From contig AJFK01000016.1 in the NCBI GenBank assembly GCA_000467715.1, positions 152,783-216,782 on the forward strand: 64,000 nt of DNA, written 5' to 3'. The notes below the pieces were generated by a model. The model was not told the DNA's origin. It saw nothing but the letters and a program-made list of their open reading frames with translations, and made no database searches. The translations under genes were made by a program, and so were the position numbers. Numbering within the stretch: the first letter of the stretch is position 1; every line of letters begins with the position of its first letter. Of the stretch, positions 1 to 64,000 are shown in pieces. The DNA is from Hysterium pulicare CBS 123377 (taxonomy: Eukaryota; Ascomycota; Dothideomycetes; Hysteriales; Hysteriaceae).

Positions 1-3000
1 CCCAGAGGACCAAGCCCTCTTTGCAGTTTATCGACTAGATCCATCCACAATGGGTGTCATGATTTATTGAATATTGCTTTTATGTTTTTCCTGTATATGT
101 TGCTATAGAAGGCTATACTCCCGACATCTGTAAGGTCTGCTGAGCGCTGGATACGCCTCGAGGACCGCATTACCATGGTCAAACAGTGTGTGCGGACAGC
201 AAGAAGAGTCATGAGGAGGTTGATGCGCAACGATGTATCTGATGAATTACGACACCCGCTGTGCGTCCTTTGGAGGATGATGCACCTGGAGCCAATATCG
301 AGAACTTGCTTTACATATGACTTTTGAGCATAAAAACATTGTGCTCAACACCCCACATCGTGCCTCTCGGGCTTTACCAATCTATTTTGAGGTAGGGGAA
401 GACACAACAATCGTCTTCATCCTCGCTCAAAGGATGGATCATGGTGCTGCCGCGAAAACTATAATCCTCTGCGGGGGACTGACGAGCTCCAGCGTGGTTG
501 AATGAAGGGGAAAGCACAACCGGATTCGTCTCATGGTGGCCATCGGCGACAATCCATCGGCTGATTATTCCAGCGCGCAGGTTTCTTTTCGATTCGCGAA
601 TCCGTATTCATACTGTGGTTCATCGATCATGAGAAACGTGTATGGCACGCAGGTGGCTTCAGCAACATTGAAGTCGAAGCTGAAGCCTAAATGTGCCTCA
701 GTTGGTCTCGTACGCCAATATGACCGTCCAGCCTATGAAGCAGAGAAATGACGGTTGATTATGCGTTCGTGTTAAAAGTGTGAAGAAGAATTTTTTCCCA
801 GTGTAAAGGATTTTCAATAATGTTGGTCTTCGCTAAGGCATTATGTAAGCAGAATTATCCTCCAACTTTGAAATTTCTGCAGCTTCAACTTCGTCTACTC
901 CGTCTTTAACATGATGCAGAAACAAGAATCCAAACTCGTCCACGAAGAAGATCAATGTTTTATCAACTTCCTGTATGTTTTTCGAACTGTGCCTCTATAT
1001 AGTAACCCACGATTTGCCTGCTTCTTGTTCATCCATGATCTCGGAGCATACTTCATCAATCAGTGGGAGAATGAAAAAGGTTTTTAGCAGGACCGTGTCT
1101 TCTCCACCCTACTGATTGCCGTCTTCTTAAATCAGGAGGACTAATATCAAAGACAAACATGTGCACTATGCTTTCGCACTTGCTGCAAGGTCTAACATCC
1201 AAGGTACTTTCGAGGTAGTTGTTCGAAGGATATCTATTCACCACACCACTCCTCACGCAACAACGGTGTCTCGGACTTAAGACTCATGTTGACAACATCT
1301 CTTGGCTGATGTATCATAGGATCATCAAAGTGCTTATTGTCTTGGTCCTGCTCAGCCGCACCTTGTCGTGCTTGTATATTAAGCTCGTTGGCTGATGCAA
1401 GGCTTGTGGCTGTGTAGGAACTGAACTGCCAATGGATCCGAGCTGAACAAATCCCACAGCATCAGATATCAGTAGCTAGCATGTCGAAGCTCCAAAGTCC
1501 AAGCAAGTACCAGTTCAACTCCACATTCTGTGCTTTGGTCCATGGCGCAGTGACCAAGTATAAGAGAATACGAATTGCAGACAGAACCACCGTTCCGAAA
1601 GATCTTAGTGCCGCTACAAATTTTTAGCGATTCAGGCACTCTATCATCTAAGAATATACTCGATTGCTCTTTTCACACGCTTGGGCGTCAAAGATGGGTC
1701 TTAGACGGTGTTGCACGTACCGCGTAGTCCAAAACCGGGCAATGAGCAGACCCGGCAACGTACCAAAGGTTCGGCATTCAGGGCAAAGGGCGGACCATGC
1801 TTCCTCGGAGCCAAACCCAAACATGCAAGACATATTCAGCTGTATTTCAGGTGCTTCAAAATTAACGCCCGAGACCGGGTTCCTGTGACAACCTGGCAAA
1901 ATACACTGGCGGCTGGCCATTATCTATGTCTGGATGGATCTATTGGTTTAGAGCTGGGGCATATTCCGGAAGACGTTTGTTTGCCTATACTGCCAATATA
2001 GCTAGGCTCCAGATGAACTCAGACTGCACAGAGTGCCAGCTGGCTGACTGGAGTAAAAACCTCTAGCTACTAGGCTCCTTTGAAACGAAAGTCAATGACA
2101 TATCTAAGAATGGTAACTAGTCACGCTTGCTACAGAACTCAAGACTTGTTATTCACCATAGCCGAGATGGGCTCAATCCTGGCTACTCTAATTACTTTCA
2201 CAAAGCCAAAAGCGAGGCTACCGACTACTACGGAGAGAGGTGAACATCTGCTGGCGGTCAATATGGCTAATCGGCAGCATCACTTTTGGCCGACCGGTCA
2301 GTCCACGGAGTCCATTACGTAGACTCATGGCATGCTGTCAAGATTCACTATGCTCTTTGAAGTTGACCGGAGTGGGCTTGCTGCTATTGCGCGTTAGAGT
2401 AGGGTCGTTCCACCAAATTGTAGGTATCGTCGACCGCAGGAAAGACGGTCAAGAAGGTATGCGGCATTTTACTAAAGCAGGCGGACGCTGTGTGGCAGAC
2501 ACCGAGAGTCTTTGATGCCTTCAAACTAGCAAGAATTGAGATTGGATGTGTGTGATGATGATGAAAGTATCGTGTAGGCGATCCGCAGCAATCTTGATGG
2601 AGGCTTAGATACCTAGGTACCTTTTTTTTGTACATCGGGCGGTGAAGTTTATGATGGATTAAGGAGCTTTTGCTACGCGAAGCTACAACGCTCCAATCAG
2701 ACCTCCCTAGCGATGCCTGTTCCACTCCCATCCACCGCTTCAACGTCCGCTTCACCCCAAGACTCTCCATAATGCTTCTTGCGTTTGTGCCAGACCAACG
2801 CATATCTGCTTCATAGGTTGCACACCGAATCCTCCGTACAGCCGTCTTGCAATTCACAAGGCTATTGTCGTGACTCGTCTCACCCTTTCGTTTGGCCCCC
2901 ACACGGTCAGATTCGGTGAAGGCGATTATCACCAATATCCTCAAACAGTGCGCTTTCTACCAAGAAATCGTCATATCCCCGGCGCAGAAGCCCAAACTTC

Positions 3001-4348
3001 AATGCACTACCAATCGAAAGCCCCCAGAACCCAGTGAATGCGATGTTCTGCTCGTAACCGACGCGCTTTTACCGCAACTGTCTGTGCCGCTCGTATGGTG
3101 CAGATAGGATGCTAGCCCAGTTATGAAGCTTGAACAATGGAAGCAGAAAGTACCGACGGCTGAAGCACTGCCTCCCCTCAACTTGAGTCTTCCAAAAGTT
3201 GACCCTTCGGCATTTCATTATCAACGTACTGCCTTCAGCCAATAATGTTGCTGCCTCAGCCGTCTGAGTCGCATGGGTCTCGGGGCTGAAGGCGTGAAGT
3301 GAGCGACAGGGTCATGTCATCGCGGCCCTCCCGAACTAACCTTGCCAGACCAACGGTAACGAGACGATGCAGGTACTTAGACTGGCTCCAAATCTCATGT
3401 ACGCGGTGACGGATGGCTTCTCCTAAGCTTGAAAAGGACCAATGGATTTCAGCACCTCCGTGGTGGGTACTAGGCTGACTATAAGCCCTACAAGGCTGCC
3501 ACAGAAGCATACCTAGCATGCTTTTTATCCTCGGCGCGGATCTGCTGGCCGGTGTATCTTGTAATAGACCAGAACGTCATTGCGTCTCTGACTGCGGATT
3601 GGCTCAGCGGGAGAACCGAGCTGGTCTTTGCCGGCTTGTCGCTCGTTCAAACTTTCCCAGAGCATCTCTTCAATCTCTAATACCTCTGGATCTCTTGGTC
3701 GATGCCTAAAGCCGTTGTTGACTATTACCCGTTGTCCGTTCGCGTGCTAGTTCACTCGTGGTTGGGAGTAAAACTCCTATCCAATCATGGACCTAGTAAC
3801 CCCAGAAAGCCTCGATTCCACAGTGGTTCGAGTCAATCCTGTCTATCTGTATCATCGCCGGGTCCGATATCTGGGACGGACCGTCGCCCACTTTAGGTCA
3901 GTCAAGAACCCTATTCCATCACACCACAGTATGAATATGTCAACATCCCTTTCCTCGGACTCACCCCTTCCACACTCCGCTCTTTAGCAGCTTTTGCTAC
4001 TTTCGTTGGTTGATTCTACAAGCCCAGTCGACTGTTGAATCAGTCAACCTTTAGGCATCAAGCTTTGCCCAGCTGAATGCCAAAACTTTACAGCCCTTTG
4101 TCGCATTCAGGAGCCATTTTCTAAACCTGGTCAGGAGCCGGTTCTCTACACCCAAGAAATGAGGCAGCCGTGACTCCTCACACACTCCCTATACAAAAGT
4201 TAATCAGGATCCATTGTCTTCCATGAGAGCTTCACACAAATTCGGAACAAGTACAACCCATCAATCCACGAAAACGACTCTTCCACCTCATCTACCACCA
4301 AGTGATTTGTATCACTGTTGCCAACCTTCCATCACTAAGGGCCGGATC
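1..4348. other. gene-poor region with decayed sequence
   Basis: No gene is recognised here. Open frames on both strands are short, overlap one another and show no familiar motif. The only structured element is at 143-330: an open + strand segment rich in Arg whose nucleotides also occur, diverged, at 8824-8915 (see the repeat entries). A 186-codon minus frame at 2384-2944 looks compositional. The final 200 bases are presumably the promoter and 5' leader of the bZIP-like gene that starts at 4349. Confidence 0.5.
143..330 (+). repeat. dispersed repeat, copy 1 (gene or transposon relic)
   Basis: From about 149 to 235 this aligns without gaps to 8826-8912. Shared blocks include ATACGCCTC, CAAACAGTGT and AGAAGAG at the same spacing. 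The + frame is open from 143 to a stop just after 325 and encodes a basic segment with LEDRITMVKQC, so it looks like a fragment of a coding element. I do not recognise the family. Confidence 0.4.
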
Positions 4349-4986
4349 ATGTCGCAGAGCCAGCAAAGCAGTGGGCAACAGTCAAGGGGAAGGGCAGAGT
4401 CATCAAGACCAAGCCGTGATTCATCGAGGTCGAAAGAAGATGAATGGTCAGATGTCAAGGACCCCAACGAAAGGCGGAAAATACAGAATAAGTTGGCACA
4501 ACGAAGATTTCGTGAGTAGTCAATCATCCCAACCAGGACCTCAACATGCGCATTGTTGAAGATTAACATCTGCGTAGGAGACAAAGTCAGAGAACAGAAA
4601 GAGGAGACAGAGAGAGAAGCAGAAAACCAACGACGTGCAGCAGGCTCCTACGTTTCTCCCGAGCCTGGAGAAATTGACACCGGACGTGATCTTTCCGGAT
4701 TGCCCTGGGGAGGGATCTCAATGAGGCACATTGTTGAGTCTGGCAAAACAAAGGAGCAAAATTCGCAGCGAAGTTCTCGGGAGAACTCTGTGTATGCCGC
4801 TGCTTCACGGACTGGAGGAAGCTCGCGGTAAGCAGCCCTGCTCTGTGAGTTGGTCCTTTGTGTTGTATGTCTCACTGTTGACTTACGCCTTACAGACTCG
4901 GTTTGCGCCTTACGGATCATTTCGCTCGAGGGTACCCAGCTTGGAGGTACTTTCCTTACCGTCATCCAGGTTGGGGCACGAGATGA
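4349..4986 (+). CDS. small bZIP-type protein with almost no leucine zipper
   Basis: Three exons give a 167-aa protein: 4349-4511, 4578-4827 and 4896-4986. The introns start GTGAGT and GTAAGC and end GTAG and ACAG. Splicing exon 1 to 2 creates the fungal bZIP basic region QNKLAQRRFRDKVREQKEE, with the N-x7-R signature at N47 and R55; unspliced frames break it. The N-terminus is Ser/Gln-rich. Basic residues and Asn in N-x7-R are the DNA-contacting signature of bZIP factors, so a nuclear transcription regulator is inferred. The Leu heptads expected after the basic region are missing and the chain turns into Gly/Ser-rich sequence, so dimerisation may be weak or need a partner. Exon 3 is the least certain part. 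It sits alone in gene-poor sequence. Confidence 0.7.
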
Positions 4987-6334
4987 TCGACACGATTCTT
5001 TTACGCAAGCGCTTAATATTCATCAAAAGTTTCCCCCATGGTGCAGGATGCCATGATGATCTGAGACGTAGTTTGATGCATTTTGGGAAACATTAACGGG
5101 TTTTACGCGGTCATGACATTGTAGAAGCGGCGGCTATGAGGGCAGAGCGTGCTGGCAGCTCATAATACTTTCAATTTTGGCATTATATCTCACCAGCCTC
5201 CCTTCGCCACATATGAACTGGCGAATAGACAATTTCTAATCATTCTTCTTCAAACACGTTCTAAATTTGAAAATTATTCAATGCTTTCATCATGTTCTCG
5301 AGGGCTAGGCTTCCAGCGAGGCATTTTTGAGGATTATAGACTGACAGTTTCAAGAAGAGCCAACGTAGCCTTCTCTTTGATTTCCTTAAGGTGTTAGAGG
5401 TGCCGATTGAATGGCTACAAATTTCCCAAGAAGAAACGGGGTTCATTGATATGGGGCAGTGAGGGGCGAAAAGTGATTACCAACCTTGTGCTTGGTGCTG
5501 AAAGAGACAAAACTCTCTGCTAACGGCACTCCTCTTCAAAGTCAGCCTCGCGATATCGAACGCTTCTATATAATTCCTCAACCCCACGAGATGGCGCTGT
5601 GCCAGCGGACCAAATAAGTATAAATTTAGGTTTCTATGGCGGAGCAATTGGCTGTGTTGTGGCGGTAGCCCGATCTCGCTTCCTCCTAATGCGGAATAGT
5701 TCAAGCGGACATCACCTCTTCCCGCTCCCTCCGACTTCTCAACTCCACCGCTACATCCACTTACTGACACCCTATTTCGCCCCGAATCCGCTCTTCATAG
5801 GATGCGGCGTTTGTTAAACATGTTGTTTGACAATCTTCAAAGCGTTTGTCGAAGCGTGTGCGGTGGGCTTTCTCCTGCGCCGCGGCTACCATTCTCCCGA
5901 TGCCTGTTCTGGTTCTCACCGATCAAGAACACTAGGCTACACACTCTTTTGTTAATTTAGACGAACTACAGCCTATTGATTGATTGAATTTTAGTGTGAA
6001 TTCATGGAAATGGAAAAGTCGGATTGTTATTATGACGTTGAGCGCTGTCACTAATCCAGCAGCCTTTGTCCGTCCGCAAGCATCTTCGTCCGCCGCAAAG
6101 CATAGATGCTGGGAACCATGCCACCATTCCACTGAACAGTCTGGACACCGTATTAACAGCCACCTCTCATAGAAAATCCTACTTGCGGCGTAAAAAAAAT
6201 GCTGCGTTAAGCGCCCTTTAGGCTGACAATGCTCGATTTCCTGATTCACCTTGTCGATTTGCGGCGCGACTTGGAGTTATATAGAAACTTCCTTCTTGAC
6301 GTTTGGTTAGATAGACGCCAAACGACACCTCCCC
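4987..6334. other. intergenic, no gene seen
   Basis: About 1.3 kb with only short, unsupported frames on both strands. The last 100 bases precede the SWIM-domain gene and presumably hold its promoter. I see no repeat, tRNA or transposon terminus. Confidence 0.5.
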
Positions 6335-7702
6335 ATGTCCGCTGAAGCATTCGAAAAGCTCACCCTCGAGGCCAGGGAAATGGTAACAACACGTGCTGGC
6401 GCTGCGAGGGCACCACACGTTATCGAATCCTCCAATTCAGATCTAAAATACAACGTTGACGACCTCGATAACGAAGCCCGCAAGCGTGCTGAGATAGCAT
6501 TCGGTGACAATGCAATCAAGATGAAGTACTGCATGCAATCCGCCGCGAATCAAGACGAGTACATATTCCACATCGACGACGAGATTACTGTTGGCATTGG
6601 TGGCCGTCGTTTCCCTGAACCAAAGTGCAACTGCGGAGCGAATGATGGAGGCCTTGCTTGTAAGGTGAGCTTTTTCTCTTTGAGGGTGCAACAATATGTT
6701 CAATCAACTGACTGGATCTGGAAGCATATTTTCTGGCTCGAGGATCAGCTTACCACCGGGGCACCGCCGCAGTTCCGGTCGAACGTCCTGCGGTTGAAAC
6801 CAGATGGCTCTACTGTGCATGACATGCAACCCTCGGAAATGATTAGCAAGATATCGTTAGAGAGAATCGCAGAAGGATTGGAGTGGGTACTCCACGATGG
6901 GTCTGAATTCGAAGACGATGACGCTGAAGAGCAGATCACCGAGATGCTCTCTGCTTTTGAGCCTTCTGGAGCATTCCCCGCAGAATTTAAGGCTATGTCC
7001 GAGACTAGCCCTATAAACGAACGAAGCCGAAAGTACAAAGAATTCGCGGACATGATCACCAACTATGCTACTCGGAATCTTGGGCTGGTCACCCAGCTCA
7101 AGGACATCATTGATTCGACATTCCTAGCACACACTTATATCGACAAAGTCAACGACAGGATCCGACGCGCTTTCCAAGCCTTGGACGAATATATCCTTCA
7201 TGGCCCAAAAGATGATCCAGCCGAAGCATGCAACGTTGTCACTTGCGCTGAAAGGTTGAAAGATCTAGTGAGCATGATTACGGAGTTCTATGAACAGCAA
7301 GTGAAAGATGATCCAGGCTCAAGAGAGGTCGCAATTCGCGTTGCTGCATCCTTGATTGCAATCCTTGAAGGCGTCACCGACAGGAGCCGCAATGCGTTTG
7401 AGGGCAATACATGGGGTGGTGCGATACCGGCAGACCCAGCTGAGAACAATCTTTTCGTCTGCCTCATTGGTGCACCAGCGGATGACGACGGGCTTTTCGT
7501 ACTGGACGAGCTAAGTGGATTTGGACAAGACAACTTGCTACGCACGAACTGGGAGGCTTTATCCAGGGTCGGGGAGAAGCTGAGTCGAAATGGCGGTGCG
7601 CCTTCAAGATTCATGAGCGACTTCCGGAGACTCACCTCAGACAGCAGGAAGAGGTCTTACCCTGAGGCTGGGGGGAGCAGTGCCAAGAGACCGATGAAGT
7701 GA
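6335..7702 (+). CDS. SWIM-type zinc-finger protein
   Basis: Two exons, 6335-6664 and 6725-7702, encode 435 aa. The SWIM zinc ligands C98-x-C100 and C109-x-H111 (CNCGANDGGLACKH) form only after removal of a 60-nt intron (GTGAGC ... CTGAC ... GAAG). That intron is a multiple of three and has no stop, so the unspliced frame also looks open and reads 455 aa. SWIM fingers bind DNA or proteins and occur in transposases, ubiquitin ligases and recombination cofactors; nothing else here says which. After the finger come an acidic stretch (about 185-200), a helical middle, and a basic Ser-rich tail ending KRSYPEAGGSSAKRP that could be a nuclear signal. The start is the first ATG. Function is unknown. 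Confidence 0.8.
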   Translation: MSAEAFEKLTLEAREMVTTRAGAARAPHVIESSNSDLKYNVDDLDNEARKRAEIAFGDNAIKMKYCMQSAANQDEYIFHIDDEITVGIGGRRFPEPKCNCGANDGGLACKVSFFSLRVQQYVQSTDWIWKHIFWLEDQLTTGAPPQFRSNVLRLKPDGSTVHDMQPSEMISKISLERIAEGLEWVLHDGSEFEDDDAEEQITEMLSAFEPSGAFPAEFKAMSETSPINERSRKYKEFADMITNYATRNLGLVTQLKDIIDSTFLAHTYIDKVNDRIRRAFQALDEYILHGPKDDPAEACNVVTCAERLKDLVSMITEFYEQQVKDDPGSREVAIRVAASLIAILEGVTDRSRNAFEGNTWGGAIPADPAENNLFVCLIGAPADDDGLFVLDELSGFGQDNLLRTNWEALSRVGEKLSRNGGAPSRFMSDFRRLTSDSRKRSYPEAGGSSAKRPMK

Positions 7703-9966
7703 AGGCTTGCTGTATGTATGCGGTTGATTGTCTAATTTGCTGAATCAGGTCGATACCAAGGTGGATTTCGTGTTCCATGTCCAGGCGGTGTTCTGAATAC
7801 CTTTCTGCGTTACAGACACTCTTTTTACTCTCTTTCTTGTCAATCGCTCTGGTGCATCCTGACTGGTCTCAGATGCATTCCCCTGTTGGCTCCCCTGTAT
7901 TTCTTATTTCCTTAAGCCCTACCTTCATTCTATTTCCTTATCTTGTTAGATTATACATTACCTAGAATAGAATCAAATCAGGTATTTGTCATAAACTGAT
8001 ATTGAACAACACGCTATCGTGTAGTAAATGGCACCACGTACAAGGAGAAGGAGCGGAAAAGCAGACTGGTGCACAGCTCAAACCAGCTCCGGAAACCAAC
8101 GACGGCAGCGAGAGCAGGAGGCCGTACCCAGAAGACTCCAATCTAGATTTCTTGTCTGTTGCTTAATGGATTTAGATTATTATTGTAAAATGAGACTTAT
8201 GAAACAGGCTATTGACCACTTAGCATATGGTATGACTGAGACATGTCTCTGAGCTGAGACTTCCATGCTGATGGATAATTCCATGGTTCTGGAGAGGCAT
8301 CGAGATCCTCTCCATCGGAAGTACTCGCGATGACCACGTTTGGAAGCAACGACAGGTTCGAGCGTGTATGTCACACACTAAGACCGTATGCTCTCGGACT
8401 AGCCAGGTAGGCATGTTGCACACGAGCGGCAAGAAGAAACAAAAAGCCTGTTAGATTGTGCAGGTAACCAGGCAACTGGCAACGTTATCTCTTGTCGCAC
8501 CCGGGGAGCTCTTGTCTTCGTTTGCACGACGTCCGAATGCAGCAGTAAGGTTGCTGGCGGCTGCCCCAGCCGTGCCAATGCCAGCTGGAGCCAATGATGT
8601 GGTCCGGAGTCTAGCTGCACTCCTTGAACCCTTAGTATGCTGCATTTGGGATAGATTAGGCCCGAGCTGATGGTTACGTTTGTGAAGACTCTAGGAATGA
8701 CTCTAGTAGTGTTCTTAACTGAAAGGGCGCACAATGGGCGTTTTCTGGGCTGGGAGCATTACTTTTTCTATATATCCAATAACAGGAGGCGGTATTAACG
8801 GCAACCCTGACGTTCACTGAGGGCGAGATACGCCTCTAGAAGCACATCGCTCTGGCCAAACAGTGTACGTGCACAGGTAGAAGAGTTAACACGGCGGTTA
8901 TTCGCAGCTTAGAATCTAATAAGGTGTTACACCCAGTTGTGAGTATACTAAGGCCGCGGAGACGTTTAAGCAGCTTGTTGCCAAAGATAGCAGAGGATGA
9001 TGCCACTATCTCCCCCTGTCTGCATGTGCTTACAAAAGCAAGTACAGTATCAAAAAGCATTTCTCTATTCCACGGCCAACGTGTGCGATACTTGACTAAG
9101 CTGAATGAAGTGCCTGAGTGGCAAGATGCACAATCCCAGCGTGCAGTTTTGACTTATACCAGGATAAGGCGATGATCAACAGTCGAACAGCTGAGTCTTG
9201 GTGGTGTTGTTGTAGCGCATTCGGACCCAAAGAAGCAATGCGGGGGAGACTGTGAATGGTCGCTGTGGTGCGCTGGTGTCGGCTAGGCTTCAGTTGCCTT
9301 CCCCAAGCTCGAATGGCGTTAGGATGGTACGAAGTGTGTATGGTCACTCTCGTTACCTAGGTAGGTAAGCTGCAAGATAATCTTCTACCATTACAGCGCG
9401 ATGATGTCCATGCCTGTCCAAAGCCGGCCCTTCTTTATTGAAGAATGCGGGGAAGGCGTCTAGCCCCTTCGAGCGTTAGGCCACGCCGAACTTCCATGGT
9501 TGGACCAAACAAGACATGATGCTCGGACTTCAGCAGCGGACGGGCCACACGTAATCCCATCTCTCCTGCGCATCGACCCTTCCATATTGCTTCCATTATT
9601 CCTCCCCTTCTCCCTTCTGCGCCTTCCATTCCCCGTTACATATCCTCACCGACCCAATTTGCTCTCAATTACCCCCTTGTCTTGTACCTTGTGCTCTTGA
9701 AACCACGCGACTGGCCAATCACGCCATCATCCCACCACAACCTCTGACGTACCGTCACGCTTAGGCATGTAAGTAGTAGCTTATTTCGAACAATCACCGT
9801 GTCCGAGCGCCGACCACTACCCCCATATACCACCCGCCGCCACCTCGACACACTTTACTTCACTCACTCATTTGCACACCGCACGACTCCAATCCCACGC
9901 TCACAGTCTCAGCATCACACCACTCCCACCGACAACTCGTTGACCGACGACCCAGCGTCAGCCACA
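7703..9966. other. intergenic with a repeat relic; CT-rich promoter at right end
   Basis: No gene is supported. 8824-8915 is the second copy of the dispersed repeat found at 143-330. The segment 9500-9966 is C/T-rich with CACC and CAAC runs, typical of a fungal promoter and 5' leader, and leads into the ATG at 9967. A GTAAGTAG at about 9770 could be a 5' UTR splice donor. Confidence 0.5.
8824..8915 (+). repeat. dispersed repeat, copy 2
   Basis: Diverged second copy of the element at 143-330, in the same orientation and without gaps over roughly 90 nt. Its frame is interrupted by stops, so this copy is dead. Confidence 0.4.
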
Positions 9967-10866
9967 ATGTCCTCCGATCGAAACTCCCCTCCTCTCCCCT
10001 CCCCAGGTGCTACTCAGAGACGCCGAGCGTCAGTTACAGGACAGACGTTCCAGGACCTCTTCGGTCGTAACAATAGCATGAGTGGAGCACAGAACACTAC
10101 TTCAGCCTACCCAGGCCCAATTACGACGGCCGCCGTGAACGCACAGCGACGCCGCCTGTCCCTCACCACAATCGGCCTTTCAGGCTCCCCGAACCAGACC
10201 TCACCCTTCAATGCTGCTCGGCCGCGCACCGAGAGTCTCTCGAGTGTCAATTCCGGCTCGGTAGATGAGAGTCCTTTCGAGGATGATCCGCCGACATCCG
10301 CTTCGAACGGCAGCAGCAACCCCACCACACCATTCGGTAGACGGTTGAGTTTTGGAGCCCGTGCGCTCAGAGATGTGAGGGCGAGCAATGGGAACATTGG
10401 GAATTCCAATGGTAGACCTTCCGTCAATAAAGCCTCCTCTCCCCCGACTGTTAGAGGTCGAGGTCTGTCTTCATCCTCGTCCGCGTTCCCACCCCCATTG
10501 CCGATTCTAGTTGTGCCTGCGTTTCATTCTGCGTCTGCTTCCGAGTCTTCAGTCTCGCGTGCATCTGCGTCTGTGCATGGTCTTTCAGAGCATTTCAAAC
10601 ATCACCCATCAGACGAGTTAGATCAACGTGAACTGACGACTTTACTCTTTCATACAGGCGAAGGCTTCAACTTTGCGGACAATCTCCGCTCCCGTGCCGA
10701 ACGCACCTCCGTGTCGGGGGCAACCCCTATGGGTAACCCACCACCTCACCAGCGTGCTAAGAGTGTCACGGTCATGGAGCCTCCCGCCCGGGAAATGCCC
10801 AAGACGGTCAAGATGCCCGATGCCTACCAGGAGCGGATCCTGAAAGGAGACTTTTACATGGATTAG
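9967..10866 (+). CDS. conserved Ser-rich fungal protein with repeated RRxS sites
   Basis: Two exons, 9967-10462 and 10658-10866, encode 234 aa. The 195-nt intron (weak donor GTCTGT, branch ACTGAC, acceptor ATACAG) is a multiple of three without stops, so the raw frame runs through it. Splicing restores the compact junction RGRGEGFNFADNLRSRAER, which reads like the well-conserved core of this ascomycete family. The ATG at 9967 has a good context (CCACAATG); the frame upstream has no ATG. The protein is largely disordered, with basophilic kinase-type sites RRRAS, RRRLS and GRRLS evenly spaced and a conserved-looking C-terminus ending LKGDFYMD. Function is unknown; PKA-like phosphorylation is an inference from the motifs only. 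Confidence 0.75.
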   Translation: MSSDRNSPPLPSPGATQRRRASVTGQTFQDLFGRNNSMSGAQNTTSAYPGPITTAAVNAQRRRLSLTTIGLSGSPNQTSPFNAARPRTESLSSVNSGSVDESPFEDDPPTSASNGSSNPTTPFGRRLSFGARALRDVRASNGNIGNSNGRPSVNKASSPPTVRGRGLSSSSSAFPPPLPILVVPAFHSASASESSVSRASASVHGLSEHFKHHPSDELDQRELTTLLFHTGEGFNFADNLRSRAERTSVSGATPMGNPPPHQRAKSVTVMEPPAREMPKTVKMPDAYQERILKGDFYMD

Positions 10867-12780
10867 TGAGACTCGATGCCACCCGTGGTACTCTCGTTTT
10901 CAATATTCATGTATTAACAGACTTTTCAACAACACGGTGTTTGCTATCGACTATGTCTCAGATTACTCGACGTCATGCTTTTGGGTCCATGGAAAACGGT
11001 CCGACAACAATTCAGAAATATTCAGGATAGGAGCCCAAAGTGTTTCAATTTTGCTTTTCAACAAGAAATTCATCGATGTACGGGGCGGACAGACCGCTTG
11101 AATGATTGTGTTACCGGTTCATCGCATACCGGAAATATTCGGGTTCGGACTTTCACCGGCTTGGGGATCTTTGGCCTTCATCGGAGTTAAGGACTTTTAC
11201 TTCCAACATTTTGACGACCCGGAAGTGTGCGTCCGCCAGTAAGAAGATCGACTTTGGACGGATGTTGAGAAAGGGGACGCTGGTCCGTTCGCTTTTAGTC
11301 CTTTATCTACGGCTGACTTCATGACTTTCCCTGAATCACTTCTATTGGGTATTTCCCACCGGAATCCGGACTCCGGAATCGGACGTGCGACTTTTTGTTA
11401 ACTTCTCACCTGTCGTTGAATGTTTTCGTAACCGACCGAGAACCGGAGTGTGAGGGCGTTCGTGGGTGGCAGTGTTTCATTTAATGGATGATGATCCCTC
11501 GAGGAGACCAAAGCATCGGGATCCTTGTGATTTTTCTTTTCAATTATCCTTGTGACGATGGTTTGCGGTTGACAGATTTATATCAGACTGGCTAGTCAAG
11601 AGTTCGTGTTATGTTTTGGGAGCAGAGCTACGGGCGAATAGCTTATGGGAAATATCTGATAGCAAGTAGTGAAATCGATATCGGAGTTGATGAATGGCCA
11701 TGTCCTATCAACATTGCAGCTGTTCTCGGACTCTATCGCACTAGCTGTGTATGCTCCTCTTCTGTCGCCAGTTACTTCGGAGGGATTTTCAGGGCTCACA
11801 CATCTAATCTCAGCGTATGACCTGCATAACAATCACTGTTGGCGTCGCTGCATACGCTCAAATACTCTTCATATATTGAAGATAATTCCATTGGCATTTT
11901 GCTAAACACATCTAAAACCTCTACTCCCTTGATCCAAAGTCCAACCTAATACTCACCCCCTCTGCCTTGAATACCTTAATGTCGCAAACCCCTTACTTCA
12001 ACTCCCCTAACTTATAGAATTGACTTTCTTGATCGGATGTCCATCCTATCCGAGCTCTGCTATATAAGATGAAAGGCGGTGCGCTATGGAAGAGAAGTCT
12101 ATCTGGGCTTTATTAAGCGGATTAAAATAATAATACGTGTGCGAGCGTATACAGATTAACCTTTTAGTCTAGACATTAAGTAGTAGTAGAGTAGAAATAG
12201 CATTATAGAAATCTTTAATTTTAGAGAGAGATATAGATCTAGAGTTCTAGAAAAAGGATTGAGTACGGTTAGGTTAAGTGACATGGACGGAGGTTCCTAC
12301 TCGATACATAGTTGATTCATTCAATCATAGCGAGTGAGGATTTTCTATATATGTATAACACCGGTCTGCATTACCTAGTCTCGGAGATATCCATGTATCA
12401 CGGTTTTCGAAAGTAAATCTGGTAGACTAGACGTGGTGATGGAAGTCGAATTTACTATCTCCTTCCTCTCGGATCTCCACCTCGGATCTCCGCTATTCAG
12501 ATGCTACCATACGGGACCGATACAAAGTTAGACGAGATTATCTACATGCTTCTTTACATTATTCCATTCCCTCAAAATAGCGAATATCCCGTCCCTACCC
12601 CGGGAAGTGCCCTTTTAAAATCGAACTGTATGCTCCAGAAACGCCTGGCCCACCATCAAAGATGCTGAAAATGCAAAGTAGAAAGAGAAAAAAAGATGCA
12701 ACTAATTATCCTAAATAACATAGCATAACATATCCTCCTAATAAATCCCACCCCCTTGACCCCAAGAGGTAGTCATCCTA
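10867..12780. other. AT-rich intergenic region
   Basis: About 1.9 kb without a supportable gene. 11359-11380 carries CCGGAATC twice in direct orientation, 14 bp apart. From about 12100 to 12560 the sequence becomes AT-rich with TTAA, TATA and TAGA strings, which could be degraded mobile-element sequence, but no terminal repeats or transposase motifs are visible. The right end is the 3' flank of the CSI2-type gene. Confidence 0.4.
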
Positions 12781-13935
12781 CTAAAACCGCTCCCTAGACC
12801 CATTGCCGTGATTCTCGAACAAATCCTCAAGATACGCACTCGGCGCCCTACCACCCGCTACACTCGTCCCTCCAGGCACATTCAAACTCAAGTTGCTGAC
12901 ACTGTATCCTTGACTACTTTGTCCATAAATTGTCCCTACAACACTCTTCCGAGGATCGTACAGGCTCTCGCCTCGACTCGGTGGCGCGCGATCATAGCCT
13001 CGAGATGGAGGCAAGGATGGTGAGCCAGGCGGCGAGACACCTATGCTGCGAGCGCGAGTGTAACCGGTTGAGGAGGGATTCATAGAGAGGATGGAAGAAG
13101 GAGGACCGTGGCCACCGATGTGAGTTACAGGGCTGCCAGAAGCAGGCTGAGACGTTCCAGGGGCGTAGTATCCCGCTGGCAAATACGTCGAAGACCGATT
13201 CTGATCTCTCAGCCCTGCGGCACCAGCGGTCGGTGAATAAAATAGGGAGTTCGTCGAAGGCGCTGATTTGGGCGGTGTACTCGTACTGACACCATGTGAT
13301 GAGAAGGGTTTCCCTGGCTTCGAATGTCCCGGCGGCGCGGCGGAAAGGCGGTCTAGAGACATATTCGATGAGGCACCGACGGCGGCGTAAAAAGGTCGCT
13401 TCTTGCCTGGTGTCTGCGACATGGCTTTCCGGTCTGCCATGTTCTGTTGCATTGCGGCGCGCTTGACGCTGCGGTGAAGTGACCAGGCTACCAGTCCGCG
13501 CCACGCTAGGATTGCGGCACCCATGAACCCCAGCAGAGCGCCGACGCAGATGAAGACTGTGCCGTCGGGGAGGTTGGATTTTTGCATGAAGGGTGCACCG
13601 GCTGTGTCGGGAACGATGACGGTCGGGATGCCGGCTCCTGCGATTGTTGGCAGGCCAGTCAGATGGAAGACAGAGCCGGAGCTGGTCGTGAGGGCGGGTG
13701 CGTTGGTCACGGAGACTTGGGATACGGAGGCTGAGGAGGCTGCTGTTGTTGCCGCTGCTGAACTTGTCTTTCCTGTGTTCGATGCTTTACCGCTTGATGC
13801 GGTGGAGGTCCCCTTGCCATCAGGCTGAGTGACGGTGCTGAGTTGTGGAAGGTCGCTCTGAGCGTTCGTGGCTGTGGTAAGGAGGAGGAGGGCGATGCCC
13901 AAAAGGCTCATCGAAGGCCCTCTTACGAGCCTCAT
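12781..13935 (-). CDS. CSI2-type single-pass membrane protein
   Basis: One exon, 384 aa. Order: N-terminal signal sequence (a second Met at residue 9 starts a better signal peptide, MSLLGIALLLLTTATNAQS), a long Ser/Thr-rich extracellular or lumenal stretch (about 27-110), the block LPDGTVFICVGALLGFMGAA that opens the single transmembrane helix (about 123-145), the juxtamembrane SLHRSVKRAA, then a long Pro/Ser/Gly-rich cytosolic tail ending near YLEDLFENHG. This layout and the helix block match the fungal CSI2/PRM5-type family; yeast Csi2 is linked to chitin synthesis and the cell surface or vacuole. It is divergent to FCF1 with about 660 bases between starts. The family call is fairly firm; the cellular role is inferred. 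Confidence 0.7.
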   Translation of the reverse strand: MRLVRGPSMSLLGIALLLLTTATNAQSDLPQLSTVTQPDGKGTSTASSGKASNTGKTSSAAATTAASSASVSQVSVTNAPALTTSSGSVFHLTGLPTIAGAGIPTVIVPDTAGAPFMQKSNLPDGTVFICVGALLGFMGAAILAWRGLVAWSLHRSVKRAAMQQNMADRKAMSQTPGKKRPFYAAVGASSNMSLDRLSAAPPGHSKPGKPFSSHGVSTSTPPKSAPSTNSLFYSPTAGAAGLRDQNRSSTYLPAGYYAPGTSQPASGSPVTHIGGHGPPSSILSMNPSSTGYTRARSIGVSPPGSPSLPPSRGYDRAPPSRGESLYDPRKSVVGTIYGQSSQGYSVSNLSLNVPGGTSVAGGRAPSAYLEDLFENHGNGSRERF

Positions 13936-14598
13936 CGTGGAATCGCGAATGATACGTTGTTGATATGGAGAAGCGACAGTCGAGGCTGTCGAGGGGCGAG
14001 AAGGAATGTGGATTTAGGGAGCGAGCGATGCGGCTAAACAGCGATGTGCTTGACGTCGTGTCTCAGCGAGGTTGAGGCTAAAGGCGGGGAGATTCGAGCG
14101 AGAGTGAAGGCCCTTGACGTCGGAAGTTTAGTTGGAGACGATGAAACGAGTGACAGAATAATGAAGGTTGGTGGTTAGTGCTTGTCTTCGAGACCAAGCA
14201 GGTTGTTGGAGGGATGGATATGCAGGGGCGAGGATTGGATCGGCGCGCTTTTAGGAGGATCGTAGGCAGCCTTGGCTTAGCTCTCGTGCAGCCGTGTTGT
14301 TTGTTCTCAACGGGCGAGGAGTCTGAGATGTCTGAGCGATAGAATATGAGTAGATGTGTGAATAGCGAATGGTTCTTTGATGAAGAAGGGATTGGTGGCA
14401 CGGCATGCTCTCGAGATGCAGGCTGCTGGGTCCTGCGCCCCGGAAGAGCCAGCCTTGTCTGGGTGACAGCTGCGATCCACCCTCAAAAATAGTTCACGCT
14501 AGCGGTCCGATTGTTTGTCCGGGCAACGAAATCTTGGCGGCCCATTTTCAGAGCGAACACCAAATCCTACGTCGAGATACTACAGAGCCCTCGCCAGC
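13936..14598. promoter_or_regulatory. shared intergenic promoter region between CSI2-type gene and FCF1
   Basis: 663 bases separate the divergent starts. No specific binding site stands out. Short frames here (for example 14078-14401 minus) have no recognisable motif and are treated as non-coding. Confidence 0.4.
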
Positions 14599-15245
14599 AT
14601 GGGAGTCGCCAAGAAAACGCGAAAGTTCGCGCAGATGAAGCGTGTGATAGGACAGCGGGATGCCCGATTGAAGAAGAACCAGCTGAAAGGCAGCGAAGTC
14701 GAGGCCAAAAAGAAAGCCAACGATGAACCAGTCCGCGAAATGTCAGTTCTATTTCGCAGCATTGAATTCCAAAAGCTTATAGCTAATCATTACACAGACC
14801 CCAAGTCTCATCTGCTCTCTTCTTCCAAGCCAATACCGCCCTTACACCCCCGTACTCAGTTCTAGTCGATACCAATTTCCTCTCCCACACAGTCCGCGCA
14901 AAACTCGACCTCCAAACCGCCCTCATGGACTGTCTCTACGCAAAAGCCACACCCATAATAACCTCCTGCGTAATGGCCGAATTAGAGAAGCTCGGGCCCA
15001 AATATCGAATCGCCCTTCGTATCGCCCGCGACGAGCGCTGGGAACGGCTGAAATGCGACCACAAGGGCACGTATGCCGATGACTGTTTGACAGACAGAGT
15101 GTTGAAGCACCGTGTGTATCTTGTGGCTACGAATGATAGGGACCTAAAGAGGAGAATTAGGAAGATTCCTGGTGTGCCCATTGTCAGTGTCGCGAAGGGG
15201 AAATATGTTATTGAGAGGTTGCCGGATATAAGTGATAGTAGGTGA
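14599..15245 (+). CDS. FCF1: rRNA-processing protein FCF1 (PIN domain)
   Basis: Two exons, 14599-14741 and 14798-15245, give 196 aa, close to yeast Fcf1 (189 aa). The start MGVAKKTRKFAQMKRVI is the family's conserved basic N-terminus. The intron (GTCAGT ... TACACAG) joins REI to PQVSSALFFQANTAL. The PIN domain follows: VLVDTNFLS with Asp72, an acidic Glu near 109, the YADDCL acidic pair near 142-143, and ATNDRDLKRR near 159-168, which together make the metal-binding acidic cluster. Fcf1 is an essential component of the nucleolar SSU processome, needed for early pre-rRNA cleavages at A0, A1 and A2. It is one of three ribosome-assembly genes in this window. Confidence 0.95.
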
Positions 15246-15805
15246 GGAGGGGTGTAAAGGGCTAATGTAGAAGAGGAGACTAGAACAAACATGGAGGATG
15301 TGGGTTTATTGCATAGCGTGGCGTTTACGTTTCTATAGGCCGGGGAAATGGAGTGAGCTACGAAAGTTCATGACCTCTGGGAAAATGGGCGAAAGGAATA
15401 ATGAATGTGCTTAACAGATTACATGGGCCAATTCGCGAATCGAGATATCATTTGTGTCTCGAATCGACTCTATCATGCGCGCTGAAGGCAAAGGACATCA
15501 TTTCACTGAGTGCAATTGGTCATTGTGTTGAGATAAGAGGAAAACTCAGGTATTGTGGTAATATATCCTGCTAAAACAATGGCAAAATAACATCAATCTC
15601 GTACAACGTGAGTCTACATAGCGTTCATTTAGTGACCGTTGAGCTAACATGAAGGAACGAATAGTACAAAATAAATACACAGAAGATCTCTTAACATCTG
15701 TCCCTGCCAACACCATTCCCTCCCATTCTAATGCATGTCCCATCCCAATGCCACACTTAAGCTCTCGTTCAAGCGCTAGACACTAGCACTAATTCAATTC
15801 CCTTA
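15246..15805. other. convergent 3' intergenic region
   Basis: 560 bases between the 3' ends of FCF1 (+) and the 739-aa gene (-). Nothing beyond the presumed 3' UTRs is visible. Confidence 0.5.
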
Positions 15806-18182
15806 TCATAACATGATGCCATCCAACAACACCGCCAATCCTCCAACTTTAGCCAAAGTCCCCACCGTACCGCTCCCCTTCTTCTTATCCTTGTCTTTAT
15901 TGCTCTTAGTACTATGGCTCGAGCTAAGCCTTCTATGATTGCTTGATCCGCGTCGTCGTCTTGACCTAGCCGCATTATCCGAGTCTGATGTGGTGGAAGC
16001 GCTTGTGCCTGAGTAGACTGCTGGGTTGTAGTCGTAGCTGGTCTGAGAGTGGCGAAGTGGTGGACGAGCTTGGGGAGGATTGTGGAAGTTGAGAGGGATG
16101 AATGTTGGCGTAGGGCTGTAGGGGGCTTGCGGAGAGTTTGGTGGGTAAGGCATTTGCGGTAAAGTTGGTGAATAAGGCATTTGGGGTGAGTTGATAGGAT
16201 GAGGAAGGTTTGTTACGAGTGCGTATGGATTGTTATACGGAAAGGGATTGTGTACTTGGTTTGGACCTGGAAACGTGGTCGAGCGATCGAATGGAGGTGA
16301 TTGAATTGACGGGAACGAGGCGCTTGATCGATTCAGTGGAGGGTGAGTGGGAGGATGAGTGGGCGGGTTCGCATTCGGAGTTCGGTCTCGATCTCGGTCA
16401 CTAGATGAAGGAGGATCAAGAGAATCAGAAACCGTGCGATTAAAAGTAGTACGGCGTTTGGAAGCTGGAGGTGATGCTGGCCGTTTTTGGCGGTATATTT
16501 CGACTGTGCGTTCAACTAAGCGTTCAACTTCAGTCTACGTATCATTTTCGTTAGTGCACGCCCTTCTCCGGTGTTTAGTGGATACTCACAAAAGTTAAGG
16601 CCTGCTGAATATGGAAGCATGTGTCAAACTTCGTTCGTCGCCCCTCGTTACGCTCCCTCTTGAGTTGGTTGTAAGTGTACCCTGCTTCTTTGATTGCCTC
16701 CTTGCAAACCCACGATGCTAAAATCTCGGTCGAACCATTCTTTTCTGTGAAGGCACTAGAACTAGGCTTATCGGTGTTTGTTTGCGTGATATTGCCGTCA
16801 GTGTATTGCCAATACTGATTGCGTAGGCACAGCCTCCAAGGAATTTCCAAGTCCATATTTTCATCTTCTTCTTTAGCGTTTACAGCCGCAGCAGCACTCA
16901 CGGGTAGTGTACTTATGCTACTACGAGGTGATGCCGGGGATTGACCATAAGCACCTGGAGACGATAGGGATGCTACGGAAGTTCTAGGTGAGATAGAGGA
17001 AGCAGGCGATAAAGGAGCAGTAGGTCTGTATCTTGAGTTTGGGACTGGGATCGAGGGCGTTGGCGAGTCCGGGAATAGTGGCTGAATACTGGATGGCCGT
17101 TGAGGTGTAGGTGCATTTAAACGTGGACCACGATTCTTTGATTGGGGAAGAGCGCCGACCTGATCATCACTGTCGTCTGTGTCCACAGAAGGCTGTTGGC
17201 TGGCTCTCTTCAGAAATGCTTTCTCGCGATCAGTGTCGTTAAGCCGTTCTTCGATCTCCCGGAGTCTCGTCCACCTTGAGAGAAGAGAGTCGACATATGA
17301 TGTGGACACCTGGCGAACCGCTATCAGGCATTCATGCTCGGAATGGGTTGCGTCAAGATCCGTAAGGGAAGGTTCTTGATAATGAAAGAGGCTGGAAGGA
17401 TTTAGAGAGCCTGATTCTTCCTCTTCAGTCCTAGCCAAGCTTCTTGAACTATCCTCTTCTGTTAACAGCTTAGGTGCAGAGAAAGTCTCAGTGCGACGTA
17501 ATTCGTCATGGAGTTTAGAAGCTGCTAGCAGTGACATCTGCTGTTCGAGAATAAGTACCTCCACCTGAAGCTTTTCGTTGTAGACAGCGTCGGCGGCTCT
17601 CTGCGGGGAAATTGTCGGGCGAGTCCTGTAAGAATGAATCAGAAACAGGAGAAGAAGGAAAGTGACATGGTAAATACCTAGCCCATATACTGATCTGAAC
17701 TGTATGAAGGGTTTGGAGCATGACTGATAGAGTGGACCTCAAGGATTCAAGATGACCAATGAGGTATTCAAAACGAGATTTCGACGTGAGACTCCACCTC
17801 CATCTTTCAACGGAAAGACGAGGAGTTGATTCATCTCTTTTACTGTTCCGAAGGCTTTTGACTGGAACTACGTCCTCGACTTCGGCGAAGAGTGTCTTGC
17901 ATTGCTCAAGAATGTCTTGAAGGGTTTCAACTGCCTGCGCATATCGTTACTACCATACTTCTGACCCAATGGCAATCCACGTACCTCTGCTGAGGGCACG
18001 TTGTCATCCTCTTTGATGGCCGTTCCAACCTGCTTGATTGTCGAAGACACTAGGCTAATTGCTTTGGCGAGGCGGGAAAGATCAACTGCTGCCCAAGTAG
18101 CGATGCCACCCAATTCGTAGAGCTCCAAAACTAGTCTAGAGGCCCACGAAACGAAAGAAGCAATGGATGATATTTCTGCCAT
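15806..18182 (-). CDS. protein with fungal N-terminal helical domain and Pro/Ser-rich body
   Basis: Four exons in minus order, 18182-17985, 17934-17678, 17625-16590 and 16534-15806, encode 739 aa with all phases matching. The N-terminus MAEISSIASFVSWASRL, followed by amphipathic helices to about residue 150, resembles the N-terminal domain shared by many ascomycete proteins of unknown function, some of them STAND-like. Exon 3 carries a coiled-coil-prone segment (about 170-300) and Ser/Pro-rich sequence. A second helical patch (about 450-510) ends exon 3, and exon 4 is low-complexity with repeated MPYSP, MPYPP and APYSP units. The C-terminus has a Lys-rich run followed by a hydrophobic GTLAKVGGLAVLLDG tail. 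No catalytic motif is seen. A scaffold or signalling role is only a guess. Confidence 0.75.
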
Positions 18183-19943
18183 GAAGTGTTTTGAGAGCCG
18201 CGATACAGAAAGCTGCCGTTCACTTATACTTGGATAGTGATGTTTTGCCGAGAGAATGATTCCGAGCATTCAATGCTACTTAGGCCACAGAAGTGACCGG
18301 TAGTTAGTGGCGTCATATTGGGAGAGTGTGTGACCGGGGGCTCTCGTGTCATGAGATGGTGCCCAGCAAGGCAAGACGATTGGGGGACGGGACGAGGAGC
18401 ATGCAGAGAACATGCAACGGCAGAGAACCGCATGCTGGGCAAGGCAGCAGGAGCTGGGCAGATTTCACATTGAGAATTACGCCCCGGCTGAGCAAGTCAC
18501 CTAGGTAGAATTATCGCCAAATTCAACGCAACCCGGACTAGCATCAATAGTTCGTCCGTGTTGTCGGACACATGATGCATTTTCTTCTTTGCTTCCAAGG
18601 CCGCTAAAAGAGGTTCGAGAAGACGCGAAGACCTGCTCAGCCTCATGCCCAGCGCTGTCTTATAACCGCGCCCAACCGAATCCAAGGCCCCGGTGTACAA
18701 CTTCGGGTTGGCACGCACCCTACAAACTCAACTAACAAGTAGATTGTATTAGAGAATTTCCCGATAGTCTACCAAGCATGTGCTTTGCTTTCTGCACGTC
18801 AATTGCCATCCATGAGAATAACGACAAACGCGGCTGTAAATTTACGTACGTTTCTCACATCCCAGCCTTGTCCAACTCAGAGAGAAGATCGTATTCCTTT
18901 TCTTCCCACACCCGCAGCCTGATATGCAGATAGTTGCTGCATCCCATCGGGGATTGTCGCGACCCCACCTGTCGAGATTGATTATCAAGCCGAACGGGAA
19001 ATAATTGCCATCATGTTCAGCTTTTGGAGCTGTTTACAGCATGTTCCCGGCGATGCAGTCATATCAGTGAATACGTGGCTTCAGCCATGTCATGCAGAAT
19101 GTGGGAAAGGACCAATGGTGCGAGAAATAGATGTTCCAGCCAGATAGCCTTCATATGAAACTGTCCGGTGAACGTAGTATTGGAGTCCAGGAGATGCCGG
19201 CCATAGTAAATATATCCGTACCTCACGATATCCCGTAAAAGGAAGCCAGGAAATGCCGGTAAGGATAGGCGCCTCCAATTTGACACAGAAAACAGGAGTC
19301 ATTGAGTGTTCATGACAAGACCTCGAGCCCATACAAGGCAGCTTGTCACTATGACGGACTTCCGCTACCGATGAGTTAAGAAAAGGGTTCTCTGAACTCC
19401 CGCTGTATCGCACCCCACACTAGAGGTTCTGACTATTTGCGTTTCAGAACTAGGAATAGAAACCTCAGCAGAAGTAAAGAGGAGCACAACGGGTGACATT
19501 ATTTGTTGTACTAGGAATCCCTTTGCCCGTATAGTGTGGAAGGATCCTATTCTTGATGCCACTCTCTGAATAGTCTCAAGGATGGCAACATGCTTTATGC
19601 CTTTCCCTGAGTCTAGAACGGCTTCGTAGACCGATGGTAAAGAAGGCGATAGGCGTCGACCCACCCTCCCAAAATGACGAATTATGATATCCGGTCTAGA
19701 GACAAATGGTAAAGTGGTCGACTCGGCACATTTGGCGTATAAGTGCGATAAGTAACTTATATAGCTTAGTCGTTAGCTATCTCCCTGACTTCCCACATAG
19801 GCGGCAGCTTTGTCCATGTCGAGCCTGATGGCGAAACACTTGGCATTTCCTGAAAATGAATGCGGAGATGATTGTTCGCTACGAGTTTGGCCTTTTGTCC
19901 CCAGCGGCAGGTCCTTTGAGCCAGTGATACAAAAGACAGACTC
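18183..19943. other. intergenic, no gene supported
   Basis: About 1.76 kb. Several minus-strand frames of 60-110 codons (19090-19664) show no motif and lie in shifting frames. They could be remnants of a gene, but I cannot name one. The left end is the promoter of the 739-aa gene. Confidence 0.4.
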
Positions 19944-21195
19944 TTACGAGCGTATAATCTTCCTAGGTCGCGCCTGTTTATGTTCCTGCTCAGGCGTCTC
20001 AGCCTTACGTTTTGGATGGTCGTGATAATCACAGGCTTCTTTGTCCCATATTCTTTTCCGACGTTCGAGACTGTTGGGGTGATGGCATTGACTGGCGCCA
20101 ATTCTAGCAATGCTCCATATTATCGCCGGCGGTAATAAGTCTTGAAATTCGTTGTACTGGGCAGAGGAAAGTCCATTCATGTCCCATTCATACGAGTATA
20201 AATCGAGAAAGTATCTATAAAGCCCAGATTCAGGTAGTAGATTCTCCCAAGCCTTGCACGCTGCGAAAATGTTGGGAAGGAAGTGGCGGCATTGACTCGT
20301 CTTCTTGTGAATGGCATCAAAAGCATCAACTTTCAAGCCAGGTAAATCATATATATCTGAAAATATGTATAGATCCACTAGAGTGGAATAACTCCAATTG
20401 TCATCCGTATCAGTATCATTGTAGGATTCCCTGTTATAATTAGAAAGGAACGACACCGGCTCTCGGGGAAACTGACAAAATCTTCTCCCATTGCAATAAG
20501 AGACCGGAACAGCGCGTTCTCCACTCAACGAACAATTTCCCAAGATCATGATTAACAAGAAAGTTGGGAAGAGGGGTGTCTACAGCTTTTTTCAGGGCTG
20601 GTTTTATTCCGTAGTTTTGAATGATCGTATATGGCATGTGTTTTACTTTCGGCTCTATTTCATCGAAAACGAACAAGATACTGCAGAAACAAATGTCGAA
20701 CGCGGAGAATTGGTCGCATTTATTCAAGTCTTCCAAGTGAGATTGGAGGAGATGAACTTATCTCTCATTAGCGAAATTGATGCACTACAAGGAAATGCGT
20801 GAGGGGAACGAACTCTTAGCTAAAGTGTCGGCCCAACCCTCTACATCCTGTAACGCTTTCAAACAGAACAAAGGGAGCTGCTCCTGAGGGGAATCTTCGA
20901 CCAGAGTTTGATCATAATCTACATTCTCATTAATGTTGCTCGCTATATTGTTTTCCTGCGTTTGTGGAATTGTTGCATCCGTGGCAGTCCGGTAGAGGTC
21001 CTGAGTATAGAGCCATCCCATAACGATCTTGAAGATTCTGACATCCACATCTGGTAGTTTGATGGCTTTCTCCTCTGCTTCTTTGAATCGCCCTTGAAAG
21101 GCGTTACGGAAGTATTTCGACCAATAGCATACAAGCTCTTCGTGAATTTGGAAAGGTTGGCAATCTAGACCGACACGAATGGTCACCATCTCCAT
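19944..21195 (-). CDS. BTB/POZ-domain protein, exon structure unresolved, possibly disrupted
   Basis: The 5' part, from ATG 21195, is a clear fungal BTB fold: MVTIRVG, then FQIHEELVCYWSKYFRNAF, FKEAEEKAIKLPDVD and FKIVMGWLYTQDLY. The 3' part (about 20480-19944) matches the usual continuation, with WSYSTLVDLYIFSDIYDLPG and a helical C-terminal half, but in another reading frame. Between them lie about 300 bases that do not belong to the standard family layout, with stops in the BTB frame at about 20783. A long intron from a GT near 20850 or 20900 to the GTCAG near 20470 would join the two halves in phase; a frameshifted pseudogene is the alternative. Such proteins are often substrate adaptors or unknowns in fungi. 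The BTB call is firm, the gene model is not. Confidence 0.5.
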
Positions 21196-22524
21196 GTTAT
21201 ACAATCTTCTGAAAAAGTGTCAGTATTTACCTCCCAAAGATTCTTGAATTCTCCTATCACATACCCTATGGCTGATCTTCTTCGTTCCATGTGTGAGCGG
21301 ATGCAACGTGCTTCAGTCATTATTTCGATTCCAATCTTTGCTGGCTATCACACAAGCAGGCAGATGTCAATACGTTCGGGTCGGGAGCACTGTGACAGCG
21401 TCGAAAAGTTGAGTTACACATGTTGGGCACTGACCTCCTCCCCAACTAATGTCAGTCCCTAACCCAAATGGGAAGACCATTTCCAGAATCGCCGAATTGG
21501 CTTTCATAATGCTATTATAGCAGTTCGCTGACAACTGATCCAGGAACATCGGAAAAGTAATCTAGGTGGCCTTTAAATGATGGATTGCTGATGTATTCTC
21601 ATCTCAGTACATAGTGGATAATGCTAGAGTTCTCTGTGGGAGAACAAGATATGCTTTATAGCTACTGCTCATTTGTCATATGACAATTGAATTCCACAGG
21701 TCAGCCGCAGAGGAGGTCCACCACTGGTTCTTGAATCTGCACAACTCTCGTATCAGACAGATCAAACCCTGACCGAACACAGTGGGTGTTATAATTCCAT
21801 GGACTCTAGGCTTTGCATCAACCTCGTGAGGACGCTCCTTGCTGTCCACATACGTTATTCGACCTTGGTAACGTGGCTCTAGAGGGGTATCAAGCTCTGA
21901 GCAGATACTATAACATCGTGCGCATTGCCGTCTGTTGTTAGATGTACAGGAAATATGAACCTAGAATCTACCAAACAATGACACACATTATGCGAATGAG
22001 GTCTCAACATGAGTTTGACACAAAGAGTCGCTGCCCGTCACGATGGAGAAGAATATATGAAGATGAATAGAAAGGCACTCTGCAGAAGTCCAATGACCCT
22101 CGCAAGGGAACGAGAGCGCGTCATGGGCCATTCACATGGAGACGTTATGCATGGTTTTATGCAGGGCACTTGTTCGCCCCCCCTTTCCGCACAAAAAGTG
22201 CCGAGGATGCCCGGCGAGCATGCGTCGTTCACCACTCGTTTGCCTTGCTACTCCACGTGCGTCATCCTCACCACTCTGCTTCTTCACCATTACAGTCCCT
22301 ACCGGAAGTTCTGGAGCGTCTCTTTCGCTAATCTCTACCCTACAAATTGCCCATCTGTCTCCGAATCTGCAGCCAATCCCCGTTTCGGTCACGACACGCA
22401 TACCAATAGCCGCATCGATTTGCACGAAGCCAGCCACTTGATATCCCTCGCCAAGTACAATCAAAGTTATCTTACAATTCCGGGCGCCGATATCTGGGTG
22501 GGGTAATTGTTTTATATCGCCGCC
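21196..22524. other. intergenic with one open coding-like remnant
   Basis: About 1.3 kb upstream of the PAQR gene. The only coding-like stretch is the minus frame described at 21676-21960. The + frame 22009-22506 has no recognisable motif and lies where the PAQR gene's promoter and leader are expected. Confidence 0.4.
21676..21960 (-). other. open frame without start codon, possible exon remnant
   Basis: A 94-codon minus frame without an ATG, beginning right after TTCTAG (a possible splice acceptor) and ending at a TGA. Its composition is protein-like: Cys-rich at the front (RRQCARCYSICSELD), then RYQGRITYVD and FGQGLICLIRELC. No partner exon was found and I do not recognise it. It may be a relic of a larger gene. 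Confidence 0.25.
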
Positions 22525-24065
22525 ATGGCTTGCACCTCGACTGCTCTCATGGCCGAGTCCTATGAGGAGCCAGTCATGCGGTCAAGTTATGGAACTTTCA
22601 CGAGAGAGCAGAAGAACCGGCGGCGACATTCGTCATACCAACCCAATCATGCAACACCATGGACCGTTGACGCGGACAATGTCCAGATACTGGTATGTGT
22701 GGTGGTAGACGCTCAATTGACATTGCTAATGCGCCGGAACAGGTCGATCGGTTTCTCACCGAGCTGAATTGCAGGCTGGACTTCCTTGAATCATATGGAC
22801 ACCTCAACATAGACGCTGGAATCGATTATGCCTATTCCACACTTCTCGCTGTACGAGAATCATGCTCGAAAATATCAGACGGCGTCATCGATGCCGGGAG
22901 GCAAAGGGCGTGGGTGCTGGTGAAAACTCTGGAGGAAAGGTACAAAGAAGCATTACTGACAAAGGACACAATGGAGCAAAAAGTGCAGGAAGGTGTGCGA
23001 TTGATGGAGTCTTTCCTGGGAGACTTTGAATCTCGCGCATACGCTGTGAGAGACGCTGGAATAGGCTCTGTGGCACAAGACTTTATCGACGGCGGATGGC
23101 GCCGGGTGGACGAAGGAGTCGGAAAAGCACGAGAAGTAGTGGACGAGGGTCTAGTCAAGGCGAGAAGAGCACGAGAAACTATTGAAAATGCCGTCGAAAG
23201 CGCGTTGGCGCGCGCAAGAGAACACGGCCTGATCAAATTCGAAGATCTCCCTGATCCATGGAAGATCAATCCATACATCCACAAAGGATACCGCTTTTCC
23301 GAAGGCAAGTTGGACTGCCTGCGATCTACTGTCTGCCTTCACAACGAGCTATTCAATATTTGGTCCCACGCCATCGGACTCATTGTGGTTCTTGCCATCG
23401 CATTCTACTTCTACCCAATGAGTGTTAATTTCTCCCTCTCCTCCAACGCAGACGTCATAATCGCAGCCATCTTCTTCTTCGCAGCCTGCAAATGTCTAGT
23501 CTGCTCCACGATATGGCACACCATGAACTCAATCTCACATCAAACACTCCTCGAACGGTTCGCCTGCGTGGACTACACAGGAATCTCCCTCCTCGTAGCC
23601 GCGTCCATCATGACCACCGAATACACAGCTTTTTACTGCGAACCAGTCAGCCGCTGGGTTTACATGCTGACAACCGCGGCCCTAGGAATCGGCGGCGTAA
23701 TCCTCCCCTGGCATCCCACCTTCAACCGCGCAGACATGGCCTGGGCCCGCGTTCTCTTCTACGTCTCCCTAGCCGCAACCGGCTTCCTACCTGTGTTCCA
23801 ACTCGCTACCACCCGCGGCATTGACTGGGCCATGTACTTCTACGCTCCCGTAACCAAGAGCGTTCTCGTTTATCTGACTGGAGCAGTCTTGTATGCCAGC
23901 AAGATCCCCGAGTGCTGGTTCCCGGGCATGTTCGATTATGTCGGCGGGAGCCACAATATTTGGCATGTGGCCGTGCTGGGTGGGATTTTGTTTCATTATA
24001 CGGCTATGCAAGAGCTTTTTGCACAGGCTTTCCTAAGGGCGCAGATGCATTGTTCGGTGTATTGA
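22525..24065 (+). CDS. PAQR-family (IZH3-like) membrane receptor
   Basis: Two exons, 22525-22692 and 22743-24065, encode 496 aa. The ATG has a CCGCC context and the 50-nt intron (GTATGT ... GAACAG) joins in phase 0. The first 220 residues are cytosolic-type and helical. The PAQR (hemolysin III / progestin-adiponectin receptor) core follows: PYIHKGYRF near 232, LHNELFNIWSH near 256, SxxxH in IWHTMNSISH, an Asp in VDYTGIS, seven hydrophobic helices, and the C-terminal SHNIWHVAVLGG...HY near 457-478. The conserved His, Asp and Ser residues form the family's zinc site. The long N-terminal extension resembles yeast Izh3, implicated in zinc homeostasis and sterol-linked signalling. Location is plasma or endomembrane, by family. 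Confidence 0.9.
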
Positions 24066-24506
24066 TTGGGGTTTAACTGCATTGCGTTGCATTATACGGG
24101 GATTTTGATAGATTTAGATGAATATGCATTGAGCCGCTCCGACTAAGATAATCTCTTTTCTTTTGCCAATGATGTGAAGAAGATGGGAGAAGGTGATCTT
24201 AGGGTCTCTTTTTCATCCTAAGGACAAACGAGGGTTGAAGGCAGTTGGCTAATTGAATTTTGCTCCATATCATGAAGTCACATCTCTAAGCTTCCCAAAG
24301 CGCAATCGACCTTCTGTAATGTTCGGCAATCGAAGTCAGTACTTATACCGAGCTCAGTTGCTGTTGGCAGGAAGACGGCACACGGGGAAATATAGGCACT
24401 CAGACTATAGACTTCCTTTTTATAACGTGTCTATGGGTATCATTAGAATATCCTAATTAGAAACTTTGATAAAGAACCCCCTTCTACCGTCCCCCTCGAC
24501 AGCTCA
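24066..24506. other. convergent 3' intergenic region
   Basis: 441 bases between the PAQR gene and RSA4 tails. No feature beyond presumed 3' UTR sequence. Confidence 0.5.
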
Positions 24507-26092
24507 TCAATTCCTCCATATCCTAACCTGCTTATCCCGTCCACCACTCCCCACCTTATCGCCATCCGGCGACCAGTCAAGCGCATAAACCTCATCCTTA
24601 TGCCCCGGTAAATCCTCCTTCAGTTTACCCGTTCTTAAGTCCCAGACCTTGAGTGTGGTGTCCTTACTACAACTCGCCAGAAGTCTGCTATCCGCCGAGA
24701 AAGCGGTCATATAGACAGGCCCAACGTGAGCTCTGAGACTGTACAGGAACTTGCCATCTCGTGCCGACCATAACTTAACGTGGTTGTCGAAGCCGGCTGA
24801 TGCGAGATACACGCCATCTGGAGAGAAGGTTACGTGATTTACCTGTTTTTGATGACCCGTGAGTCGGGCAATGGGCTTTTGGGATGTAAGAGGCGTCCAC
24901 AGGTACATTGTGCAGTCGTCACTTGCGGTTGCAAGTCGTTCAACTATTTCGCCTCCAACGGTCGCGGCTTTCTCAAAGCGCTCTTTAGCTTTCGCGAGCT
25001 TGCCCTCTTCGGTTGGGGGAATTTGTCGTGTGTGGTCGTGATACGCTGTTCGAAGAACGAATTCGGTGCTTAGGGAGAGATGGTTTACCCAGTGGGCGTG
25101 AGAGTTCAAGGAGAAATCGAGGGTGCCGGTTGAGGCGGACCACACTTTGACGGTTTTGTCGTGAGAGGAGGTGTAGATCTATCTAGGATGTCAGAATCTG
25201 CCCACGGACAGGAGTTCGGATAGCATACCTTGCCCGTGCCTCCCCATTTCACGCAAGTGACGCTTCCTTTATGGCCGGTCAAGGCGAAATCGATCTTGCG
25301 GCCGACCACATCCCATATCCTGACTGTACAGTCTTTCGAGGACGAAGCCACCCTAGGTCGATTGGGCGCTTGTAGGTGATATGGCTCCCATGCCAGAGAT
25401 GTAATCCACTTGGTATGACCTTTTAGTGGCCCTCCCAGTGCCTCGCCGGTTGTCGCGACCCAAAATCGCACCATATTATCCATAGACCCCGACGCTATTA
25501 TCGTCCCATCTGGCGAATAGCTGACAGCCAAACACCACGAAGTATGTCCCTTCAGTGTAGCCACCGGTGTCCCTGTATCACAATCCCATATTCTAACGGT
25601 ATTATCCCCGCTCCCGCTCGCCATCCTACTCGAATTCACTGGTGAGAATTGTGTCGCTAATATTGCTTCCCCATGTCCTGATATCGCCGCCGCACACCTC
25701 GATACAGCTTTCACTCTGAACACCGCCTGGGGCGCATATTGCAGCGAGATCTCGCTTTCAGCAGAAACCTTTCCTGGCTTGACCAGTGCATTATATAAAT
25801 CCGACCTATCGCCTAGAGCTTCAGTTCCTCCGTCATAGAAGAATCGATACGGTATTCTGTCATCTCCATGCTCTTGCAATTCGTTAAGTAGTATCTCGAG
25901 GTTCTTGGTGGTGGCTTGTGCTAGAGAGACAGTGAGGACGGGAAGAGAGCCGGTTTCGCCTGTTGCTTGGTCCACAAACCGGACTCGGACGCTGCCATCG
26001 GGAATTAGTTCGTCGACGTCTTGCTGTTCGGCAGCTTTTTCTGCCTGAGCTCTTTTGTGGCGTTTTGAAGGTGGTGGAAGGACAGTCGCCAT
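24507..26092 (-). CDS. RSA4: ribosome assembly protein 4 (Notchless/RSA4)
   Basis: Two exons, 26092-25229 and 25178-24507, give 511 aa, close to yeast Rsa4 (515 aa). The N-terminal NLE domain, about residues 33-110, with VRVRFVDQ and IPYRFFYDGG, is the part that binds the MIDAS domain of the AAA ATPase Rea1/midasin in yeast. Eight WD40 repeats follow, for example VRIWDCDTG, VRFWVATTG, VRIWDVVG, VKVWSASTG, MYLWTPL, VKLWSARDG, LKVWDLRTG and a final VRIWRN. The 50-nt intron falls between GTGK and IYTSSHDKT. Rsa4 is a nucleolar pre-60S factor removed by Rea1. It is divergent to MSH4. Confidence 0.97.
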
Positions 26093-26415
26093 TTTGGCGT
26101 CTGGGAGGGGGTTGCGAGAAATTCTAATGAGGCGTTCGACTGTTCTGAAACTTAGTTCAGTGAAATAGTCGAGAACGAGCTGGGATCAACATGCACAGTA
26201 CAAACAAGTTGTTCGGTGGGACAGACAGTGGGATTTTCGAAATTCAGATAATTTTCAGCCCTACGAGATGCCAAGATTTCGAGTTCGACCACGGTCACCC
26301 TGCAGATCTCATCACACTCCAGACGTCCATCCCATCGCTCATCCATCTCCAGTTCACCTCTCTGTGGGGGGAGTGCAATTGATCCAACACTAACGCATAA
26401 GCTGAACTGATCATC
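26093..26415. promoter_or_regulatory. divergent promoter between RSA4 and MSH4
   Basis: 323 bases between the two starts. It pairs a constitutive ribosome-assembly gene with a meiotic gene. No URS1-like or other element can be assigned with confidence. Confidence 0.4.
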
Positions 26416-29400
26416 ATGGTTTCCCGAAGACGGCCTTCAACTTCCGCCACAACCTCAGCATCCACATCCTATCCTTCGTATAGTTATGGTGAGTACACTA
26501 CAACAACCTCTCGTCCGAAAACTGGGGGCCGCAGAAGCACCGGAAGGCCTGGTACAAGTCGGCCAAAAACGGGTGCATCCACCATCGCCAGAGTTGAAGC
26601 TCAGCAAGTCGTTTGTGCGGTCATTGAGTCACGAGGCATCTCTCCCACAGTCGGTCTCGCATTCGTCAACCTCGACACCGGAGAAGCAGTCTTGTGCCAG
26701 ATATGTGATAGCCAGACCTATGTGAGGACTGTTCATAAACTGATAGTCTATGGACCTTCCGAAATCTTGATTGTGTCCACGGCTGCTAGTCCAAAGTCAA
26801 AGCTATTTTCGATCATTGAAGAAAATCTAGAGGATATTGGCAGTAGGATCACTCTGCTCGATCGTCGCTATTGGGCCGAGATGACAGGCCTTGAGTACAT
26901 TCAGCATCTGGCCTTCGCTGACGACGTTGAAGCAATCAAGATATCTATTGGAGGAAACTACTTCGCAGTCTGCTGTATTGCTGCTGTAAGTGTAGCCAAA
27001 GCCATGGACTACCACTTGACTCATTCTTTTTGTCTAGGTCCTTAAATATATCGAGCTGGGTCTCTCTAAGACATTTCCATTTCATTCTCTCAGAATCAAG
27101 TATGAACCTTCGGAAGGTTCCATGATGATTGATCTATCTACGATTTACTCCCTTGAGCTAATTCAGAATCTCAAAAACCCGAAGTCGAGGGACTGTTTGT
27201 TCGGTCTACTCAATGAAACTTTGACACCAATGGGATCTCGACTCCTTCGCAGTAACATATTGCAACCACTTACCGATGCACAAACCCTCAGTACACGCTA
27301 TGATGCTTTGGAAGAGCTGACCACCAGGGAGGAGATGTTCTTTGCCACTCGATCTGGTACGTGAATTGAGTAGCATAGAAGAATATGGCTAATGAGTTTT
27401 GTAGCACTGAAGTCGTTTCTAGATGCGGACAAGATCCTGACTAATGTATTATTCGTCACATTTATTTTGCCCTCGTGCTAATAACAACACAGTTGATTAC
27501 CATACCAACAAAGAATCCTCTTCAGTATACCGAGCAGTCCATCAACAATGTCATTATGCTGAAGCAATTTGTTAATTCTGTCAATACAATATATGAAGCC
27601 CTCACAGGAGCTAGAAGTGAAATGCTTATCAACATTCGAGAAGCATGTGACCGTCGAAATTCATCTGACTATACTAACGGAAGTTGCAGCTATGTGCGCC
27701 TGAGAATATTGTACCCATTCAGGATCTTATCGACACAGTGATTAACGGAGACACGACTTACGCAAGCCAACCTCTTGAATTGAGAAATCAGCGCACCTAT
27801 GCAGTCAAGGTACGCAAGTCACTTCTACTCGTTGGATGTCTCGGCTAACGAGTCGATTCAGTCCGGGGTGAACGGACTTCTCGATGTTGCAAGGACTACT
27901 TACAAGGAAGCAATGGAAGATGCTTATCATCATTCGACGGAGCTGAGCCGTATGTTCCGCCACTACTGCTGCGCGCATTATTGTCTCTAATACACACGAA
28001 GAGGAGTACAACATGGGACTCGATCTTAAATATGATAGCGTTCGCCAGTTCTTTATACGTGTTGCTGCGTCTGAGCTCGAAAACAGACCGTTGCCGCCTG
28101 TTTTCACTAACGTTTTTCGAAAGAAAAATATGATTGAATGCCAGACACTTGAGCTCATGAAGCGAAACCAGAAGGTCGGATATATGTATATTTCTCATGG
28201 CTACCAAGTAACTCACATGCCATTAGATCACGGTTTCTCACCAGGAGGTTCTATTGATGAGTATGGTCTAGCCTTTGGGCCACAATGCTCGACTAATAAC
28301 CCGGGGAAATAGGTGACGAAGCCATTCAACGCCTTATCGATGAAATTAGCGGCCAGATGTCCGTCTTGTTCAAGATATGCGAGAGCATTGCGATGCTGGA
28401 CATGGTAACATTACTTACAGAAGATGAATAGCTCACAACTAACCTTAATGAAACAGATATCTGCCTTTGCGCAATTGGTCACAACACAAGACTACGGTAT
28501 TTGACCTCTTCTCATATGGTGCCTTATTGCTGACTCAATACCAGCCCGCCCACAAATCACTGATACTCTCGCGATCAAGGCTGGTCGACATCCCATTCGT
28601 GAAAAGATCATACACAGCAAGTACATCCCAAATGATGTCTATGCTACACAACAAACCCGATTCCAGATCATCACCGGTATGTTATGAAGTTTCGTGACCC
28701 CAAACATCTTACTTTATTAATCAATGTGTCTGGCATAGGTTGTAACATGAGTGGTGTGTATGACGACCTGGTCTCCTTACTGGTTTAACTCATCGGGACT
28801 AGGAAAAAGCACCTACATTCGCTCTATTGCGCTGATGTCAATCATGGCGCAAATTGGAAGTTTGTGAGTTTCAAATCAAAAAGGGAATGCGAGGTTATTG
28901 ATTATTATCAGCGTTCCGGCTTCTTTCGCATCATTTCCGATTATGCACCAGCTCTTCGCTAGAGTATCGATGGATAACAACATAGAAGCCAACGTCTCGA
29001 CATTCGCTGCAGAGATGAGAGAGACTGCTTTCATCTTGCGAAACATTGACAGGCGGAGCTTGTGAGCTATATCTATTATGTAAGAGTAATGGCATTTCTA
29101 ACATTCCTCTGTTCAGGGCTATCATCGATGAGCTTGGAAGAGGTACGAGTACTCGTGATGGACTTGCGATTGCCCTTGCAATTGCTGAAGCCCTTGTCGA
29201 TAGTCGGGTCTGTCATCAGAGCCCTTCCCCGAAAGCCAACGCTAACTTACTCGCAGGCCTTGGTCTGGTTTGCGACGCACTTTCGAGATCTCGCAACGAT
29301 CATGGCAGAGCGAAATGGCGTTATAAGCTTGCATCTTGCAGTCGAGGTTCGTGATGAATATGGCCTTTATAAGATGATTGTTCATTCCACCATAGATGAC

Positions 29401-29887
29401 CAACAACGACACCATGACTATGCTCTACAAGATCGCAGAAGGTGCTGAACAGGAGACTCATTACGGTCTAGCTCTTGCACGTGTCGTACCTCTACCTCCA
29501 GGTTTACTGGAATACGCTACAGAGGTGTCTCAGAAACTCGAACGCAATATCGTCAGACGCAAAAAGACATCTTCAGCTGTTATTCACGAACGACGTCGCA
29601 AACTTATCCTCAACCTTAAGGAACATTTGGTTCAGGCCCAGAGCGGCGTCATGGATAATGACAGCTTGTCAAAATGGCTTAAAGAACTCCAGAAGGAATT
29701 CGTCCTCCGTATGACTGCCATCGATGCCGAAGCCGCTCGCGCGGAGGAGGAGACCGATGATGAAGGTGACGAAGAGGGAGGCGCAGAGGATGTTATCATG
29801 ATCGACTCCGATGAAGAATCTCAGTCAACCGTTCGTGCAGTATCTGAAGCTCTGCACTCATCAGCGAGCTCACATACGGAAAGCTGA
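26416..29887 (+). CDS. MSH4: meiotic MutS homologue MSH4
   Basis: Seventeen exons: 26416-26985, 27038-27356, 27405-27445, 27493-27642, 27690-27809, 27862-27949, 28002-28174, 28227-28260, 28313-28404, 28457-28496, 28545-28676, 28739-28753, 28803-28863, 28912-29061, 29117-29207, 29257-29346 and 29396-29887. All phases match, for 885 aa (yeast Msh4 is 878). A Ser/Thr-rich N-terminus is followed by MutS connector, lever and clamp domains, then the ATPase: Walker A GCNMSGKSTYIRS near 587, the MutS motif RETAFILRN, Walker B AIIDELGRGTSTRDG and the ATHF switch. The mismatch-binding Phe-x-Glu domain is absent, as in all Msh4. With Msh5 it forms the ZMM clamp that stabilises Holliday junctions for crossing-over. 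The tail is acidic with DSDEES. Exon 12 is only 15 nt, and intron 4 looks like GC-AG. Confidence 0.93.
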
Positions 29888-30237
29888 AATATATTTCGCT
29901 TGAAATAAAGGTGAGAGCTGAATCATCTTTGACGGTGATTTCGAAGGAGCACGGCTCGACCCTATATGTTGTTAGGGTTATGTCAATGTACCCTAGCATC
30001 GAACAGAAAAGTGTCAGGGTTCTATGTATACACTAATCAAAAGAGTGGTATTTGTTCGTTTCAGCTTCAGCTGAAAGGCTGTTTGTTTGGCTTAGCATGC
30101 TCGCCGTGGCTGCGGATTTAGCCTTGGTGCAAGGCTAAACCAACTCCGCCACAACTTAAAGAGAATGCTATCCCACACTATCCGCGACGCTCTCCAATTT
30201 TCAATTACCTAAGAAACCTAAGAATATAGCTAGAAAA
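29888..30237. other. intergenic with strong hairpin
   Basis: 350 bases between MSH4 and the next + strand gene. Contains the imperfect 47-nt inverted repeat at 30106-30152 (separate entry). Confidence 0.6.
30106..30152 (+). repeat. inverted repeat / stem-loop
   Basis: GTGGC...GGA.TTTAGCCTT pairs with AAGGCTAAA..TCC.GCCAC around a five-base GGTGC loop: a nine-base perfect inner stem and two shorter outer stems separated by small bulges. It lies 86 bases upstream of the ATG at 30238. It could be a transcription-termination or mRNA structure, or a remnant of a miniature inverted-repeat element. Confidence 0.6.
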
Positions 30238-31359
30238 ATGACATCTTTGAAAACTCCATCGTTACTCCCGACAAAATCAACGAATGACCTGCAAAGTTTA
30301 GATTACAAGCAGAAGTACAATCTAGTTACCAAGCTCTGGCCTTCTTCAGGTTTGACATTAACCGAGTTCTACGAGGATGACTATGCTGTGTTCTTCGACT
30401 TCTTGCAGCAGGAATTCAACCAAATACGTCCAAACCAATCGAAACTTGCGACAACTACTTTGGACTCAACGGCGGATTTAGTGCAGATTTTGAAAGAGAA
30501 CGTTTCTAAACCGCGACTACTCCTGGTCAGGATACTTCAAAAAACCTATCTGAATTTTGACGACGAGACTATTCTTCGGTCCATAGAACTAGCTATCCGG
30601 CTATGGTTAACTATCAATATCAATACCGCCAGCCTCGCCGTTGGACCCATCCAGGCTCATATCAACGCCATACAGTGGAGTAACAACGAGTCACTACTCG
30701 ATCTCGTCGGACGAGAATTTCCCGTTAAAGAAAACATCAAATCTCACCCCCAGCCCCTCGATAAAATCCATCCCTCATTCACGGCAGCCTATCTCGTCGC
30801 CACGTTTGGCATGAAGCTCAAATGGACCGACAACCTGGCAGACCACCTTACATTCGACCGCGACAACAGAATCCTGACCATATACCAACACAAAATCTGC
30901 TTGTTCAATCACGCAAAAGCCTCCGATATGAATGTCTTTCCAGTCGGCGTAGTACATGAGGCGGTCGACACGCTTAATCTCCTTTTCCCCTTCGGCGACG
31001 CAGCGACTAAGAACTTACTCTCAAAGCACCATCAACATTCCTTCTACGGCCTTGGGAACTGCGAGAGGGAGAGAGAGCTGAATCTCTCTGCGTACAATGT
31101 CTGGCGCGAGCAGCTGATAGAGTTGATGAAGGCTTTTAATGAACCGCCTAGGAATTGGCGCCAGCTGTGGAGTGATCGGAGGAATATGTTTGATTGGGTT
31201 ACGTTTTGGATTGCGGCGCTCGTATTGCTGTTGACGGTTATTAATTTTGGGTTTGGACTGGTGGCGATGGTGTTTCAGATCAAGCAATTTGATCTTGCCG
31301 TTGCGCAGGCTTGTATGGGTGCGGATGCGAAGGTGCTCTTGCCGAGGTTTTGTACTTGA
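30238..31359 (+). CDS. unknown fungal protein with C-terminal membrane anchor
   Basis: One exon, 373 aa, starting at the first ATG. The soluble part (1-320) has no catalytic motif that I recognise; it includes an all-helical middle (LVRILQKTYLNFDDETILR) and KLWPSSGL near the front. A C-terminal hydrophobic stretch of about 25 residues (about 325-350, VTFWIAALVLLLTVINFG) forms one membrane helix, followed by a short Cys-containing tail. The layout (RNMFDWVTFWIAA...) matches a large group of uncharacterised fungal proteins in which a regulatory domain precedes a C-terminal helix. Function is unknown. It is convergent with the fusion gene; the ends are 210 bases apart. Confidence 0.75.
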   Translation: MTSLKTPSLLPTKSTNDLQSLDYKQKYNLVTKLWPSSGLTLTEFYEDDYAVFFDFLQQEFNQIRPNQSKLATTTLDSTADLVQILKENVSKPRLLLVRILQKTYLNFDDETILRSIELAIRLWLTININTASLAVGPIQAHINAIQWSNNESLLDLVGREFPVKENIKSHPQPLDKIHPSFTAAYLVATFGMKLKWTDNLADHLTFDRDNRILTIYQHKICLFNHAKASDMNVFPVGVVHEAVDTLNLLFPFGDAATKNLLSKHHQHSFYGLGNCERERELNLSAYNVWREQLIELMKAFNEPPRNWRQLWSDRRNMFDWVTFWIAALVLLLTVINFGFGLVAMVFQIKQFDLAVAQACMGADAKVLLPRFCT

Positions 31360-31569
31360 ACGGGTGATACGGACGATGATGTGGATTTAGAAATAGTTCG
31401 TGAGATACGCTGTGTTCGTTTGAGAACAAGATTTTTGAGCGAGAAGAACTATCTATCAAGTAAAAACAAAGCATACAAGCGTGTATCAAAGATTTCGAAT
31501 GGATCGTTGGCCATCGTCTCATCGGTACAGTTGAGACGAAAAGCAGCAAATGGCAACAGTAGCGCTCTC

Positions 31570-34500
31570 TCACTCAACCCGATTCTTTCGCAACGGCAAC
31601 TTAAATGCTCGCTTGGGAAGCAGAAAAGCGCAGATGAAGGCAACTGCCGCTGTACTAATGGAAACATACCACATATGCGTGATTGCATCATTGACTGCAG
31701 ACGGGTAGTGAACGCTAGCCTGCTTTAACCGCTGCTCGAGCTCTAAAATTCCGCTGGATAGAACAACCTTTCGAACCGTTGTGTTGAGTCCCGTTGTGTC
31801 ATTCACATTTTCCAGATTTGCGATAAGCCGGTTCACGAAGATGTTTTGTCCAATAGCAGTGAAGATGATACTACCAAGATGGCGGCCTAAAACCATAGTA
31901 TTTATGTCGATATGTTGATCCTCATCCGTGAAGAGTGTGGCATGAGCGTGGACCCATGAGAGGAAAGGCAGGCCAGTGCCCGCAGCGAACACAAACTGAT
32001 ATGGGATCCAACGTCCAGGAGGTATTTCAACCGTAAATGTGTGCAGAAGCGCCGCTCCGATGATGGTGAGAATTCCCGAGACATATACGAAAGGAGCGTA
32101 ACAGCGTGTTCCTTTCACCAGTGCTACTCCGACATGGCTAATAATAGTAACAGTGAGGACAGTCGGGAGACTCATTAATGCTGACTTTACAGCATTGACG
32201 CCTCTCACCGTTTGGAACCAAAGGGGAAGCTAGTGTTTGTTAGCATTGTAAACTTAAGTTAGAATGAGATAACTTACATATAAGCTGACTATAGCATATG
32301 AAGCTGCGAGAAAGGTTATATGCAGGAAGTTTCCCAACACAACACGGTCACTGAATAGACGAGTATATATCCCTTTCCTTTTGCGGAACTGTAAAGATAC
32401 GAAGAGAGCAAGGGAAAGGATTGCGAGAACTAGTAAGACAATGACCCTGCTATGGGTCCACGCATATTTCAGTCCAGCCAGTTGCGATGCTAGTAATGTG
32501 CAGATTAAAAATGACAACAGCGCGCCGCATTCGGTCGCAATCGCTGGAAAAGCGTTTGAGTATAGCTTCAGGGGATGCAGCTGCTTAGGAGGCGATTCCT
32601 CAGGAGGCGGTTGCTCGGGAGGCGATTGCTCGGGAGGCAGTTGCTCAAGCGGTGGTTGCTCATGGGGCGGTTTCTCAGCCGGGTTTGAGCGCGAGAGATA
32701 CATCCATTGAGCCGATGAAAGTATACTAGTAGTACTTAAGAGAGAAGCGAGAAAAAAGCACCATCTCCAGGTCACCTTGTCTGTGAAAGTACCCGCTATG
32801 AACGGTCCACACAGAGTGGTCAGACCGTATGCGACAAGGTTGAAGTTGGCAAAGGTACGACGGTAATGCGGGGGCAAAGAAGAACTCATCTTCCGGGTAA
32901 GTGCTGAAAATGAAGCTTTACTAAAGCCCAGAAGTACTCTAGCGGCGATGAAATTTCTAGAGTTAGACGCGATACCGCATGATGCGGTGCCGATTGTATA
33001 TAAAATCAGATTTACCATCGGAAGTCCGAGAAGAAGAGGTTTCGAAAGCGAAGGCTTAAGGACACGCTGCCACTGATCCAGGATGGCGAATACGCAAATG
33101 CCAAGACTGTAAGCAGATCCGTACCTGCACCAAGTTAGCTAATGGACTCTGACAGATTTTATGGTGCTATCAATACCAGCCAATGTAGTTAAGAGAATGA
33201 AAGTGGTCCGTGAGGTGAGGCATGGCAACTGTTATGGTCGAGACATCCTATACAGAGAATTAGAGGAACTCATACAGAGTACTACTAAGGTACTAACCAA
33301 CGCGTTCAAGCACGCGAATAGAAATACACAGATGAAAGGGAGGAGCAGTCTCCACTGTTTGAGGAGCACATTGAACAACCCTTCTTCTTTCTTTATCAGA
33401 GCTGATGGGGTACTGGGTACAAAAGACGGTGGCACTGGGGGAATCTTCGCGATAGGGAATTGTGAGCTGGGCCCAGCTTCAAGATCAGTCGTCTCAGGAA
33501 GATGAGTCTGAAACAGCTTTACGTAGTTAGACGGCCCACCAATGATAGACTTTCGATAGAGTGTTATATCGGAACACTGGCGGCCAGTGTTGGTAAAGAC
33601 AGACCTAATCCCAGACAGTATATTCTCAATACCTAACATGTGGCAGTAAGGTTCTTCTTCGTATGCAGCAATGATCATGCCTAACAAGGCTCCTCCACGA
33701 ACTACCCAGGAGCCCGAGGATCCAGGGACTGTAAGATCAGCACGAGCATTGAAGATGTTGTGGAGCAGAAAGACGTACCTAGTGGTGTCACCATTTGTAT
33801 CTTTCGCGTCAGAAACAATCCATCCCTCTGCAGAAATATTGAACAACCACGAAGGAGGTGCCCAGTACGCACTTCATTTGGACTGCAAAGAATATATACC
33901 GATCCGGGGTCCGGTTCTGAATCGAATGTCTCAACATTTACCCAGTTTGAGGCTCTTGGCGGCTTATATTGATTCGTGAAGAGGCATTCGGTTTTCGGAT
34001 TCAATTGGATTAATGCGAAATCCACGACCAGAGAGTCGGTGTCCACGATCTCAGTTACACCTTGGGCGCCGTACGACAATGGCCCAAGAGCTACTTCTAG
34101 ATGATTCGCGCTCTTGTAAACAGGACCTTGGATTGCTTCTTTGCCCTTTCGACTCTTAACGTTCTTGGGGTTTTGTGACGGTGAGTCGGTCACATTCGAG
34201 CTGTTACTGTTTTCTACAGAAATAGAAGGTATTTCCTCCTCCGTACCCAACCCTCCGGAGTCAGCATCGTTATAGGATGAGTCTCCGAAAGAACCCAAGA
34301 TCTGTCGTAGCTCAACGATAGAATGAGCTACAGTCAATCCGTAAACTGTATCGTTGACCCTAATGAGACCTCCAACTGTGGCGAATCGTTCATGCCGTCT
34401 TCCATTTCGCTCGCCCTCAATCCTCAGGGGAAACCCGCAGCCAGTCCTTTTGATGGCACGTAATTGGATTTGCAAGGTGAGGCTTATTTCATCGGTATTT

Positions 34501-35504
34501 TGGGTGAAATTATCATCGCTCAGCAACTTTGTAGAAGTTGCAGATAGTCGTGGGGCTGAAAGCGTAACTTGAACACGACCCCGACTAAAAAGTTTAAGAT
34601 AATTTAAGTCATGAATGTGTTGTTCTATAGCCTTAAGGCATTGTTTGCTACCACACTTGACCCATACTGTTGGTTGTAATTTGACAGTACGGCGCTTCCT
34701 ATCAGCCTGGCCGACCATACATAATTCGGGCTCGATGATCGTCTCCGAACGAGATAGTGACGGCGGCAGAGATTGTATAATTGGGTATAGATCTTTTAAA
34801 AGCCTTAGCCTCACGTGTTCGATCCAAGTTCTCTCTAAAATGAGAGGTGGTGGATGCTCTCTTAATTTTCCGATGTATATCCGTTTCGATGGCGAGTATA
34901 ACGATGGCAGAGTCGTATCTACAGTGACACTGTAATCAATCGAGATCTCCTCAGATGTCAATGGCGGTATTGGCGTAGATTTCAGAGGAGCAGTTCGGCA
35001 AGAAGAGATGGGGGTTATTGTGGACGCATTCGTATCGGCAGTATGAGTACTGAATAGAGAACCGATACGGGAGGATTCTTGACTAGTTGAGATGTCACTG
35101 TGTGTAGACGACTCGGTCACTCTTTGAATATTGTCATTCTGAGAGTTCTGGTTTGGTCCACTCTGAGTGACCGTGGTCGCCGGGTTAAGCGTTTCGGTAG
35201 GCTGAGTTTGCTTCGGAGCATCTTCGACCTCAATTACCACAGCAAGCGGCGCCGGGTTATTTTCTATGATCGCTGCAGATGATACAGGAGGAGTCCGAGA
35301 AATCTCGCTTGCTAATGGCGCCTTGGGGCTTATTGGTGCCAGGAAACTGACGCGCTTCTTGAGGGAGTCTGGTAAAGAAGTTTTTGGAGATCTCAGAGCT
35401 GGCGAAAACAACTCTTTCAACAACGCCCTAGTACTCCGCCGTGTCACATTCGTGGGTCCTTCGTCTTTTGTATCCGGCTTTTTAACTTGTAAAGTCGTGG
35501 ACAT
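31570..35504 (-). CDS. trypsin-like domain fused to DHA2-type MFS transporter (1244 aa)
   Basis: Five exons in minus order, 35504-33779, 33728-33298, 33247-33177, 33124-32278 and 32229-31570, join in phase to 1244 aa. Residues 1-210 are Ser/Pro/Thr-rich and disordered. About 365-615 looks like a PA-clan serine protease: YGLTVAHS with His394, VVDFALIQL with Asp495, and PGSSGSWVV with Ser580. A linker (620-700) leads straight into transporter helix 1 (LLPFICVFLFACLNALDVSTI), then the DHA2 signature HSLNYIGWYGSAY, motif C (YGLTTLCGPFIAGTFTD) and PLWFQTVRG. Both loop ends of helix 6-7 flank six PPEQ-like repeats (891-926). No signal peptide is seen, so the protease-like part should be cytosolic. 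Splice junctions at 33297/33248 and 33176/33125 restore the helix 1-2 consensus. Two separate genes is the alternative, but the transporter then has no start codon before helix 1. MFS motif A is poorly conserved. Confidence 0.7.
32588..32677 (-). repeat. six 15-bp tandem repeats coding PPEQx
   Basis: Six consecutive 15-bp units, each varying around GGAGGCGGTTGCTCG on the + strand, translate on the minus strand to PPEQ-type pentapeptides. They lie in the central cytosolic loop (residues about 891-926) of the transporter half. Unit number is likely to vary between strains. Confidence 0.9.
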
Positions 35505-36224
35505 TGGCGTAAAGACTTCAGCAGTGAAGGCATCATATGCTGTATGCCTGTTGTTGAAATTTTGGCGACAGAAAACATAATTGCAGAGACCTCGACAACA
35601 GCTCACGCATGCAGGCACAGCCCAGCAAGAAAATCAGGTTCGCATCTAGTCGAAAGATTGGGTGGATGGGTGGCGTCGCCTGAAATGAGGCAACCTCCAT
35701 CTCAGCCTCGAGCTGAAACTTTTCAACACATACGGTTGGATGCCACGGCGCCCTCCATTCTCGGCGCATAGATAAGGCGCATTTATGATAACAACTTAAA
35801 GCATCAAGTAAGTGACCGGGAAAGCGTGAAGACCGTGTGAAAAGGTATGAAATAAGAGGTGGTCTGACCAGAGAAACATGGCCGATTATAATGGAGCTCA
35901 TCGCGTGCGGGTGCTATCTCATACCTACTCCCTTTCCATTCTATTCAAACCCATAGAAAAACCAACTTGAAGTATGATCATTTTGATGTAAATCAAAGAT
36001 CGCATTCAGTTTGATAGGATCGTTTTTCTTAGTCTATTTTCTGGACTCTTCACGGCGCTGTTCCTCCCAGAATGTCACAACGCACAGCACATGTCATGTT
36101 ATGATTCTCTGACATCTCTCAGGTAACTGGAAGCATTCTATATATCTCTAAATATCTCAACTCATAGCTTATAAATGGACTTCTGCCTGAACCACTTCCA
36201 CTTTTCCACCTACCCTAGCTTGGC
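35505..36224. other. intergenic, promoter of fusion gene and 3' flank of MFS gene
   Basis: 720 bases. The frame of the fusion gene stays open upstream to about 35618 but has no ATG there, so the start was placed at 35504. Nothing else is seen. Confidence 0.5.
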
Positions 36225-37922
36225 TCACAATGTATACAGGAAGCCCGGTTTCTTATCACCCAACATCTCAACCTCCTCCCGACTCTTCCCTTCAGCCCAA
36301 TGATCCCTGTCACCCCTCAATCTCTTCTTATTCTCGTTAGCCAACAACATTCTCGTCACCACGCTTCCACCTAGCAAAAACAGCACCATATAAGCCAATA
36401 CAGTCGCGTGGCCTGGCTTGTACCTCGGTTTATCTTTCCCACGATAGATATTACTGCTAACAACGCCGTTAAGATTTCCCCAACCAATGACGAAACCTAT
36501 CGTAACACCTCGTTTGTAGACTCCTTCGACATTATTCGATGCCCAAGAGATGGTATTCGCGATGCAAGGATAAATTCCCAGGGCACCGAGGAAAGTTCCG
36601 GCGTAATTGACGCCAGGCTTTGAGGAACCCAGCAGCATGGCGAAGCCTATGATACCGAGGAACGAAACCCCAATATTACAAAGACCACGCTGTTTCGTCC
36701 GATCGGCTATATAGCCAATCGCAATCGTAAGGATAGCTGCCGCTGCATACGGTGGTACACTCAGGAGATTGGCCTTCGTAGACGTATACCCCAATTCATT
36801 GATAATCGTCGGCAAGAAGAGCGAAAAGGCGTATAAAGCACCATCGCATCCCATATATATAATCGCAAACGCCCATGTCTTCCAATCTAAAACCGAAGCC
36901 CAGAAATACTTCATCTTGAACTCTTCGTGCTCGGCCGAGGATTGATTGTCTGCTCTCAGTCTTCTTAATACACGGGCGCGGTCATCCGGAGTTAGAAACG
37001 TGGCCAAATCGGGGAAATCGTGCACCATCCAGTAAGATACGATACCGACGATGATTGTGGCGAGCCCCTCGAGGATGAAGATCCAGGCCCAGCCGTGCTT
37101 GCCTCCTATGCCATCCATGAGGGCGATGGCGGCTGCGAGGAGACCACCAAAGGATCCGGCGACTGCCGCTCCGGAGAAAAAGATGGCGGCTCGAATGCCG
37201 AATTCGGAGCGTTTGTACCAGCAGGACAGGTAGTAGTTTATTCCTGGGAAGAGACCTGCTTCTGCGAGACCGAGGAAGAAGCGCTAGGTGGCTAGTCGTT
37301 AGGATTTATTGTCTAGTTTCTGATTTTGGGTGAAGGGACATACAGCTGCAGCGAGACCTGAGAAATCATGAACAAGTCCCATACACGTCATACATATTCC
37401 CCAGAGAATCATGATGGCGGGGATGAATACGCTGGGACGCAGACGTTTGAGGAGAACGTTGGTAAGAGGCTCGAAGAGCGAATATGAGACGAAGAAGAGA
37501 GACAGCGCGGCATTGTACTGGCCGTCGGTCATTTTTAGGTTCTTTTGAAGTCCATCGATCTTTGCGTTCCCAATGTTTGTGCGGTCGAGGAAGGATATCA
37601 GGTAGAGGAAGCATAGCTATTATGTATTAACAGGGGAAAGTCAAGAAATTTGTCAAGTGCTGTAAATACCCAAGGAATCAGTTTGAGGTCCAATTTCCAA
37701 AGAAGTTTACGATCCTAGAGGAAAATATCAGCCCTACAATATCATGAATCGTGGGGTTAGCGAACATACATGAGCAGCGCGCTCTTCGTCACTCAGTCCA
37801 GCATCGGGATCAGCAATGTCGTGCCCATTCACCGGCGCGAACTCCCGCTCAACACCCAATTGCTTTTCCTCTTCAGATGGTGCGCGCAAGCTATCTCCAT
37901 TCTTTTCAAACCCCATAGTCAT
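36225..37922 (-). CDS. MFS transporter, anion:cation symporter (DAL5-like) family
   Basis: Four exons in minus order, 37922-37770, 37714-37670, 37616-37344 and 37283-36225, give 509 aa; exon 2 is 45 nt. The chain begins with an acidic cytosolic segment, then helix 1 (LIPWLCFLYLISFLDRTNIG) with the ACS-family LDRTNIGNAK block, the N-half RFFLGLAEAGLFPG motif, and twelve helices in total. C-terminal motifs include GYTSTKANLLSVPPY and the loop SNIYRGKDKPRYKPGH. Members carry allantoate, nicotinate, pantothenate, biotin or similar organic anions with protons at the plasma membrane; the substrate cannot be read from the sequence. Two in-frame ATGs (37922 and 37916) are equally possible. Confidence 0.92.
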
Positions 37923-38997
37923 ACGCGTGGTAAGATAATATCACGATGGAGTTCACGACGAAGGGAGGGCGCGTAGGCGAACTGCAGACGGATGTAGGTG
38001 GAAAGAAGCCCACTCAACAAGAGAGAAGAAAGCCCGGTAAGTAGGTCTCATATCAATAAAACCCCATGCAGATCGATAACCTTGCAAAATGTACCCCGAA
38101 AAAATAACGCCCCGGCATCATGCCGTCCTCGACTCCAGCTATGCAGGCTGAATCACTGCCAAAAACTACCAAAACAGGCAGGTCTTGGATCCCATGATCA
38201 GTGTGCCGTGCCTCTTCGGCATGATTTCTCACCCGGTCCACGAATGGCGTGGGGAAGTGCTGGAGATCTCCAGGAATCATAACTTTGCTTGGCACAGGAG
38301 CTTGGGGACGTTTTGATGCGGGGTGGGGCGGGAGGACGTAGGCCAAGAGATCCCGGCACATGGCAACGGCGTGAGTGGTGCGTTTTGACAGCTGTCGGCC
38401 CGCGTACCAGCTTTTTGTAGTCCCTTCTGCTGCAAACGTATCGTGAAGGATTTGTTTGGTACCTCGGTATGTTGGACTCTGAGAGTCGGTAGCATAATGC
38501 TTCCTGTCCCCTCATAGTCTCCTGCTTCTTAGTTTCCTATACCTCTACTTGAGGGCATATATGGAGGTTCTTACCGTAGGCGCAATAGGTTCGGCCTCCG
38601 TACCACTAATCAAATCCAGTTCGCGTCTGTACACGCGATAGGTTTGGGCTCTGTATTGAATGAAAGACGAGACGTGCAAGTATCTCAGTTTGGTTTACTC
38701 TGTTGAGCCTGTTCCTCGGGGACTTGTCCTTCCCTTTCTATCCAATCTCATGTCCCCTTCAGTGTAGACAGTGATACATCAGAACTGTATGTCAAAAGTA
38801 GTTCCAATGAGTCTTCTGAAATTAAAATGATATACATACATTCAACTAATTCTACATTCCAGCACTGGTCTACTGCCTTCAAGTCTAAGACCTCGAAAGA
38901 TTATCCTACAGTTCCTATGTACGATGCAAACCATGCTTAGATCTAAAACCCGTAGAGATGCAAACTTGTTCATGAGAGACAGGTTTCGTTCGCCTCT
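37923..38997. other. intergenic with an unassigned open frame
   Basis: About 1.1 kb between the starts and ends of neighbouring minus-strand genes. It contains the 152-codon open frame described at 38053-38511. The remainder has no feature that I can support. Confidence 0.4.
38053..38511 (-). CDS. possible exon of an unrecognised gene
   Basis: A minus frame of 152 codons is open from just after a TGA at 38514. Its first ATG is at 38361, giving a 102-aa product. The sequence is protein-like: KQILHDTFAAEGTTKSWYAG, RTTHAVAMCRDLLAYVLPP, PVLVVFGSDSACIAGVEDG. Just upstream a GTAAGA donor (about 38573) and a TATGAG acceptor could attach a small exon ending YGGRTYCAYG in phase. I do not recognise the family and no complete gene can be built. 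Its isolation next to the MFS promoter leaves a decayed gene as a real possibility. Confidence 0.3.
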   Translation of the reverse strand, partial: GDRKHYATDSQSPTYRGTKQILHDTFAAEGTTKSWYAGRQLSKRTTHAVAMCRDLLAYVLPPHPASKRPQAPVPSKVMIPGDLQHFPTPFVDRVRNHAEEARHTDHGIQDLPVLVVFGSDSACIAGVEDGMMPGRYFFGVHFARLSICMGFY

Positions 38998-40466
38998 TTA
39001 TATCCTCATTCTCACGGTAGCCCTCTCCAACTCCCCCATATTTCCGGCACCAGCCAACGTCCACTTCTCACCAACAAACGTCTCATCAACCTTCTTTCTT
39101 AACATGCCACTAGCAGCATAATATTCCATTATCGCCCTGGCATCTTCTTTGCTGATTCCGTTCAACTTGAGTACTTCAACATCCTTAAGACATTCCATGA
39201 CGCGCTCATCGACAATCTTGTACGGATTCCATTTGGGGAGGTTTGAGGGGTCACGTGCGCGAGCCTCAGCGACCTGGATTGAGAAATCGAGAGCGGGAAC
39301 CGCAGGTTGATTGGAGCCGGATGTACCCGCGAGGACTATTCCGCCGTTCGGCAAGGTGGCTTTGCCAGAAAGGTGATCTAGGAAGTGGCGAACGAGCGTC
39401 AGATCGTGGGCGTGGATGGGTTTGGCATCCGCTGAGCGGTATGCGGTATTGGCCATCACGTGGGCAAGACCATCTATCGCCAGCATGATAGGTGGGCGGC
39501 CAGGTTGCTTGAGCTCCTCCAACAGAGCGAGAAAGACAGGCCAGGAAGCTTCTGAGTTGGCTGCACCGACTTCCGCCAGCTTCTGGAGGGTTGTGTCTGG
39601 TGGGATCGGTACTGGGAGAGTCGGTGTCAATGTGGTTTTAAGAGTAGACAGAACGGCCGCATTAGCTTTGCCTATTTGATAAAGGAGTTTTGCAGTGTAA
39701 GCGTCTTGGGTGTATTGCGTAGGCTTTGATCCTGGAAGAGGAGCGTAATCTGTGTGGCCTATGACTATATCCTTCGCTATTATTCGTTAGCAATCTAGGA
39801 TCCCAAAAGAACGGTATTCGCACCATCTGGTAGATTGATAACCACCCATTTCTTCAAGAAAGCCATAGTCATTGCCTGTAAAAGCAACGTAGTTTTTCCG
39901 CTCATTAGGTCTCCAATCAATATTTTCCGAGTAGTTTCCTTATTCTCCCCTTCTTGCACGGATTTCACGAGTTCTGCCAGTTGTAAGGTCTCCTTTCGCA
40001 TCAAAGTCGCCGGTCTTCGGAACAGATTCCAACCCTGAGTAGTCTTGAATGCCTCCACTACTCTTAGAGAATCAACAACCTCGCCTGGAAGTCCCATTAC
40101 CCTGCCCGTGATACCATCACTAAGCACGTTCTCCGCATTCAAGTCATTCAAGTCTTGAACTTCCAATGCGTTTGTATTGCTGAGCACTACCCGCTTCCGC
40201 AGGGCTTTGCGCTCTCCGACAGATGGACGCTTTGCCGACTCGCGGCCACCTTTTTTACCCTTCTTGATCCTTAATGTCCTCATTCCCTTCTTCGGTGCAG
40301 CTTTAACACCCTGTTTCTTCATCAAAGGTGAGGCAAATCGCGCGGCGGAAGTGGAAAAGGGCTCCGCTCGGGGGTGTCTTAGGAGGCATCGCGATGCCAT
40401 TGAAGCAGTGGCGGTGATATCGGGAGGAAATAGCGACAGGCGTCGAAAGCATAATGAAGAAGACAT
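38998..40466 (-). CDS. RSM23: mitochondrial small-subunit ribosomal protein mS29 (RSM23/DAP3)
   Basis: Two exons, 40466-39824 and 39776-38998, give 473 aa (yeast Rsm23 is 450). The N-terminus is Arg/Ser-rich with FSTSAARFASP, a typical mitochondrial targeting sequence and likely cleavage zone. A basic stretch (KKGMRTLRIKKGKKGGRES) follows, then the DAP3 core and the P-loop IGDLMSGKTTLLLQ near 190. The second half contains IMLAIDGLAHVM (Walker B-like) and the C-terminal WNPYKIVDERV. mS29 is the GTP-binding protein in the head of the mitochondrial small ribosomal subunit. The intron (GTGCGA ... TAATAG) joins LPDG to AKDIVIGHTDYAPLPGS. It is divergent to RRS1 across 393 bases. Confidence 0.93.
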
Positions 40467-40859
40467 TGCTTCCAGAGGCAGAGCAAAGATCCCCCGCGAT
40501 GGCAGATTGCTTGAGAAATGCTGAACTTGTTCGCCTAGGTCAATGCATCACATCAAAAAGTTCAAGGTCCGAGTATGATCCGGAATGCCAAGACCTAGGG
40601 ACAGACATGATGGGTGTACTTTTTGACACTTTCACATATGGAATACAAACTACGAATTTCTAGGGATGCAAATTGAATTGGATCACAGCGTTAAAGGTGG
40701 CCCAGGCAATTATTGAACGTATGCTGAAGAATCGACGCTATCGCAATATTGGTCTAGTGATTTCCGCAGCTTAAGCGACTCTAGAAATTTTCTAGAAACT
40801 TTCCCCAGCAACGTTCATCATATTCACCACCCTACTCCAAAGTCTACAAAGGTACCAAG
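40467..40859. promoter_or_regulatory. divergent promoter of mS29 and RRS1
   Basis: 393 bases serve a mitochondrial ribosomal gene and a cytosolic ribosome-assembly gene. At 40781-40803 there is a run of alternating GAA and TTC blocks around a perfect TTCTAGAA, resembling a heat-shock element, about 60 bases before the RRS1 start. Confidence 0.5.
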
Positions 40860-41602
40860 ATGGCCGACACTGTTATGACTGAAGTTGTCACTGCCGAACT
40901 AGAAACTTCACCAAATAAAGCCGCAGATCTCGCCGACAGTATCAAGGCCGGTGCAATGGACGTCACCAGTCCTCATGGAGGCATTTCGATAGCAGAATCC
41001 ACAGCCAGCAGATTGTACGTTCCATGGTCCTCTCTTACATTCACAATACTGATTATGATATAAGACCCATCACCGTCAATAAACCTACTCCGTACACCTT
41101 TGACCTGGGCAATCTGCTTGCAATCGATCCCAACCCGCTTCCAAGGAACCCAGACGAAGAAACGCTTGCCGCCACAGCCCGGGATGCTGCGCAAGTCCTC
41201 ATAAACCAGCTTTTAAGCACATGCGAAGTCAAGTCAACTACGGATGGCGTCCATCTCAGTCTCCCGCCGCCTACTACCCCACTACCCCGCGAAAAGCCAG
41301 TCCCGGCAGAGAAACCGCCTACGAAGTGGGAGATCTTTGCTAAGAAGAAAGGGATCAAAGACAAGAAGAAGGAGGGTAAGATGGCCTACGACGAGGCCAG
41401 CGGCGAATGGAAACCCAAGTGGGGATATGGGAAGAACAAGGAGAATGACGAGTGGTTGGTGGAGGTTGACGACAAGAAAGAGAAGGAGACGGGTGAGCCC
41501 GGTGATGCTCGTGCGGATAGCAGGCGAGAGAGGAAAGAGCGCATACGCAGGAATGAAAGAAAGCAGAGGGCGAATGAACGGAACTCTAGAAAGAATGGTT
41601 GA
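40860..41602 (+). CDS. RRS1: ribosome biogenesis regulatory protein RRS1
   Basis: Two exons, 40860-41014 and 41065-41602, encode 230 aa (yeast Rrs1 is 203). The 50-nt intron (GTACGT ... ATATAAG) joins SRL to PITVNKPTPYTFDLGNLL, the conserved start of the Rrs1 core. Then come LLAIDPNPL, REKPVPAEKPPTKWEIFAKKKG and a family-typical WKPKWGYGKN, followed by a highly charged Lys/Glu/Arg tail. Rrs1 with Rpf2 brings 5S rRNA, uL5 and uL18 into the pre-60S particle in the nucleolus. It is convergent with the nitronate monooxygenase gene. Confidence 0.95.
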
Positions 41603-41909
41603 GGATATGAGACTGCTGCAAGTCTAACATGGTCCAAATAAATACTGAACAACTTTCGAAGGTTCTCCAATCGACGTAACGATCACCAGCTTACATTACT
41701 ATCACTCGGATACTTGTTAGTTATTTGGAGCGAGGCAATGACAGGTGCGACTCGGTCTGGGGATGCTGAGTGTCGTGAAGCCTGGGGCTAGATTTGAGTA
41801 CCTAACATATGAGAGTAAACGCTACTAGCCTGATAAATCTCTAAAACACAAGTTGAAAAGTCATCTCCGTTTCCTATTTCCGTTGATCTAAACTTACACT
41901 ATGCACACC
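41603..41909. other. convergent 3' intergenic region
   Basis: 307 bases between RRS1 and the nitronate monooxygenase tails; nothing further seen. Confidence 0.5.
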
Positions 41910-43361
41910 CTACAATTTGGATCCAGTGCTATCCTTCGCAAAGCTTGCGAGCACCTTCAAAGCCCCTTCTCTAACCTCCTCTACAATCTCTCCCGCCCCC
42001 TTAACCTCTCTCACCAAACCCACTGCCGCGCCGGCATATGTAGTCATCCTTCCTTCAACACCCCACCCGTCATCCCCCTTCTCCATCTCCTTCTCATACA
42101 ATCTCTTATTTTCCGCCTCATCCATTCCCCCAGTCGCATCTGTATAACTTTTATTGACGACGCCTCGAGCATTGTAAGAATCCGACCACCCAGTAGTCCC
42201 CCTCAGCTCATCATAGACTTTCGTTCTCGCAGTACTTTGACCACCATCAGTAGCCCTAACCACCTCTTTCTGATACCCTTTCGCAATGTTTGCCTCGCGG
42301 CTTGCTAGGAAACGAGTCCCCATTACTATGCCAGATGCACCGAGTGCTAAGGCGGCAGCTACACCTCTTCCCTCTGCAATTCCGCCCGCAGCAATCAAGA
42401 TAGGCATGTCCAGCCCCTCTCTCCCCACAACCTCCCTCACAGCGTCATCAACTTCCGGAAATAAACTCATGATCCCCGCACCCTTCACAAGCCCATGCCC
42501 ACCCGCATCCATCCCTTGCACAACCAATACATCCGGCTTAACCGCTTTAACAACTTCCACCGCATCTTTGACACTTCCCGCTTGAACCCACACCTTCGTC
42601 TCTTTCGACACCTTCCGTGTCTCCTCAGTCCAGGTCAATAGATCGGCCGTTGACTTGGGCGCGAAGAACCAGACGGCTGAGGGGCGGAAACGTTGGATCA
42701 GGGGAATGGCGGCGGAGAGGGAAGCGCCCCAGTTTATGAAGCCTACGCCGATTGGGAGGGTGGAGAAGGGAGAAGAGCTACTGGTGGAGCGAAGGGGGTT
42801 GGATTTCAGGAGGTTTTGCGTGGTGAGGAGTTCGGATTCGAGAATTGAGACGTCGGTGCCGGCGCCTATGAAGCCGATGCCGCCTGAGGAGCGAGGGTAA
42901 GAGGTTTGAAGAGGGTGTAGAGGGAGGAAGATTGGGAGGATGGTAAGGAGGAAGGGGAATTCATGAGGCATTGATGTGGTGGAAAGTAGAATCGAAAATT
43001 CGGGACTTGAAATTTGACAGAATTGAATCATAGAGATAGAATCACTTGATCATTAAAGGAATCTAAGAGACTGGCTTTGTTGAGAAAAGCATTCATAACT
43101 TGAAATGATGAGTTGAAGCCGGACGACGAACAAATCAAACATACCAGCTCTCGAAATCTCAACAGCCAAACCCGCCAGCGCAATCAATCGCAACGGCGCT
43201 CCAATAACCACCGGACTCTTCACCCACGGATAGTCCTTCTTCAAATTATCCAAAGAACTCATACTGAAAGCTCGGCTATACTTTCCCCCGCCAAACTTGA
43301 ATAAAGTATTTAGGTAGTATGATTTAGAGGCGTTCGGAGCCAGTGATCTAGATATGAACAT
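41910..43361 (-). CDS. nitronate monooxygenase / 2-nitropropane dioxygenase-like
   Basis: Two exons, 43361-43145 and 42883-41910. With the upstream ATG (43361) the product is 396 aa; with ATG 43262 (MSSLDNLKKDYPWVKSPVV) it is 363 aa. The extra 33 residues are basic and hydroxylated with no acidic residue (FISRSLAP...KYSRAFS), like a mitochondrial presequence. The intron is unusually long for this locus (261 nt) and joins ISRA to GGIGFIGAG. FMN TIM-barrel motifs: GGIGFIGAGT, GVGFINWG, VVQGMDAGGHG with the catalytic-type His, and the phosphate-binding AAGGIAEGRGVAAALALGA followed by MGTRFLAS. The family oxidises alkyl nitronates to carbonyl compounds and nitrite, detoxifying for example 3-nitropropionate-type compounds. 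Confidence 0.9.
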
Positions 43362-43712
43362 AAAATCGATGTAAATGGAGGCTTAATAGTTAGTCGCATT
43401 GTGTATGATGAAGTGTAGTGTTTGTGAGTCAGGTTCCGAAGATCCGTCATTGTGAGGGTTCTCCTCGGCAAGCCGAAAGTTGGGACGAGAAGGAATCGGG
43501 TTTGGGTTGTGCGGCATATTTGTGGACCTCCTGTTCGCGGCCGACTGAGAAGTCAGGGAAATCACTATGGCACTGGTTATATCACTTTGAAAAGGGTTGA
43601 GACCGCAGTTTACTTTAGCATGTGAAGAAGAGCATATATGCAGATGGCTATTTATAACTCCAGTAGATGATTATAAATGCCGAAAAATCGATTTCCAAAA
43701 TCTATCATTCAC
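43362..43712. other. intergenic between two minus-strand genes
   Basis: 351 bases: promoter of the nitronate monooxygenase gene and 3' flank of the DHA2 exporter gene. No other feature. Confidence 0.5.
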
Positions 43713-45834
43713 TCATGTGCTCAACTCTTTATTTGGAGCCTCAGTGACAACTTCACCTGAGGTCCGCCTTTCCTCCTCTTGCTTAACTTCGCCCGGGAAT
43801 TGCGATGGCTCCGACGTCTCACTGATTTCTCCCGCAACTTCCCCTTTCTCATTGTGGCCCTGCTTTATTGGCTCCTCCGTTCCCTTCAAGAACTCATTTC
43901 CCTCTGTCCTCTCAGGCACTTTGCCGAACGTCCCATTTCTCTTCCTCGCGACGACCAACAGTATAGTGACGATGAAATTGGTAGCCGTGAATGCAATCAT
44001 GACGCGGAATTGCTTGTTGTAACTGCGGCCAAAGACTTGACCTACTTGAGCTTTCACTGCATCATCTAGAAAAGCTAGATTGCCAATGGAGCGGTTGAGT
44101 GCTTGAACTTGCGAGGGATTGAGGAAGGCTGGGAGGTCGGAACGAAGATCGGAGTGGAGAAGAGCGGAGCAAATAGCGACGCCGACTGCGCCGCCGAGCG
44201 TACGGAGCATGTTGAGGACGCCTGTTGCGGTGGCTAAACCGTGTCCATTAGCCGTTGTGACGATAGAGGAAGCGCTGGGAGATGATTACTCACCTATGTC
44301 TTTCTCTTTAACTGTACTCCCAAGGAGAAAGTAATAAGGAGGACTCGCCATACCAAGCCCCAATCCAGCGATTATTTCGTATCCAAAAGTTTTGGCGGAA
44401 ATCGAGTGAGTATTTGGAATGCTGCTGAGGAAGCCCATTCCGATAGTCATAATGGCAGTCGCGATCACCAGAAGGTACTCTGCAGGAACAATCTTTCCCA
44501 TCAATGATCCTGAAACCATTGCGCCGGTGGGAGACATTAAAGTGAAAGCTAGTAGAAGAATACCCGCTCGGGCAGCACTGGTTCCGTTGACAGCTTGGAA
44601 CCGTTGCGGTAACTGGATGATAGAGACGTAGAAGGGAAGGCCCATAAGGAAGACGCTCCTGTGATGCGTTAGATATTAAGTACTGCAATTAGTGAACATA
44701 GACTCACAAGAAGAGCAAACATATGCTAGGTCGTGCGAGGAACTTCACGGGAAAGATAGGCTCCTTCTTTGTTTTGAGGGAGATCCATGCCTCATAGCAG
44801 CCAAAGACGAGCAAGCCAACAAGGCCGCCAGTAATTGTTCCAACGATAACGCTGCTGTTCCATGCATGGTCGACCCCACCTTCTTGAAGAGCAAAGAGGA
44901 GTGGAATAGGCCACCCCACTGAGAGGATACCTCCAATGATATCGAAGCGGCTCCAGCGTTCTTTATTGGATTTGCCGTCGGCAAGTCCTGGCATGGACAG
45001 GAGAAGGATCATGGAAGACGTTCCTACTGTCGGCCCGCTGCCATATGAATTAGTCTCGCTCCATTACATTGATAGATTCACTTAGGGATGCTTTACTTAA
45101 TGAAGAATATCCATCTCCACGTTGTGTTATCCGTAATAACACCACCAAGAATAGGACCGAGCAGACTAGCAAACGCGAAGACGGAGCTGATGATTCCAGA
45201 GTAAAATCCAAGCTTTTCAGGGGTGATGAGCTTCATCATCGAAACGAATACCAGGGAGTAGAGACCAGATCCGCCGATGCCTTGGAAAGCACGGAAAACG
45301 ATTCTGAACTTTGTTAGCTGTTCGCGTCTCGATGGTACAAATAGGACGAATACAATTGGTTCATAGTTTGCGCCGCACCGCATGCCATTGAGAAGGCGAA
45401 AAAGAAGATGCTGGCAGAAAGAAGTAGCGTCTTCAATCCCCATATATCACTGAGCTTTGATATGATCATTATGAATGCTGTCGAAGGGCCACACTCATCA
45501 GTGATCTATTCAAGAAGAAAAAAGCTTGAATGAGCTCTTACAATTATCTGTTAAGAGATACGCGACGACAAGCCATCCTGACTGACTTAGAGCATTGAAG
45601 CCACTTGATATTTTGAATAGAGACGTAGAAACTATGGTAACGTCTAGGGCTGATATGAATAACGAAAGCCACAGGCTATCATCTAATTAGAGGTATAGCA
45701 TAGACTGCCAAGCGTGAGACGTACCCCACGATGATGATATTAAGTCGCAAAGGACTTATGTTGTGTGCGGCTGAGGAGGATGCTGGGGTGGGCACCGTTG
45801 GCTCCGCAACATTTTCCTCATCCTTCTTGGCCAT
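43713..45834 (-). CDS. MFS exporter, DHA2 (14-helix) type
   Basis: Seven exons in minus order, 45834-45725, 45675-45542, 45477-45354, 45303-45097, 45037-44708, 44658-44294 and 44233-43713, give 596 aa with all phases consistent. Motifs: LFISALDVTIVSTSL (helix 1, DHA2 D1 block), SGWLVVAYLLT, SKLSDIWGLK (motif A), FRAFQGIGGSGLYS (motif B), FASLLGPILGGVITD (motif C), TTWRWIFFINGP, then LNMLRTLGGAVGVAICSA in the C-terminal half. The cytosolic tail is long and Glu-rich. Members export drugs or fungal metabolites in exchange for protons. No biosynthetic cluster is visible around it, so the substrate is open. Confidence 0.92.
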
Positions 45835-46897
45835 AATGATACTTGAAAAGATATGCTTGAAAAGAGATATCAGAAAACATTGGAGTACTTAAACTCTCAC
45901 TGAGAACAACTAATTGAACCGCTTCCTGCTGTGCTACGGCCGTACATTTCGACACCAATGCAGGACATCGGCTACCTTAGTACATTTCAAGAGAAGTCGG
46001 TCCGCCCCGGGGGCCCGAAGGAATATTCGAAAGGCCCCAAGGACACAAAGTGGTGCTGGTTGGCAGTCTATAATACGCAATACGCACGTTAGAAAGGCTT
46101 CGTCTCCCGAAACGCGGGATGAAAGGTGACCGCAGGGCGGCCCGCCAGTCGGTCGGGTCCGGTACGACCATCTGTGTTGCTCTAGTGCCGATTCCGTTAA
46201 GGTTTGCGAACTCCATCCCTCCTGCACTTCACTTCATCCATATCTTGTTGGAGACCACCATAGCTACATCAATGATCATTCGCGTTGATGGCGAACGGCT
46301 TAGGCATGAGGAGGCCTGTTGATGGTACGTGATGAGTGCGCCAGCGTCAGTTTTGACATGTAAAGCGGGTCACAGCCCATTCTTCTGCTGTCTCGGGTCC
46401 CATGGCTCGGGAGAACCTTATTGACTACACAAAAAAAAATAAAAGATCTCCTCCATCACATTGTAGGTCCATCGAATGTGTTGCTGTAGCTTCATGACAT
46501 GTTCGGGCGGGTTGGTCAGGCGAGCGAAAAGGATGTGGAGGTGAATTGGAGAGAGCATGCCTCAAATAGCAAAAGAAACCTCCTATTTGCAGAGGCGAAA
46601 GATATTTGTCTCCTGTATAATGGGCAGACATGACGGCATCATTTTCGCAGTGAGGGTGTGTTCAAGTGAAGGGTTCTGAGTCAAATTTTCTTCAAGTGAA
46701 GTGCGCCTTCCCATCTCGCCCTCACTCGTCTTTCCCACCCTCCTCCACTTCAAACCTTCTACTCATTTCGTACCAACCTAACTTCTTCGTTGCAACTCAT
46801 CGCACTGAATCCCCTTGGTACAAACCTCTCCTCTTCATAGAACCAATCCTGTTGTTTCGTCTCTTTCGCTTCTGACGCAACCGGCGTCGTCTCCAAC
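45835..46897. promoter_or_regulatory. divergent intergenic region; CT-rich promoter before 46898
   Basis: 1.06 kb between divergent genes. No gene is supported. 46690-46890 is C/T-rich (TTCCCACCCTCCTCC) and runs to CAACATG at 46893-46900, a typical fungal core promoter and leader. Confidence 0.5.
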
Positions 46898-49800
46898 ATG
46901 TCGTCCTCGCGCGAGTTTGAGGCCCACCTCGACCCAGCCACAGAGCGTTATGGCCAATTGTACGGCCTCATAGTGAGTCTACCGAGTTCCCACATGGTCT
47001 GTTTCTCGCTGATTATATTGCAGTCAATGTTCACTCCGGCGTTCCTGAGAACCTCCGCTGCCGACGTCGCCGAGAAATACCTACATGCCTTTGTAGATAC
47101 AACCTTGCCTACTCTCAAGCGTCGCTGGGTAAGTGAATGGTTTCTTCAAAGCATAATGCTAGATAGGCCAGCACTAATTCTATGACACAGATTGGCGTGG
47201 TCTTCCACCGGTTAATAAAGTCTTCCAAAACTGCTATGAGCCACATTCAAAACCTCACAGAGGATGTTAAACAACTCGGGGAGGTGATTCTCAGAGACCC
47301 AGAGGACTTGAAGTTAGTCTCTGGCACGATCATACGTGAGCTGGCAATCGAAAATGATTCGAATGCACGATTTTTTCCAACAGAAGTTGTGAAAAACTCT
47401 ATCGCTCAGTTTCCCATGGAGTCCAGCCAAGTCTGGATGCAAACATTCCAAGACTTTTGCGACCACCTGCACAAGTTAAAGCTGATGCAGCCCAACAATT
47501 CCGGGCCTGATCCAGTCATTCTTTATTCCCTCGCTGTCAAGGCTTCCAACGGGCTGAGACTATTGGAACAAACAGCTATGATTGGCATCATCATTCAAAA
47601 CGCGAGGCTCATTGTAGCTTTACCTGCTCCCTCTAAGAGCGAGATACGGTATATCGATATCCCAATCGAAAACATCAAAGCAATGCAGATTGTCACTGCT
47701 GTGCTAGACGATTCGCAAGATAGGGCTTCTGATCATGAGCCTACAGATCTATTTCTAGATCTACAAAGCGAGCAGTGGGCATATTTTCTGGATGCATCAG
47801 GGCATGATGCCGATGAATTTTGCATTACCTTTTTGAGGAGAGCCGAAGCAAGGGAGGCTGCGAAGGGCATCCAAGACGAGAAGAGGAGACTCCAGGTTCA
47901 AGGTCCATCTGCTTCGCAAGCTAAGATGTCTAGCAGCCAAGCCCTTGACATCAGCCGCACTTCCGACGGCGCCCACAGTCCTCCGCGACCAGATGGCGGT
48001 AGTGCTTTTATCCAACAAGCTGCGGGCAGACATGTGGCCTCCGGGGTTATCGCGGAAAACGTGTCGATATCTCGGCAGGCTGCTCTTACGCATGCAGTAA
48101 CTGAAGGAACCGCTAAAACTTCCCAATCTCATGGCACGTCTGACATTAAGTCATCAGAAGCCATGAATGACGATCACTACACGGCAGCCAATAGACACGC
48201 CCAGAAAGAAAACGTAATAGCTACTACAGCTCTTCCACGAGTGAAAAAATTCACCTCCTCACAACAAATCGCCGCCAAAGCAGTCTCTCCCGCCAATGAA
48301 CTAGACGTCTTCCAAGTACCTGACGATCCTGATCCGCCCAAAAAACCAAAGAACCCGGCCAAACCTCAAAAGAAGACCAGTAATGACCATGAATCTATTG
48401 ACGCTGTGGAAGAATCCAGCCAGCCTAGGGGTCACCGGACTATCCAAAAGCCATATTCCCCAATCACTTCCAAGCCAAAACCAGTAGGACCAAAACCATC
48501 GAGCCGGCCGTTGTTGCAGATACCGGCCGCAGTTGAGGATGGTGTGCTCAGTACACAGTCGCCCCTACATTCGGTCTCAAAGTCTGTGAGGCCAAGTCAA
48601 ACCATACCAAAGGCGGGAACTGCCACAGGTCGGGTCAGTAAGAATGTGACTAAACTAGGTAGACAAAAGCCGGCTTTGAAATCATCTCGCCTGACTCAAG
48701 CCCTAAAGAAGACAATCAGTACACAGGCATTGGATGGAAGTGCGCAGCACAACGATATCTATGACTTTCCAATGGATGACGATGACGACGATGACGATAG
48801 CTCGATAAAACGAAGTGCACGCAGTCGCAAATCTGTAGTCTATCGCGGTTCCGATGAGTTAGATGAATCCGAAGAGTCGGCCATCAATAGTGATGGTTCA
48901 GAATACGTCGAGACCAAGAAATCGAAAGCTCTGAAGATCCCCAAAAAGGCGCGCCAGTCAAGGGGAAAGCCCACATCTCGATCACAACCGGCGGCTAAGA
49001 CAGTTGCTAAGGTTGCGGCACGTAAGAGGCAAACGAAGTCCCAAATACCCGGGAATCTTAAAATTGTCAGAACATTGCTTTCCGAGAAGCAGTCATCGCC
49101 AGACGTAGAGATTCGGGGTCCGGAACGACTGGTAACGAAATCACCTTCAACACAAGAGCATACTCCGGAAGGGTCCATTGTGGTAGCTCGTGAGATGTCA
49201 CCGGCACCACAAGATCTTAGCCAGGAGGAGGCGATTGAGAGAGATCATGAAACGACACCTCTACCACCAGGGCACCATGTACATGGACCCATTGAGGCAG
49301 ATCATGAAATAGCAATTCCACCACAGGATCACCCTCAACAAGAACCCATTGAGGCGGATCACGAAATGCCATCACAAGATCACCATCAGCAGGGACCAAT
49401 TGAGGCAGACCACGAAATGTCACCATGTCCACCACACGCACACGGTGAAGAAGAATTCAGTGAGAGATATGATGAAATGACAGCTCTACCACAAGAGCAT
49501 AGTGAGGAAGAACCCATAGATATGACGACGTCTCCTCAGAGGCCACCACCTCAGATACTGTCACCTCAGGTTTTCACCTCTCCTATCGGTCCAAACGTGG
49601 TAGAGAATCGAACGATGCCTAGAGCCAGTCCAGTACATGAAGATTCAGCTAGATCTAATGATCTCCGACTGAGGCCCGCTGAACCGGTCCGAATCAGAGA
49701 ACAGGTAGTTCATAAGGGAAATATGAAAAGCTATGATCCAGCTCCCGGGGAACCTCTTTTTTCTCCTATGGCATTATCGCCGCATCGCCACAATTCCCAA

Positions 49801-51030
49801 ACATCCAACAAACGTCCAGCGGAGATGGCAGCCGCTGGCATGCCTGTTTTGAAGAGACCCAAGCGAGTCCATATCGCTCAGGACGTCAACGAAGATGTCG
49901 TCCATGGCAGCGTTGGGGTTCCATTCATTGCAAACTTCCAACGCACTAGCGGCAACATTCGGATCAGCGATGGAGGTAGCCCGTATGCCACAGGAATGCC
50001 TGCGTTCGGCCAGCCATTGGCCACGGTCTCGATGGACAACGTAGTCCGTAAAGTCGGGATTCCTGAACAGGACCAGAGTTACATTCTCAGTCAGATGATT
50101 CCTAACGACGCGCTCAGTCGCCAAAGCAGTGGCACGCTCGTCCCTAGGAGCTCGGGCAATGCATCTTCTCAGATATTGTCTAGCAATCGAAAAGCCGCCC
50201 CCGCGTCCCCTTCTGCTGAATCTTGTGCGATGTCTGGATTTGCATCGAGGTTAGACGTCGACATGGATATGGTTGACACTAGGAATTTCCTAGCTGCAAG
50301 CAACCCTTTCAAACCGCGACCTAGAGGCCAAGAGCCACGCCAAACAGCCTTCACCCGCCGACTAACTGATGAGGTGACTGAGCCTACAAAGCTACTACGG
50401 TCAATGGCTCGCGATACAGCCCTAATCCCACTACCACCACTATTCACATCCTCCGGTGTTGAGCAGGATGTCGATATGTATGCTGATGAGACCCTCGTAG
50501 CAGATGAAGAGGAAGAATATATCCCGAACGGTCTTCCGTATCTTAAGGACTCACCTTTGGCGCCACTCGCGCCTACCAGTCATAGCTCAACGTCCGCCGA
50601 GCCTGACCAGAAGTTTCCAATCACTCAGCAAATGGATATAGTCGACGAGATGGAATGGGAGCGTTCCCTTTGGCCCCATCAGCGTGCTCTCAACGATGTG
50701 CTTACCAAAATCTCCAAGGGCATGCTCCGATACATCGTCGAGGGCGGCGAAGAAGCTTGTGCCGCAATCATGCGGGATTATTCCATGTCTGGAAGGGTCA
50801 TTGTTGACGGGCTTCCTAACCACTTCGCTGAGCCACTCACTCTCGGCGATATCTCCCGTCGAAACGAAAATGAAAAGCTTGGGTGGGCCCACGTCTTCAG
50901 CGATCTTGCAGGTCGTGTGGATGGAAGCGCCTTCTATTACCGAAACACACCACCAACGGATCCTACCAACATTAGGAAGGATTCCCAGTACGCTCGGATG
51001 CCCACATATCAGGCTGCCGCTCACCCATAA
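46898..51030 (+). CDS. large disordered protein with possible meiotic-axis (Red1/SYCP2-like) layout
   Basis: Three exons, 46898-46972, 47024-47128 and 47191-51030, encode 1339 aa. The small exons are supported by phase-0 GTGAGT/GTAAGT introns and by continuous helix-forming sequence across them. Residues 1-150 are helical (FVDTTLPTLKRRWIGVVFHRL). Residues 165-280 alternate strand-like segments (AMIGIIIQNARLIVAL, IRYIDIPIENIKAM, QWAYFLDASG) and read like a PH-type fold. The next 900 residues are disordered, with a DDDDDDD run near 590 and imperfect PIEADHE repeats (about 746-840). Near 1216-1270 a predicted helix (WERSLWPHQRALNDVL) returns. Helical domain, PH-like domain, long disorder and C-terminal helix is the layout of Red1/Rec10/SYCP2 axis proteins. 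I saw no sequence identity that proves this. Confidence 0.6.
49246..49520 (+). repeat. degenerate in-frame repeats coding PIEADHE-type units
   Basis: Three close units spelling GPIEADHE, EPIEADHE and GPIEADHE, flanked by looser ones (AIERDHE, EPIDM), occur every 17-24 codons with intervening His/Pro/Gln-rich spacers. They lie in the disordered middle of the 1339-aa protein and are acidic; they could be short linear binding motifs. Confidence 0.75.
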
Positions 51031-51971
51031 ACACACAACTGTTAGGTGGTAGACAGAGATGAGTCTTACCATGCGCGAAGTTCTATTGATCGAAAGAGAT
51101 GACGATGTTGTTGGAGAACGTTGGATGTAAGTTGGTGGAGAGTCGGTGACTAACTCGACCCGAATATTGTCATTGTCAAGCACATTTTATCTCATAATGT
51201 TGTTGACGGTGGTGAGGGTCTCATTTGCATGCATGGCTCGACTATATCCTGTCTTTTTTTGAAGTTGGTTTTTTGCACTAATCATACGCGCACGACGCGT
51301 TTATCTCTCGTTGAAGATGACGAGGGAGTTTTTTCTACGATACCATACGAAGCACACAAGCATTTGCCGTCCTTATGTTGATCATGGGGGATTTTGTTAC
51401 GACATCGTATACAGGCGTTAACCGCCAATATGTCGACCCTGGAGCTTTTTTGCACATTTTGATACGAAAACACTGGCGCTCGTCGCCCATATCTTGTTTT
51501 GATGATGGAAAGCCTTTTGTACATTATGATACGAAAACACTGGCGCTCGTCGCCCACATCTTGTTTTGACGGAAAGCTTTTTGTACAATTCTATAACACA
51601 CACACGGGCATTTGCCCCAAAATGGAACTAGATGATGAATACAATGCAATACGTTGAATAGATCTTATGCCCTCGTACATTTTGCCTCGTCACCGAATGC
51701 TGCTTAAGATACGCCGATTAGAATATTCGGAAAGTAGGTTTCAAATGCCTCGCTTATAACCATCTCACATGCGCCATGCTCCCATCATTGTTCGAAAATG
51801 CCGTACATCTTAGGACCGTCGCAATAGTCTTCAAATGCCAATATGCCACACCAGCACCCCACATGATGAATACAGATATTCTCACGAGGCGCCCCATGAA
51901 GTCTTGGAAAACGCCACTAAACCCGCTATCATAACAAGTTGAAATGAAGGATACGAGAGAAGAAGAGAAGA
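51031..51971. other. intergenic with a minisatellite-like tandem repeat
   Basis: 941 bases between convergent genes. It contains the 67-bp direct repeats at 51461-51594 with diverged relatives on both sides. No gene is supported; short minus frames are produced by the repeats. Confidence 0.5.
51461..51594. repeat. 67-bp tandem duplication
   Basis: GATACGAAAACACTGGCGCT starts at 51461 and again at 51528. The first 42 bases of the two units differ at only one position, then they diverge slightly at the end. Blocks such as GATACCATACGAAGCACAC near 51339 and TATAACACACACACGGGC near 51590 look like older, degenerate copies. Confidence 0.85.
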
Positions 51972-53195
51972 TCAGCTCTTCAAGTTCTCATTCTCTTCTC
52001 CAATCCTGGGCGGACTTCTAGACTTCGGATTACGGAAAGGACTAGCGCTGCGTCTGCTCTCTGAATCAGCACTGCGACGACGGAGTCTCATCAGTCAGAA
52101 CACATCTCCAAGTCTCAGTTTACTCAAAGAAAGGGAATGAAAACTCACGATCGCCTCCTCTCTCCTTCCTTCCTAAACCCCTCAATAATCTTCAACATCT
52201 CCTTCCTCCCAGACCCCGCATTAACTTCCTTCCCCTCCAGATTCATACCGATCTTCTGCCTCGCATCCGCCTTGAGCAGCTTCTTCAGCAGCAAATGCTT
52301 CATGATCACACAAACAAAAACCCCACAATCGCTCCCGTTCTCCTGCTGCGGCGAGTCGTCGATATGGACGAACCGCAGCGGCTTCCCCAGCAGCACCTCC
52401 AGCTTCTTGGCCGTCGACCGCGCCTCGGCGTCGTTGGACGGCGCCATGCTGTCGTAGTGGAAGGCGACGCCGTCGATGACGGAGACGAGCAGGAGCGTCC
52501 AGTGCGAGCCGCCTTCGGCGAGCTCTACGTTGCGGTTGTCGTTTATGGGGAGGAAGATGTGGGTTGTGGAGGCGAAGTTGGGGAGCACCTCTTTTAGTGT
52601 TAGGGGGTCGGGGGTGTTCATTAGCATGAAGGACATGCTGGGGCGGAGGAGGATGATGTTGGCATTTGGGAATTGGGGGAGTCTTTCGTGCTCGAGGTAT
52701 CTGGTGAGGGTGAGTGAGTATTTGGAAGGTCGATTGGGCTATGTGAGCTTTACTCTTCCCAGAATGCGATGGCCTTGTTGAGGGAGATAGTTAGCTCATG
52801 TTGATTGATTGGGGTTTGGGGATTTTGAAGCAAGAGACCATACATTATCCGTTAACCAGTCATTCTTGATGCTATCCACATCCAGTCTCGTTACTAGTAT
52901 GGCCATTAACATCTCCAACTTCCATAATCCCAAAACCGCGTAATGAATCGGGTTCAAGCGTACATACAGCGTACATCATGGTCTACGACCTAATTAGCGG
53001 ATCCTTCGCGCAGTGCAGCCTTGGGGGCCTTAGGAACTCACAGCTCAGGTAAGCATCATCAGGGGCGAGCTGTAAGTACACTATCAGCTCTCCCTATTCT
53101 TTTCTCCATTCATATGCATGCGACTCGGATGTACTCACAGATTCGCCGAAATGCCTGCTCACTCTGCCCTTGAAGGGGTGGAGTCGGGAAGACAT
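51972..53195 (-). CDS. NEDP1/SENP8-like deneddylase (Ulp1 family, C48)
   Basis: Seven exons in minus order, 53195-53139, 53069-53042 (28 nt), 52982-52968 (15 nt), 52893-52844, 52773-52754 (20 nt), 52700-52149 and 52086-51972, give 278 aa. The small exons rebuild the conserved lead DDAYLSYHDVRL, DVDSIKNDWLTDN and IAFWEEYLEHE. Ulp1 catalytic residues: His123 in GGSHWTLLL, Asp140 in FHYDSM, Gln176 and Cys182 in QENGSDCGVFVC. The close-packed NDWLTD and WEEYLEH blocks are typical of NEDP1 (Den1/SENP8), which matures NEDD8/Rub1 and removes it from non-cullin targets. The last exon adds an Arg/Ser-rich tail (RRRSADSESRRSASP) after a GTGAGT donor; without it the protein stops six bases later. Location is probably nuclear and cytosolic, by family. 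Confidence 0.85.
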
Positions 53196-53795
53196 TGCCT
53201 ATGACTGGAGCGGGGATACAGAAGAATACAGAAGAGTCTCAATTGGAGAGGTACGAAAGGCGGAGGACAGAGTGTTGCAAAGAAACTTGGACGAAGAGGG
53301 TACGTAGCGCCTCGGTGGTGGTGGTGATGTTGGCCTGATCCAGAAGTTATTCCTTGCACAATTCCCTGCAGAAGCTCATCGCGGGGCACCCATGACGTCT
53401 GTCGCCCACCAAGCTTTGCCGAGGATTTAGGGATGAAGAGTTTCAACCGTAAGCGGTAAAGTTAATTATATATTTAAAACTGTCATTTATGGTCGATTTC
53501 GTTGAATGATGTAACGTTGTTTCTTTGATTTCGTGTTTATTTCTCATTGGTTTTAGATTCTTACAATGAGTGAACACCAAGACCAGATATCGTGGAGAGG
53601 ACAGTCGAAGAAGGATGAAGACCATTCATAGCAAGCCGAGAGCTTAGTGCATCCCACTTCAATGGGCGCTGGAAAAGAAAAGAGAAAAGAAAACGCCCTC
53701 CTGGCTACACTGGGTATTCCCTGCATATAAAATCTCCAGTGAGAACTGGCTGAGCACCACCATACACCTGAACCGACTTCCTAACCTTTCACCCC
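53196..53795. other. intergenic, no gene supported
   Basis: 600 bases between the deneddylase start and the 3' end of the TPR-MYND gene; promoter and 3' flank only. Confidence 0.5.
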
Positions 53796-56612
53796 TTAGT
53801 TCAAAGGCGAATCCTGTCTTCCGTTCATGGTCCCTTTGATCTCCTTACCCACACACTCCTTCACTTCCTCATCAAGCTCAGCCTTCATATCGTCCCAATC
53901 ACCCTCAACTCCGCTCTGGCCCTCCTCTCCGTAAACAAATTTACCGTCATTCGCATCAACGATCTCTCCTTCCTCGCGATCAGACCCATGATGATTGCAT
54001 TCTCCCCAACCCGCCTCTCCATACAGAATTTCCGTTGTATCTTCTTCCTCCACAGCATAACCCTCCACATCCACGAAACTAGGTTCACTGTTCTTCTGAC
54101 CATATAGCGATCTGTATTCCTCCACACCCATATCACCATTCTCCACCAGTGGAGTAATTTCCTTGGGTCTAAGCAAGGGATGTCCCGCAATAACGCTAGG
54201 CGTAGTGTCGAAATCGGTATCGATGTCCATCGCATCGGAACCCCTTCCAAGTCCACCACCTCGAAGAATGGCTCTCTTCTGCTCGTCCGCAAAGGCTTGG
54301 AGTGGGGAGTATGTACGGCAACTTAGCTGTCCATTGCGCTCGAGTAGTCGAACGTTCGGAGTTTCACTCGGTTCAGCGATGCGGACGAGGGAGGATAGTG
54401 GATGTAGAGAAGCGATCCATGCGACATCTTCGTCGTTCCCATCGTCGAGCTCTCCCATCAGGGTGGAGGCAGATGGGTTTGCGGTGCTATATGGATTCTT
54501 CACGGGATCCTGACCAACACACGCTTGTGAGAGAAGGTTACCTTCATCATCGAAAGCCTTTTCGAAACGCGGATAACGGGTAATGCGCATGGCTGAAGCG
54601 ATTTTGGTACGTAATGTCTCCAACATCCAGCCATCGAAGCGACGAATGTCTAGTGCGAAGTCAATCCCGCCCATCGCCATCAAGCAAAAGATGGGCTGCA
54701 CTACATTCGTCTGGAATGACCAATGAATCATACTCGGAGTCTTTGTTTTCTTACGAGTTTCATCTTCGATTATTTTCCAGATATCATAATTCGGATAGAG
54801 ATCCTTCATCGAGAACGTCGAATTATCATCCCACTGTAGGTCAAGCGTACGCAAATCATTACCGTCCCAATCATTTGGAACGTTGCGGGCTGCGTCAAGG
54901 TCACCATGAAGGCATCTGACCCAGGATTGTTCAAGCGGATTGTCAACCCTCGCTCGTGCGTTGGACAAGATGCGAAGATAAAGTAGGGATAGAAGGTATT
55001 GGGCAGGTGGTTTGGGGGCGTCTTCCCAGGTCTCCGAGAGAATACTGTCACGGAGGTATCCTTCCAGTCCCTTCTCTTTATTGCAGACAGGTACGTGATA
55101 AGATCCGATAGCTTCGTTATGACACCTTAAGCTACAATATGCGACGCGCCGACAGTCAGGACAAATCTGAAAGCCCTGGGGTTGACCCTGTGATGAAGAA
55201 CTCGCCAAACTTCTCGCTGGCGAAGAACTGACTGGAGGTGGTGTTGGTGGAAGCTTGTGGAAATTCTCGGGGTTCTTCGAAAAGCTGAAGTGAGCCTTCG
55301 CGTCTTGATTCGTCTCGGAGCCATTGATGTAGTGAGAAACATCTTCATCCACCGTTCCTTGTGAGCTTTGCGATGGAGCCGCGCTACGTGTTTTTCTTAG
55401 CTGTTCTTGAGCTTGCGTCATCTGCTTTGCTACTCTCGTCGCATGGAGACAAAGTGATCCGGTTACGTCGAGACCAGTAGCACACCCATCGCAGGGAAGC
55501 GCGTGGCGGGAACTCCATCCGGGCATGGTGGTGACATGGAAGCAGCTGTTTTCGCTGAAGATATTCGCCAAGCCAAGCATGTGCTCTGTGGCATACAGGT
55601 ATGGTCTGGGTGCCTTCCCTGTCTCCCTAATTGTTCCCAATCGACAGCCCGCTGCATGCGTGGAAATCGTCTCATTAAGCTCCCGAAGCACTCGATGCAG
55701 GTTATTCCCAGTCAAGCTGTAGGTATCCCATGGATAGAGCTCCCTCTTGATCTTTGTGAACCTTGTTTTCATGAGCCCACGAATCCCACGAGCATCGAAG
55801 AAGCGTTGCATGTCCTTTCCTATCTCTCTAGTTTTGCTGAACAATTGCTGCTCCTCCTTCTCCTCTCTCATCGCAACTTCAATATCGCGCAGGACCCTGT
55901 TCTCTAGCTCTTGGAACTGTGCCTTATCGAATGGCAGGCAGAAATCGAGCGATTGGGCATCGCCTAATATTTCTAACGCACTCCTCCATGCTCCACCACC
56001 GCACTTCCACAGCGCTAAAGCCAGTCGAAAGTATGCTTTCAGTATGGCATCATTAGCCATGTGGAGCACCATCCATCGGTTCTCGGTCCCCGGTTTCAGG
56101 GCCTTCTTGGATTCGAACCGAATCACGGGCTTGACAGCCAAGCTACTCAGATCTTTGCCGAGTAATGGGAAGACACCACCACCTGTATAACACCCAGGTT
56201 CTACCGTCCAAGTATCTCGTTCGTCTTCAGTCTCTAGAGTGTATTGTGCAAAGGTGAGGAGGTGTCGCGCTTGGGGGTCGATATTGCTGTTGTTCCGCTT
56301 CGCATACTGAGCAGCAACGAGGGCACGGTAGGCATCGATCGCAGCGAGAGATGGAAAGTCGAGGACAAGATAGCAAATGGATCGATTAAGGAATGCAATT
56401 GGATGACCTTGTGAGAGTTCGGTGAGGACTTCTGTGTAGAGCTCCAGGGCAGCTTTGGGCCTAAATGTCGAAAGCTCTCTGTTCGCCTTTGACAGTGTTC
56501 GAGAAGCGCGAGAGTAGAGGGACACTTTGAGGGAGACATGACGGTAAAGAGGAGATGAAGGTGTCAGTGGATTTTCTGGGCGCGGTGAGGATGCGCAGAG
56601 AGGTTCAGCCAT
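53796..56612 (-). CDS. TPR-MYND protein with degenerate SET-like C-half
   Basis: One exon, 938 aa. Residues about 25-110 are TPR-like (LYSRASRTLSKANRELSTF, ALELYTEVLTELSQG, AIAFLNRS-type turn, AIDAYRALVAAQ). A MYND zinc finger is present but split: C374-x2-C377 (PCDGC), then about 106 low-complexity residues, then C484-x2-C487, YCSLRC, and His/Cys (GSYHVPVC). SET domains of this class carry NHSCxPN near the C-terminal lobe; here the aligned place (about 735-765) reads LHPLSSLVRIAEPSETPNV, keeping PNV but not NHSC. It is therefore probably a SMYD-like protein that has lost methyltransferase residues. The end is acidic. SMYD proteins methylate lysines on histones and other proteins; this one may instead act as a binding scaffold. 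Confidence 0.75.
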   Translation of the reverse strand: MAEPLCASSPRPENPLTPSSPLYRHVSLKVSLYSRASRTLSKANRELSTFRPKAALELYTEVLTELSQGHPIAFLNRSICYLVLDFPSLAAIDAYRALVAAQYAKRNNSNIDPQARHLLTFAQYTLETEDERDTWTVEPGCYTGGGVFPLLGKDLSSLAVKPVIRFESKKALKPGTENRWMVLHMANDAILKAYFRLALALWKCGGGAWRSALEILGDAQSLDFCLPFDKAQFQELENRVLRDIEVAMREEKEEQQLFSKTREIGKDMQRFFDARGIRGLMKTRFTKIKRELYPWDTYSLTGNNLHRVLRELNETISTHAAGCRLGTIRETGKAPRPYLYATEHMLGLANIFSENSCFHVTTMPGWSSRHALPCDGCATGLDVTGSLCLHATRVAKQMTQAQEQLRKTRSAAPSQSSQGTVDEDVSHYINGSETNQDAKAHFSFSKNPENFHKLPPTPPPVSSSPARSLASSSSQGQPQGFQICPDCRRVAYCSLRCHNEAIGSYHVPVCNKEKGLEGYLRDSILSETWEDAPKPPAQYLLSLLYLRILSNARARVDNPLEQSWVRCLHGDLDAARNVPNDWDGNDLRTLDLQWDDNSTFSMKDLYPNYDIWKIIEDETRKKTKTPSMIHWSFQTNVVQPIFCLMAMGGIDFALDIRRFDGWMLETLRTKIASAMRITRYPRFEKAFDDEGNLLSQACVGQDPVKNPYSTANPSASTLMGELDDGNDEDVAWIASLHPLSSLVRIAEPSETPNVRLLERNGQLSCRTYSPLQAFADEQKRAILRGGGLGRGSDAMDIDTDFDTTPSVIAGHPLLRPKEITPLVENGDMGVEEYRSLYGQKNSEPSFVDVEGYAVEEEDTTEILYGEAGWGECNHHGSDREEGEIVDANDGKFVYGEEGQSGVEGDWDDMKAELDEEVKECVGKEIKGTMNGRQDSPLN

Positions 56613-58676
56613 GAGAGGCGAGTTGGTGTAGTGGAGCGGTCAGCGGATACGGGAGGAACTAGGAATTACCTCAAGAGAGGACCTAGGTAGTCGCAAATGA
56701 AAATTGACGTCGTGACGGGATTATGTGGTGGTTTGTAGGTGTTCATGACATGAGCTTGTTGTTAACGGCGGGCAGTTGCGAAGTCAATGGCGACGGAAAC
56801 TTTGAGAAACTACTTCACTTCACCATACCTACCGGGCTTCATCTTTCGCGCTTGTCAACCTCACCCCAGCTCTTTCCTTGTCTACAGCAAAAAGTTTACA
56901 CCTAGAAGTAAGGTACAGGACCTGAACTACACTGGTATATTTCTACTTGTGAATGACCAATGCCACAAGTCCACCGGCTTCTCTGATGACAGGCCATGAA
57001 GCCAAGCGTCCAACGTCTGGGTTTACATTTTCTAGCCCGCAGTCTGAATAACTTCTACCACAGATTCACAAAGACCACCTTCATCTATCAAAGTAGCGGC
57101 TCTTGATGGGTTAAAACTCATGCGACAATGAACAAATGGTTGGAGAGGAAATGATGATGGGGCTGCTCTTGAACCTACGACAGAATATGTTCTGATAGAG
57201 ATCCATATTTACAATATGGTCGTGCTCATGCAGGATCGTTGTATAGCTGATTAGAAATAGGGGAATAGGTTTGAGAGGAAGGGAGAAGGGAGGCGAGGAA
57301 CTGGCGCGATGAGTGCCAGCCCAGGAGCTGCCAGTTCTTGCAGAGGCCGCCACGTGCCCGCCAAGTTAACTTGCTGCACCGATTCCTCGTCATTACCGGA
57401 GAAGCGACTGTCGACGAGACGATGATGTGATGAAGTGGACGAGCGACGGTTGCCAAGCATCACCGAGTCTGGAGCAGCAAAGCTTAACCGAGACCCTTGT
57501 CGAAGATGTGACGCCGATGTGAAAGCATATTTGGCCTGCATCAACACCCTTTGGCATGAGTGAGTCCACACGGCGTTACGCTGGAGTGGCATTGAAGGAT
57601 AAATGTCTTCGGATTAGGAATTGGATAAGATCTGGGTTATTGCTAAGAGATTGATGCTTCCGAGGGCTTGCTCAACGCAAATGATAAGCAAACAGCCGCT
57701 GACATAGTGCCATAGCTGCGGGAATCCTGGTAGCCCAGAAGCGGAGCCGTTCAACAACAGGGCGAACGGTTCTCAGCGCTGTCTTGGAGGGTTGCTGGGG
57801 ATATAACCATGAACAAATGCGAATGCAAATGCAAATGGTTGACGTGCATCCAGACATGTGCTATCTTGTCCTGGGCAATTGCGGAGGTGTTTCCCACGCC
57901 TCTTGTTGTGCTTTTCCCAGAGTGGATCGCGGCAATTTCTTTCGCACCCACGCTACGCTACCTGCTTGCGGTAAAGCGCTGTAGCCCGAGCTTCGGCCTC
58001 CAGGTCCTCCAACCTCTCGCCCACCTGCACAAGCTTTGCTCGCAGCACAACACTCGCCGCTTCTCTCCACTCCGCCCGCTGTCTGCTCGCCCGACCGTCT
58101 CCAACAAGCTTCACACATACTGTAAGTCTTTCTCTCGTTCTTTCACTGCTCAATTGCTCTCTCAGAGCATCGCCGCACTTTTTTCAGAGCTCCCGGGCTC
58201 GCCGCCGAATAAGACGCACAACAAATCCCTCAATTGGAAGCCGCATTCCGAAAATTTCGCACCTTTAAAGCTCAACCTGTCGCATCAGTCTCTTTCATTT
58301 CCCTTCTATTACAGATTTGCCCTTGGTTGTTCGTCCTTACCTGCTTTGCGACGTCTATACCTCACAGTTTGGATTCGCGTGCTAACGAGCTCTTTGCTTT
58401 CTCAATAGCTCATCAACAAGCTTCGTCTGAACGGCAACTGCTACTCATCTCTAAGTCAACCTATTGAGTTTTACCAAGGTATGCAAAATTCCGCTTATGA
58501 CGTCCATGGGGATCGCGTGTCACACAGATCGTGTTCGTTTCCAACGTCTCCAGTGGTTACGCTTCGAGACACAGTGATACCTGGAATTAGTCCTATCCAC
58601 ATCAAACAGTCACAGACTTTATAATCAGTGGCTTATAGCTAACTTTCAACCCTTTAGTCATCAACTCTACGACACA
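56613..58676. other. long intergenic region with probable 5' leader and introns of the small membrane gene
   Basis: About 2.1 kb. A 199-codon frame (57809-58408) has no motif and ignores apparent splice signals. From 58080 the sequence looks like a 5' leader: GTAAGT at about 58121, pyrimidine-rich acceptors TTTTTTCAG (58186), ATTACAG (58315) and CCTTTAG (58656), and ACACAATG at 58673-58679. A spliced 5' UTR of about 0.5 kb is likely. Confidence 0.45.
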
Positions 58677-58883
58677 ATGGCCGCCCTCGACATGTCCCTC
58701 GTTGCACGCGCCCAGGAGGAGATGCACCTGCTCATGACGCGCAAAGCCCACAGCGGGAACTGGGCTCACAAGAACCCCGGTGTTATTCTGGTGTTCTGTA
58801 TCATCGCTACCATCACTATTCTACTCATCGGTCTCTTCATCCAGAAAAAGTTAGCTGCACGCAGGGCCGCAAAGGCAGGCTAA
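58677..58883 (+). CDS. small conserved fungal membrane protein
   Basis: 68 aa. The N-terminal 34 residues are soluble, with SLVARAQEEMHLLMTRKAH, followed by NPGVILVFCIIATITILLIG and a Lys/Arg-rich tail (KKLAARRAAKAG). One transmembrane helix with a positive end suggests an N-out/C-in or tail-anchored arrangement. Similar 60-75-aa proteins are common and unannotated in ascomycetes. The ATG context (ACACAATGG) is good. Function unknown. Confidence 0.75.
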   Translation: MAALDMSLVARAQEEMHLLMTRKAHSGNWAHKNPGVILVFCIIATITILLIGLFIQKKLAARRAAKAG

Positions 58884-59268
58884 ATGATACCCGTACCAGA
58901 GCTGGAGAAGGTGGCCGTACATGGAAGGGGTGGGCTGAAGTAACGTGGGGCAAGCTAGGAGGAGTGGATTGAGTCGGAGCATGTAAATGTCTGGACGAAG
59001 TTGTCCCTGGGGCCCAAGAGCTTGAATCGACATCCGTCCCCCGAACGTGTATATCCTTTTGTTTTGAATACCACGCTTTCGCAGTATTATCTGATTATTC
59101 CATTCGAGTCTTAAGTTACCCTGAGAGTCTGCAGTGGATGCCAATTACGCTAATAGATAACCACCGATCGCTCCGTCCTAAAGGCGATAATCAGATACTC
59201 TCCTCCGCCAGGTGAGTAGTAGAAATCGCCCGCACTAGTTGAGTTCGTTTCACAATCATGCTTCGAAC
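58884..59268. other. 3' flank, no gene
   Basis: 385 bases after the small membrane gene, before the first copy of the decayed array. No feature seen. Confidence 0.5.
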
Positions 59269-59960
59269 TCATCCCAACGCAAGCCTGTCATGCGACGATG
59301 ATGGTGGAGAAGAGAGAGCAATATCATAGGTGAGCGCACCCGCCGCTGACGCACGCTTCATTGACACCAGTATTTTCGGATCGACATTGGTAAAGCTCAA
59401 CCACCCGTCAGTGATGATTGTTTTCAAAGCTCTCATTATGGTTGATTGCATTATATGATGTATGGTGATTCCTTGATATCGCAATAGTTCAACTCGACAG
59501 AACAGAATGTCGTGCTTTCTCGGTACTAAAATCATGAACGGGAAGAGGAGAGATATGGTCAAATGATTACAGGACGACGCGTTGCACCTTACCGAAGGAG
59601 AATTGCGAAGACCCTGCTTTCTTCGACATGGTTAAGGGACATACTGCGAGTTCCGGCTTCGGTCATCCCCGGCGTTAACTAAGGAGGTCTTTCACGTGTC
59701 CCAACAAATCCTCTGGCGGAAAAACTATAAAGACCCCATCTCCCCTCTCTTCTTCTGCACTACACTCCTTGCCAAAAGACACCGAGACCATCTACTAAGG
59801 ATGATCTCCTGAATGTTCTGCGCTCGCTTCGCCAGACTATGGCACTGCTTGACATGGACTTGGAGATTCCAACTCTCACTCCTCTCATCTCCCAGATCAA
59901 TATAAAGAGCAACGAGACTACTACATGGTTGCGTTTTGGGGTTGCCCGCGTCAAGTACAA
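59269..59960 (-). pseudogene. array copy 1 (leftmost)
   Basis: Minus strand. The diagnostic segment reads VFIVFPPEDLLGHVKDLLS followed by a stop at about 59680. Upstream lies an open stretch with SLLFILIWEM, downstream a second-exon-like frame (59562-59269) with VELLRYQGITIHH. No ATG-to-stop gene can be built. Confidence 0.4.
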
Positions 59961-60015
59961 GAGGTGGTGTTTGGTTGATTTATCTGGAAATCTTTTAGAT
60001 ATCCATTGATTTAGA

Positions 60016-60583
60016 TCACCAGTACAAAAGAGTAAATATCATCATCACCGTCACTGCTGATGATAACAAGCAACTCCAGTCTGTCGGCGTCGGTTGTGTA
60101 TGAGATGTTGAGCCCTCATCGCTTTCCCCAGCAATCCAAGCCGAACCCATAATGGGTTTCGCTCGTCGGATTGAACCAACAAACCCACATCCAAACGAGA
60201 CATATGGCCGGTCCTCTATCGCTTTCGATCTCCAAGGCATGTTAAAGCTCTGGAATTTATTTTGTTCGAGGAGTTCTCTCATGCAGACAGCCGCAAGGGC
60301 TGATTTATTCCTCATGAATGGAGCTGAGTCGCCGATATGATCTCCGTGAGCTCGGATGATCTGGTGAGGAAAGAAAAATAGAAATGGGGAGAGCGAGACT
60401 TTATAGACGGTTCGAAGCTGAGCGCTGACTCATACCGCCTACTCCGAGGCACCATACTGGATCCACGTGCGCCACAAAGTTGGCTACTCTTCCTGGCATG
60501 AAATATAAAGCCTCTTGCTCCTCGTCTTCGAATCGCTTCACATCACAACACGGGCTTTGGAAGAAGTCGAAGTGCTTCCACAT
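60016..60583 (-). pseudogene. array copy 2
   Basis: The least damaged first exon: ATG at 60583, MWKHFDFFQSPCCDVKRF, then ALYFMPGRVANFVAHVDP. A donor near 60440 (GTATGAGT) and an acceptor CTCACCAG at about 60364 lead to a second frame ending LLSSAVTVMMIFTLLYW at 60016, a possible membrane anchor. The phase match depends on which GT is used, so intactness is undecided. Confidence 0.35.
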
Positions 60584-60818
60584 CTATATCCCTTGGCCCA
60601 AAACCTTACGGCAAGGCCTTTCCAGGATAGACATCAATGAAGAACTATGGGCATGGAGTCTAGAGAACCCTTCGTGAAGCAGTTTCAAGTCAAAACGTAC
60701 TGGGCCCTTTTTGATGTCCGTGTTCGGGAGCAGCGGCGCTTGCGAGATGTGAAGGGCCTGATTTGGTATGGCCTACAAATTGCTTGAAAAGCATGCCAAT
60801 ATTGAAGTATGCGGCCTA

Positions 60819-61260
60819 TCAGCCTGAAATAATCGTGATGGTCACCATTAGGTGGCCATCATAGATAGAAATACCTACGCTTCTGCCTTGAGTACAAGCT
60901 TTAGCATTCCCCGCGCCCAACATCCGTGTATACGTGGCCTCAGTATGGCTGCTTTTCGTTGGACCATTTGAAAGCTTCTGAACAAACACCAGGTCATGAA
61001 ATGGGATTTCAACTCGCTATGATACTCCAAATGCTGCGAGTAGAGGGGGGTAGGAGGATGAGACCTCAACTCCTCGAGAGGTTAAATAGAGATATTTTGA
61101 CCAGAGCGCTTACTCACACCGATTCCTCCCTTTCGGTCACCTTGAAGGTGACGAAGTAGGTATTCATGTGCTCAGGTGTTGTCAAATTTCGAAGTATATA
61201 AACCACTTACCGCCCTAATCTCTTGAATCTTCCTCTCCACAACACAAGCTTCGAGGAAGT
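60819..61260 (-). pseudogene. array copy 3
   Basis: Contains FNFLEACVVERKIQEIRA, then, only after a +1 shift, VYILRNLTTPEHMNTYFVTF. The shift and a stop show that this copy is broken unless an unseen intron repairs it. A downstream frame ends YDGHLMVTITIISG at 60819. Confidence 0.4.
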
Positions 61261-61375
61261 TAAAAATCTTTCCAAGGTTCACTTCAAAGACTGGCAGTAA
61301 CAACGAATGCGGGGTTTGAAGTCAGCGCAAAATGAAGAGAAATGTCCAAAGGTAATATCAAGAGTTCTCATGTCT

Positions 61376-61412
61376 TTTGGGCAGAAGTCTTCTTTGGGCA
61401 GAAGTCTTCTTT
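61376..61412. repeat. 17-bp perfect direct repeat
   Basis: TTTGGGCAGAAGTCTTC occurs twice head to tail, followed by a third TTT. A recent slippage-type duplication between array copies 3 and 4. Confidence 0.95.
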
Positions 61413-61602
61413 CGCAGGAGGAAGTTAGCAAGGTTGGTAAAGGATCGCCGTCAATGTTAGAGCCGATGTTAATGATGGGTCAGAACGATCAGTGATGGCA
61501 GTCATCATCTACAAATACTGACCACGAGCAACAACGCCTCACATCAGTGTAACATCAGAGCTTTCTCGTTCACAGCCCAGGAGTCAGCCCGGCATCGCTC
61601 GC

Positions 61603-62188
61603 TCATTCCACTTGGAATACTACCCACGCTCCAGCACATTGCCTCATTGTGGTGTGGTTTTGATTGAATCCAGAACTCGAGAAAAACTCATATTCGATTA
61701 AGATCTTGTCGTTGTAGGATGATCCAAGAAGCCGCCAACCAGGCTCACTCATGCCTTCAATCTCGGTGATTCTTGCAACGGGGCAGGCCCATTGAATGCG
61801 AGAGTGTGGCTTTTCAGGCTGCTCCAGATCCTATTTCCTTGGTGTAGAAGAAGTGGAGCGGAAAGAAGCAATCATGAGAGGTTATATTGAGATGAAGCGG
61901 AGTACTTACTCATACGCCGTCTCTCCCGCTTGGCACGTATTCGACGCCGATCAGGAATGGCTCCACGTGCTCCGAGGTTAGTGGGATATAAAACCTTGTG
62001 CTGCTTTCTACGGATAGCAGTTTCTTTCTCCACAAAACAAGTGTCAAGAAATGTTGAATCACAACGCTTCGGAGAATCAAGTCATGTTCCGTAGTCTTCT
62101 CAACCTGAAGAACGTTCTCGCCATGTCGTCGGCTAGAGAATATCAAACAAGGCGAGAATTCGTATTCTAGAATTGTTCTGATAAACAC
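61603..62188 (-). pseudogene. array copy 4, last two exons apparently in frame
   Basis: The frame 62188-61916 (no ATG) contains FLTLVLWRKKLLS and RFYIPLTSEHVEPFLIGV. A 97-nt intron (GTATGAGT ... TTCCAG-type end at 61819) joins in phase 0 to 61818-61603, with WACPVARITEIEG, PGWRLLGSSYNDKILIEY and a stop. The first exon and start codon were not found, so it is either a gene with an unseen 5' exon or a fragment. Confidence 0.4.
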
Positions 62189-62279
62189 AACTCTGTTAAT
62201 GCTTTCTTGGAGTCATGATGAAGAAATTTGCCATCGGTAGGAAAGGCATTTCACATTCAGCTATCAACGATAAACGACA

Positions 62280-62710
62280 TCATGCGGCCCTTCGCCCAAA
62301 ACTCCCTGTCAGCAAGACCCAACCTGCTCCATCTTCGACACATACTTCAACTCTCACCCATAACCACGGCTTCCATCGCGGACTGATCTGATTGTCAGAG
62401 ATTCTAGCATTCTCCCATGAACTGACTTGTTCAGCTGCGTAGCCATTTTGACTGTTGGCGGGCCAGACTACGAAACCCACGCATGCAGCATTTATGATAG
62501 ATTTATGAAGTAATTTCATGCTTGAACATGTAGTTCTACGGATGGAAAGAGATTAGGAGGGCTGAAAGTATTTATGGGCGAGGCAAGGGGAGAAAGGGAT
62601 GCTTACTCAGCTGATCCGTTCTTAAACTATGCTAGTATAAGTATCTATCTTGCTCCGCTTTCGATATATCTTCTTCTCCACATAGCCTGCGAATCAAGTT
62701 ATTCAGCGGA
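62280..62710 (-). pseudogene. array copy 5, diverged
   Basis: AMWRRRYI near 62690 and the CTGAGTAAG donor-like string at about 62600 mark the unit. The separate frame 62519-62280 reads MKLLHKSIINAACVGF at its start, then SWENARISD and WVRVEVCVED, loosely like the second exon of copy 4 (ARITEIEG). Stops interrupt the first part. Confidence 0.35.
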
Positions 62711-63107
62711 TCATATCATTCATCACTCCAATTCTATGTTTGCTTGCGGGCGGAGGACTCGGTATGAGTGGTTATGAACTTGCTTAGCCCATTTTCGAAG
62801 TTCTACTTGAATAACATGATGAAGAATGCTAGCACCGATATACGATGCTCGTTGTCATCGATATTAGAAACTAGTCATCCTGTAGCATCAGCTTCCTAAT
62901 TAAGCATGCCGCTCAACTTCCACCGCATAGACCCTCTTCAACATTGGTGCGTTTTATCTCACAGAAACCCCCACAGCCCACCATGCCTGCTGGTAGCGGT
63001 GCTGTTTTGATACTCTAGAGATCACAGGGACATGACATAAGCCGCCGCTCTTTCTTTATCTCCAATGCATTGGCAAGATGAAGCGAAGTCCGAAGCATCG
63101 AAGCCTT

Positions 63108-63705
63108 CTAGAAGCATGTTTTTGCCAAGCACAAGGCCCATAGATGATGTGAAGTACTGGATGCTAGAGGAGAAAGCCCTAACATGTCCAGTGTTGATGG
63201 ATGCTTATGACATTTCTGCCTTCGAACTCTGAGTCCAGAGCATTGCGGAGCCGAAAAGGTTTGCATTGATGTTTGAAGACTTCCGCTTCTAGTATCAGGA
63301 GGAGTTGTGCTGGGAGAAAGTTTCGACAGCTTGGGGGGAGTTTTAGAAGGGATGAGAGGAGGAAGCGGATGCTTATTCATCTTGTCAGATCATGTGCCCG
63401 GCGCATGATGGAAAGCCAGGGACTTATATAAAACCCAACTACTCCCCTTGTCGATTTAACTTCCTTCTTCACAAGAACTCCTCAGCGTTTGGCTGACGCT
63501 TCGCCATCACAATCAACCAGTTATTGGCGAAATGGTTTGGTAATGTTCTGAAAGTGAAACTCACACCAGTCGATGTGTGTGGAGTCAAAATTTCTCCTAT
63601 AAATCTAATGGCGGGCTGATTGCAGCGCGTTGCTTCATGATCACAATGGGAAGATTTTTCGCTGGCTGCGGACCTTGGGAAATGACCACTCAGTCCCCTA
63701 CTCAA
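63108..63705 (-). pseudogene. array copy 6 (rightmost)
   Basis: The first part is open (63705-63469) with TFRTLPNHFANNWLIVMAK but meets two stops before GFYISPWLSIMRRAHDLTR. The donor region has changed to ATGAATAAG. A further open frame follows to 63108. Dead copy. Confidence 0.4.
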
Positions 63706-63720
63706 ACAAGAATGTTGGTA

Positions 63721-64000
63721 CGTCTCACCAGATATTTTTAAAATTCAACATGATCATCGATCAATGATGACGACTTCCACCATTCGATCCTCAGCTTTGA
63801 GAGCGGCCCCCCTTCTCGCCATCAGTAGAGAGCTGTCCACGCTATAATCCTCATACACCACCTCCATTTCCCCATCAGGTGTATGCATTCAGGAAGTCGA
63901 CACTCCCCTACGGGTTTCGCACTACGATGAAACATGGTGGTTTCAGTACGATCAATCATCGTAGTTTATATACATGAATCAAGGGTAGTTCTTTCGGTTT
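63721..64000. other. right edge of window
   Basis: Less than 300 bases. A TTTATATACATG at about 63966 resembles the TATA-like block of the array units, so the array may continue beyond the window. Confidence 0.3.

Follow-up and report, generated by a model that had tools for sequence, protein, structure and literature searches.

A predicted one-chain fusion of an SltB-like protease with a DHA2-type transporter in Hysterium pulicare

The 64,000-nucleotide stretch of Hysterium pulicare CBS 123377 DNA analyzed here (the window) holds, on its minus strand from 35504 to 31570, a gene whose five exons join upon conceptual splicing into one frame of 1244 amino acids with zero internal stops, and in which a protease related to the signaling protease SltB runs directly into an MFS transporter. 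The arrangement is present a second time in the same genome, at the locus C90, and the two fusions have related genes as neighbors. The fused frame is presumably transcribed as a single mRNA, and the interpretation that we favor, with moderate confidence, is that it specifies a single-chain membrane signaling protease in which an MFS receptor would control a protease of the SltB kind.

Re-splicing bore out the model proposed in a first-pass annotation of this DNA, namely five exons giving a 1244-residue chain in which H394, D495 and S580 precede an MFS domain in the same frame. Exon 1 (35504-33779) encodes residues 1-575, which comprise a low-complexity N-terminus (65% of residues 1-190 are S, T, P, N, Q, E, D, K or G), an alpha/beta-like pre-domain placed by eye, from the alignment, at about residues 209-330, and the start of the protease with H394 and D495. 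Exon 2 (33728-33298) is chimeric and extends from the PGSSGSW motif containing Ser580 through the C-terminus of the protease and a linker rich in Pro and polar residues (640-695) into the first half of MFS helix 1, where it ends with FACLNAL. The remainder of helix 1, starting at D720, is found in exon 3 (33247-33177), which reaches to the split codon of W743; exon 4 (33124-32278) supplies the middle of the MFS domain along with a Pro/Gln/Glu-rich loop insert, and exon 5 (32229-31570) its C-terminal portion and the stop codon. The four introns measure 50, 50, 52 and 48 nt, respectively, all are GT-AG, and each has a CTRAY-type branch-point-like sequence 12-16 nt ahead of its 3' end. An extra intron ahead of the exon with the Ser codon (GTGCGT...CTGCAG) was considered and rejected; this stretch aligns with relatives as coding sequence of exon 1. 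Nothing was found when the window was scanned for Rfam families and tRNAs.

The introns on either side of exon 2 locate the fusion junction. Intron 1 (33729-33778) is in phase 1 at codon 576, four residues ahead of S580. The sltB gene of Aspergillus nidulans is reported to have a single intron with its donor at nucleotides 3413-4, the Ser being at residue 1142 (PMC4557415, section 3.4), and from these published coordinates we compute an intron in phase 1 at codon 1138, four residues before the Ser; the window intron equals it in both phase and offset. Intron 2 (33248-33297) is in phase 0 and separates AL from D in MFS helix 1. The first-pass annotation had placed it between FICVFLFACLNAL and DVSTI, and it proved to be well formed and in a position common to eight of the 16 listed stand-alone DHA2 paralogue loci (donors were checked for these eight). 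Five of the 16 read through the AL/D site, and the register is ambiguous in three (C300, C582 and C304); C197, a 17th DHA2 locus that lay outside the filter of this count, reads through as well. To judge from this distribution, intron 2 is an old DHA2 intron. Given an SltB-type intron upstream and a DHA2-type intron downstream, the junction is placed inside exon 2, and this exon, half protease and half transporter, carries what we read as the mark of a gene fusion. Nor does the transporter have a plausible start of its own, as had been noted from the outset: between S580 and residue 760, Met occurs at only three places, of which 593 and 606 fall within the protease region and 728 comes after helix 1 and Asp720, so that any start would either lie within the protease or forfeit helix 1.

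The proposed catalytic residues of the protease half are H394 (in LTVAHS; codon at 34323..34325), D495 (in VVDFAL; 34020..34022) and S580 (in PGSSGSW; 33715..33717), with all three codons on the minus strand. They are among the 40 columns that are invariant in an alignment of the window protease with its relatives at C90 and C465 (three sequences from the same genome), and we therefore regard them as more than chance motifs. Pfam did not recognize the protease domain, whether with the whole protein at E<=1 or with the protease piece at E<=10, a setting at which HMMER filters drop most weak matches. A PDB profile search with the protease gave one match, which was unrelated (E 5.1), and the predicted structure of exon 1 residues 205-575 had a pLDDT of 34.5, too poor for a fold search. 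The assignment of the fold is thus based on motif order and kinship. When the genome was searched with the window protease, the sole other place found was C90, in two exons (E 5.3e-4 and 0.0096), and a two-sequence BLASTP between the two gave 73.6 bits (E 1e-18) with 28% identity over residues 376-618. The same genome search missed C465 at E 0.1, and C465 as the query missed the window at E 10 and found C90; C90 in turn found C465 at E 3.5e-7. Compared with C465 by two-sequence BLASTP, the window protease gave a weak match that was split into two collinear segments (E 0.011 and 0.099), and a profile made from C90 and C465 matched it over the Ser region with a probability of 94.2 (E 1.2e-7), with five shuffles as a control reaching at most 1.9. 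The kinship between the window and C465 thus shows mainly through C90. A stand-alone and more distant relative with PGDSG, at C222, reached a probability of 94 over the Ser region and <2 for the other two pieces.

The connection to SltB is made by way of C465, a single frame of 1442 residues with a HeLo domain, a kinase-like DUF7580 and a C-terminal protease. This architecture appears close to that reported for SltB of A. nidulans, a pseudokinase-protease with its pseudokinase at the N-terminus (PMC4557415), and C465 stands in for that protein here. SltB is reported to cleave itself, freeing the pseudokinase prodomain, and then to process the transcription factor SltA (PMC11011638); alternative splicing of the sltB intron has also been reported (PMC4557415). 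C465 is without the Ser-proximal intron common to the window, C90 and sltB. Judged through C465, the window protein is like SltB in having a related protease, a preceding alpha/beta-like segment and the order His-Asp-Ser. The two differ at their ends: a pseudokinase stands at the N-terminus of SltB, for which the descriptions consulted mention no transporter, whereas the window protein begins with low-complexity sequence and ends with its MFS domain. The window protein gave no match to a kinase-type Pfam domain at E<=1, and because the N-terminal pseudokinase is missing we do not file it as SltB. For Peptidase_S64 (PF08192), no genome match exceeded the cut-off (the best was C222, E 0.132), and neither the window protein at E<=1 nor its protease piece at E<=10 gave a match. 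By these comparisons the window protease is SltB-like, and neither an S64 member nor SltB proper. Of the earlier label of a trypsin-like (PA) protease, the His-Asp-Ser order stands, and the C90 and C465 matches replace a generic trypsin with the SltB kind; the accompanying suggestion of a regulator-like protease is supported. The usual topology of DHA2 carriers has a cytosolic N-terminus. No hydrophobic 19-residue window exceeds the threshold ahead of residue 693, so that the protease half should be cytosolic if the MFS topology is the usual one, in line with the first-pass proposal.

The transporter half matches PF07690 (MFS_1) with 88.4 bits against a gathering-score cut-off of 33.4, the best stretch being residues 710-1125, and simple hydropathy of the window chain gives eight peaks over threshold, where 14 helices are expected of DHA2. 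In an alignment anchored on the window sequence, the transporter half keeps 51 of the 76 columns conserved in the 16 DHA2 paralogue loci; the same count in the paralogues runs from 53/79 (C197) up to 70/71 (C51), and C197 is as divergent as the window MFS, yet without a fusion. Among the residues kept are D720 (helix 1 Asp), R805 (helix 4 Arg) and G849-P850 (helix 5 Gly-Pro), features that are tied to proton-coupled DHA2 carriers. Changed are the loop 2-3 (motif A) position, which is Q762 in the window and Gly in 12 of 13 paralogues, and three helix 4 positions, A804, S811 and S814, at which Gly is found in 16/16, 15/16 and 15/16 paralogues, respectively. The likeness to DHA2 carriers therefore consists of the MFS_1 match, the three kept features and the helix-1 intron, and the differences are the altered loop 2-3 and helix 4 glycines, the Pro-rich loop insert and the N-terminal protease. 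The first-pass term exporter finds less support: the retained D720, R805 and G849-P850 agree with it, and the loss of the loop 2-3 and helix 4 glycines, with 51/76 columns kept, does not. A sensor-like (transceptor) role is no less likely than export. The changed glycines might fit a transporter turned receptor, and the kept residues would be compatible with transport. Transporter folds serve for sensing in the fungal MFS transceptors and sensors Snf3/Rgt2 and MtLat-1, which the window protein resembles in this possible role; we know of no MFS transceptor or sensor with a protease in the same chain.

The one-chain combination of protease and MFS, proposed at first for the window, is present twice in the Hysterium pulicare genome. 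At C90 the protease is followed by a same-strand open frame that continues through a linker into MFS helix 1 (GVDQTSF), and, further on, a C-terminal MFS half, interrupted by three GT-AG introns and free of stops, can be aligned with residues 970-1238 of the window protein; the MFS domain of C90 is known from these two parts, its middle being without a confident model. The 5' part of C90 shifts frame near 3690, within a conserved segment, and this is probably a frameshift. The triad is kept in both copies, whose proteases are about 28% identical, and intron 1 (phase 1 before the Ser) is also found in C90. The idea that the two genes share both introns bounding the chimeric exon was rejected: only the 5' one is shared, and the helix 1 intron of C90, placed by eye in an alignment with the stand-alone C448, comes three codons before the Asp. 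Another intron of C90 (6558-6605, phase 2) matches one read by eye in C448, and the window intron is at a different place and in a different phase; sharing of this phase-2 intron by other DHA2 loci was not shown among the 17 compared.

The MFS trees speak against a single fusion event. When 19 C-terminal MFS segments were compared, C90 paired with C448 (98/95) and the window MFS with C263 (83/72); the branches of the two fused rows are very long, and the row for C448 has 143 residues. An LG+G4 tree of 16 rows gives the same pairing of C90 with C448 (support 99). Constraining the window and C90 MFS halves to group together costs 19.2 log-likelihood units, a marginal rejection (p-AU 0.043). They may belong to different DHA2 lineages, and the fusion may then have occurred twice. 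There are three ways to read this: the protease was joined to DHA2 carriers on two occasions, one of the MFS halves was replaced by exchange, or the tree is misleading. The architecture is real under each of them, and under the first it would be convergent. Because the C90 MFS groups with the stand-alone C448, the C90 copy is no simple proof of one conserved fusion.

Genome searches also drew attention to the convergent neighbor of the window fusion (30238..31359, plus strand), which encodes a 373-aa protein with a C-terminal hydrophobic stretch recognized by eye. In two such searches its family comprised two close members, one beside the window fusion and one beside the C90 fusion, and a distant one at C23. 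Fusion and neighbor are arranged tail-to-tail in the window, whereas those at C90 lie head-to-head, and when window frames of at least 60 codons were compared with C90:1-18000 at E 1e-3, both the fusion gene and the neighbor gene were matched. A linked pair has thus been kept in otherwise different surroundings, which speaks for a functional unit of fusion and neighbor, and the neighbor with its hydrophobic tail would be the strongest candidate for the role of adaptor or substrate. Its predicted structure (pLDDT 38.2) was too poor for a fold search. The same comparison of frames also returned a second neighbor frame (E 0.001) and two unrelated weak matches at about 1e-4.

We suspect that these parts work together as follows. 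The low-complexity N-terminus and alpha/beta-like pre-domain would precede a cytosolic PA-clan (chymotrypsin-like) serine protease of the SltB kind, whose C-terminal end continues into a divergent DHA2 MFS domain. This domain would most likely be a receptor, or a transporter that also senses, and would respond to a ligand. Control would run from the MFS domain to the protease, with ligand sensing relieving protease inhibition, and the released protease would cut a membrane-proximal or transcription-factor substrate; the neighbor protein may be the adaptor or the substrate. One chain would in this way do the job of the separate Ssy1 and Ssy5 proteins of the yeast SPS system. The amino acid transporter lineage of Ssy1 does not belong to the MFS. 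In the SPS sensor of Saccharomyces cerevisiae (Ssy1-Ptr3-Ssy5), the chymotrypsin-like protease Ssy5 is described as being under the control of Ssy1, a receptor derived from amino acid transporters, and as kept inactive with its prodomain until Ssy1 signals (PMC12958826). The likeness to the window protein, as far as that description goes, lies in the pairing of a transporter-derived receptor with a chymotrypsin-like endoprotease and in a partly disordered N-terminal prodomain, and the difference is that SPS consists of three separate proteins and the window of one chain.

The same fusion could instead include an MFS domain that is a working exporter, with the protease acting on it in cis, either by cutting the linker, so that the halves separate, or by controlling the stability or activity of the carrier. 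Such an arrangement draws on the retention of D720, R805 and G849-P850, on the Pro-rich and polar character of linker 640-695, and on the self-cleavage of SltB, but it has to contend with the changed loop 2-3 and helix 4 glycines and with a neighbor family that, at both loci, fits a signaling module better than a lone exporter; we consider it unlikely, though deserving of real weight. That the gene is a chimera drifting without selected function, with two diverged domains joined by chance, strikes us as improbable. The long branches of both fused MFS halves, the 51/76 conserved columns and the C90 frame change would all suit drift, but the frame stays open over 1244 codons, its four introns are well formed, the triad is kept in both copies despite their low identity, and the same small family adjoins both fusions.

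A further possibility is that two products are made, the protease coming from transcripts that retain intron 2. Reading through this intron yields ...FACLNALVSTLVVLCMSSSNSLYRMSRP-stop, so that the frame would end at 33232 with a hydrophobic anchor on the protease, and the MFS would be produced from another start or remain unmade. The alternative splicing reported for sltB offers a parallel, but the absence of a usable MFS start past S580, the splice and branch signals of intron 2 and its occurrence in other DHA2 loci, and the likewise open path from protease into helix 1 at C90 lead us to think this quite improbable. To an assembly or sequencing artifact merging two genes we give next to no credence: the 37.2-Mb genome assembly is in 596 contigs, but the junction lies, gapless, within one 431-nt exon and the architecture recurs in C90, and an assembly fusion is rejected on these two grounds. 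The second fusion and its related neighbor suggest a one-piece sensor-and-switch, as in the receptor-protease reading that we favor, over an accident of assembly.

Beyond this genome, none of 33 pattern matches in viral contigs and none of 72 in bacterial and archaeal genome contigs was a relative. A search of the open-access literature found no description of such a fusion among the papers listed, in agreement with the first-pass remark that no described family with this architecture was known. Our comparison of fungal genomes covered Hysterium pulicare alone, and annotated but undescribed orthologues in other fungi are likely.

More tentatively, we entertain the possibility that filamentous fungi have a hitherto undescribed class of one-chain receptor-proteases, in which an SltB/Ssy5-like protease is covalently joined to a DHA2 receptor and works with a dedicated membrane-anchored partner, and which arose two or more times, each from another DHA2 carrier; repeated formation of this kind would imply that selection has repeatedly put the protease under the direct control of a transporter fold. 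The literature consulted on SltB does not name the upstream sensor of this protease, and the presence of an SltB-like protease in one chain with an MFS domain makes a receptor of the transporter type a plausible partner upstream of it. The hand-over of a signal from receptor to protease has been studied in yeast SPS, where it involves three proteins and predicted complexes. A single polypeptide would provide a system in which receptor-protease coupling is testable by one-residue mutations on either side, and it would extend MFS architectures beyond those that we found described.

The SltB-like gene on contig C465 of this genome (L050:4573-8958, minus strand) is a single uninterrupted frame and has no intron ahead of the catalytic Ser, unlike A. 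nidulans sltB, for which an intron upstream of that residue is reported (PMC4557415). A stand-alone PA-like fungal protease on contig C222 (L052, C222:39937-40236) carries the motif LPGDSGAWVV, with a PPTIIITS segment upstream of it, and is a distant relative; it has the top Peptidase_S64 score in the genome, at a sub-threshold value. The neighbour family has a third, distantly related member (L051, C23:77009-77629), which ends in a hydrophobic tail; genome searches with protease queries gave no match on C23.

Directly upstream of the fusion lies a second MFS-like gene (window 36225-37940), presumably of a different MFS type, judging by eye. Within the fusion itself, exon 4 encodes a Pro/Gln/Glu-rich repeat of PPEQ-like units (window 32583-32690), inserted in the central MFS loop.

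If intron 2 is kept, the reading frame continues through further hydrophobic residues to a stop (window 33232-33297), and the second protease-plus-MFS chain, on C90, has a short run-on resembling this one. Retention of intron 2 could possibly yield a tail-anchored protease isoform from the window fusion.
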